A DNA stretch of 36,225 nucleotides from an uncultured Bacteroidota bacterium (lineage in GTDB: Bacteria > Bacteroidota > Bacteroidia > 2-12-FULL-35-15): contig CAIQBY010000076.1 of assembly GCA_903870175.1 (NCBI GenBank), forward strand, positions 1-36,225, in the 5' to 3' direction. The translations under genes and the position numbers were made by a program. Shown here one piece after another: positions 1-36,225 of the stretch. The notes beneath the pieces are model-generated. The model was given only the letters and a program-made list of their open reading frames with translations. It ran no database searches and was not told the origin of the DNA. Numbering within the stretch: the stretch's first letter is position 1; each line of letters begins with the position of its first letter.

Positions 1-97
1 CGCTGGTTAGATATTCCTTGATTATTTCTACTCGCTCTGTTCTGGTATAATACCTTGCTGATTTTTGAATGATTTTTTCTTTCTTTTTCTTGTCCAT
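1..97 (-). CDS. Transposase-like protein, N-terminus only (runs off window)
   Basis: The minus strand from an ATG at 95-97 is open to the window edge and encodes 32 residues beginning MDKKKKEKIIQKSARYY and continuing TRTERVEIIKEYLTS. A basic start followed by a 'TRxERVEIIKEYL' helix resembles the helix-turn-helix head of IS3-type OrfA proteins and related Bacteroidota transposases. That is recall of family style, not a search result. The frame would continue outside the window, so family and integrity cannot be judged. A hairpin-forming repeat lies directly upstream, as would fit the end of an insertion sequence. The overlapping plus-strand frame through the tandem repeats is the weaker alternative. 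A non-transposase HTH protein cannot be excluded. Confidence 0.5.
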   Translation of the reverse strand, partial: MDKKKKEKIIQKSARYYTRTERVEIIKEYLTS

Positions 98-98
98 T

Positions 99-118
99 TT
101 TACACTTTTTTGTGTAAA
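99..118. repeat. Short perfect inverted repeat upstream of the transposase-like start
   Basis: TTTACAC (99-105) and GTGTAAA (112-118) are perfect 7-bp arms around a T-rich 6-nt spacer. The element sits immediately before the leftward start codon at 97. It may be the tip or promoter region of an insertion sequence, or an operator. The GTGTAA core recurs in the tandem array that follows. Confidence 0.5.
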
Positions 119-136
119 CCTATTTCAGGACAAGAC

Positions 137-260
137 AACCCAACGACTTGTGTAAGCAACCCAACGACTTGTGTAAACAACCCAACGAGTTGTGTAAACA
201 ACCCAACGACTTGTGTAAGTAACCCAACGAGTTGTGTAAGTAACCCAACGAGTTGTGAGT
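137..260. repeat. 21-bp tandem array 1, six near-identical copies
   Basis: Six copies start at 137, 158, 179, 200, 221 and 242 with an exact 21-bp period; the last is truncated. The unit is AACCCAACGASTTGTGTAARY, where S marks a C/G alternation (copies 1, 2 and 4 have C; 3, 5 and 6 have G). The core CAACGAGTTG has dyad symmetry (arms CAAC/GTTG). Because 21 is divisible by three, both strands stay open across the array and give artificial Cys-rich or Trp-rich heptapeptide repeats. No convincing gene contains it. The remaining 261-473 shows nothing identifiable. Confidence 0.9.
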
Positions 261-485
261 GTGGATTTACGAGTTTTTGGGGTTGTGGATGGAAAACTTG
301 GGAAGGGCGCAGGACTTTGAACTTTGCCTTTCAATTAGACATTAGTCTTTAACTGAGGAAGTGGCAACATTTTTGCTGGTATTAATATGGTTGTTGAAAA
401 CGATTGTTTAAAAGTTTGCGGGAGTAGTGTTTGAGGATAAAGAAAAAAATATTAATTTTATAAAAATTATTAATTGAATCGAATT

Positions 486-1904
486 GTGAAAAACAAAACA
501 TGGATATCTATTGCCAAATCATTGCTGCTGGCTGCATTGATAAATGTTTGCTTTTTTGCCAATGCACAGGTTAATGTCAACTCTATTCCTGTAGTTGAGA
601 AATATGTGGTAGGTTACAATGATGTGACCAGAATGAAATTTATGAATGATGATGCACTTTATAAGGAAGGCTGGCATACTTTACCTCAACCGCAATTTTG
701 GCAGAAAATTATGTTGCTGTCGCCTGATTCGGCGATAATAAGTGTTGCGAGTAATCGTCAGTTGCTTGATAAAATCTCGATGAAAGACTGGGGCAGGATG
801 ACCGAAGTGCAACATACTATATATAAGGATAGTTTGAAACGGAAGTATTTTGTTTCGGATAGCAGTGTGCTGTTGGTTACTGCGGGGAAAAAAGATTTTT
901 ATGATTATAAAAAAGCGATGCCGGTAATTAACCGTTCGATAGATGTTTTTCGTCAATATGGTGTTGACCCTTGGTATGCGGAGGCAATATTGCTGATTGA
1001 AAGTCCGGGAAAGATGAATACGAAATCGGGTGTTGGGGCGAATGGGCCGTTTCAATTGATGAAAACTGTGGCTCGCAAGGAAGGACTGATTGTAAATGGA
1101 AAGATAGATGAGCGGACAGATGTGGAAAAATCGGCAATGGGTGCTTCGCGATTGTTGAGTACTATTTGTATTCCTTATACGAAAGCAATGCTTGACAGTG
1201 CTCATGTGGCATACAATGAAACTGATTTGTGGTTTAGATTATTAGTGTTGCATTCTTATCATGCGGGAGCAGGAAATGTGGCTGGTGTGATAAAAAAGAT
1301 AAAACCGTGTGAAGGCGGAATGCAGCTTATACAGCAGGTTTGGCAAACAACATACGGCGGATTCAGGAATGCTTCGCAGAATTATTCACAATTGGCATTG
1401 GCAGCATTTTGTAACTTTGATGAACTGGTGATGCAGCAAAAAGATTCGGTATATCTGATTGATGGAGACAGAATGTATAACAGGTATGCTACCTGCAGAT
1501 GTACTCCATACAACGATTGCGACTATCTTGGCAATTGCATTAAAAAATATGAAGGTGATTTGGTAGATGGCACGATTCCTTTTGATTATTTTATTTCGAA
1601 AGTAAATGCTGTCCGGTCAGAACTGAGTGGCTTGGCTCCAAATGCTTCTGCGTATGATGATGAACAGATAAATGATGTTGGTTTCAAATTATTAAAAGCA
1701 CGCAGAATGCAGGAGGCATTTAAAGTTTTTAAGTTGAACGAAATTAATTACCCGTATTCGTGGGGCGTATATCATGGATTGGGAGAGACCTACCAGATGA
1801 TGGGGCAAAAGAATCAGGCACTGGCATATTACCGGAAGTCGATAAAATTAAATCCTAATAACGAAGAAGGATTAAAGGCAATCGCACGATTGTCGGGGAA
1901 ATAA
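486..1904 (+). CDS. Lytic transglycosylase (SLT domain) with C-terminal TPR
   Basis: Likely periplasmic murein transglycosylase that cleaves the MurNAc-GlcNAc bond of peptidoglycan. From the GTG at 486 the protein begins MKNKTWISIAKSLLL and has a typical signal peptide ending near FFANAQ. A TTG at 474 is in frame but adds residues before the natural Lys-rich start. The SLT domain is seen as LLIESPGKMNTKSGVGANG followed by PFQLM; the Glu at about residue 172 would be the catalytic acid. A later HSYHAGAGNV corresponds to the AYNAGPG motif of the family. The last 70 residues form a tetratricopeptide-like pair (HGLGETYQMMGQKNQALAYY), probably for protein contacts. It converges on phoH with a 25-bp gap. 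The family call is solid; the exact MltD or MltE-like subtype is not determined. Confidence 0.85.
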   Translation: MKNKTWISIAKSLLLAALINVCFFANAQVNVNSIPVVEKYVVGYNDVTRMKFMNDDALYKEGWHTLPQPQFWQKIMLLSPDSAIISVASNRQLLDKISMKDWGRMTEVQHTIYKDSLKRKYFVSDSSVLLVTAGKKDFYDYKKAMPVINRSIDVFRQYGVDPWYAEAILLIESPGKMNTKSGVGANGPFQLMKTVARKEGLIVNGKIDERTDVEKSAMGASRLLSTICIPYTKAMLDSAHVAYNETDLWFRLLVLHSYHAGAGNVAGVIKKIKPCEGGMQLIQQVWQTTYGGFRNASQNYSQLALAAFCNFDELVMQQKDSVYLIDGDRMYNRYATCRCTPYNDCDYLGNCIKKYEGDLVDGTIPFDYFISKVNAVRSELSGLAPNASAYDDEQINDVGFKLLKARRMQEAFKVFKLNEINYPYSWGVYHGLGETYQMMGQKNQALAYYRKSIKLNPNNEEGLKAIARLSGK

Positions 1905-1929
1905 AAAACACATTACTTACTTCTTATTT

Positions 1930-3261
1930 CTACAAGAACTCATTTGCTAAATTAGCAAGTTCGGACCGCTCTCCTTTTTCGAGAGTGATGTGAGTATATA
2001 AAGACTGGTCCTTTAGTTTATCAATTAAATAAGACAGTCCATTACTTTGTGAATCGAGATAAGGAGTATCAATCTGGTAAATATCACCAGTAAAAATCAT
2101 TTTTGTATTTTCACCTGCACGACTGATAATTGTTTTCACTTCGTGTGGAGTTAAGTTCTGAGCTTCATCAACAATAAAAAATACATCAGATAAACTTCTG
2201 CCTCTAATATACGCCAGCGGGCAAACAACGAGTTTTTCGTGTTCGACCATTTCAGTAATTTGCTTGTACTCTTTATCTTTTTCGGAGAATTGGTTTTTGA
2301 TATATTTTAAATTGTCCCATAATGGTTCCATATATGGATTCAATTTCGATTTAATATCACCAGGTAAATAGCCGATATCTTTATTGCTCAACGGAACAAT
2401 AGGACGGGCAAGGTAAATCTGATGGTATGTTCTGCGCTGCTCCAACGCACCGGCTAAAGACAATAATGTTTTGCCGGTACCGGCAACCCCTTGAATTGTT
2501 ACAAGTTTAATGTCAGGATTCATTATTGCATCCAAAGCAAATGCCTGTTCGGCATTACGAGGATTGATACCAAATGCGGTAACCTTTTTTACTCTATCCA
2601 ATGTGTCTTTAACAGGACTATAAGATGCGAGCACAGATTTAGAACCGTTTTTAAGAACATAAAAATGATTTGATTTAGGTTTATTCTTCTTTAATATAGA
2701 AGAAGATTCACAAAATCCTTTTTCATAAATCTCATTAATTATATCAGAAGAAACTTTTTGTATTTCACTTCTGCCAGTATAAAGCTGCTCGGTGACATCC
2801 TGTATTTTTCCGGTTTTATAATCTTCCGCTGTTAAGTCGAGGGACTTAGCTTTGATACGAAGATTAATATCCTTAGTAACCAGTATTACTTTTCTATTGG
2901 GATATTTTTCGGCAACATACATTGCAGTATTTAAAATGCGATGGTCACCTTTTTTTTCTCCAAAGACTTTCTCTGCATCAATCTTTGAACTCTGATGCAT
3001 TTCAATCATAATATTACCATGACCTTTACCATTGATATTTAACCAATCGGTAAGGGTATGATCATTTGAAATTTTATCAATATATCGGGTAAACTCGCGA
3101 GCTGCGAAATTTTTGGTATCGTTACCTTTTTTAAAATTGTCAAGTTCTTCAAGAACGGTTATTGGAATAACCACATCGTGTTCTTTAAAACTCTTAGCCG
3201 CCATGTGGTCGTAAATAATTACACTAGTATCAAGAACGAAAATCTTTTTCTCTTTCACCAT
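1930..3261 (-). CDS. PIN-PhoH family ATPase
   Basis: Cytoplasmic fusion of an N-terminal PIN RNase domain and a C-terminal PhoH ATP-binding domain, the YlaK-like architecture widespread in bacteria and thought to act in RNA metabolism. The PIN part opens FVLDTSVIIYDH, giving the first acidic metal ligand, and continues VIPITVLEELDNFKKG. The PhoH part has Walker A GVAGTGKT at about residues 258-265 and Walker B FFIVDEAQNLTPHEVKTII near residue 360, followed by TGDIYQID. The ATG at 3261 (MVKEKKIFVLD) is preferred over an upstream in-frame ATG at 3315, which would add 18 hydrophobic residues before the PIN domain. It is divergent from the secreted-protein gene at 3491, across a 229-bp spacer. 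Length (443 residues) fits the family. Confidence 0.9.
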   Translation of the reverse strand: MVKEKKIFVLDTSVIIYDHMAAKSFKEHDVVIPITVLEELDNFKKGNDTKNFAAREFTRYIDKISNDHTLTDWLNINGKGHGNIMIEMHQSSKIDAEKVFGEKKGDHRILNTAMYVAEKYPNRKVILVTKDINLRIKAKSLDLTAEDYKTGKIQDVTEQLYTGRSEIQKVSSDIINEIYEKGFCESSSILKKNKPKSNHFYVLKNGSKSVLASYSPVKDTLDRVKKVTAFGINPRNAEQAFALDAIMNPDIKLVTIQGVAGTGKTLLSLAGALEQRRTYHQIYLARPIVPLSNKDIGYLPGDIKSKLNPYMEPLWDNLKYIKNQFSEKDKEYKQITEMVEHEKLVVCPLAYIRGRSLSDVFFIVDEAQNLTPHEVKTIISRAGENTKMIFTGDIYQIDTPYLDSQSNGLSYLIDKLKDQSLYTHITLEKGERSELANLANEFL

Positions 3262-3432
3262 ATTCAGAACGCTTATAAAATTATAATGGGATAAAACTAT
3301 GAAAACAAAAAGCAACTTTATGTTATCAACAGGAAAGAAATGAACAAAACGATGTTCAAAGAATTGATATGTCCATTCAATATTCTATGGCAATCTCTTA
3401 ATATCTTGCTTTAGTCTATTTTACAATAATTA

Positions 3433-3465
3433 TTTGAAATATTTGGTAAAAAAGCAGTAATTTTG
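3433..3465 (+). promoter_or_regulatory. Bacteroidota-type promoter for the secreted-protein gene at 3491
   Basis: A -33 element TTTG (3433-3436) lies 21 nt before TAATTTTG (3458-3465), a perfect TAnnTTTG -7 element. The predicted start of transcription falls about 20 nt before the ATG. Confidence 0.55.
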
Positions 3466-3490
3466 TCATTCAAAAACATATTATAAGATC

Positions 3491-6034
3491 ATGAAAAAAG
3501 CTACATTAATTATTGCCGGTATATTTGTCATTAGTTCTATATTTGCTCAGCGAACAAATGACAAGAAGAGTGAGTCGGGATTTGTTCAATGCTCTGAATT
3601 CCACGAGACAAAACCACTAAGAGAACTATTTCCTAACAGTGCTGAAGAAGAAAAAACAGCATTTGTAGAACGTGAAATAGAAGACAGGGATGGAAATATA
3701 CCTCAACAATTCCCAAAAACAGTTGAACACGATGGTCCTGTTTACGGTAATGATCCAACAACAATTCAATCAACTATGGGAAGCATTCACAACAGGGCAC
3801 CTATTCATAGCTGGGCAGGGCAGGCAGCCACAGGATTTTTTCCTTTAGATCCTTCAGGTGCAGTTGGTCCAAACCATTATGTTCAAATGATAAATGCGAC
3901 TACATTTAAAGTTTGGAACAAAACAGGAACAGCTTTATTAACTGGTACATTAGGAAATTTATGGTCGCCGGCAACCGCAAATGATGGTGATCCGGTAGTG
4001 CTTTATGACAAAGGAGCTGACCGTTGGTTTATGTCACAATTCGGGCAGACAGGAAACAGTATTTACATAGCAATATCAAAAACAGCTGACCCTACTGGAG
4101 CTTGGTACACCTATACATTTACTTCTCCAGTATTTCCTGATTACTTAAAATTTTCTGTTTGGCAGGATGGATACTATATGTGTTCTAACGCTCAAACAAG
4201 AGTATTTGCTTTTGAAAGAGCAAAAATGCTTATTGGTGACGCATCTGCAAAATCTGTTTATGCTTCATATACACAAAGCCCAACTAGCGGGTTCTTTTGC
4301 CCAATGCCGGCAGATGCAGGAGATGGAACATTGCCTCCGGCAGGAACAAAATTACCCTTCTTCGCTTACACAGATAATGGTTGGGGAGGATCAAATACTG
4401 ATGCAGTAAAAGTTTGGAATACCACAGTTACATGGGGCACAACCCCAACAATGACAGCTACTTTAAATGCTACTTTAGCAACTGCAGCCTTTGATGCATC
4501 ATACAATTCGAGCTGGAATGACGTTTCGCAACCTGGGACTACTCAAATGCTTGATGGAATTGGCGGTGTTTGTATGTTCAGAGCGCAGTATAAAGTATGG
4601 AGCACTTATAATTCAGTCGTGCTTAACTGGGCAGTAAAAATAAGTTCGACCCAACGGAGTATTAAATGGGTGGAATTACGCCAGAATTCATCAGGTACGT
4701 GGTCATTATATCAGGAGGGTATTTATACGCCTGATACCGATACCCGATGGATGGGAAGTATTGCAATGGATAATAATGGCGGGATTGCATTGTGTTATAT
4801 GAAATCAAATTCTTCAACAATTTATCCCGGATTATATTATACAGGCAGAAAGGCATGCGACCCACTTGGACAAATGACAATTGCTGAAACTCAAGTGGTA
4901 GCAGGTATCGCATCTCAAACAGGTGGTGTGAACCGAGATGGCGATTACTCTGAAACATGGCTTGATCCTGATGGTGTTACCTTTTGGCATACCGGCATGT
5001 ATATGGGAACAGGTGGCGCTCAAAAAACACAGGTATATTCTTTTACATTACCTCAATGTATAGTAAGTGCACCACCAGTAGCTGCTTTTTCTACTTCACA
5101 AACAACAATATGTACCAGCCAATCTGTTTCTTTTACTGATTTAAGTTCGAATCTTCCAACGTCTTGGTTATGGACTTTTGCCGGTGGAACTCCTGCGACT
5201 GACACCACTCAACTACCTACGGTTGTTTATAACTCTCCCGGAACATATCAAGTTAAACTTATTGCAACAAATTCTTATGGAAGTGGTGTAGATTCGGTAA
5301 CCAATTATATCACAGTAAATGCAGCACCGCCATCACCAACAGCAACCAGTAATTCTCCACTTTGTAACGGGCAAACTATTAATCTTTCTACTCCTACTGT
5401 TGCCGGTGCAACTTATACGTGGACAGGTCCAGTAAATTATTCCTCTACCGCTCAAAATGCTACCCGACCTGCAGCACCTGCCCTTTCAGGAACATACACA
5501 ATTACTCTAACAGAAGGTAGCTGTTCCAGTACAGGAACTGTATCCGTAGTTGTATATGCTAACCCTGCTGCACCGACAATAACAAATTCAGGTAATACAT
5601 TAACTTCGTCCGCTACTACAGGCAACCAATGGTATCTCAATGGTGTATTAATTTCCGGAGCTACCGGACGAACTTATACGTCTACTCAAAGTGGAGTATA
5701 TACTGATATTGTAACCGTTAACGGATGTTCTTCAACTGCTTCCAATTCAATAACCATTACTGGTATCGCAGAGTATTCAGAAGACAATTCTCTGGCTATT
5801 TATCCGAACCCTAATGAAGGTGCTTTTACAATTTCATTGCATTCAAATGTAAAAAGAACTTTCAAGGTTGAAATAGTAAATGAATTGGGACAATTAATTT
5901 TCACTCAGAATTTAAATGATGTTTATGGAGATTATACTCAACCTATTGATATTTCAAGGTTCGGAAAAGGTGTTTATATGTTTGTATTAACAGATGATAA
6001 ACACGAAACAGTGAAAAAGGTTATTGTTTATTAA
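3491..6034 (+). CDS. T9SS-exported PKD-domain surface protein (paralog 1)
   Basis: An 847-residue exported protein of unknown activity. It starts MKKATLIIAGIFVISSIFAQ, a clear signal peptide. Residues of about 20-525 form a large Trp/Tyr/Gly-rich region containing GAVGPNHYVQMINATTFKVW and DGDPVVLYDKGADRWFMSQF. The repeated short beta-rich segments suggest a propeller-like fold, but I do not recognise an enzyme family. A PKD domain follows at about 527-609 (SFTDLSSNLPTSWLWTFAGG), then Ig-like modules to about 755, including QWYLNGVLISGATGRTY. The last 80 residues (YPNPNEGAFTIS ... KKVIVY) are a type A T9SS sorting domain, so the protein should cross the outer membrane and be anchored or released. 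It is closely related to the next gene, with its own promoter and terminator, and the pair looks like a tandem duplication. Confidence 0.85.
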   Translation: MKKATLIIAGIFVISSIFAQRTNDKKSESGFVQCSEFHETKPLRELFPNSAEEEKTAFVEREIEDRDGNIPQQFPKTVEHDGPVYGNDPTTIQSTMGSIHNRAPIHSWAGQAATGFFPLDPSGAVGPNHYVQMINATTFKVWNKTGTALLTGTLGNLWSPATANDGDPVVLYDKGADRWFMSQFGQTGNSIYIAISKTADPTGAWYTYTFTSPVFPDYLKFSVWQDGYYMCSNAQTRVFAFERAKMLIGDASAKSVYASYTQSPTSGFFCPMPADAGDGTLPPAGTKLPFFAYTDNGWGGSNTDAVKVWNTTVTWGTTPTMTATLNATLATAAFDASYNSSWNDVSQPGTTQMLDGIGGVCMFRAQYKVWSTYNSVVLNWAVKISSTQRSIKWVELRQNSSGTWSLYQEGIYTPDTDTRWMGSIAMDNNGGIALCYMKSNSSTIYPGLYYTGRKACDPLGQMTIAETQVVAGIASQTGGVNRDGDYSETWLDPDGVTFWHTGMYMGTGGAQKTQVYSFTLPQCIVSAPPVAAFSTSQTTICTSQSVSFTDLSSNLPTSWLWTFAGGTPATDTTQLPTVVYNSPGTYQVKLIATNSYGSGVDSVTNYITVNAAPPSPTATSNSPLCNGQTINLSTPTVAGATYTWTGPVNYSSTAQNATRPAAPALSGTYTITLTEGSCSSTGTVSVVVYANPAAPTITNSGNTLTSSATTGNQWYLNGVLISGATGRTYTSTQSGVYTDIVTVNGCSSTASNSITITGIAEYSEDNSLAIYPNPNEGAFTISLHSNVKRTFKVEIVNELGQLIFTQNLNDVYGDYTQPIDISRFGKGVYMFVLTDDKHETVKKVIVY

Positions 6035-6064
6035 GGAATTAAAAAAAACTTCTTTTTTCTTAAT

Positions 6065-6093
6065 AAAAGTTCCGCAGAAATGCGGAACTTTTT
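6065..6093 (+). terminator. Intrinsic terminator after the first secreted-protein gene
   Basis: A perfect 12-bp stem, AAAAGTTCCGCA (6065-6076) against TGCGGAACTTTT (6081-6092), is closed by a GAAA tetraloop and followed by T residues. It lies 30 bp after the stop. The remainder of the spacer to 6327 shows no gene or repeat that I can support. Confidence 0.85.
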
Positions 6094-6327
6094 GCGTTTA
6101 TACCATTGAAGCGAATTCGATTTATCTAATGATGGTTTTTATATTTGGTTAATATTTCCCTTCCCTCAGTGAAGAATAAGGAGACCAAAAATAGTTGGCT
6201 GGACTTAATAACGAACAATGGCGTTAAGATATACAGTAAATACACCTTTTGTCTTTTTATTCATCTCCGAAAATTTGTGTTTAGTCTATAATTGACCTGT
6301 AAATTTTTTTAGCCTCTTTAGAAGTAT

Positions 6328-6335
6328 TACTTTTG
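6328..6335 (+). promoter_or_regulatory. Candidate -7 element for the gene at 6399
   Basis: TACTTTTG matches TAnnTTTG and lies 63 nt before the ATG. No good TTG sits at the usual -33 distance, only a T-run, so support is moderate. Confidence 0.4.
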
Positions 6336-6398
6336 CTTCGAAAAACAGAGTAATAACAAGATTAACTCTCGAAATTTTAATAAAGTATAACACTAAAA

Positions 6399-9281
6399 AT
6401 GAGAAAAAACACATTAATTATTGCAGGAATAATTGCAACGAATTTATTATTTGCACAACGCACCTCCAAACTTGAAGAGAAAACAAGTTTTGTTACATGT
6501 TCCGAATTTCATGTAACAAAACCTTTAAGCGAAATTTTTGCTAACAATCCATTAGAAGGAAATAATACATATCGTAAGCAGGAAAGTGAAGACCGAGAAA
6601 ATAACAGACCCCAGAAATTCCCATTGACTGTCGAAAAAGATGGCCCTGCTTATGGAAATGATCCTTCAACAATACAAACTACAGACGGTTTTATACATAA
6701 CAGAGCTCCATTACAAAGTTGGGCCGGGCAAACAGCTTCAGGTTTTACTCCATTAGATCCTTGCGGCGCAGCCGGACCTAATAACTATGTACAAATGATA
6801 AATGCAACCACATTTAAAGTGTATAGTAAAACAGGTACTGCCCAACTAACAGGTACTCTTGGTAATTTGTGGACGCCTCACCAAACATATAATGACGGTG
6901 ACCCTATTGTGCTTTACGATAAAGCTGCTGACAGATGGTTCTTCTCTCAATTTGGAGATAATGACGGTGCCGCAGGAAATTATGTTCACATTGCAATCTC
7001 ACAGACAGGTGACCCGACAGGTGCCTGGTACACTTATACATTTACCGCTCCTTTTTTTCCTGACTATTTGAAATTTTCTGTTTGGCAAGACGGGTATTAT
7101 ATGACTTGCAATTCCAATTCTGCCGGAGCTTCTCCAACAATATTCGTTTTTGAAAGAACTAAAATGCTTGCAGGTAATTCTGCTGCGAGAATGTTAACTA
7201 AAACGTATGCTCCTTCTTATAATTCAGGTTGGTTTTTTATTCCGTTAACTGCTGATGGAGGTGATGGGGCTTTGCCTGCTACCGGAGCACCTTGCCCTAT
7301 TTTCTCATATTCTGACAACGGATGGGGAAGTGGATATACTGACGCAATCAATGTTTTTCATATCGCTGTAAACTGGACTCCGACAACTCCGACTGCTACT
7401 GTTACTGCTGCCGGGACAATTGCAGCAGCAGCTTTTGATGCATCGTACGATTCAAACTGGAATGATGTTTCTCAACCTGGCACTACAGAAAAACTTGACG
7501 GAATTGGCGGAGCACTCATGTTCCGTGCCCAATATAAAATTTTCAGTGGATATAATTCAGTCGTGCTTTGCTGGGGAGTAAAAATAAGTTCAACTCAACG
7601 AGGAATTAAATGGTGCGAGCTGCGTCAAACAGGAGGAACGACTTCTTCATGGACAATGTATCAGGAAGGAATTTTTGCGCCAGCAACTGATAATCGTTGG
7701 ATGGGAAGTATTTCTCAAGATAATAATGGTTCTATAGCTCTTTGTTATTTAAGAGATAATGCAACTTCTATGTATCCTTCTTTGTATTATACCGGCAGAC
7801 GTTCTTGTGACCCGCTGGGAACTTTTACTGTCGCTGAAACATTAGTGAAAGCCGGTACAGCTTCTCAATCTACTTCAACAGGAAATCGTGATGGAGATTA
7901 CGCTGAAACTTGGCTTGACCCTGATGGGGTGACTTTCTGGAATACTGGTATGTATATTGGTTCCGGCGGAAGTCAGCAAACTCAGATTTATTCATTCCAA
8001 ATTGCTGCCTGTGCTGCTTCTGTGCCTCCTGTTGCTTCATTCACAGCAGCTTCCACATCAGTTTGTGCAGGTCAATCAATTGCATTTACAGATAACAGTA
8101 CCAATTCGCCAACAAGCTGGGCCTGGACATTTGCAGGACCTACAACTCTTACTTCAGCATCTCAAAGTCCTACTATGACTTTTGCGACAGCAGGAACTTA
8201 TAGTGTTACTCTTGTTGCTACAAATTCAGCAGGCAGTAATACTTCTGCAGTTACCAGCATTACTGTGAAGGCTATACCTGGGACACCAGCGCCTACTACC
8301 AATTCGCCGATATGCGCAGGTGCTACAATCAATTTAAATTCTACAGCAGTTACCGGTGCAACGTATGCATGGGCAGGACCAAGCACATATACTGCAACTA
8401 CTCAAAATGCAACACGGCCTACTGCTACTGCAGCAATGGCTGGCACTTATTCACTAACCGTTACAGTTAACGGCTGCACGTCTGTTGCCGGAACTTCTAC
8501 AGTAGTAGTAAATGCAAAACCTACAATTTCGAATACTACATTAACTCAAACCATATGCTCAGGTGCTACTGCATCTTTCATGGCTACATCAGCTACTACA
8601 GGTTCTACTTTTGCCTGGACAGCATCTGCTTCTGCAGGAACAGTTACAGGATGGACAGCGTCCGGAAGCGGCAATATATCCAATGTGTTGACTAATACAG
8701 GAACAACAAATGGAACTGTTACTTATGTGGTAACTCCTACAGGCCCTACTCCTACCAGCTGTGCAGGTACAGCATCCAATTTTGTAGTAACCGTGAAACC
8801 AACCCCTTCAACACCGGTTATCACTCAAAACGGAAACGTGCTTACCTCAAGTTCAGCAACCGGAAACCAGTGGTATCATAATGGAACGGCTATATCAGGC
8901 GCTACCGGGCAAACTTATACCGAGACAGCCAACGGAACTTATACTGATATTGTTACTACCAATGGTTGTTCGTCCACCGTATCCAACACTATAACTGTTA
9001 TAAATACCGGAATTAATGAATTAACTTTGAATAATTCATTGTCAATTTATCCAAATCCGAACAACGGAATATTTACTGTTTCCTTTGATGCCGCTTCAAA
9101 AACGAATTATAAAATTGAAATCACAAACGAAATAGGGCAATTGGTATTCAAACAGGCAATCAAAGATGCATCAGGCACATATTCTCAAACCATCGATATT
9201 TCAACGTATGGCAAAGGTATGTATCTGTTTACGCTTACCGATGATAAAAACCAATCCATCAAAAAAGTACTCGTATATTAA
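6399..9281 (+). CDS. T9SS-exported PKD-domain surface protein (paralog 2)
   Basis: A 960-residue paralog of the preceding gene product, sharing the signal peptide style (MRKNTLIIAGIIATNLLFAQ), the long N-terminal region (AAGPNNYVQMINATTFKVY; DGDPIVLYDKAADRWFFSQF) and the PKD domain at about 541-625 (SFTAASTSVCAGQSIAFTDN). It differs mainly by one additional Ig-like module (from about TISNTTLTQTICSGATASF through VVTPTGPTPTSCAGT), which accounts for most of the extra 113 residues. The C-terminus has the T9SS type A sorting domain (SIYPNPNNGIFTVSF ... KKVLVY). The substrate or partner is unknown. The same MRK/MKK-TLIIAGI start in both copies supports a tandem duplication followed by module gain or loss. 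It has its own terminator and a weak promoter, so the two genes appear separately transcribed. Confidence 0.85.
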   Translation: MRKNTLIIAGIIATNLLFAQRTSKLEEKTSFVTCSEFHVTKPLSEIFANNPLEGNNTYRKQESEDRENNRPQKFPLTVEKDGPAYGNDPSTIQTTDGFIHNRAPLQSWAGQTASGFTPLDPCGAAGPNNYVQMINATTFKVYSKTGTAQLTGTLGNLWTPHQTYNDGDPIVLYDKAADRWFFSQFGDNDGAAGNYVHIAISQTGDPTGAWYTYTFTAPFFPDYLKFSVWQDGYYMTCNSNSAGASPTIFVFERTKMLAGNSAARMLTKTYAPSYNSGWFFIPLTADGGDGALPATGAPCPIFSYSDNGWGSGYTDAINVFHIAVNWTPTTPTATVTAAGTIAAAAFDASYDSNWNDVSQPGTTEKLDGIGGALMFRAQYKIFSGYNSVVLCWGVKISSTQRGIKWCELRQTGGTTSSWTMYQEGIFAPATDNRWMGSISQDNNGSIALCYLRDNATSMYPSLYYTGRRSCDPLGTFTVAETLVKAGTASQSTSTGNRDGDYAETWLDPDGVTFWNTGMYIGSGGSQQTQIYSFQIAACAASVPPVASFTAASTSVCAGQSIAFTDNSTNSPTSWAWTFAGPTTLTSASQSPTMTFATAGTYSVTLVATNSAGSNTSAVTSITVKAIPGTPAPTTNSPICAGATINLNSTAVTGATYAWAGPSTYTATTQNATRPTATAAMAGTYSLTVTVNGCTSVAGTSTVVVNAKPTISNTTLTQTICSGATASFMATSATTGSTFAWTASASAGTVTGWTASGSGNISNVLTNTGTTNGTVTYVVTPTGPTPTSCAGTASNFVVTVKPTPSTPVITQNGNVLTSSSATGNQWYHNGTAISGATGQTYTETANGTYTDIVTTNGCSSTVSNTITVINTGINELTLNNSLSIYPNPNNGIFTVSFDAASKTNYKIEITNEIGQLVFKQAIKDASGTYSQTIDISTYGKGMYLFTLTDDKNQSIKKVLVY

Positions 9282-9308
9282 AGACTATAGTTTTTGTTTG
9301 TAAAAAAG

Positions 9309-9344
9309 TTCCGTTTCGCTTTAATCGAAACGGAATTTTTTTTT
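9309..9344 (+). terminator. Intrinsic terminator after the second secreted-protein gene
   Basis: TTCCGTTTCG (9309-9318) pairs perfectly with CGAAACGGAA (9326-9335) around a 7-nt loop, followed by nine T residues. It lies 27 bp after the stop codon. Confidence 0.85.
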
Positions 9345-9381
9345 CGCTCCTCCATTCCTCTTCCTAATTATGTGAATTGCT

Positions 9382-9405
9382 TTGTTTAAATATGGTTTTA
9401 AACAA
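9382..9405. repeat. Perfect 9-bp inverted repeat flanking array 2
   Basis: TTGTTTAAA (9382-9390) and TTTAAACAA (9397-9405) are perfect arms with a 6-nt spacer. There is no T-tract of terminator type. It may be a protein-binding site or an end of the repeat-bearing insertion. Confidence 0.5.
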
Positions 9406-9510
9406 TTGTTGATGCGCCATGGTGTTGGAAGAAGGGAATGGAGTGAAGTGTTTTTTGTCGTTTATAGAGAGGCAGTTAAAATGAAAAAAGGGAATTTTAA
9501 CAAATGCCTC

Positions 9511-9781
9511 GCGATGGTGCGCGAGAGCAACGCGATGGCAAAAAACGATGCGCGATGGTCCGCGAGAAGATCGCGATGACGAGTTTGTCTCATGCGATGA
9601 TGCGCAAGAGCAACGCGATGATAAAAAATGGCGCGCGATGGTTCGCGAGAGCATCGCGATGGTGAGTTTGCCTCGTGCGATGATGCGCGAGAGCAACGCG
9701 ACGGTGAGAATGGGTGACGCGATGGTGCGCGAGAGAGAAGCGATGGTGCGAAAAGGTGATGCGATGAGAAAATTTCAGCTT
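9511..9781. repeat. 21-bp degenerate tandem array 2, about 13 units
   Basis: Units begin with GCGATG (one GCGACG) at 9511, 9532, 9552, 9573, 9594, 9615, 9635, 9656, 9677, 9698, 9719, 9740 and 9761. All steps are 21 bp except two of 20 bp. The best unit is GCGATGGTGCGCGAGAGCAAC. Alternate units are more alike, giving a 41-42-bp higher-order period. Cores are near-palindromes around CGCG (for example CATCGCGATG at 9652-9661). Local GC is far above the neighbours. The array crosses several overlapping open frames on both strands. The 20-bp steps change frame, so I treat it as non-coding. The flanks, 9406-9510 and 9782-9966, hold nothing else I can name. Confidence 0.85.
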
Positions 9782-9966
9782 CGGCTGCCAGAAATGCAGG
9801 GTAAGTTTTGTAAAATTGAGAGAGGAGAATATAATTTATCGAGCTTGTATATTGTTCTTAGACACCTTGCTTAGTAAATTAGTATCCATTATATATCCGA
9901 ACCCTACTTAATTTCATTACATATTTCCAGAATACTATAACAGGCGTCCAAATAATTACCTCGACT

Positions 9967-10002
9967 TTTGATGAACAATAAATCAATTAAATTCTATATT
10001 TG
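9967..10002 (+). promoter_or_regulatory. Promoter candidate for the YHYH-MbnP-MbnH operon
   Basis: TTTG (9967-9970) and TATATTTG (9995-10002), a perfect TAnnTTTG, are separated by 24 nt, slightly longer than usual. The -7 element ends 21 nt before the ATG at 10024. No second promoter is evident before the next two genes, which are closely packed. Confidence 0.45.
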
Positions 10003-10023
10003 TAACACTATAAATTAAACCCT

Positions 10024-11241
10024 ATGAAAAAACTATTTGTTATTTGCAGTGCCGCATTATCAATTAATATAGCATCAGCTCAGGGTCCCGAAGTTACTTC
10101 GTGGATACAAAACACAACTGCTACCAATCCTTCTTACCCTTCTCTTGTCTCTAATTGCCAGTTGGTGCAGTATTCGGCTACGGAAGTATATGTAAGCTGC
10201 ACCTGCATTCCGGGTTATGCAATCGGTCCGTGGACAGGCAATCCGAATACACCGGCAAATCAAAACTTCGTGTTTAAGTTTACACGTTCTCCTCAGCAGA
10301 ACACCGGAACAGCTACTGCAATTGGACTTGGGCATATAGGTGTATGGAAAAACGGAGTAAGTGTTTTTAACGTTTCCGATGCAATGAGCTATAATAATGC
10401 CGGAGTCTGGAACCGAAATGCTTATTTCTGGGAAGGTCCAGGGTTTGATCTTTGCTTAGGACATCCTCAGCAACAGGGCGAATATCATCATCACGTAAGC
10501 CCAACCTGTTTGTACGACCAAACTGACAGTATACATCATTCGCCTGTTATCGGCTATGCTTTTGACGGATTTCCTATTTATGGTGCTTATGCTTACAGCA
10601 ACCCGACAGATATTACAAGTCCATTGAAAAGAATGAAATCAAGTTATGTGGATACAACAACTACAACTCGCGGAGGCGGCACCGGACCTATTGTAAGCAG
10701 TACTTACCCAGCAGGTTGTTTTATTGAAGACTTCAAATATGTTGCAGGAAGTGGAGATTTGGATGCCCGCAATGGCAGATACTGCATCACTCCTGAATAT
10801 CCAGCAGGAACGTATGCTTATTTTGTTACTCTCGATAATAACTTGAACCCAGCTTTCCCCTATACTTTTTATGGTTCTTATTATGGAGTAGTGCAAACAG
10901 GAAATACCGGTCCAAGTGGCGGACATGTTACCATTACTGAAACAACAACTGTTTATTCATCAGTAGGCGCAGGCATTAACGAAGCAAGCAAAGATATTAC
11001 ATTTGAATTTCTTCCAAATCCTGTTGTTGATTATGCTTATATTTATTTCACTCCCGAAAGCAGGAATAATATTATCGGCAGCTTGTATAACTCAACAGGG
11101 CAGCTTGTTCAGACAATAGAAAATATGCAGCCGAGTATTTCTTATGCTTTAGATATGACAAAATATCCCGAAGGAATTTACTTTTTGAATTTAGTTTCAG
11201 GTGATAAGAAAGTAGTTCAGAAGATAGTGAAATCAAAATAG
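10024..11241 (+). CDS. T9SS-sorted YHYH domain protein
   Basis: A 405-residue exported protein. The signal peptide MKKLFVICSAALSINIASAQ is followed by a YHYH domain (a family named for its conserved motif; biochemical role unsettled). Its hallmark is CLGHPQQQGEYHHHVSPTC near residues 144-160, followed by IGYAFDGFPIYGAYAY. The clustered His residues, with nearby Cys and Asp, suggest a metal site; that is inference. The C-terminus (FLPNPVVDYAYIYF ... KIVKSK) is a T9SS sorting domain, so the protein should end up at the cell surface. It is the first gene of an apparent operon, 18 bp ahead of the MbnP-like gene and co-directional with the di-heme peroxidase. That setting hints at a role in copper or other metal handling. 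Domain call firm, function open. Confidence 0.85.
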   Translation: MKKLFVICSAALSINIASAQGPEVTSWIQNTTATNPSYPSLVSNCQLVQYSATEVYVSCTCIPGYAIGPWTGNPNTPANQNFVFKFTRSPQQNTGTATAIGLGHIGVWKNGVSVFNVSDAMSYNNAGVWNRNAYFWEGPGFDLCLGHPQQQGEYHHHVSPTCLYDQTDSIHHSPVIGYAFDGFPIYGAYAYSNPTDITSPLKRMKSSYVDTTTTTRGGGTGPIVSSTYPAGCFIEDFKYVAGSGDLDARNGRYCITPEYPAGTYAYFVTLDNNLNPAFPYTFYGSYYGVVQTGNTGPSGGHVTITETTTVYSSVGAGINEASKDITFEFLPNPVVDYAYIYFTPESRNNIIGSLYNSTGQLVQTIENMQPSISYALDMTKYPEGIYFLNLVSGDKKVVQKIVKSK

Positions 11242-11259
11242 ATTATTGAAATTACATAT

Positions 11260-12009
11260 TTGAAAAAGATCTTTAATATTATCTTATACATGGCAACTAT
11301 TTTGGTTGCCATGTCTTTTTCCATTAATACGAAGGCAAACAAAGGCAAGCTGATAATTGATTTTAATAATTATGTGGGAAATGAAATATTAAAACTCGAT
11401 TCTGCTGTTTATAAAAATGAAGCGGGACAATCTTTTTCAGTTACTAATTTCAAATATTATGTTGGCAATTTTCATTTGAGAAAAGCAGACGGAACGGAAT
11501 ATATTTCTTCGGATTATTATTTAATTAAGGAAGATGAACAGCAAACAAAACAAATTATGTTGAATGATATTCCGGAAGGTAATTATGTTTCCTGTACTTT
11601 TACGTTAGGAGTTGACAGTGCGCATAATTGCAGTGGCGCACAATCAGGAGCATTGGACCCTGCCAATGGAATGTTCTGGGCCTGGAATACAGGATATATT
11701 TTTATGAAACTCGAAGGTAAATCTCCTTCATCTAATTTATCCGGACATACTTTTGAGTTTCATATCGGCGGATATAAATATCCAAACAATTGTATTCGAG
11801 AAATAAATTTAAAAACAAATAATCTGATTATCTCTTCTGATAAAACATCTTCCATAGAAATAAAAACGGATGCCGAAGAAGTAATGAAAACTCCTGTAAC
11901 TATTGATTTATCAAAGTTACCATCCGTTACCGATTCTCGCAACGCAACTATTATTGCAAATAATTATATGGATATGTTCAGCGTCCTGAAAATTAATAAT
12001 GAGAAGTAA
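11260..12009 (+). CDS. MbnP-like periplasmic protein (partner of di-heme enzyme)
   Basis: A 249-residue exported protein matching the MbnP family as I recall it: KGKLIIDFNNYVGNEILKLD, FSVTNFKYYVGNFHL, LGVDSAHNCSGAQSGALDP and FWAWNTGYIFMKLEG near residues 137-151, then FEFHIGGYKY. In studied MbnP proteins a Trp is oxidised to kynurenine by the neighbouring di-heme enzyme MbnH and helps form a copper site; the FWAW tryptophans are the obvious candidates here. The start is a TTG at 11260 (MKKIFNIILYMATILV), chosen because it restores a full signal peptide; the in-frame ATG at 11290 would remove its basic head. The gene overlaps the peroxidase gene by 11 bp, so translation is probably coupled. 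No methanobactin precursor gene is seen. Confidence 0.8.
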   Translation: MKKIFNIILYMATILVAMSFSINTKANKGKLIIDFNNYVGNEILKLDSAVYKNEAGQSFSVTNFKYYVGNFHLRKADGTEYISSDYYLIKEDEQQTKQIMLNDIPEGNYVSCTFTLGVDSAHNCSGAQSGALDPANGMFWAWNTGYIFMKLEGKSPSSNLSGHTFEFHIGGYKYPNNCIREINLKTNNLIISSDKTSSIEIKTDAEEVMKTPVTIDLSKLPSVTDSRNATIIANNYMDMFSVLKINNEK

Positions 12010-13048
12010 ATTAGTTTATATAATCCTGTTTTTATTCCTGTCGGTTTTAATTTTCAATAGTTTTATTGACGACAATCCATATTTCAAAATAACAAGTGAT
12101 GATGTTATACTAACTATTCCTAAAGGGTTTCCGAAACCAAAATATAATTTCAAAAATAATACAATTACTCCTGAGAAATTTGTGCTGGGAAGAAAGCTGT
12201 TTTACGACCCTATACTTTCAAAAGACAGTTCAATGAGTTGTGCTTCCTGCCATCAGCGCATTGCTGCTTTTGCGCATATCGACCACGCATTGAGTCATGG
12301 AATAAATGGTTTGATAGGAAAAAGAAATGTGATGCCACTTCAAAATCTTATCTGGAAAGACGCATATATGTGGGATGGTGGCGTAAATAACCTGGAAGTA
12401 CAACCGATAAATCCGATAACAAATGCGGTTGAAATGAATGAAACTTTATCAAATGTGGTAAATAAATTAAAACATAATAAAGTGTATGCTGAAGAATTCA
12501 AAAAAGCATTTAATGATACGATTATTAATTCGGAACGGTTATTAAAAACATTGGCACAGTTTACAGGGCTAATGATTTCGAGCAATTCGAGGTATGATAA
12601 ATTTGTGGAAGGAACAATACAGTTTTCGGACACAGAAATGAACGGCTTAAAAATATTCAAAACTAAATGCGCGAATTGTCATAAAGGAACATTATTTACG
12701 GATAATAGTTATCGTAACAATGGAATAAAGCCAGATACTTCCCTTAAAGATAAAGGACGGGAAACGATTACCAATAACCCCGAAGACAATAATACGTTTC
12801 AGGTTCCATCGCTCCGTAATGTTGAAATGACCTACCCTTACATGCACGACGGGCGGTTCCGAAATTTACAGCAGGTATTAAATCATTATTCCAATCCAAA
12901 AAACTTTGATAAGAATTATGATTTAAGTTTGAACAAAATTGGAGTATTATCCGAGCAGGAAAAAGGAGATGTGATTGCTTTTCTGAAAACACTTACTGAT
13001 AAAGTGTTTTTATACGACCGCAGATTTGCCGACCCGAATATGAAATGA
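11999..13048 (+). CDS. Di-heme cytochrome c peroxidase, MbnH/MauG-like
   Basis: A 349-residue protein with an N-terminal hydrophobic export segment (LVYIILFLFLSVLIF) and two haem c attachment sites: CASCH at residues 81-85 and CANCHKG starting at 224. Other family marks are FVLGRKLFYDPILSKDSSMS, MWDGGVNNLEVQPINPI and the C-terminal YMHDGRFRNLQQVLNHY. This is the bacterial cytochrome c peroxidase/MauG fold. MauG and MbnH use a bis-haem high-valent state to oxidise a protein substrate, whereas classical CcpA reduces hydrogen peroxide. The 11-bp overlap with the mbnP-like gene favours the MbnH role over simple peroxide detoxification. The opposing phospholipase-like gene ends only 7 bp downstream. 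Confidence 0.85.
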   Translation: MRSKLVYIILFLFLSVLIFNSFIDDNPYFKITSDDVILTIPKGFPKPKYNFKNNTITPEKFVLGRKLFYDPILSKDSSMSCASCHQRIAAFAHIDHALSHGINGLIGKRNVMPLQNLIWKDAYMWDGGVNNLEVQPINPITNAVEMNETLSNVVNKLKHNKVYAEEFKKAFNDTIINSERLLKTLAQFTGLMISSNSRYDKFVEGTIQFSDTEMNGLKIFKTKCANCHKGTLFTDNSYRNNGIKPDTSLKDKGRETITNNPEDNNTFQVPSLRNVEMTYPYMHDGRFRNLQQVLNHYSNPKNFDKNYDLSLNKIGVLSEQEKGDVIAFLKTLTDKVFLYDRRFADPNMK

Positions 13049-13055
13049 TTTCATT

Positions 13056-14039
13056 TTAATCGTTGTGTCCTTTCACTTCTTTGTTAGTATCGTTTTTTAA
13101 TTGTTCTTCCGCTTTATTAAACTGTTTCAATGAATCGGAAATTTCCTTGTTATCGAACTTATCCAGATTAGGTTTTCCCGCATTCACCCAGGCAGTGTAC
13201 CACATGCTTCCCACTGTAAGAATGGCAGCTCGCATCCTGCGTTCCACCATTCCATTAAGCATATTATTATAATCGGTTGTGTATTCCACCGAATAAACTT
13301 TAATTAATGTTTTGCCACGATTTTCAAAACTGTATTTTTTGTCCGGAGAGTATTTAGCATTTAATTTCTCTTCGAATTTCAATACTGAATCCAAAGCTGC
13401 ATTGCTTGCTTTTACTGTACTCCATGCCTTTTCAATTGGCTTATCAATATATTTTGCCTTGCCAACCCAATAATCATAACCTTCGGATTTAAGTTCGGGA
13501 ATGCGCGATTCCCAGAATCCATGTATGCCTTTTTGATTGGTAAACTGCCCGTTATAATTGGATGTGGTATGCAACGGAACATGCGAATCAGCAATGTAAT
13601 GACCTAAATCGGCAGAATAATGCAAAATCAAATCCATGTTTTCTGTTCGGAAAGCCTCCGTTAACCGACTCATCATTTTTTCGATATACCAGGGAACAAT
13701 GCCATAGGCTTTTAAGGTGTCTTCCGAATATTTATTTACGGCATCCTTCCATTTATGAGGGACGGAATCATAAGCATAATTTCCATAACGATCCATGTCA
13801 ATATAATGTCTGGGCGCTTCATCCGGATTGGCGTACCGCCTTTTGTCAGGGTCGACTGCATGCTCTGAAATATATTCAATGTGATGTTTATAAAAACCAA
13901 TCATTCCATCCGGCAAGGTAAATACTGCCATGCGATTGATTTTTTTATGTGCAAAGAAACCCCAGGAATAAGCTTCCTGATTATTTACAACAAACAAAAA
14001 GATTGAAAATAATATTAAGGCAAGGCAGAATTTTTTCAT
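13056..14039 (-). CDS. S1-P1 nuclease / zinc-dependent phospholipase C superfamily protein (copy 1)
   Basis: A 327-residue exported protein. After a signal peptide (MKKFCLALILFSIFLFVV) the mature part starts near SWGFFAHKKINRMA. In the S1-P1/phospholipase C superfamily the N-terminal Trp and following His bind the trinuclear zinc cluster. Further ligand motifs are RHYIDMDRYG and HYSADLGHYIADSHVPLH, followed by GIHGFWESR. Substrate (nucleic acid or phospholipid) cannot be read from sequence. Its ATG overlaps the comB-like stop by one base (ATGA), so the two are translationally linked. The C-terminal 40 residues are charged and low in complexity. A second copy lies at 33005-33991. Confidence 0.8.
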   Translation of the reverse strand: MKKFCLALILFSIFLFVVNNQEAYSWGFFAHKKINRMAVFTLPDGMIGFYKHHIEYISEHAVDPDKRRYANPDEAPRHYIDMDRYGNYAYDSVPHKWKDAVNKYSEDTLKAYGIVPWYIEKMMSRLTEAFRTENMDLILHYSADLGHYIADSHVPLHTTSNYNGQFTNQKGIHGFWESRIPELKSEGYDYWVGKAKYIDKPIEKAWSTVKASNAALDSVLKFEEKLNAKYSPDKKYSFENRGKTLIKVYSVEYTTDYNNMLNGMVERRMRAAILTVGSMWYTAWVNAGKPNLDKFDNKEISDSLKQFNKAEEQLKNDTNKEVKGHND

Positions 14040-14758
14040 CAGGATAATTTCACAAGATACTTTCCTTCCAATACGGGAATAATATCTGTTTTATCCAACG
14101 CGAGACAATATTTTATATCATGCTTCAAACCAAGCGCAGCAAGTCTTTCGGCATGTGATGAATTTCTAATAAACTTATATGGATTAGTTTCTGCTTGCTG
14201 ATAAAGAAAAGAAACAGACAAGGCAGCATCACCGTAATTAAACTTTGAATTTTTCAGCAATCGCTGCGACACTGCACCAGCGAACAATGTATCTTCCAAA
14301 TTGAATTTATTTTTCCACCCTGAACATAAAAGAATAATGTTTTTATTCTGTTCGCTAAGCCAAGCACACAATGCAGTAATATTTGTAAAAGCCCCAATAA
14401 CAACCTGCGACGCATTTCTTGCAACTTCAATTGCCTGCGTTCCGTTGGTCGTAGAAATCACAATGGTTTGTCCTTTGATTTTATCAGTCATGTAACTGTA
14501 AGGTGAGTTGCCAAAATCAAAGCCTTCCAATGCTATTCCATTTCTTTCGGCACCTACCAAAAACCCTTGCTTTTTATATTCAGCAGCCTCTTCAAGAGAT
14601 GCGACAGGAATCATTTTTTCAACACCATTATGAAATGCAGTACACATAGCAGATGTTGCACGCAAAATATCAATAACAACTACAATGCAATCGTCTCTAT
14701 GATATACAGGATATAGGGAAGGGGAAAAGCAGACATCTATTGTTAATTTTTTTTTCAT
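14039..14758 (-). CDS. comB: 2-phosphosulfolactate phosphatase (ComB family)
   Basis: A 239-residue cytoplasmic protein with the ComB signature series: IDVCFSPSLYPVYHRDDC, VVIDILRATSAMCTAFHNG, VGAERNGIALEGFDFGNSP, TIVISTTNGTQAI and LCSGWKNKFNLEDTLFAGA. The characterised enzyme removes phosphate from 2-phosphosulfolactate to give sulfolactate. No comA or comC homologue lies nearby, so the pathway (coenzyme M-type or another sulfonate) is not supported by context, and the in vivo substrate may differ. Gene order on the minus strand is gcvT, comB, S1-P1-like gene; the stop overlaps the next start by one base. The length is normal for the family. Confidence 0.85.
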   Translation of the reverse strand: MKKKLTIDVCFSPSLYPVYHRDDCIVVVIDILRATSAMCTAFHNGVEKMIPVASLEEAAEYKKQGFLVGAERNGIALEGFDFGNSPYSYMTDKIKGQTIVISTTNGTQAIEVARNASQVVIGAFTNITALCAWLSEQNKNIILLCSGWKNKFNLEDTLFAGAVSQRLLKNSKFNYGDAALSVSFLYQQAETNPYKFIRNSSHAERLAALGLKHDIKYCLALDKTDIIPVLEGKYLVKLS

Positions 14759-14810
14759 ACTTAATTCGCTTTAATTAAAATCCCTCACACTAACCTAAAA
14801 GGAAAATAAT

Positions 14811-15914
14811 TTAAGCCTTATAAAACGGAATCTTTACAACCTTTGCTTTAATAGCTCTATCACGAATGATAATAAATATTTCGGAATCAGTTTTAGAAAA
14901 TGCAGTTGGAACATATCCCATTCCTATTGCTTTATTTAATGAAGGAGATTGAGTACCTGAAGTAACTTTTCCAATAATATTTCCTGCAGCATCAGCAATA
15001 GGGTAATCGTGACGGGGAATTCCTCTGTCAACCATTTCGAAGCCAACCAGTTTTTTTGAAACACCTTTTTCTTTTTGTTCCAATAAAGCAGCTTTGTTTG
15101 TAAATTCTTTCGTAAATTTAGTTATCCATCCCAATCCTGCTTCTATAGGAGATGTTGTGTCATCAATGTCATTACCATATAAACAGAATCCCATTTCCAA
15201 TCGTAAAGTATCACGTGCGCCCAAGCCAATAGGTTTAATACCATATTCAGCACCCGCCTCAAATATTGCCTTCCACATTTTATCAGCTACTTCATTCTCG
15301 AAATACACTTCAAACCCGCCTGCACCGGTATATCCAGTATTGGAAACAACAACATTTTCTACTCCGTTAAAAGTTCCTTTTTTGAAAGCGTAATATGGTA
15401 TCTCCGAAAGATTAATATCAGTAAGTTTTTGCAAAGCAAGAATCGCTTTTGGTCCCTGCACTGCAAGCAAAGAAGTTTTTTCAGAGATATTATGCATCTC
15501 CACATTCTTTGTATTATACTTTTGAATCCAGTTCCAGTCTTTATCAATGTTTGAAGCGTTAACAACAAGCATATATGTTTTTTCATCAATACGATAAACC
15601 AATAAATCATCCACTATCCCGCCTTTATCATTTGGCAAACATGAATATTGAATCTTCCCATCAACCAATACAGAAGCATCATTGGAAGTAACACGCTGAA
15701 TTAAATCCAGTGCATTTTCACCTTTCAGAATAAATTCTCCCATGTGCGAAACATCGAAAACACCCATTGCATTTCTTACAGTAAGGTGCTCATCATTTAA
15801 TCCGCTATACGACACAGGCATTAAGTATCCTGCGAAAGGTACCATTTTAGCTCCAAGTGAAATGTGTGTATTTACAAGTGCTACATTCTTTAATTCAGTT
15901 GCTGTACTTTCCAT
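14811..15914 (-). CDS. gcvT: Aminomethyltransferase, glycine cleavage T protein
   Basis: A 367-residue cytoplasmic protein. It transfers the methylene group from the aminomethyl-lipoyl H protein to tetrahydrofolate and releases ammonia. Family motifs are visible along the length: [89 protein letters not shown] and GLGWITKF, with a C-terminal [20 protein letters not shown]. The Asp in GARD matches the conserved residue near the folate site. gcvH and gcvP are not in the window. It has its own -7 element and lies 52 bp ahead of comB, so cotranscription is possible. Confidence 0.95.
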
Positions 15915-15960
15915 TTTATATTATTATTTATTGATTATTGTATATTGACTATTCGGTTTG

Positions 15961-15968
15961 CAAATGTA
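15961..15968 (-). promoter_or_regulatory. -7 element for gcvT
   Basis: On the minus strand this is TACATTTG, a perfect TAnnTTTG, 46 nt before the gcvT ATG. It sits in the 59-bp gap after the glycosyltransferase stop. The flanking 13-mer TTTGCAAATGTAA (plus-strand reading) is the same as that before crcB. Confidence 0.45.
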
Positions 15969-15973
15969 ACGCT

Positions 15974-17059
15974 TTATCGCTTCAAGAGTTCATTAAAACT
16001 ATCAAGATAATTATTTTTTTGCGCTTCAAAAGAATACTTTTCTTCCACGGTCTTTCTGCCTGCCAATCCAAATTTACGCCTTAGCTCATAAGAATCTATT
16101 AGTCTGGAAAGTTTTTCAATCCATTCTTCATCACTGTCTGCAAGGTATCCGTTAATTCCATCAGTTATTATTTCGGTATTTACACCCACAGCCGACATTA
16201 TAGTTGGTACTTCCAATGACATATACGACAGCCCTTTCAAGCCGCATTTCCCCTTCACCCATTCATCATTCGGCAAAGGCATTATACCGATGTCAAAACT
16301 TTCCAATATCTTCACTTCAGTATTACTGCTCCACAGAATACCTGTGATACCAAGTTCTTCATTAATATAATCAGGGTCGCCCATTACTTTAAAATAAACT
16401 TTATTGCCATACTTTTCTTTCAGTTTTTTAAGGAAAGGTAGTGCCGCTTCGAAATGTTTTATAGTTGTATGGCTTCCACTCCAGCCGATGCAAATCCTCT
16501 CTTTATTAAGGTATTCTGTTGTTCGTTGAAATAGTTTAGTATCAATTGTTGTTGGAATTATTTTAATATTTTTATTAAATGGCTTTGCGTAATCAGCAAG
16601 ATAATTATTGCCGGTAAACACCAGATGCGACAAAGAAATAATCCGACCGGTTTTTTTTGCACTCTTCATCCATTGCCATATTTTATTGGCTTCCGAAGTA
16701 TCGAGTAACCAAATGGAATCGTCAAAATCAAAAACCAGTTTGGCTTTGCTTTTGCTGAATCGATATTCAAAATAAGTGGAATAGGTCATAAAAGCCTCGC
16801 GCTGCACAAAAACAATATCATATTTATTCGCCATTCTTACATCCATCCATCTTCTTTTCGCACTCTTCAATGTAATCAAAAACTTCCTCATAAGATGTCC
16901 CTGACTATAAAATACCGCATCATCCTCTTCATTTAATATGTATGAAAGTTTGCATTTATATCCATTTTGAGTAAGAAACTCGAAATATTGTTCGAACCGA
17001 TAACGCTGACTTGGCGAACGGTCAGGACGATGAGCAGCTATAAATAATATTTTAGGCAT
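15974..17059 (-). CDS. Glycosyltransferase, GT4/GT1-like (GT-B fold)
   Basis: A 361-residue cytoplasmic or membrane-associated glycosyltransferase. It starts MPKILFIAAHRPDRSPSQRY, with the N-terminal Rossmann half continuing through FVQREAFMTYSTYFEYR and LVFDFDDSIWLLDT. The nucleotide-sugar half has ICIGWSGSHTTIKHFEAALP, FKVMGDPDY, SFDIGIMPLPNDEWVKGKCG and YMSLEVPTIMSAVGVNTEII, the usual C-terminal donor-binding area. The ATG at 17059 gives a canonical start; another in-frame ATG at 17071 would add MQYY. It is divergent from the CapD-like gene at 17544, so a role in polysaccharide or glycan assembly is likely, but donor and acceptor are unknown. Confidence 0.85.
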   Translation of the reverse strand: MPKILFIAAHRPDRSPSQRYRFEQYFEFLTQNGYKCKLSYILNEEDDAVFYSQGHLMRKFLITLKSAKRRWMDVRMANKYDIVFVQREAFMTYSTYFEYRFSKSKAKLVFDFDDSIWLLDTSEANKIWQWMKSAKKTGRIISLSHLVFTGNNYLADYAKPFNKNIKIIPTTIDTKLFQRTTEYLNKERICIGWSGSHTTIKHFEAALPFLKKLKEKYGNKVYFKVMGDPDYINEELGITGILWSSNTEVKILESFDIGIMPLPNDEWVKGKCGLKGLSYMSLEVPTIMSAVGVNTEIITDGINGYLADSDEEWIEKLSRLIDSYELRRKFGLAGRKTVEEKYSFEAQKNNYLDSFNELLKR

Positions 17060-17164
17060 ATAATATTGCATGCAAAGATAGAAAGTATGCGCACATAGGG
17101 TTCATTTTTATAGCATTGAAAAGCACATTCCAAGTTAAGTTTCAACTTCTTAAACCGTTTTTCC

Positions 17165-17270
17165 TTATAAAGCGATCGTCTTATACTACAAAGGAACGTT
17201 TTTATTTATAAAGGTGATCACCTTATGTAATAAAGGAGCGTTTTTCCTTGTAAAGGGGATTCCCTTTTGT
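17165..17270. repeat. Palindrome array 3 with 21-bp average spacing
   Basis: Five short dyads are centred at about 17175.5 (CGATCG), 17197.5 (AACGTT), 17217.5 (AAGGTGATCACCTT, a perfect 14-bp palindrome at 17211-17224), 17239.5 (AGCGTT within AAGGAGCGTTTTTCCTT) and 17259.5 (AAAGGGGATTCCCTTT). Steps alternate 22, 20, 22, 20. Viewed as direct repeats, TTATAAAG-type units start at 17165, 17206 and 17248 (41-42 bp). The array lies in the 484-bp divergent spacer between two glycan genes. There is no T-tract or gene. The remainder, 17271-17495, has nothing I can identify. Confidence 0.75.
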
Positions 17271-17495
17271 TCCCAAAATTTTTAAAACATTTATAAATGC
17301 CTTTAAAGAGGCGATCATCCTTTTAGAGTATTGGGAGGCTGAAGCATGAATTGGGACATCTGGTGTGCTTTTTAAAAATGTAATATTGAAGTTCTATTTC
17401 TTCAAATACTTTTTTCATACTGGAAATTAAAACATTATTAATTCTAAATCCGCTATTAGGTCTTAGCAAACTAAATTACCTTTCAACTTTAATAG

Positions 17496-17503
17496 TAACT
17501 TTG
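17496..17503 (+). promoter_or_regulatory. -7 element for the CapD-like gene
   Basis: TAACTTTG fits TAnnTTTG exactly and lies 40 nt before the ATG at 17544. A TTG at -33 is missing. Confidence 0.4.
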
Positions 17504-17543
17504 GCAAAAAATAATTTTAGCAAACAATAGGTTTCTTTAATCA

Positions 17544-19421
17544 ATGAAAACAATTGATTTTCTGTTTCAACGCAACACTCCCCGCTGGGTTATCTTTTTC
17601 ATCGACCTCGGCATCTGCTTGTTTTCATTAGTACTTGCCTATTTAGTAAGGTTTAATTTTTCGATACCTCCTGTCGAAATTCAAGCTTTCCCAATTGTAT
17701 TCGGGCTTGTTTTATTTATACGTGCAATAAGTTTTTACTTTACTAAAACGTATCAAGGTATTGTAAAATATACAAGCTCGAAAGATGCACAACGTATTTT
17801 TACTGTGATTACTGCAGGAAGCGTAATTTATGTTCTGATAAATTGTATTGCTTATTTCGGCATTAATAAAAAGTTCCCTATCCCGTTTTCTATAATAATT
17901 ATAGATTATATGGCAACTGCTTTTTTGATGATTAGTTTGCGAGTAATGTTCAAAGCACTTTATCTGGAACTAACCAACCCTAATAAAGACAAGCGAAGTG
18001 TAATTATTTTCGGTGCCGGCGAATCAGGAATTATTACCAAAAGAACATTGGACCGTGATGCGGGCACGAAATATAAAGTGCTTGCTTTTATTGATGATAA
18101 CGCGAAGAAGCACGGCAAAAAACTGGAAGGTGTTACTATTTATGGTATCGAAAAACTGAATGAATTACTGGAACATAATGATGTTTCTAATTTAATTATT
18201 TCGGTGCAAAGCCTTTCTCCTGTGAGGAAGCAAAGGATTGTGGATATCTGCCTTGCATACGATACCAAAGTTTTAAACGTTCCACCGGTGACGAACTGGA
18301 TAAACGGGGAACTGAGTTTTAAGCAAATTAAAAAAGTACAGATTGAGGAATTGCTGGAACGAGAGCCAATTCAGCTGGACAAAGAGGATATTAAAAAACA
18401 ACTTACTGATAAAGTAATATTGGTGACGGGTGCGGCAGGCAGCATTGGCAGCGAAATAGTAAGACAATTAATACCTTTTAATCCTAAGAAAATAATTTTA
18501 CTTGATCAAGCTGAATCTCCGCTTTATGAGATGGAGATGGAACTGCACGATAAATTCAAAATTCAATCGTACGAAATTGTGATGGGTGATATCAGGAATA
18601 AAGAACGAATGGAAAATGTTTTTCGAACGTTTCATCCTCAAATTGTTTTTCATTCAGCAGCCTACAAACATGTGCCAATGATGGAAAATAATCCATCGGA
18701 ATCAATATTTACAAATGTATTGGGTACAAAAACCATCGCTGATTTATCGGTTGAATATAAAGTGGAAAAATTTGTAATGGTATCTACCGATAAAGCTGTG
18801 AACCCTACAAATGTGATGGGTGCAAGCAAACGGATTGCCGAGATTTATACACAATCATTAAATAAAAAATCGACCACCAAATTTATTACTACACGCTTTG
18901 GAAATGTACTTGGCTCGAGCGGTTCGGTAATACCACGTTTCCGTCATCAGATAGAAACAGGAGGACCGATTACAATTACTCATCCGGATATTACCCGTTA
19001 TTTTATGACTATACCTGAAGCTTGTCAGCTAGTGCTGGAAGCAGGTGCAATGGGAAAAGGCGGTGAAATATTTATTTTTGACATGGGTGATTCTGTAAAG
19101 ATTTACGACCTTGCGGTGAAGATGATTAAACTTTCGGGACTGGTGTTGGATAAGGATATTCGTATTGTTTATACAGGTTTGCGGCCGGGTGAAAAACTAT
19201 ATGAAGAACTTCTTGCTGACCATGAAAACACATTGCCTACACATCACAATCAAATATTGATTGCAAAAGTAAAAGAGTATGATTTTGATTCAGTATCCAA
19301 TAACATTAATGAATTAATTACACTGTTTGATAAACAAGATAATAATTCTATTGTTAAGAAAATGAAAGAACTTGTACCTGAATATAAAAGTAATAATTCG
19401 GTGTACGTTAACCTTGATTAA
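17544..19421 (+). CDS. Membrane-bound nucleoside-diphosphate-sugar 4,6-dehydratase (CapD/PglF/WbpM family)
   Basis: A 625-residue inner-membrane enzyme. About 150 N-terminal residues form four hydrophobic segments (WVIFFIDLGICLFSLVLAYL; FPIVFGLVLFIRAISFYF; VIYVLINCIAYFGI; FSIIIIDYMATAFLMISL). Then comes a CoA-binding-like Rossmann domain (VIIFGAGESGIITKRTL) and a SDR dehydratase domain beginning VILVTGAAGSIGSEIVRQL near residue 290. Later motifs are FHSAAYKHVPMMENNP, STDKAVNPTNVMGASKR, in which the Met-Lys replaces the usual Tyr-Lys as in WbpM/PglF, and TRFGNVLGSSGSV. Such enzymes make UDP-4-keto-6-deoxy sugars from UDP-GlcNAc for surface polysaccharide or protein glycosylation. The thioesterase gene follows 6 bp later, the divergent glycosyltransferase fits the same pathway. 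Confidence 0.9.
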   Translation: MKTIDFLFQRNTPRWVIFFIDLGICLFSLVLAYLVRFNFSIPPVEIQAFPIVFGLVLFIRAISFYFTKTYQGIVKYTSSKDAQRIFTVITAGSVIYVLINCIAYFGINKKFPIPFSIIIIDYMATAFLMISLRVMFKALYLELTNPNKDKRSVIIFGAGESGIITKRTLDRDAGTKYKVLAFIDDNAKKHGKKLEGVTIYGIEKLNELLEHNDVSNLIISVQSLSPVRKQRIVDICLAYDTKVLNVPPVTNWINGELSFKQIKKVQIEELLEREPIQLDKEDIKKQLTDKVILVTGAAGSIGSEIVRQLIPFNPKKIILLDQAESPLYEMEMELHDKFKIQSYEIVMGDIRNKERMENVFRTFHPQIVFHSAAYKHVPMMENNPSESIFTNVLGTKTIADLSVEYKVEKFVMVSTDKAVNPTNVMGASKRIAEIYTQSLNKKSTTKFITTRFGNVLGSSGSVIPRFRHQIETGGPITITHPDITRYFMTIPEACQLVLEAGAMGKGGEIFIFDMGDSVKIYDLAVKMIKLSGLVLDKDIRIVYTGLRPGEKLYEELLADHENTLPTHHNQILIAKVKEYDFDSVSNNINELITLFDKQDNNSIVKKMKELVPEYKSNNSVYVNLD

Positions 19422-19427
19422 ATATTT

Positions 19428-19844
19428 ATGACACCATTCAAATCTAAAACACGAATTCAGATACGCTTTAAAGACATTGATAAACTTGGGCATGTAAACA
19501 ATGCCAATCATATTTCTTACTTCGAATCAGCACGGCTGGATTATTTTAATGAACTTACAAGTAATAACCTTAAAATTGATTGGGAGAATGAAGGAATTAT
19601 ACTTGCCAAAATTGAAATGGAATATAAACAGCCAATCTTTTTAGAAGATAAAGTTTTTGTTTATACATGGGTTTCGCATGTAGGTTCAAAAAGTTTTGAA
19701 ATGAGCTGTTCAATAGGTAGAGAGGTGAATGGTCAGGAAGAAATTGCAGCAAAAGGCAAGGCAATAATTGTATGTTTTAATTATAAAACGAATGAGAGCA
19801 TTTTGATGCCTGAATCGTGGAAAGCACTGATGATAGGCAGTTAA
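19428..19844 (+). CDS. Acyl-CoA thioesterase, hotdog fold (4-HBT/YbgC type)
   Basis: A 138-residue cytoplasmic hotdog protein. The diagnostic stretch is IRFKDIDKLGHVNNANHISYF followed by ESARLDYF. The Asp in FKDIDKLGHVNN is the catalytic acid of 4-hydroxybenzoyl-CoA thioesterase-like enzymes. It hydrolyses an acyl-CoA, substrate unknown. It starts 6 bp after the dehydratase stop, so it is probably cotranscribed, although a pathway link is not obvious. It converges on miaE with only 15 bp between the stop codons. The length is typical of the family. Confidence 0.85.
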   Translation: MTPFKSKTRIQIRFKDIDKLGHVNNANHISYFESARLDYFNELTSNNLKIDWENEGIILAKIEMEYKQPIFLEDKVFVYTWVSHVGSKSFEMSCSIGREVNGQEEIAAKGKAIIVCFNYKTNESILMPESWKALMIGS

Positions 19845-19859
19845 GAAAAAATATTATTG

Positions 19860-20441
19860 CTATCCATGCACTGTTTCGTGCTTTCCATAATTTGTAATAA
19901 TGGAAGCTTCGAACTCAATCCATTCATTCCACCGTTTCTCAATATCTATTCCTTCACCGTATTTACGTGCAAATCCAAGGAAGGTCGTATAATGTCCTGC
20001 TTCGGAAATCATTAATTCGCGATAAAATTTAGCAAGTTCTTCATCCTGTATATTTTCCGACAGAACCTTGAAACGTTCACAACTGCGGGCTTCTATCATT
20101 GCCGAAAATAATAGCCTGTCAACAAGAGATGATTTACGGCTTCCTCCTTTTTGCATGAATTTATAAAGTTCATTTACATAATGATCTTTACGTTCTAGCC
20201 CTAACTTGAGCCCTCTTGCTTTAATGATATTATGTACCTGTTCGAAATGCTCCAACTCTTCTTTGGCAAGCGAAATAAGAGCTGTAACCATCTCAGTATA
20301 ATTTGGGTTATTGATTATCAACGACAATGCATTGGTAGCTGCTTTTTGTTCGCACCACGCATGGTCAGTTAATATTTCTTCAATGTTTGATTCTACAACA
20401 TTAACCCATCTAGGGTCAGTAACTAATTTGAGTCCTAACAT
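19860..20441 (-). CDS. miaE: tRNA-(ms2io6A37) hydroxylase, MiaE
   Basis: A 193-residue non-haem di-iron monooxygenase of ferritin-like four-helix fold that hydroxylates the isopentenyl side chain of ms2i6A at tRNA position 37. It begins MLGLKLVTDPRWVNVVESNI, then DHAWCEQKAATNALSLI supplies the first helix Glu. The iron-ligand motifs are KEELEHFEQVH, IEARSCERFKVL and MISEAGHYTTFLGFA, the expected E, ExxH, E, ExxH pattern. It is the last gene of a tight three-gene run with the antiporter (13-bp gap) and universal stress protein. The substrate-forming genes miaA and miaB are not in the window. Confidence 0.9.
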   Translation of the reverse strand: MLGLKLVTDPRWVNVVESNIEEILTDHAWCEQKAATNALSLIINNPNYTEMVTALISLAKEELEHFEQVHNIIKARGLKLGLERKDHYVNELYKFMQKGGSRKSSLVDRLLFSAMIEARSCERFKVLSENIQDEELAKFYRELMISEAGHYTTFLGFARKYGEGIDIEKRWNEWIEFEASIITNYGKHETVHG

Positions 20442-20454
20442 TATTTAAAAGTAA

Positions 20455-21696
20455 TTATTTATCAATAAATCTTTTCATTAATGGACCGCTAGTTAAGCTT
20501 GTAACAAGTGCCATAATAACCAATGCAACAAATATTGGTTTTGAAATTAATCCCGCATTTAATGCTAATGTGCCAAGTATTATTTCCATTGCACCTCTTG
20601 CATTCATTCCAAAACCAACTGCCAATGAATGATTTTTACTCATCCCCCCAAGCCGAGCGCCAATAGTGGCACCCAACACTTTTCCAATGAATGCAAGTGC
20701 TAAAACTATTGCAACAATCAAAGGATTGAAGTTTTCAATAAAGTTAACTTTTAACCCAATGGAAACAAAAAATAATGGGGCAAAGAAATTTGTTACAAAC
20801 TGATGTATAATTTCTCTTGCCTGCTCGCGAAGATGAACGCTATCACCAAATGCGATGCCTGCAATGAAAGCCCCTAAAATTGCATGAATATTAATTGCTT
20901 CAGTAAATGCTGCAGACAACAAACAAATACCTAATGATATTGAAAGTACACCCCCGGGCCAAGATAATTTTGACTGCATCCATGGCAATGTTTTATCAAT
21001 AATTTTCTTGCCGATTGTCAACATAAATAATCCAAAACCTAAAATATATGCTACTGTGTACCATAAACTCAAGTGTTCGCCATGTGATGAAGAGTTTGTT
21101 AAACTTAAAACAAAAGAAAATATTAACCATCCAATTAAATCATTAAACATTGCCGATGCAATGATTACCATTCCGATATTTGTTTTAAACAAATTCATAT
21201 CCATTAGGATGCGAGCAATAACAGGCAATGCGGAGATTGATAATGCTGTTCCAAAAAACAAGGCAAATAATAATTTTGGTTCCGGTTCATTACTTATGGA
21301 AAATATTTCAGGAAAAAACCATGCGACTGCAAAACCTGTAAAAAAAGGAATTACCATACTGAACATGGAAGTATAAACAGCTACCTTACCTTGCTTAAGC
21401 ACCAGTGAAAGTTGCACTTCCATACCTGCAACAAATAATAACATAATAACTGACAGACTAAATATTCCATCTAATGCTATAGGAATATTTCCTGTTCGTG
21501 GAAATAAATAATTAAATACATCAGGATATAACATTCCTAAAATAGTAGGTCCTAGAATTATTCCAACTATCAATTCGCCCATTACCACAGGTAGTTTTAG
21601 CTTTTTCCCTAACTCAGCAAAAATGCGGGAAATAATCAGCATGGCACTGATTGATAAAAGTAAAACTATTAATTCTGAGTGTGCGAGTTTAATCAT
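20455..21696 (-). CDS. Cation:proton antiporter, CPA2/Kef-type membrane domain
   Basis: A 413-residue polytopic inner-membrane protein with about twelve hydrophobic segments and no C-terminal regulatory domain. Family marks are KLPVVMGELIVGIILGPTIL, MLLFVAGMEVQLSLVLKQGK, ASAMFNDLIGWLIFSFVLSL (the conserved acidic ion-binding region) and HAILGAFIAGIAFGD, with FFAPLFFVSIGLKV and GFGMNARGAMEIILGTLAL towards the end. It should exchange Na+ or K+ for protons; specificity is not visible. The universal stress protein gene ends 6 bp upstream, a pairing common for CPA2 transporters in which the stress protein may sense nucleotide. MiaE follows 13 bp later. Confidence 0.9.
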   Translation of the reverse strand: MIKLAHSELIVLLLSISAMLIISRIFAELGKKLKLPVVMGELIVGIILGPTILGMLYPDVFNYLFPRTGNIPIALDGIFSLSVIMLLFVAGMEVQLSLVLKQGKVAVYTSMFSMVIPFFTGFAVAWFFPEIFSISNEPEPKLLFALFFGTALSISALPVIARILMDMNLFKTNIGMVIIASAMFNDLIGWLIFSFVLSLTNSSSHGEHLSLWYTVAYILGFGLFMLTIGKKIIDKTLPWMQSKLSWPGGVLSISLGICLLSAAFTEAINIHAILGAFIAGIAFGDSVHLREQAREIIHQFVTNFFAPLFFVSIGLKVNFIENFNPLIVAIVLALAFIGKVLGATIGARLGGMSKNHSLAVGFGMNARGAMEIILGTLALNAGLISKPIFVALVIMALVTSLTSGPLMKRFIDK

Positions 21697-21702
21697 AAAG
21701 CT

Positions 21703-22578
21703 CTATATACGTGAGTGAACGATTAAAACGTTACAAGGGAGGTCAGCTAAAATGTATTCAATTCCATGAGCAAAAATTCGATCGAACAAATTAAGATTGG
21801 TATCCGGTGAATTAATGATGAGCAAGTCTGCATTTTTATCTTTTGCAAACTTACTTATTGCATATCCAGGTTTACCTTTAAGTATTTTGTTAGTAAGATT
21901 TATATTTCCTTTATCACACTTTTCTATTATTGAATTAAGTGTTTCAGCGGACTCTTCTTCGAAATTCTTTTTTATTTCTTTTGTTTGAGGAGCTGTACTA
22001 TCCTCCGCAATGGTCATTGCAAGTCCCGGCACTTCTACTTCATTAACAACAGTCACATCTTTTACTTTTAATAATTTCGCCAGATATAACGATGTATTAA
22101 TTGTGTGAATTGTTTTCGGATTATCAACACCATTCACAACAAACTTTCGGAATTTTTGAGGCTTTGCAGAAGGGCTGGTAAGCAATAACACAGAACATTT
22201 TGCTTTTCTACTTATATTTCGTGCAATAGAACCAATGTAAAATTTAAAAAGGTTTTCTTTTTCAAGTGCGCCTAATATCAATAAGTCTACAATATTTAAT
22301 TTACATAACTTTAATAAAGTGTCAACTGGTTCTCCTTCCATCCATATAACCCGACTTTTGTTTGAATCTATTCCACATTTTGCCATCATTTCATCAAGCA
22401 TTTGTTCCTTCTCTCTCGACTTTTCTCCAATATGCAACAATAACAAATGAGCTCCAATTACATCAGAAAGTCTTTTTGCTTCTATTAATAAAAATTCAAA
22501 TCTCGATGAAAAAGCAACTGCCACTGCAATGGTTTCAAACGGATAAGAAGGGCGTTTTTTAAGCTTTGATAAATCCAT
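21703..22578 (-). CDS. Universal stress protein, tandem two-domain
   Basis: A 291-residue cytoplasmic protein with two UspA-like domains. The first begins YPFETIAVAVAFSSRFEFLL and contains LGALEKENLFKFYIGSIARN, then ISRKAKCSVLLLTSP. The second begins FRKFVVNGVDNPKTIHTINT, with the C-terminal KDKNADLLIINSPDTNLNLF and LADLPCNVLIVHS. The ATG at 22578 (MDLSKLKKRPSYP) is chosen over an upstream one at 22632, since the extra 18 residues are Cys/Tyr-rich and would overlap the divergent promoter region. It heads the run with the antiporter and miaE and is divergent from the MBL-fold hydrolase. A regulatory role for the antiporter is inference from adjacency. Confidence 0.85.
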   Translation of the reverse strand: MDLSKLKKRPSYPFETIAVAVAFSSRFEFLLIEAKRLSDVIGAHLLLLHIGEKSREKEQMLDEMMAKCGIDSNKSRVIWMEGEPVDTLLKLCKLNIVDLLILGALEKENLFKFYIGSIARNISRKAKCSVLLLTSPSAKPQKFRKFVVNGVDNPKTIHTINTSLYLAKLLKVKDVTVVNEVEVPGLAMTIAEDSTAPQTKEIKKNFEEESAETLNSIIEKCDKGNINLTNKILKGKPGYAISKFAKDKNADLLIINSPDTNLNLFDRIFAHGIEYILADLPCNVLIVHSRI

Positions 22579-22605
22579 TTTGCATAAATAACAAATTTTG
22601 AAATG

Positions 22606-22671
22606 CGAAGATACTAAATAGTGTTTTATCAAATTGGTTTATCTTTCTTTCAAGTAAGGTTAGTATCTTCG
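22606..22671. promoter_or_regulatory. Mirror-image divergent promoter region with 12-bp inverted repeat
   Basis: CGAAGATACTAA (22606-22617) and TTAGTATCTTCG (22660-22671) are perfect inverted 12-bp arms 42 bp apart. Each contains a -7-like TATCTTCG directed outward, one facing the universal stress protein gene (27 nt to its ATG), the other the MBL-fold gene (22 nt to its ATG). Confidence 0.5.
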
Positions 22672-22693
22672 TATCAAAATAAAAATAAGAAAA

Positions 22694-23548
22694 ATGAAAT
22701 TACATGTAATTAATACCGGCAATTTTAAATTAGATGGAGGAGCAATGTTTGGAGTAGTTCCAAAATCAATTTGGTATAAAACCAATCCTTCGGATGAAAA
22801 CAATATGTGTAACTGGGCGATGCGCTGTTTGCTTATAGAGGATAACAACAGATTAATATTAATCGATAATGGAATGGGATCAAAACAAGATGCAAAATTC
22901 TTTGGACATTATTACCTTAATGGCAACGACTCACTTGAACATTCTTTGAAAAAAGCTGGCTTCGGGGTCGATGATATTACTGATATGTTTTTAACTCACC
23001 TGCACTTTGACCATTGTGGAGGAAGTATAAAATATAATGCAGACAGAACCAAATTAGAAACTGTTTTTAAAAATGCAACATACTGGAGCAATTCAGAACA
23101 TTGGGAATGGGCAGTGAAACCAAATGCTCGGGAGAAAGCTAGCTTCATAAAGGAAAACATTCTACCTATTCAGGAAAGTGGACAGTTAAAATTTATTGAT
23201 GGGGAAAGCAGTACTCAAATAGGTCAAAATATAATGCTTAAATATATGAGAGGACATACAGATGCAATGATGTTACCTCATATAAATTATAAAGGGAAAA
23301 CTGTAGTTTTTATGGCTGATTTACTTCCTTCAACCGGACATATTCCCTTACCTTACGTAATGGGATATGATACGAGACCATTACTTACAATTGCGGAAAA
23401 AGAAGTTTTTATGAACTCAGCAGCGGATAATGAGTACATCCTATTTTTCGAACATGATTCCGTGAATGAATGCTGCACTGTTAAACACACAGAAAAAGGT
23501 GTTCGTTTAAAAGATACTTTTAAACTGAAAGAGTTTTTTGGGGAGTAA
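22694..23548 (+). CDS. MBL-fold metallo-hydrolase
   Basis: A 284-residue metallo-beta-lactamase-fold protein without a signal peptide, so probably cytoplasmic. The metal-binding motif THLHFDHCGG lies near residues 101-110. Further ligands are MRGHTDAMML and FMADLLPSTGHIPLPYVMG, and the C-terminal FFEHDS. The N-terminal layout (LHVINTGNFKLDGGAMFG; CLLIEDNNRLILIDNGMG) resembles the lactonase-like branch of the fold, including quorum-quenching AHL lactonases, but the substrate cannot be assigned. It is divergent from the universal stress protein across a mirror-symmetric promoter region. Confidence 0.85.
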   Translation: MKLHVINTGNFKLDGGAMFGVVPKSIWYKTNPSDENNMCNWAMRCLLIEDNNRLILIDNGMGSKQDAKFFGHYYLNGNDSLEHSLKKAGFGVDDITDMFLTHLHFDHCGGSIKYNADRTKLETVFKNATYWSNSEHWEWAVKPNAREKASFIKENILPIQESGQLKFIDGESSTQIGQNIMLKYMRGHTDAMMLPHINYKGKTVVFMADLLPSTGHIPLPYVMGYDTRPLLTIAEKEVFMNSAADNEYILFFEHDSVNECCTVKHTEKGVRLKDTFKLKEFFGE

Positions 23549-23597
23549 ATAATTAAGACATGGATAATCTCCCTGTATTTGTATTTTGTCATAACAA

Positions 23598-23996
23598 TTA
23601 TTTTTTTGTTGCAATTAAATTATCATTATCAAATAATGCGGAAACAACTTTTCCGGAAACATTAAAATTAATTCTACAGGCATAATATCTAATTGAGCCC
23701 AATTTCATAGAAAATCCATCTTCCCAAAATGGTTTGAATAGAATTATTGAAGAAGTACTATCCGCAAATATTAATTTTCCATCACAGGAAATTCCTTTAT
23801 TGCTGATTGGTCTTTGTCGATTATCTAGTAAAAACGCATAGAGATTTGGATAACTGTTTTTCAACTCTATATTATACATTCCTGCCTGCTTTACGACACC
23901 ACCATGTGGTCCAACAGGATTATCCATTAAATTTAATGAGATTAATGTTATTGTAATTAATAAAAATACTGCAATAAGTATATAAGTTGCTTTCAT
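23598..23996 (-). CDS. Membrane-anchored small protein with PHGG motif
   Basis: A 132-residue protein with an N-terminal transmembrane helix (YILIAVFLLITITLISLNL), then a periplasmic domain starting NPVGPHGGVVKQAGMYNIEL. PHGG/HGG-type openings with a following 'Y-x-I-E-L' occur in small periplasmic domains associated with metal efflux in Bacteroidota; this is recall, and I would not name a function. There is a single Cys in SCDGKL and one in YYACRINF. A 28-residue membrane peptide gene ends 9 bp upstream, and the two likely share a promoter. It converges on the MBL-fold gene (49-bp gap). Confidence 0.55.
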   Translation of the reverse strand: MKATYILIAVFLLITITLISLNLMDNPVGPHGGVVKQAGMYNIELKNSYPNLYAFLLDNRQRPISNKGISCDGKLIFADSTSSIILFKPFWEDGFSMKLGSIRYYACRINFNVSGKVVSALFDNDNLIATKK

Positions 23997-24005
23997 TGTA
24001 ATATT

Positions 24006-24092
24006 TTATTCGTACAAATTTAACGTAACCGAAAATGCAGTTGCGATTACTATAAATAACAAAACCAATAGTATTATTTTCGAGGTCATCAT
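24006..24092 (-). CDS. 28-residue single-span membrane peptide
   Basis: A minus-strand frame from ATG 24092 (or the adjacent second ATG 24089) encodes MMTSKIILLVLLFIVIATAF plus SVTLNLYE and ends with TAA at 24006-24008. It is a single hydrophobic helix with a charged N-terminal flank. It lies 9 bp ahead of the PHGG protein gene and has a TAnnTTTG element 15 nt upstream of its start. It is unrecognised and may be a small accessory subunit. The length is short, so chance is possible, but promoter placement and operon spacing favour a real gene. Confidence 0.4.
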   Translation of the reverse strand: MMTSKIILLVLLFIVIATAFSVTLNLYE

Positions 24093-24107
24093 TTATAAAT
24101 TATTTCA

Positions 24108-24115
24108 CAAAAATA
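24108..24115 (-). promoter_or_regulatory. -7 element for the small membrane peptide / PHGG operon
   Basis: On the minus strand this reads TATTTTTG, matching TAnnTTTG, 15 nt ahead of the ATG at 24092. The -33 region is poorly defined. Confidence 0.35.
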
Positions 24116-24213
24116 TATATACAATAAATTATTTGTAATGAGTTCAATCAAAAGATTCAGTGATTCTTGGCATTTTATGATTTTTAGAAACATGAAGCAA
24201 TAAAATGACAATT

Positions 24214-24227
24214 GTGATGAACATCAC
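24214..24227. promoter_or_regulatory. CRP/FNR-like palindrome in divergent spacer
   Basis: GTGATG (24214-24219) and CATCAC (24222-24227) are perfect arms around AA. The extended sequence TGTGATGAACATCACT resembles TGTGA-N6-TCACA sites bound by CRP/FNR-family regulators. The centre lies about 64 bp before the likely transcription start of the SprB-repeat gene, a position used by activators of this family. No such regulator is encoded in the window. Confidence 0.4.
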
Positions 24228-24271
24228 TATCTCTTTTGACCAACTCCATTTCATCCCCAATAGCTACAAAA

Positions 24272-24279
24272 TACTTTTG
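24272..24279 (+). promoter_or_regulatory. -7 element for the SprB-repeat gene
   Basis: TACTTTTG, a perfect TAnnTTTG, lies 47 nt before the ATG at 24327. There is no good -33 TTG, which would fit a promoter that depends on an activator at the upstream palindrome. Confidence 0.4.
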
Positions 24280-24326
24280 TGCAAGTAAATTTTTAGTACT
24301 ACTAACGAACAATTTAAAAAAAAACA

Positions 24327-24464
24327 ATGAAAAAGAGAATTACATTAATCGCGGCAGGCTTATTCTTAAGCCTTTTGAGTACGCATGCACAAACAACCTG
24401 TTCGGATGACAGGAATGCATACGTCGACTCAAAAAATGAGGCACGACAGGTGCTTACACATTAA
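24327..24464 (+). pseudogene. Detached signal-peptide fragment of the SprB-repeat gene (frameshift)
   Basis: The ATG at 24327 encodes MKKRITLIAAGLFLSLLSTH followed by AQTTCSDDRNAYVDSKNEAR, a perfect signal peptide and start of a mature protein, then runs into TAA at 24462-24464. The natural continuation (GAYTLTIGAEEKASQTYHYSG) is in the frame entered by one missing base between about 24440 and 24461. The TGA at 24437-24439 in that frame sets the upstream limit. This may be a sequencing error, a true lesion or a phase-variable site, although no long homopolymer lies inside the limits. Confidence 0.75.
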
Positions 24465-24592
24465 CTATCGGTGCAGAAGAGAAAGCTTCTCAGACGTATC
24501 ATTATTCGGGACCTGGCAAAGTAGGTGGTGCCAGGGTTTATGGAACAGTTCCATTAGGCTTAGGAGTAAAATTAAGAGTAAGTCTTTACAAT

Positions 24593-27500
24593 GTGGATTC
24601 TAATGGCAGACCAACAGGAACAGCCCTTGCAACAGCACCTATTCAAAATTTCTACGCATGGAGTCCTGCATTTTTTGATGTGAGTTTTTCTCCGGCGGTG
24701 GCAGTAAATAGTAATTTTGCTTTAGTAGTAGAAATAGTAAATGTTCCGGGATGGGGACGTGACTTTGCTCTTCGCTATACAGGCAACGGTGAAGGCCTTG
24801 GAGAAGATTTAGCTTCATTAGCAGGAACTTCCACAGGATTCAATTGGGCAAGTGCGATGAGTGCATTTATCAAGGATGGCGATTTTTATATTTGCCCTAG
24901 AATGATAAACTTTAATACACCAATGTTTTCTCTTACATCAACATGTGTAAATACTGGAGCCTCATTGTCATTTATAAACAGTACACAAATGACTACAGAC
25001 AGTATGTTCAACAAAATTACGCGACAGGGATACTCAGGTTCGAACTCCTTATATAGCTGGGACTTTGGTGATGGAACTACTGTTTCTCATTTAGCAAATC
25101 CTACTCATGCTTACGCAACTGCTGGTATGTATACAATAACTCTAACTTCTATGATTGAAGGATGGAGTGGAAATTGTATCAAGACATATTCCAAAGTTGT
25201 TTCTGTTGGTCTTGCAGTTAATGCAACAGCAATAACTAATGTAACCTGCAATGGTTCAAATAATGGAAGTATCATTGCTGTTGGCACTGGCGGCGCAACT
25301 CCTTACACCTATAGTATTAATGGTGACAGTTATCAATCTTCAGCAAATTTCACTGGATTGATTGCTCAGGTATATAATTTGTATGTGAAAGATGCTCATG
25401 GATGTATTCAAACAACAAGTTTTATAATTAATCAACCTGTTGTTATTCATTTCACTACTGCATCTTCTACTAATGCAACTTGTGGAAACGCAGATGGTGG
25501 AATCTTAGTTGCTTCTTCCGGTGGCGTACCTCCTATGCAATACAAATGTAATTCAGGAACTTATCAATCAAGCGGAACATTCTCAGGATTAACTGCAGGT
25601 GCATATACAATTACTGCCAAAGATGCAAATGGTTGTACTTATTCTACAATAGTTGTGGTAAGTAATTCAAGCGGACCTGCTTTTAGTGTTACTAATTCAA
25701 CAAATGTAAGTTGTAACGGAGGAAACGATGGAAGTATCTCATTAACTTCTTCAGGAGGAACAGGAACTGTTCAATATAGTATAAATGGAGGAACAACCTA
25801 TCAGGCAAGCGGAACTTTCACAAATGTGACTGCAGGTACATATACTGCAATTGTAAAAGATGCTGCAGGATGTACTGATATAAGAATATTTCATATAACT
25901 GAACCTCAAACAATACGATTAACAGCTTCAACAAAAGACCTTACTTGCAATGGAAGTGCTAATGGAGAAATTAATGTAACCACAACAACAGGCGGTACTG
26001 GTTCTGTAGTGTACAGCCTAGATAATATCAGTTATCAGTCAGGAACAAATTTCCTTGGCTTAACTGCCGGAACATATACTGTATATGCAAGAGATATTGT
26101 AGGATGTGTAAGTAACATTTTAGCAACTTTATATCAACCGACTTCAGTATCTGCAACTGTAACTCCAACTAGTGCAGCTTGTAATGGAAATCAGGATGGT
26201 ACCTTAACAATCACAGGCAGTGGCGGAACATCAGGATATGAATATGGAATCGGTACTGATGGTGAATACCAAAGTACCGGTATCTTTAGCAATTTAGCCG
26301 CAGGCACTTATCCTTTGGTTGTAATAGACGCAAATGGATGTATCTTCAAAACAACTGGAACTATCACTCAGCCTTCTGTTATAGTGCCTGTTGCTACATC
26401 AACAAATTCAACTTGCAGTAATTCAAATGGAGGAATTATGGTTACGGCAACTGGTGGTTCCGGTTCCGGTTATACTTATAGTATAAATGGCGGTACTTTC
26501 GTAGCCGGTACTTTTTCATCATTAGCTGCTAGTACTTATGTGATAACAGCACAGGATGGAACAGGATGTACTTCTACAATTAATGCAAGTGTATTCGATT
26601 CAAACGGTCCTTCTATTCTTTCAAGCAATCATACTAATGTTAATTGTAATGGAGGAAGTGATGGAACTATTACTGTAGGCACTGTTTCTGGTGGTACTGG
26701 TACTCTTCAATATTCCATCAATGGTACTGCTTATCAAATATCTCCTGTATTCAGCGGTTTACCTGCCGGTGTTTACAATGTAACTGTAAAAGATGCTGTA
26801 GGATGCATCGGTAATGTTACTGAAACGCTTACAGAACCAAATGCTTTTGTAATCACTACAAATGTTGTAAATGCAACTTGTAACGCAAGCAATACCGGTT
26901 CAGTAGCATTGCAAGTTGGCGGCGGTGCCGGAACTTTAGCTTACAGCATTAATGGCGGAAGCACATATCAGTCGAGCAGTACTTTCTCTAATTTAGGTGC
27001 AGGCACTTATGGTGTTTTGGTTAAGGATGCAGGTGGTTGTTTTGGTTATGTATTAGCAACAGTTACTGAGCCTCTAGTAATTTCATTGTACTGTAATACT
27101 TTAAATATTAACTGTCATGGAGCAAATGACGGATCAATTTCGGTAACAGCTTCAGGAGGAACAGGTGCTTTGAAATACAGTATAGATGGAGCAACTTATC
27201 AGACACCAAATTTATTTTCAAATCTATTTGGTGGTTCTTATATAGTATATGTTAAAGATGCAAGCGGATGTATTAAAACAATTCCTGTAAACCTTTATGA
27301 ACCTACTGCTTTAAGTGTAACAGCTAACGCATCAGACGTGACATGTTACGGTGGGAATAACGGAGCAATTGCATTATCTGTGACTGGAGGAACATCTAAT
27401 TATTATTTCAGCTGGTCAAATGAAGTAACTACTCAAAACAATTTTAATCTTACTGCAGGTACATACACTGTAGTTGTGCATGATGGAAACAATTGTATTT

Positions 27501-28015
27501 CTACCACTAATTATACAATTGGACAACCTTCAAGTCCGGTGATAGTTAATGGAACTGTTGTTAATTCAACAGGAACAAATAACGGAGCCATTAATATTGC
27601 TGTAACAGGTGGTGGAGGAACATATACTTTCCTTTGGTCAAATAACGCAACAACAGAAAATGTTTCAGGTTTAGCTCCAGGTGTATATTCAGTAATTGTT
27701 ACTGATGCTAACGGATGCTCCGCATCTTCAACCTTCCTGATTACTAACACAGCAGGAATTGCAACTTATGATGCTTTAAGTGATCAGGTATCAGTTTATC
27801 CAAACCCTGCTAATGATTACGTAATAGTAGAAGTGGATGGCTTCAGAATTGATAAAGTTGAAGTTTATGATGTGCTTGGTCAAGTTGCATTCAAAGGTGA
27901 ATTTAATAATTCTAAAGTTGAAATCAACACAGCAGGTTTAAATCAAGGAGTTTACTTTGTTAAAGTTTTAGTGGATGAGAAACTTATCACTAAAAAGGTG
28001 AGAATCATTAAATAG
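24593..28015 (+). CDS. Large SprB-repeat surface protein with T9SS sorting domain (5' end frameshifted)
   Basis: A 1140-residue open frame from GTG 24593. The true gene very probably starts at 24327 and has lost its frame near 24450; no ATG exists in this frame upstream of 24593, and the frame itself is open back to 24440. After about 120 residues comes a PKD domain (YSWDFGDGTTVSHLANPTHA), then eleven SprB-type repeats of about 80 residues, each opening like NVTCNGSNNGSI and closing like VKDAHGC. SprB is the mobile gliding adhesin of Flavobacterium, and similar repeats occur in many Bacteroidota adhesins. The C-terminus (SVYPNPANDYVIVEV ... TKKVRIIK) is a T9SS sorting domain. It is probably a long surface fibre for adhesion. 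No motility genes are nearby. Confidence 0.85.
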   Translation: MDSNGRPTGTALATAPIQNFYAWSPAFFDVSFSPAVAVNSNFALVVEIVNVPGWGRDFALRYTGNGEGLGEDLASLAGTSTGFNWASAMSAFIKDGDFYICPRMINFNTPMFSLTSTCVNTGASLSFINSTQMTTDSMFNKITRQGYSGSNSLYSWDFGDGTTVSHLANPTHAYATAGMYTITLTSMIEGWSGNCIKTYSKVVSVGLAVNATAITNVTCNGSNNGSIIAVGTGGATPYTYSINGDSYQSSANFTGLIAQVYNLYVKDAHGCIQTTSFIINQPVVIHFTTASSTNATCGNADGGILVASSGGVPPMQYKCNSGTYQSSGTFSGLTAGAYTITAKDANGCTYSTIVVVSNSSGPAFSVTNSTNVSCNGGNDGSISLTSSGGTGTVQYSINGGTTYQASGTFTNVTAGTYTAIVKDAAGCTDIRIFHITEPQTIRLTASTKDLTCNGSANGEINVTTTTGGTGSVVYSLDNISYQSGTNFLGLTAGTYTVYARDIVGCVSNILATLYQPTSVSATVTPTSAACNGNQDGTLTITGSGGTSGYEYGIGTDGEYQSTGIFSNLAAGTYPLVVIDANGCIFKTTGTITQPSVIVPVATSTNSTCSNSNGGIMVTATGGSGSGYTYSINGGTFVAGTFSSLAASTYVITAQDGTGCTSTINASVFDSNGPSILSSNHTNVNCNGGSDGTITVGTVSGGTGTLQYSINGTAYQISPVFSGLPAGVYNVTVKDAVGCIGNVTETLTEPNAFVITTNVVNATCNASNTGSVALQVGGGAGTLAYSINGGSTYQSSSTFSNLGAGTYGVLVKDAGGCFGYVLATVTEPLVISLYCNTLNINCHGANDGSISVTASGGTGALKYSIDGATYQTPNLFSNLFGGSYIVYVKDASGCIKTIPVNLYEPTALSVTANASDVTCYGGNNGAIALSVTGGTSNYYFSWSNEVTTQNNFNLTAGTYTVVVHDGNNCISTTNYTIGQPSSPVIVNGTVVNSTGTNNGAINIAVTGGGGTYTFLWSNNATTENVSGLAPGVYSVIVTDANGCSASSTFLITNTAGIATYDALSDQVSVYPNPANDYVIVEVDGFRIDKVEVYDVLGQVAFKGEFNNSKVEINTAGLNQGVYFVKVLVDEKLITKKVRIIK

Positions 28016-28034
28016 AGTTTTCCTTTCAATGAAT

Positions 28035-28104
28035 TACCCCGAGGCAGAGCCTCGAGGTATCAGTTAAAGGATTTTTTTAATTCCGAGGCAGAGCCTCGGG
28101 GTAT
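28035..28104. repeat. Two copies of a GAGGC-AGA-GCCTC hairpin repeat
   Basis: CCGAGGCAGAGCCTCG occurs at 28039-28054 and at 28083-28098, each flanked by GGTAT on its right. Each folds as a GC-rich hairpin with an AGA loop. The first extends to TACCCCGAGGC/GCCTCGAGGTA with one mismatch. They sit between the SprB-gene stop and the true terminator. This resembles interspersed palindromic repeats that occur in many Bacteroidota intergenic regions; that comparison is from memory. Confidence 0.7.
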
Positions 28105-28131
28105 TAACCGACAACCTAATAAAGCTAAAAT

Positions 28132-28160
28132 CGTCCTGTATTACTACAGGACGCTTTTTT
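28132..28160 (+). terminator. Intrinsic terminator after the SprB-repeat gene
   Basis: CGTCCTGTA (28132-28140) pairs perfectly with TACAGGACG (28145-28153) around TTAC and is followed by C and six T residues. Confidence 0.85.
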
Positions 28161-28226
28161 ATTTAGAGTGCTTTATGTTTGCTTATAGAAATGAAACTGA
28201 TTAATTATAATTTTAATATAATAACT

Positions 28227-28391
28227 TTAAACTATACAATAATTATCGAAATCATTATTTTTATTAGTAAATTCATCAATTTTAAAATCAAGGATGTTTA
28301 AAATTGTTTGTTTCTGCTCTTTTTTCAAAACCTCAAAATCAGTGATATCAACCAGTTTAAAAGTTAATTCAGTAACAATAGGATTTTCTCT
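28227..28391 (-). pseudogene. Start-less coding remnant
   Basis: The minus strand is open for 54 codons from 28391 to the stop at 28227-28229 and reads RENPIVTELTFKLVDITDFE then VLKKEQKQTILNILDFKIDE and FTNKNNDFDNYCIV. It is protein-like, but has no ATG and follows an in-frame TAA. It is in the same frame as the 94-residue ORF just upstream, separated only by two stop codons (TGA and TAA), so the two could be pieces of one decayed gene. The family is not recognised. AT-rich chance openness remains possible. Confidence 0.3.
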
Positions 28392-28403
28392 TTAAGTTTG
28401 TTG

Positions 28404-28688
28404 TCAATGCAGGGTAATATAAACCGTTTTCCCTTTGCATCCATAAAAAAACCAGTTGCCGGTTCTTATTCTCTCAGCATGTATAGCACAAGATAATAGA
28501 GGAAGCAATCTTTCCCAGTTATCCCGTTCATCATAATTTTCCCAACGAATATGAACAGGAACATCACCATTTAAATAATCATCAATACTATCGGCTTCAT
28601 AAAATCCAATGCTGTCTTTAAGATATATGTTTTTGAATGAATCGTAAGTTGTATTAATTAGTTCCTGTTTAATCAATTCTTTCAACAA
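28404..28688 (-). CDS. Hypothetical protein, possibly decayed
   Basis: An open frame of 94 residues with TTG as its only plausible start and no Met codon anywhere in it, which is unusual for a genuine gene. The translation is protein-like (VPVHIRWENYDERDNWERLL; IHAERIRTGNWFFYGCKGK) and rich in Trp, Tyr and charged residues. The upstream frame is open for another 14 codons without a start. I do not recognise a family. Same-frame coding-like sequence continues after two stops, so the whole of 28227-28688 may be a remnant of one gene. Its neighbour upstream is the CheY-like regulator. Confidence 0.35.
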   Translation of the reverse strand: MLKELIKQELINTTYDSFKNIYLKDSIGFYEADSIDDYLNGDVPVHIRWENYDERDNWERLLPLLSCAIHAERIRTGNWFFYGCKGKTVYITLH

Positions 28689-28730
28689 AATAATTTCAAC
28701 AGCTAATGTTGGGAGGATGGTAATGTAAAC

Positions 28731-29123
28731 TTAAAAAAACTTATACAATATATTTTCTATTGCATCCTTATCCAATGGCTTAACTTCGAAATCCGAAACT
28801 TCTTCAATTCCTTCGGATTTCTTTATATCATCTGGATTAATGGAAGTGGAAAGAATAACAATCACTATTTTCGATTTTGTATTCTTATCTAATTTTTTGT
28901 ATTCTTCCAAAAATTCCCAGCCATTCATTTTGGGCATATTAATATCAAGGAAAATCAAATCCGGAATTATATTATTTTCGTTTTTGAGGTAATTCAATGC
29001 ATCGATACCATTTAATGCCACTTTAATATTTTCAGCGATATTCATTTCTTCAATCATCATTTGAAGAAAATGATTGTCGGCTGGCAAATCATCGACTAGT
29101 AATATACAGTTTAATTTTTTCAT
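28731..29123 (-). CDS. Single-domain response regulator, CheY-like
   Basis: A 130-residue receiver domain without an output domain. From ATG 29123 it starts MKKLNCILLVDDLPADNHFL. The acidic pocket is Asp11/Asp12, the phosphoacceptor is Asp60 in LIFLDINMPKMNGWEF, the switch Ser/Thr lies in VILSTS and the conserved Lys in FEVKPLD. An upstream in-frame ATG at 29198 would add 25 unrelated residues. No histidine kinase gene is within the window, so the partner is unknown. Such proteins in Bacteroidota are often fed by orphan hybrid kinases. The gene stands alone, with its ends facing non-coding DNA. Confidence 0.85.
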   Translation of the reverse strand: MKKLNCILLVDDLPADNHFLQMMIEEMNIAENIKVALNGIDALNYLKNENNIIPDLIFLDINMPKMNGWEFLEEYKKLDKNTKSKIVIVILSTSINPDDIKKSEGIEEVSDFEVKPLDKDAIENILYKFF

Positions 29124-29564
29124 GGCGGGGAGGATATTTAAGTTAAAGATCGATTCATTCTTTAATAATTTGAAACAAAGGTAAACCTTTTCCAACAATA
29201 TTAATCGATTTTCTTTTATTGAAAATCACGGAAAAACAGACTGATTTTACTTCAAAAAACCCAAAGGCATTTGATTATTAAAATGAGAAAGAAATTTGCA
29301 ATAAGGAAAACCATTATTTAAACAAGAGATTTTGAGCTTTAGAGGAAGTTTTTAAAACTGGATGATAAAAGCAGGATGAAACTATAAAGAAAGCAACAGA
29401 AATGGGAGCTTATTTTTTGCTGTTGATTTGCAAGCAATAATAATTTTATAACTTTGGTTGGTGTTCATAACAAGTTAGCACAAATATTGCCTTTGAAAGT
29501 TTAATCACACCTCTTGAACTATAAAACAAAAAGCAGAAAACTCTTTTAAAAAAGATTTTTTATT
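29124..29564. other. Intergenic stretch without identified features
   Basis: About 440 bp of AT-rich sequence between the CheY-like start and the rnhB stop. I see no open frame with a good start, no long repeat, no RNA gene and no convincing terminator. Confidence 0.6.
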
Positions 29565-30164
29565 TTACAATTCCAATTTCAATTGCTCAGGAAGCAATCT
29601 AAAACTTAGCCTGTGATAAGGTGTAACACCAAATTTCTCTATTGCTTCGCGATGTTTTTTAGTTCCATACGCTTTATTGTGCAACCAATTATATTCGGGA
29701 AATTCATCATGTAATTTATCCAAATAATCATCACGATACGTTTTTGCAAGAATAGAAGCTGCTGCTATACTCATGTATTTACCATCGCCCTGGATGATAC
29801 AGGTATGAGGAATTGATTTGTATTTTTTAAAACGGTTGCCGTCAATCAATAAACTTTCCGGAATAATTTTCAGTTTATCAATGGCGCGATGCATAGCGAG
29901 AAAAGAAGCATTAAGGATATTTATTTCATCAATTTCTGCTGCACTCACCTGGGCAACAGCCCAACTTATAGCATTTTCCTCGATGATAGGACGAAGATAT
30001 TTTCGCTGTTTATCAGTAAGTTTTTTTGAATCATCAAGAATTTTATTCTTAAAAGTCTTTGGCAATATAACAGCCGCAGCAAATACATCTCCCGCCAAAC
30101 AGCCTCTGCCGGCTTCATCACAGCCAGCCTCCAGTAAATGTTTATCAAAATATTTCTTCAACAT
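29565..30164 (-). CDS. rnhB: Ribonuclease HII
   Basis: A 199-residue cytoplasmic enzyme that nicks RNA in RNA-DNA hybrids and removes misincorporated ribonucleotides. It has the class HII motifs: [20 protein letters not shown] with the DE pair and GRG of the active site, [25 protein letters not shown] for the third Asp, [20 protein letters not shown] for the fourth, and [20 protein letters not shown] close to the C-terminus. Length and order are typical. It is the last gene of the crcB run, 23 bp after the glycosyltransferase. Confidence 0.95.
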
Positions 30165-30187
30165 TCTTCAATCCCATTCCCTATTTA

Positions 30188-31318
30188 CTAATTACCCTTA
30201 ACTGTTTTAAGAATACTCTGCCAAAGGGCATCAGCGGTTTTGTCCCAGCTGAAATCAAGTTTTCTTTTCCTGCCTTTTGCTATAAGTGAGTTACGCATAT
30301 CTTCATCTTTATATAGGTAATTCATTGCATTGGCGATCGAATCAACAGAAAAAGGATTAACAAGCAAAGCAGCGTCGTTGGCTACTTCGGGCATCGAAGT
30401 AATGTTTGAAGTTATTACAGGCACATCACAATTAAAGGCTTCAAGTATAGGAATTCCGAACCCTTCGAAATATGGAACATACGTCATTGCAAGAGCAGAA
30501 GCAATAACGTTTTTTAAATCTTCCGGCGATAATCTGCCAGTGAAAATAACATCATCTTTATGTTTCATATTAATGTATGTCATCTTTATATCGTGTGTCC
30601 AATAATACTTTTCGCCAACAATTACAAGTTTTACATTGTTCGAGTTTATTGATTTGAACTTGTCAAAAGCCTGAAATAAACGTGAAATATTTTTACGCGG
30701 ATGCAGTGCGCCAACAAATAAAAAGTAATCGGCACCATTTGAAAACAACTCTTTTGTTGCCGATTTTTGTTCCTCGTCAATAGGTTGATACAACTCATTG
30801 CACCCGTTATAAACTACATCAATGGTTGAAGCACTTATTCCATACTGCTTAATAATATCATTTTTAGAAAACTCCGAAACAGTAGCTATTCGTGCTGCTT
30901 TGCGAGCGAACTTAGGAAAAAAATGTTTGTAATATTTCCTTACAATATAAGATACATCTTTTGGATAATGCTCAAAACTTAAATCGTGAATAACAGCCAA
31001 TTGTTTGCAGTTTGCTTTAAGCGACATGTAACCGTCAGGCGAAATAAATAAATCAGGTTTAAATTTATTAAGAAAGTTAGCAACAGAAAACTCAAACCAC
31101 CAGTAAAACAAAAATGGATGTCGCGCCTGCGGCGAAAGGATTACAGGAGTTATATTATCAGCAAAAAGAAAATCCTCATCAAAATCTCTGTCAAATAAAA
31201 AGATAAAGTGATCGTCAGGATGGTTGTTGGTAATGCGTTTCAGGGTTTCGAATGTAAACCAGCCAATCCCTTCGAGTTTGTTGGGTAATAAAAGTCGTGT
31301 ATTTACAACTATCTCCAA
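30188..31318 (-). CDS. Glycosyltransferase family 1/4 (GT-B)
   Basis: A 376-residue glycosyltransferase, starting at a TTG (31318): MEIVVNTRLLLPNKLEGIGW, the usual head of a GT4 subfamily. No ATG is available before an upstream stop. The N-terminal half has FKPDLFISPDGYMSLKANCK and LAVIHDLSFEHYPKDVSYIV. The C-terminal donor-binding half has NGADYFLFVGALHPRKNISR, VGEKYYWTHDI, YVPYFEGFGIPILEAFNCDV and ITSNITSMPEVANDAALLV. The EGFGIPILEA stretch holds the E-x7-E type donor motif. Its glycan product is unknown. It is embedded between the PafA-like gene (10 bp) and rnhB (23 bp), a house-keeping run rather than a glycan cluster. Confidence 0.85.
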   Translation of the reverse strand: MEIVVNTRLLLPNKLEGIGWFTFETLKRITNNHPDDHFIFLFDRDFDEDFLFADNITPVILSPQARHPFLFYWWFEFSVANFLNKFKPDLFISPDGYMSLKANCKQLAVIHDLSFEHYPKDVSYIVRKYYKHFFPKFARKAARIATVSEFSKNDIIKQYGISASTIDVVYNGCNELYQPIDEEQKSATKELFSNGADYFLFVGALHPRKNISRLFQAFDKFKSINSNNVKLVIVGEKYYWTHDIKMTYINMKHKDDVIFTGRLSPEDLKNVIASALAMTYVPYFEGFGIPILEAFNCDVPVITSNITSMPEVANDAALLVNPFSVDSIANAMNYLYKDEDMRNSLIAKGRKRKLDFSWDKTADALWQSILKTVKGN

Positions 31319-31328
31319 TGTAGTTGAT

Positions 31329-32981
31329 TTATTTTACTAAAATTGAAATTGGTTTTCCGGTGCAGCCATTAGGGAACTGAATATTAAGCATCATTGCCAG
31401 TGTAGCGGCAACATCAGTAATATATACCTGTTCGGAAGTGCTGCCTTGTTTAATATTCCAGCCAAAAAATAATAAAGGAACATGAGTGTCATAACTGTAT
31501 GGCGAACCATGAGTAGTGCCAGTTGTAGAATACGCATCAATATAATCAGGAAGGAAGTTTACAAGCACATCTCCCGAACGCTTAGCATTATATCCCTTTT
31601 GCATCAAATAACGTGAGCCTTCTGTAAACTGGGAATTATTAAGAGTGGCAGCAGTAAGCACTTCTGAAACTTCGGGCATTGTCATCAGAAAGGTAGCAAT
31701 ATCTTCTTCTATCAAATTAAGATTTAGTTTTTTTGATGCGATAATATCATGGTTTAAAAAAACCTGTTGATTTGAAAAAGAAAGCATCAGCGAATCTCCG
31801 AAAACAGACAGCAAATGTTTCTTCAAAGTATCAGCCATTTTTTTTGTATGAACATATCCGGAAGGGATTTTTAAATCTGTCAGATAGTTGGGAACTTCAG
31901 GTGCAGCATGGTCGGCAGTTAAAAATATCAATGCATTGTTTTTCCCAACCTGCGTATCAATAAATTTAAAAAGCTCTGCAAGGTCTTTATCCAGACGAAT
32001 ATAATCGTCCTCTTGCTCCACCGAATTAGGACCAAAAGCATGACCGATATAGTCAGGTGATGAAAAAGAAACAGCAAGAAAATCAGTAGTTCCCGACTTG
32101 CCCATATTCTCGTTCTTCATTGTTTCTATTGCGAAATCCTTTGTAAGTGAATTTCCAAAAGGCGTGGCACGAATAATATTCAAACCTCCATTCTTCGCCA
32201 TTAGTTCAGGAATATTATGAGGAAAAACCGGTTTTGTTTCTCCTTTAAAAACAGTTTCGTATGCATTATCATCAGGCAGACTTTCCTTATATTGCTCAAT
32301 AGGCAGAAGGGTATTCCACGGTTGACTCAAATACTGTTTAGGTAATTCTTTCTTATTAAATTCATTCACCCAATCAGGTAACACATTCATATAATATGAG
32401 CTCGTGATAAAACATCCGTTGCTGCCATCATACCAATATGCAGCACTGGCGGCATGTCCGGCAGGTAATATTGCAGCTCTGTCTTTTAATGCAATCCCTA
32501 TTACCTTTGATTTCATATTAGATGAAATTCTTAATTCATCAGTAATAGTAGTTGTCAGCATATTTACAGGTGAACGTCTTCCTTCCGAAGAAGTAGTCCC
32601 CACACTCATTACATCATTATCTTCGGCACAATAAATACTTTTACCTGTAGGTTTATCATACCAGTCGTTTGCTATTATCCCATGAACCGCTGGCGTGGTG
32701 CCTGTATAAATGGATGCATGGCCGGGACCTGTATAAGTGGGCACATAATTATAATTGGTATTTCTGCAAAAGAATCCTTCGTTTACCAAACGTTTAAATC
32801 CATCATTACCGAATTTGTCCCAATAACGATAGATGTAATCATAACGCATCTGGTCAATAACAATACCTACAACCAACTTAGGTTTGGATGTAACACTTGC
32901 CTGTGCTGAACTTGGCTTAGCTGTTTGAGCATTTGCAGAAACAACAAAACAAATAAATAATATTGCAATACTCTTTTTCAT
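31329..32981 (-). CDS. Alkaline phosphatase superfamily protein, PafA-like
   Basis: A 550-residue exported metallo-phosphatase. From ATG 32981 the signal peptide is MKKSIAILFICFVVSANAQ. The superfamily motifs are KLVVGIVIDQMRYDYIYRYW, with the first metal-binding Asp, and NYNYVPTYTGPGHASIYTG, where the Thr in PTYTGPGHAS should be the nucleophile. Later come VSFSSPDYIGHAFGPNS and IFLTADHAAPEVP with the metal-binding DH, and TTGTTHGSPYSYDTHVPLLF. PafA of Elizabethkingia is a periplasmic broad-specificity phosphomonoesterase important for phosphate gain in Bacteroidota. No pho-type regulatory gene is adjacent. It is 23 bp downstream of the S1-P1-like gene; both act on phosphate esters, which could make a coherent periplasmic pair. 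An in-frame ATG three codons upstream (32990) is the alternative start. Confidence 0.85.
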   Translation of the reverse strand: MKKSIAILFICFVVSANAQTAKPSSAQASVTSKPKLVVGIVIDQMRYDYIYRYWDKFGNDGFKRLVNEGFFCRNTNYNYVPTYTGPGHASIYTGTTPAVHGIIANDWYDKPTGKSIYCAEDNDVMSVGTTSSEGRRSPVNMLTTTITDELRISSNMKSKVIGIALKDRAAILPAGHAASAAYWYDGSNGCFITSSYYMNVLPDWVNEFNKKELPKQYLSQPWNTLLPIEQYKESLPDDNAYETVFKGETKPVFPHNIPELMAKNGGLNIIRATPFGNSLTKDFAIETMKNENMGKSGTTDFLAVSFSSPDYIGHAFGPNSVEQEDDYIRLDKDLAELFKFIDTQVGKNNALIFLTADHAAPEVPNYLTDLKIPSGYVHTKKMADTLKKHLLSVFGDSLMLSFSNQQVFLNHDIIASKKLNLNLIEEDIATFLMTMPEVSEVLTAATLNNSQFTEGSRYLMQKGYNAKRSGDVLVNFLPDYIDAYSTTGTTHGSPYSYDTHVPLLFFGWNIKQGSTSEQVYITDVAATLAMMLNIQFPNGCTGKPISILVK

Positions 32982-33004
32982 TTGATACAATTTACTGTCG
33001 AGTA

Positions 33005-33991
33005 TTAAAAATCTTTTTCACTATCCATTCCGTACAATTTTCCTTTTTTCCAAAGTTCCAAATCTTCCTGATAATGTTTTTGATTTCTTTTGGTTAATTC
33101 AGGCGAGTCCAAATCCGTTAAATCAGGCTTGCCTGCATTCACCCAGGCGGTGTACCAAAGATTGGATACATCAATTATCGACTTGCGTAATTGTCTTTCC
33201 ACCATACCTTTTAATGCAGTATTTAATTTCTCTGCATATTCATCACTATAAAAAGTGCTGCCGAATTTATTTTTCACCACTTTTCCTTCTGCATCTTTTT
33301 TAAGAATTTTATCTTCCGTAAAACCTTTCCTTACTTCATTGTCTATAGTTAATAGAGAATCTTTAAGTTTGTTGGATGCCGCAATTATTCTCCAGATTTC
33401 ATTGTGCACATTATCAATAAATTTTGCTTCAGGCACATTAAACGAATAAGTGTTGCCATATTTTTCAGGCAATTGCGCTTCCCATAATGCATGTATTCCC
33501 TTTTGATTTGTCATCTGACCATCGAAGTTAGCTGACGTATGCAGCGGCATGTGCGCATCTCCCATGTAATGCCCTAAATCAGCAGCTATAAAAAGAATAT
33601 CTGTCTTGCGTTTTTCCTTAAAAGCCTTCGTCAATTTCTCCATCATCTCTTCCATAAACCAAGGCAATATTCCATTCGACGTTAAAAATTTATCATCGTA
33701 TTTTGCTTTCGCTTCCTTCATTGTTTTAGGCAAACTATCCCATGCTCCGTAATTTTCCAAATCAATAAAATGGCGGGGATTTTCCAAGCGGTCAGCTAAT
33801 GTATATTTTCGTAAATCAGGAACTGTGGATTCCTGAGTAACATAATCAATATGATTATAAAAAAACGTTTGCATTGGCTGAGGCAAAGCCATTACCGATG
33901 ATTTATTTATATGTTCGTGCCCGAAGATGCCCCATGAAATTAATACAGAAGAGATGCCGAAAGCACCAAGAATAAAAAATGTTTTTTTCAT
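33005..33991 (-). CDS. S1-P1 nuclease / zinc-dependent phospholipase C superfamily protein (copy 2)
   Basis: A 328-residue exported protein, paralogous to the one at 13056-14039. The leader MKKTFFILGAFGISSVLI precedes SWGIFGHEHINKSSVMALPQ; the Trp and His are expected zinc ligands. Others are RHFIDLENYG and FIAADLGHYMGDAHMPLH, then GIHALWEAQLPEKYG. Substrate unknown (3'-nucleotidase/nuclease or phospholipase). Nine bp separate it from crcB and 23 bp from the PafA-like phosphatase. It could release phosphate from nucleotides for a shared scavenging role, but this is inference. Confidence 0.8.
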   Translation of the reverse strand: MKKTFFILGAFGISSVLISWGIFGHEHINKSSVMALPQPMQTFFYNHIDYVTQESTVPDLRKYTLADRLENPRHFIDLENYGAWDSLPKTMKEAKAKYDDKFLTSNGILPWFMEEMMEKLTKAFKEKRKTDILFIAADLGHYMGDAHMPLHTSANFDGQMTNQKGIHALWEAQLPEKYGNTYSFNVPEAKFIDNVHNEIWRIIAASNKLKDSLLTIDNEVRKGFTEDKILKKDAEGKVVKNKFGSTFYSDEYAEKLNTALKGMVERQLRKSIIDVSNLWYTAWVNAGKPDLTDLDSPELTKRNQKHYQEDLELWKKGKLYGMDSEKDF

Positions 33992-34000
33992 AAATGAATT

Positions 34001-34369
34001 TTATAATGATTGTTTACTTAAATAATATATAAGAGCAACGCATACGGTAACACTGATTAAAATATTTGCAATTGCAATCATCGCATGCCCTGTGCGCATT
34101 AGTTCTACCGATTCATAACTGAATGAAGAAAAGGTGCTCAACCCTCCGCAAAATCCTATTATTACCAACATTCGCATAGTTGTTACCGCCCCAACCTTTT
34201 CAAAAAATATGCCTACTGCCAGTCCTAATATCAAACAACTGATAATATTTGAACAAATTGTAGCAAGAGGAAAAATACTTTTGAAATAGGTTCTTACTAT
34301 TTCAGAAATCCCATACCGCACGATGCTTCCTAATCCGCCACCCAAAAAAACCAATAAGAAATTATTCAT
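34001..34369 (-). CDS. crcB: Fluoride ion channel/exporter CrcB (Fluc)
   Basis: A 122-residue four-helix membrane protein that works as a dual-topology dimer and exports fluoride. Characteristic motifs are FLGGGLGSIVRYGISEIV and VIIGFCGGLSTFSSFSYESV, with the conserved Asn in TICSNIISCLILGLAVG. It heads a leftward run of five closely spaced genes. A TACATTTG -7 element lies 35 nt before the ATG and overlaps a 22-bp palindrome. I see no fluoride riboswitch in the leader. Confidence 0.9.
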   Translation of the reverse strand: MNNFLLVFLGGGLGSIVRYGISEIVRTYFKSIFPLATICSNIISCLILGLAVGIFFEKVGAVTTMRMLVIIGFCGGLSTFSSFSYESVELMRTGHAMIAIANILISVTVCVALIYYLSKQSL

Positions 34370-34404
34370 AGGTTAAGTATACGTTATTCTTTTGTTTTAT
34401 TTTG

Positions 34405-34429
34405 CAAATGTAAACATAGTAGTTTACAT
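34405..34429 (-). promoter_or_regulatory. crcB promoter -7 element overlapped by 22-bp palindrome
   Basis: The -7 element on the minus strand is TACATTTG (34405-34412). ATGTAAAC (34408-34415) and GTTTACAT (34422-34429) are perfect 8-bp inverted arms around ATAGTA. The overlap with the promoter core is what an operator for a dimeric repressor would look like. A TTG on the minus strand at 34437-34439 could be the -33 element. Confidence 0.5.
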
Positions 34430-34450
34430 AGGTCAGCAATTTTTAATTCA

Positions 34451-34484
34451 TTTGTGTTTCAATGAATCAAATAATGTAATTTCG
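34451..34484 (+). promoter_or_regulatory. Promoter for the TerB-DnaJ gene
   Basis: TTTG (34451-34454) and TAATTTCG (34477-34484; one mismatch to TAnnTTTG) are 22 nt apart. The -7 element ends 19 nt before the ATG at 34504. Confidence 0.5.
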
Positions 34485-34503
34485 CACCAAAATAGTATAG
34501 ATA

Positions 34504-35253
34504 ATGTCAAAAATAAAATTTGGTAAATGGGTAGGCAGTGGATTAGGATGGGCTTTTGGCGGTCCGCTGGGTGCCGTATTAGGTTTTGCGCTAGGTTCGG
34601 CTTTTGATGCAGCCGAAGTAACCGTACAAAAAGATGGAAGCACCACTTATTCTTCCGGTGGAAGTGTTCCGCCGGTAGGAGATTTTGCGGCCTGTCTGCT
34701 TGTATTATCAGCTGCTGTGATTAAAAGCGACGGCAAGACAATGAAAAGCGAACTTGATTTTGTCAAGAAATTTCTTGTTCAGCAATTCGGTGAAGACCAT
34801 GCACAGCAGCAAATGCTGATGTTGAGAGAAATACTGAAACAGGATATTCCTTTGCAACAGGTTTGCCAGCAGATAAAACAATTTATGCCTGTGGCAGAAC
34901 GATTGCAGATTATTCATTATCTATTCGGTATTTCCAAGGCGGATGGCAGTGTGGATGTGCTGGAATTACAGACCATCCAGACCATCTCCAATTATCTAGG
35001 CGTTCATCCTGCCGATTTCGCCTCGCTAAAAGCAATGTATTTCCGCGATGTAAACAGCGATTATCAAATACTCGAAATTGAGCCCAAAGCATCCGATGAA
35101 GAAGTGAAAAAAGCGTACCGCCGCATGGCTGTCAAATACCATCCTGATAAAGTAATTTCTTTAGGCGAAGAAGTTCAGAAAGCTGCAAAAGAGAAGTTTC
35201 AGAAGCTGCAAAATGCTTATGAGAATATTAAAAAACAAAGGGGAATTTCATAA
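34504..35253 (+). CDS. TerB-domain DnaJ (DjlA-like) co-chaperone
   Basis: A 249-residue protein. The N-terminal Gly-rich hydrophobic segment (WVGSGLGWAFGGPLGAVLGF) could insert in or associate with the membrane, as in DjlA. A TerB/tellurite-resistance-like helical domain follows (about 60-165), with two acidic turns, AAVIKSDGKTMKSELDFVKK and FGISKADGSVDVLELQTIQT. The C-terminal J domain covers about residues 185-249: YQILEIEPKASDEEVKKAYR, then KYHPDK with the HPD triad needed to stimulate DnaK ATPase. The same order is found in E. coli DjlA. It is divergent from crcB and alone on its strand. Confidence 0.85.
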   Translation: MSKIKFGKWVGSGLGWAFGGPLGAVLGFALGSAFDAAEVTVQKDGSTTYSSGGSVPPVGDFAACLLVLSAAVIKSDGKTMKSELDFVKKFLVQQFGEDHAQQQMLMLREILKQDIPLQQVCQQIKQFMPVAERLQIIHYLFGISKADGSVDVLELQTIQTISNYLGVHPADFASLKAMYFRDVNSDYQILEIEPKASDEEVKKAYRRMAVKYHPDKVISLGEEVQKAAKEKFQKLQNAYENIKKQRGIS

Positions 35254-35348
35254 TTGACCTGTTTTATCAAGTAATTTTTATTGATTATTTATTTGGGCGA
35301 ATACCGTTTCTGCAATCTCGCAAGTTCGTTCCCGCTTTCCCCTTCAAT

Positions 35349-35446
35349 CTTTTTATTCTTCTGAAAAAGAAGAATAAAAAGGATTTCCGGTACAATCGGG
35401 CGCAGTTTGAAGGTTATCGCGGTCACTGAGCCTGTCGAATTGCACC
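35349..35446. repeat. Hairpin element and REP-like remnant in convergent spacer
   Basis: CTTTTTATTCTTCT (35349-35362) and AGAAGAATAAAAAG (35368-35381) are perfect 14-bp inverted arms around GAAAA. At 35421-35446 lies GGTCACTGAGCCTGTCGAAT followed by TGCACC, similar to the TTCGACAGGCTCAGTGACC palindromic repeat scattered through many bacterial genomes; that similarity is recalled, not searched. The 300-bp spacer is otherwise free of genes. Confidence 0.6.
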
Positions 35447-35462
35447 TTTTCCATACCAACAC

Positions 35463-35494
35463 AAAAAAGCCTCGTATTTCTACGAGGCTTTTTT
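35463..35494. terminator. Bidirectional intrinsic terminator
   Basis: AAAAAAGCCTCGTA precedes the loop TTTC, then TACGAGGC and TTTTTT. The stem is perfect, with an A-run on the left and T-run on the right, so it can serve both converging genes. Confidence 0.85.
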
Positions 35495-35552
35495 ATTATT
35501 GCTTATTTATTAATGTTTATCGATTATTGCAATAAACAATAATAATTAAACA

Positions 35553-36224
35553 TTATACAATTGTTACCACACAAGGTATTCCGTCTTTGCCTGCAACGCC
35601 TTTACCATTAATATAAAAACCGATAATGTACAGTGTTTTGCCAACCTGAGCGGAAGTAAACAACATTTCAAAATAAGTTGAAGTTTCATTTTCCTGTCTT
35701 ACATAAGCTTCCGGTGGAGGAATAGGAGCACCTGCATCCGTTATAGCTATTTTAAATCCTATTGCTGCAATGCCCGGAGGCTTGGCTCCACTATGCATCA
35801 AGGCAGGATTGATTGCCAAAAAGAACAGACTTAATGAAGATTGAACCATACAGGCAATCGATGGTGAATATTTTGGTACTCCGGAAGTACCGCTCGAACC
35901 CGGTTTGCTGATTTCACATACCACTCTTTCTTCGCTCGATAGAGTAATTGTTGTATTGTTTTTTATTAAACTTCTGATACTTTGGGTCAAGGTAAATCCA
36001 GTTTGGTAATCGCCATTTTGAGTATCAATTACAATTTTGCTAGATGCTAAAGGATTAACATAATTTGCGAAATCATCGTTCCACTTTTTAAGGAATTCAT
36101 TTAGTGCAGCAACTTGTAAATCAGTTAAACCATACCGCAATATCGCATCGGGCGTAGTTACATAAGGGATGAAGGAATTAACAAAAAAGTTGTACCTCAG
36201 GATTTTGAATGATAGAATTGTCAT
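35553..36224 (-). CDS. Hypothetical protein, possibly truncated by window edge
   Basis: A 223-residue frame with ATG at 36222-36224, one base from the window end, so a more distant start cannot be excluded. The protein is soluble-looking: an N-terminal helical part (LTDLQVAALNEFLKKWNDDF; TLTQSIRSLIKNNTTITLSS) and a beta-rich, Pro/Gly-rich C-terminal half (AKPPGIAAIGFKIAITDAGA; ALMHSG; VGKTLYIIGFYINGKGVAG). This layout recalls uncharacterised Bacteroidota proteins with a helical head, a proline-rich link and a fibronectin-like tail ending in an 'RG-K-GP' loop. I cannot assign a function. Convergent with the TerB-DnaJ gene. Confidence 0.55.
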   Translation of the reverse strand: MTILSFKILRYNFFVNSFIPYVTTPDAILRYGLTDLQVAALNEFLKKWNDDFANYVNPLASSKIVIDTQNGDYQTGFTLTQSIRSLIKNNTTITLSSEERVVCEISKPGSSGTSGVPKYSPSIACMVQSSLSLFFLAINPALMHSGAKPPGIAAIGFKIAITDAGAPIPPPEAYVRQENETSTYFEMLFTSAQVGKTLYIIGFYINGKGVAGKDGIPCVVTIV

Positions 36225-36225
36225 A

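Follow-up and report, generated by a model that had tools for sequence, protein, structure and literature searches.

The 36,225-nucleotide stretch of uncultured Bacteroidota DNA analysed here (the window) carries a gene for a secreted YHYH protein followed by genes for an MbnP-like protein and an MbnH-like di-heme protein, and this locus is a real, conserved module and no accident of one genome. All three genes, and all features given below, lie on the forward strand: the YHYH gene at 10024..11241 (open reading frame call; 405 aa; PF14240, 173 bits), mbnP at 11260..12009 (249 aa, with a TTG start and a signal peptide; PF20243, 178 bits) and mbnH at 11999..13048 (349 aa; PF03150, 176 bits, with placement in a tree). 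The calls agree with the spacing described in a first-pass annotation, i.e., an 18-bp gap between yhyh and mbnP and an 11-bp overlap between mbnP and mbnH, and in a Pfam search of all three proteins PF14240, PF18962, PF20243 and PF03150 all exceeded their cut-offs. The TTG start of mbnP is common to the nearest relatives, and some similarity in the DNA 5' of yhyh is limited to the closest relative. No description of a module joining YHYH to MbnP and MbnH was found in the searchable literature. The link to YHYH is therefore new, as the first-pass annotation had it, but the absence of methanobactin genes is not, since MbnP-MbnH pairs without such genes were reported earlier (PMC3621798). These "mysterious partners" have had an unsettled role outside methanotrophs for a long time (PMC3621798). 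For the widespread YHYH family, the literature found offers a predicted function. Joint inheritance provides each side with a testable partner and ties the orphan YHYH family to the handling of a metal, which family and context suggest is copper. Our preferred reading, to which we give a rough probability of 0.45, is a dedicated metalloprotein module in which MbnH matures MbnP and MbnP serves YHYH.

Joint inheritance was observed at several levels. Sets from the genus and from the phylum were searched with both families, and further loci were retrieved with a YHYH query. Among 36 genomes of the window's genus YHYH is present in 23 and MbnP in 29, and most of the YHYH loci hold YHYH, MbnP and MbnH together. 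Pairs of MbnP and MbnH are common in Bacteroidota. In an even sample of the phylum (392 Bacteroidota genomes) a full YHYH was found in 27 genomes, 15 of which also had MbnP, and in 8 of these 15 the two genes were located on one strand at most 3.5 kb apart. As about 0.002 linked cases per genome are expected by chance, the YHYH-MbnP linkage is not due to chance. Two gene orders occur, YHYH-MbnP-MbnH as in the window (order A) and MbnP-MbnH-YHYH (order B). In a tree of 145 MbnH proteins the YHYH-linked members fall within one clade of 34, bar a lone outlier that belongs to a second, neighbouring pair in locus L205. With the further loci, a set biased towards linkage because YHYH served as query, this clade comprises 57 members (support 91 in quick trees), 54 of which are encoded beside YHYH; the adjacency is conserved when tabulated across Bacteroidota. 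The other three members (L182, L214, and L215, in genomes G136, G179, and G227, respectively) come from genomes that have YHYH elsewhere, and every genome in which MbnPH of the YHYH-linked clade was found also has YHYH. Orders A and B correspond, with one exception, to two subclades of MbnH, whereas a tree of YHYH requires many label changes and has the two orders intermixed. Outside the clade, locus L359 of a Phycisphaeraceae bacterium (Planctomycetota) has YHYH followed directly by a 632-aa open reading frame in which MbnP and MbnH are fused, the MbnP part carrying HWSWQGGY. The two gene orders and this fusion count in favour of the module. On the other hand 61 of the 117 distinct YHYH proteins have no MbnH encoded nearby, a number in which contig ends could conceal some links.

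The second protein is an MbnP in the wide sense of the family, judged by PF20243 (178.3 bits, cut-off 27) and by its fold. The predicted model (pLDDT 91.5) matched 7l6g, the crystal structure of the MbnP of Methylosinus trichosporium, at Z 18.0 (rmsd 2.8, 211 residues), and the next match was at Z 6.0. A PDB sequence search from the single MbnP sequence gave no match, and a profile search gave a weak one to 7l6g (E 0.065), in which W140, W142, and H168 align with the same residues of 7l6g. The motif FWAWNTGY is exactly as first described; its W140 and W142 form a WxW motif (11677..11685) that is the candidate site of oxidation to kynurenine, and H168 (11761..11763), which is invariant in the alignment, is a candidate copper ligand. 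TIGR04052 is the top-ranked NCBIfam model of MbnP at 59.3 bits with an equivalog cut-off of 140, and TIGR04039 is that of MbnH at 203.8 bits with a cut-off of 362.85. Because both scores are below their cut-offs the two proteins are distant members of the methanobactin-type kind, outside the equivalog families, and the missed cut-offs count against the preferred reading. With the methanotroph pair (7l6g and the di-heme enzyme 6e1c) they share the fold, the WxW and His residues, the adjacency of the genes and, at the corresponding position of the di-heme partner, a Tyr; they differ from it in their scores, in the link to a T9SS-exported YHYH protein, in a hairpin at the gene junction and in the lack of methanobactin genes, no MbnB-family (PF05114) match being present in the 96.6% complete genome.

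Retention of the WxW motif follows the presence of MbnH, which counts for a maturation role of the enzyme. MbnH adjoins 133 of the 142 Bacteroidota MbnP proteins. The second Trp is kept in 124/133 of MbnP with adjacent MbnH vs 2/9 of those without, the first Trp in 132/133 vs 7/9, and the conserved His in 129/133 vs 3/9. The two exceptions that keep the second Trp without an adjacent MbnH (L122 and L124) are MbnP proteins of the window type, and their genomes retain MbnH beside YHYH at a separate locus.

The YHYH domain spans residues 84-274 (10273-10845; PF14240, 173.4 bits, cut-off 25), and its invariant or near-invariant residues in the alignment are D142, H147, Y154, H155, H157, H172, and D181. 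The protein is not His-rich, as had been proposed, with only 8 His in 405 aa; H147, H155, H157, and H172 are the conserved ones. Its assignment to the type IX secretion system (T9SS) was upheld by a C-terminal sorting domain at residues 331-402 (11014..11229; PF18962, 39.1 bits), by fold matches to T9SS tails at Z about 10, and by the presence of the T9SS component SprA in the window genome. PDB fold matches of the tailed protein were dominated by the sorting tail, and those in a viral library were to annotated YHYH proteins. The tail also catches other T9SS proteins, and YHYH loci were annotated by the YHYH domain alone. The tail was found in 36 of 37 YHYH proteins vs 0 of 33 MbnP proteins. 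By a crude rule a lipobox is present in 3/53 MbnP and 7/61 MbnH of the YHYH-linked group vs 68/107 and 53/113, respectively, in pairs without YHYH, and the N-termini of YHYH-linked MbnP and MbnH are hydrophobic. These sequence features place MbnP probably in the periplasm and YHYH on the outside of the cell.

In characterised MbnH/MbnP pairs the di-heme enzyme reportedly oxidises a Trp of MbnP to kynurenine and thereby forms a copper site. Going by this family knowledge, MbnH would oxidise a Trp of the MbnP WxW motif in the periplasm, probably to kynurenine, and the oxidised Trp together with H168 would make up the copper site of MbnP. MbnP would then serve YHYH, most likely by delivering copper into its conserved His/Asp site. 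T9SS cargo crosses the periplasm before it leaves the cell, and loading before export is therefore possible; in the preferred reading copper loading would precede the export of YHYH. It is tempting to speculate that MbnP acts as a kynurenine-bearing periplasmic chaperone that loads copper into YHYH ahead of the T9SS, while the conserved junction hairpin determines the cargo-to-chaperone ratio, but in this full form the proposal is tentative and somewhat unlikely. Should it hold, it would assign a metal and a route of maturation to the YHYH family and would identify a physiological client of MbnPH.

The first-pass annotation had placed the flow the other way, with YHYH as a surface protein that captures copper and hands it inward to MbnP. 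The export tail and the conserved His/Asp set of YHYH agree with this, as do the methanotroph proteins CorA and MopE, which are copper proteins, surface-associated or secreted, that carry a kynurenine and whose di-heme partner is co-transcribed (PMC3912023). CorA-CorB and MopE-SACCP, like the window operon, pair a candidate copper protein with a MauG-like di-heme enzyme in one operon. However, CorA and MopE bear the kynurenine and are themselves at the surface, whereas here it is YHYH that is exported and MbnP has no T9SS tail. MbnP gave no phmmer match to solved CorA or MopE, and neither was among the fold matches listed. As YHYH would be outside and MbnP periplasmic, transfer from YHYH to MbnP must cross the outer membrane, and a comparison of neighbourhoods revealed no outer-membrane transporter conserved near the loci. 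The asymmetry of inheritance is also opposite to such a flow: about half of YHYH proteins occur without MbnPH, whereas clade MbnPH is always accompanied by YHYH, which suggests that MbnPH acts for YHYH and not the reverse. Inward capture of copper by YHYH is for these reasons considered unlikely, and the asymmetry makes the direction of transfer a decidable question. As YHYH often occurs without MbnPH it cannot always need MbnPH, and it could have other sources of metal.

It is also conceivable that YHYH is a secreted hydrolase dependent on zinc or another metal, and that MbnP and MbnH take no direct part in its function, being encoded by envelope metal genes under shared regulation. In phage tails the YHYH domain has been predicted to be a zinc-dependent hydrolase with three His and one Asp (PMC7824862), a prediction that counts against the preferred reading. 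The phage proteins share the PF14240 domain and the conserved His/Asp set with the window protein, but they are tail proteins, whereas the latter is a T9SS-secreted protein linked to MbnPH. About half of the sampled YHYH proteins occur without MbnPH, and sulfatase and arylsulfotransferase-family genes are found beside some YHYH genes; both observations fit a hydrolase. Co-regulation alone, on the other hand, leaves unexplained why YHYH is in the constant company of one MbnPH clade and why the linkage recurs at the Planctomycetota MbnP-MbnH fusion, and the probability of this explanation appears low.

The two heme motifs of MbnH, CASCH (12239..12253) and CANCH (12668..12682), are at exactly the residues first assigned to them, 81 and 224. 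From alignment and conservation, Y297 (12887..12889) occupies the position of a Met in the di-heme peroxidase 1iqc, a position that is presumably that of an axial heme ligand. Tyr is found here in 133 of the 142 Bacteroidota MbnH proteins, the remainder having Phe or a gap. MauG, a di-heme enzyme that oxidises a protein Trp, likewise has Tyr as axial ligand. MauG and methylamine dehydrogenase differ from the window pair in substrate family and product, and the window MbnH scores 183 bits against TIGR03791 (MauG), where the cut-off is 444. That MbnH could be an ordinary di-heme cytochrome c peroxidase acting against H2O2, paired with MbnP incidentally, agrees with 1iqc being its best PDB sequence match and with the finding of no other CCP_MauG gene in the genome. 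A plain peroxidase of the CcpA type is nevertheless disfavoured, as the earlier annotation had implied, by the MauG-type Tyr297 in place of the peroxidase Met, by the MbnH family being the best NCBIfam model, and by MbnP adjacency (133/142) and a WxW retention that tracks MbnH, and we regard it as very improbable. That MbnH oxidises a Trp of YHYH itself is very improbable and is not favoured: L106 and L107 do have MbnH beside YHYH without MbnP, and W27 and W129 of YHYH are near-invariant, but these Trp are equally conserved in YHYH proteins without MbnH (58/61 and 61/61, respectively), and MbnP is encoded at another place in the genomes from which L106 and L107 come.

Ahead of the operon, relatives carry a gene for an ECF sigma factor, then a small anti-sigma-like gene and one for a PF13801-like (Metal_resist) protein, in some of them followed by a CotH-type T9SS protein. 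This is the order of CnrYXH-type modules, although the sensor, at 26.4 bits, is below the Pfam cut-off of 29.2 and the module is absent beside the window operon. The CnrX/ZraP-like sensor family has an invariant His, His, and Cys. Sigma factor and sensor were found at 16/58 YHYH-MbnH loci, or 15/55 when putative duplicates, judged by contig names and lengths (L282 = L115, L346 = L097, and L357 = L099), are left out, vs 1/102 MbnPH-only loci, the single case being L215, whose MbnH belongs to the YHYH-linked clade. For the sensor the Fisher p is 2e-8, with duplicates and relatedness not removed. As an ECF sigma factor and a CnrX/ZraP-like sensor precede the operon in relatives, the operon is probably metal-responsive. 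No ECF or sensor genes are located beside the window operon, and a sigma/sensor pair is present on another contig of the genome. A T9SS multicopper oxidase and a redoxin adjoin YHYH in L104, L251, L301, and L331, and an oxidase in L345; MbnPH and AhpC/TSA genes have been reported in copper operons elsewhere (PMC9426467). The association with sigma factor and sensor and these neighbours count for the preferred reading. The absence of the regulators from the window operon, the sub-threshold sensor score and the restriction of multicopper oxidases to only 5 loci all count against the preferred reading.

The junction of yhyh and mbnP holds an unreported structured element, a covarying hairpin at 11288..11314 that lies inside the 5' end of mbnP, 46 bases past the yhyh stop, and consists of a 12-pair stem followed by CTTTTT. 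The folding energy of the region has a z of -4.3 relative to shuffles, and Rfam gave no match at the hairpin. Across 17 sequences the stem pairs in 93.6% of cells vs 88.7% in shuffles (0/500 as high) and 11 cells are changed on both stem sides vs 3.2 (0/500), figures that are not probabilities as the 17 sequences are related; when the partner is shifted by 1-3 columns pairing falls under 46%. The MbnP residues encoded there change along with the pairing (M-A-T..V-A-M, M-A-A..A-A-M, and V-A-S..L-A-M), which protein constraint alone would not require. A covariance model recovered L284 (E 2e-8) and L286 (E 2e-7), both outside the model set and at the same place, and gave nothing strong at the other searched loci; L118 gave a weaker one (E 0.005), at the mbnH 5' end. 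As a first guess the hairpin may be a partial terminator or attenuator, but several members have a weak U-run, so that it may instead act on translation or RNA stability; either way it would probably set the amount of MbnP and MbnH relative to YHYH. The two orphan mbnP genes do not have the hairpin, and some other order-A loci carry unrelated hairpins at the same place. A genome-wide operator was also considered and rejected, the perfect form being at the 5' end of mbnP in 19 of 21 matches in the loci scanned; a relaxed pattern had many one-mismatch matches in relatives, among the matches listed. In total the hairpin is present in 19 distinct order-A loci.

The yhyh-mbnP-mbnH operon is convergent with minus-strand genes for an S1/P1 nuclease-like protein, a member of the 2-phosphosulfolactate phosphatase family and GcvT (window 13056-15914), and the position of these neighbours by the operon is kept in about 10 relatives. 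On the upstream side, two related PKD-domain T9SS proteins are encoded in tandem (window 3491-6034 and 6399-9281). A T9SS protein with SprB repeats (11 repeat matches) is encoded at window 24593-28015. Upstream of yhyh lies a tandem array (window 9505-9767) with units of about 42 bp and the core GCGATGGTGCGCGAGAGCAACGCGATGG, and this array is the single place in the genome where the strict core occurs.

In other genomes, YHYH genes cluster with genes for T9SS multicopper oxidases, redoxins or sulfatase-family proteins (loci L104, L251, L301, L331, L345, and L350), and part of these clusters are without MbnP and MbnH. Arylsulfotransferase-family genes adjoin YHYH in L341, L344, L255, and L260, i.e., in both Planctomycetota and Bacteroidota, L341 and L260 being counted here from position or clustering only. 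In a Planctomycetota genome MbnP and MbnH are naturally fused (L359, 8328-10223), immediately preceded by YHYH. In an MbnP-MbnH pair without YHYH, the 5' end of mbnH carries a weaker hairpin resembling that of the yhyh-mbnP junction (L118, 4247-4271; E 0.005).

The genome of the window encodes two other MbnP-like lipoproteins, on contigs C56 (L002, 1180-1965) and C227 (L003, 515-1294), that resemble each other; both lack the WxW motif, and neither is accompanied by MbnH. On one side of each gene an outer-membrane-like protein is encoded, on the other a small lipoprotein that carries a CxxxCH motif.

Follow-up and report, generated by a model that had tools for sequence, protein, structure and literature searches.

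SprB of Flavobacterium johnsoniae is described as a 669 kDa protein with a type B tail and the partner SprF (PMC9143113). The gene examined here has in common with it the Pfam SprB repeat and the route of export, the T9SS. Unlike SprB, it would encode a protein of ~1.2 thousand residues with a type A tail – with 1191 codons and a tail of another type, this adhesin is not SprB itself. Literature searches for SprB combined with phase variation and frameshift, and for 'SprB repeat' combined with T9SS and adhesin, returned no match.

A second point of comparison is provided by the singleton frameshift genes of Antonov et al. 2013, which those authors regard as likely products of indel mutation or sequencing error (PMC3711429). 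The gene described here likewise shows a single frame transition, confined to one genome, and neither a usable motif nor conservation; the tests made revealed no difference from such singletons.

The closest relatives are orthologs (G006, G020, G023, G015 and loci L029-L034) that are T9SS type A cargo with PKD and SprB repeats (PF13573) and are 46-67% identical to the long frame. Five that were scanned with Pfam (L010, L011, L012, L029, L034) share the same order of signal peptide, N-terminal domain, PKD domain, 8-10 SprB stretches and Por_Secre_tail. Since the proteins of these five have 1226-1244 residues, the word 'giant', used for the adhesin in an initial annotation of the sequence, overstates its size. 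The gene here differs from its orthologs in lacking one base past the signal peptide, so that its product would not be exported if the sequence is right.

One gene in two reading frames

The analysed stretch of DNA (the window; 36,225 nucleotides) is the entire contig C76 of a 3.95-Mb draft genome (423 contigs, 96.6% complete, 3.6% contaminated), which is the sole assembly of the species compared. Its relatives and its T9SS point to a Bacteroidota genome, probably a MAG. The features of the split gene are as follows.

24327..24464, + strand: 5' fragment, with ATG, signal peptide (predicted), first mature residues and then out-of-frame residues to a TAA; in-frame homology to 11 relatives up to SKN (24437)
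24431..24437, + strand: A AAA AAT heptamer containing the A6 run, in frame 0; a -1 slip reads TGA 24437-24439 next
24438..24439, + strand: frame-break site, where the codon following SKN holds two bases (DNA alignment with L029, G006, G031 and G020)
24440..28015, + strand: 3' fragment, the adhesin frame, with 1191 open codons and a stop at 28013-28015
24440..24970, + strand: family-specific N-terminal domain of the mature protein; modelled as beta-rich with modest confidence, and without a confident relative by fold
25007..25150, + strand: PKD domain (PF18911), residues 139-186 of the GTG frame
25691..25798, + strand: top-scoring SprB repeat (PF13573), residues 367-402 of the GTG frame
27794..28006, + strand: T9SS type A C-terminal sorting domain (PF18962, TIGR04183), residues 1068-1138 of the GTG frame

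The short open reading frame, 24327-24464, encodes 45 amino acids and is halted by TAA 24462-24464, as the initial annotation had it. Its appearance and homology point to a signal peptide, and are likewise the basis of the epithet 'perfect' given to it earlier. The long open reading frame, 24593-28015, encodes 1140 amino acids from a GTG that is the earliest ATG, GTG or TTG within the frame 24440-28015. The earlier description of this frame as having only a GTG start and no export signal is confirmed, though the frame is open already from 24440, directly 3' of TGA 24437-24439. The 51 codons that precede GTG 24593 are conserved.

We observed eight stretches of SprB repeat in the protein and a sorting domain that scores well above the cut-offs of both type A models (PF18962, 50.3 bits against 27; TIGR04183, 49.7 bits against 23). 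The type C model NF033708 also matches the sorting region, at 31.3 bits and thus below its cut-off of 40, and no type B sorting family matched the long frame at E up to 0.001. The tail is therefore that of a T9SS type A secreted protein – but here the signal peptide sits in a different frame from it. The T9SS translocon SprA (TIGR04189) is present in the genome (2587 bits, an open frame of 2448 amino acids on G000:C223). When the model of the N-terminal domain (mean pLDDT 64.7) was compared with the PDB, the top two matches were phage baseplate chains (E 4e-4 and 6e-4). We do not claim them as fold relatives, because the model is modest, the TM-scores are near 0.4 and the remaining list is mixed.

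Other features of the window include three further T9SS-tailed proteins clustered at 3491-11241, all in open frames, two with PKD domains and one a YHYH protein. A Flavo-1 RNA (RF01705) lies at 35324-35407 on the - strand (68.7 bits against a gathering score of 42).

An intact version of the gene in related genomes, which the initial annotation had proposed as a check, was sought in 59 genomes (own included) and in genome contigs by peptide patterns. This search yielded 11 loci with the N-terminal region (L010-L014, L029-L034), 10 of which are complete and unbroken, while L014 (in G031) ends at a contig edge. In all 11 the signal peptide and the adhesin N-terminus form one continuous frame, so the frame split seen here is not a matter of chance. 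The N-terminal domain was found in six of 36 genomes of the genus, own included, and the gene therefore looks dispensable. A blastn search of plasmids with 24327-25000 found no related DNA.

Alignment to these relatives locates the break. Residues through SKN (24327-24437) align in frame 0 and all residues from 24440 align in the other frame, such that the relatives' ...AYVNSKN-linker-GAYTL...EEKASQTYHYSGPGK is found here split across both sides of the break. Alignment is close on either side, confining the break to one variable linker codon. Codon-position counts agree with this frame assignment. In the 5' piece, third positions differ from L029, L010, L014 and L011 at 17, 16, 16 and 14 of 37 codons, with 8-11 first-position and 5-8 second-position differences; L011 gives a weaker signal, with 14 differences at third and 11 at first positions. 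For the 3' piece, counted in the other frame, third-position differences are about twice the second-position ones (341, 262 and 599 of 1188 at the three positions for L029). As the DNA alignment and these counts indicate, the locus is, by homology, a single gene split in two by one missing base. The SprB repeats, the T9SS tail and the relatives' continuous frame thus bear out the earlier reading of a SprB-repeat adhesin parted from its signal peptide. That reading had placed the missing base between about 24440 and 24461; the relatives support a single missing base, but its site is 24438-24439, just upstream of that interval. An exact 10-nt inverted repeat (24429-24438 / 24669-24678), probably present by chance, has a left arm that ends at the frame break.

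Origin of the frame break

If the base is truly absent from the cells, a gene for a T9SS-exported SprB-repeat surface protein would have lost one base in a variable linker codon after the signal peptide. Ribosomes starting at ATG 24327 would then make a 45-residue stub ending at TAA 24462-24464, and no surface protein would be made because the large part lacks an export signal. Only a base that is truly absent would leave the gene silent in the sampled cells.

We give about an even chance to such a real loss, namely a recent, unprogrammed loss-of-function mutation in a dispensable and patchily distributed gene. Supporting it are the 11 of 11 unbroken relatives, the confinement of the break to one linker codon, the patchy occurrence in six of 36 genomes and a different lesion in the G031 ortholog. 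No stop interrupts the 1191 codons of the long frame. With 129.8 stops to be expected for each unit of neutral divergence, this limits the age of the loss, if real, to less than about 2.3% neutral divergence, making it recent. This copy's end branch exceeds its sister's by a modest amount (0.33 against 0.25), and the conserved promoter described below fits a gene in use until recently. The open remainder, the promoter matching that of the orthologs and the modest end branch fit an error in the consensus equally well, however. A consensus error – living cells carry the gene unbroken and the draft lost one base, for example through low coverage or strain mixing – is a substantial possibility that we rate somewhat short of even. 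The assembly is in many contigs (423), and the rest of the gene is in order, from promoter and signal peptide through 1191 open codons to the sorting domain. According to Cooley and Wright, assembly errors account for many bacterial pseudogenes, and low coverage is a main reason for them; their causal signal for frameshifts alone was of low confidence, and MAGs lay outside their assessment (PMC11017572).

Against this possibility we can set a frameshift survey, for which 68 stretches of relatives (1.26 Mb) supplied 1419 stop-to-stop frames to compare with 41 stretches of the genome itself (0.54 Mb, window included). The survey reached genes with a relative among the 68 stretches and breaks away from gene ends; the G015 locus was present in duplicate, and six of the 41 own stretches were almost all N (13,006 bases masked) and uninformative. 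A single one of 104 coding places (97 kb) was flagged as frameshifted – the adhesin break, by eight query frames from seven loci. Stricter runs flagged one of 42 and one of 103 places, and the reverse direction flagged none of 136 places in the relatives, a count that does not cover the G031 stretch with its second lesion. The draft is therefore not rich in indels. That none of the 103 further coding places is flagged argues against a consensus error, though one error in 97 kb is possible. The local sequence argues in the same direction: a homopolymer miscount is not an obvious cause at 24438-24463, where no run exceeds 2 nt, although the A6 run ends two bases upstream of it.

The G031 ortholog is 87-89% identical to that of G006. 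Its lesion (at L136, G031:C146, reverse strand, about 1175-1190) leaves the SprB repeats about 101 bases net shorter than in G006 and changes the frame before the sorting domain. Because G031 is a fragmentary draft (about 540 contigs) and the lesion falls within repeats, it is possibly an assembly collapse. It supports recurrent gene loss, or recurrent assembly trouble in fragmentary drafts.

The initial annotation had also raised the idea of a reversible switch for surface variation, in which slippage or recombination toggles the frame. Surface proteins are typical targets of phase variation, an A6 run adjoins the break, loose inverted pairs flank it and the gene of one relative carries a lesion of its own. 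The sequence at the site nevertheless lends the idea no support. Mononucleotide runs of at least 4 nt in 24300-24620 are A9 (24316-24324), A5 (24330), T4 (24373), A6 (24431-24436) and A4 (24568), and within 24438-24463 runs do not exceed 2 nt and short tandem repeats are absent. The A6 run is below the 7-nt tract that Antonov et al. give as the minimum sign of phase variation (PMC3711429), and no change in its length can restore the frame because TGA 24437-24439, which follows it, comes into frame. A search of 23900-28400 for near-exact inverted repeats (14-nt seed, at least 16 nt) found none; looser pairs, which AT-rich DNA probably yields by chance, reach 18 nt at 83% around the break (24297-24314 / 24713-24730). 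No homopolymer of at least 7 nt and no tandem repeat was found whose length change restores the frame, the 10 complete orthologs are unbroken, and the G031 lesion is elsewhere and of another kind. We therefore reject phase variation by repeat tracts or inversion, and consider a switch of any such kind very improbable. The A9 run, upstream of the ATG, could vary in length and alter expression; it cannot affect the frame.

Still less probable is a joining of the two frames by programmed ribosomal frameshifting or by slippage in transcription. Frame 0 does contain a heptamer of slippery form, A AAA AAT (24431-24437); a -1 slip on it, however, meets TGA at once, and no other heptamer of this form occurs in frame 0 before TAA 24462-24464. 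The relatives are unbroken and need no shift, so there is nothing conserved for recoding, and we found no slippery site that both opens the new frame and is conserved. Recoding was rejected on these grounds, as was a two-gene reading of the locus, in which a small exported peptide would stand beside a separate cytoplasmic protein that begins at GTG 24593. Mechanical open reading frames are all that favours the two-gene reading, to which we assign a practically negligible probability: the two sides belong to a single protein in all 11 relatives and the codons upstream of GTG 24593 are conserved. A T9SS tail without a signal peptide would, moreover, be useless to its protein.

A shared promoter layout

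Whether lost in the cells or in the draft, the missing base lies downstream of a conserved promoter with two elements.

24213..24228, + strand: FNR/CRP-type palindrome TGTGATGAACATCACT, with the core TGAT-N4-ATCA at 24215-24226; one mismatch to TGTGA-N6-TCACA
24272..24279, + strand: Bacteroidota -7 box TAnnTTTG, TACTTTTG; present in 7 of 12 loci

We take TAnnTTTG to be the Bacteroidota -7 promoter consensus, and the regulator family is our assignment from the shape of the palindrome. The box lies within 250 bases of the ATG in seven of the 12 loci (window, L010-L014, L029); it is absent from that interval in the five more distant ones, L030-L034. In all seven loci with a box, the palindrome starts exactly 59 nt before it. 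Mismatches to TGTGA-N6-TCACA number zero in L010, one in the window and L012, two in L011, L013 and L014, and three in L029; L011, L012 and L029 have an additional matching site.

The palindrome alone is unremarkable in the window (one found against 1.26 expected). Its distance from the box is more telling. At the adhesin the core TGAT-N4-ATCA lies 45 nt upstream of the -7 box, and this gap occurs twice in own and 12 times in relatives' stretches, against 0.03 and 0.38 per other gap. We observed a second peak for the same core at a gap of 23 nt, which is 22 nt nearer the box (11 in relatives, one in own). With the looser core TGA-N6-TCA, gap 23 has six own and 24 relatives' matches and gap 45 has five and 19, with no other gap above five. 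Second sites at the 22-nt spacing come from stretches of G000, G006, G015, G023 and others, and the placement of the pairs would suit two dimers separated by two helical turns. The adhesin's own second TGA-N6-TCA site, 22 nt downstream of its first (window 24237-24248), is one letter off.

Across the whole of its own genome, 16 matches have gaps of 30-60, and in six of them the gap is 45 (window 24213-24279 and L142-L147). The chance of this is 7e-6 for one given gap and 2e-4 for any of 31; the gap was first noticed at the adhesin, itself one of the six sites. The other five precede a universal stress protein, a cupin, an Hsp20, a T9SS-tail protein (Pfam) and, in one case, no clear gene; for the universal stress protein, the nearest long frame is 244 nt beyond the site, after a short frame. 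Among the matches listed for the genus, the pattern exceeds its backwards control in nearly every genome, and the share with gap 45 varies by genome in a by-eye count of those matches (15 of 35 in G015, none of eight in G008). A literature search for this promoter layout with Crp, Flavobacterium, TAnnTTTG, universal stress protein and Hsp20 returned no match.

These motif counts suggest a shared FNR/CRP-type regulon, with a putative regulator, that includes the surface adhesin. It is conceivable, though very unlikely, that the adhesin is a contingency surface protein of such a stress regulon, repeatedly knocked out and restored in populations – by a break after the signal peptide here and a separate break before the sorting domain in a relative.

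Implications

The case is an ordinary frame break. A recent loss or a slip in assembly is its most likely cause, rather than a switch. The frameshift itself matters little, being one broken or mis-assembled gene among many. Its use is as a warning against reading a switch into every T9SS adhesin gene that is split in a draft genome. The fixed promoter layout links a surface protein to Hsp20, Usp and cupin genes, and could make the regulation of T9SS surface proteins testable in a little-studied genus.
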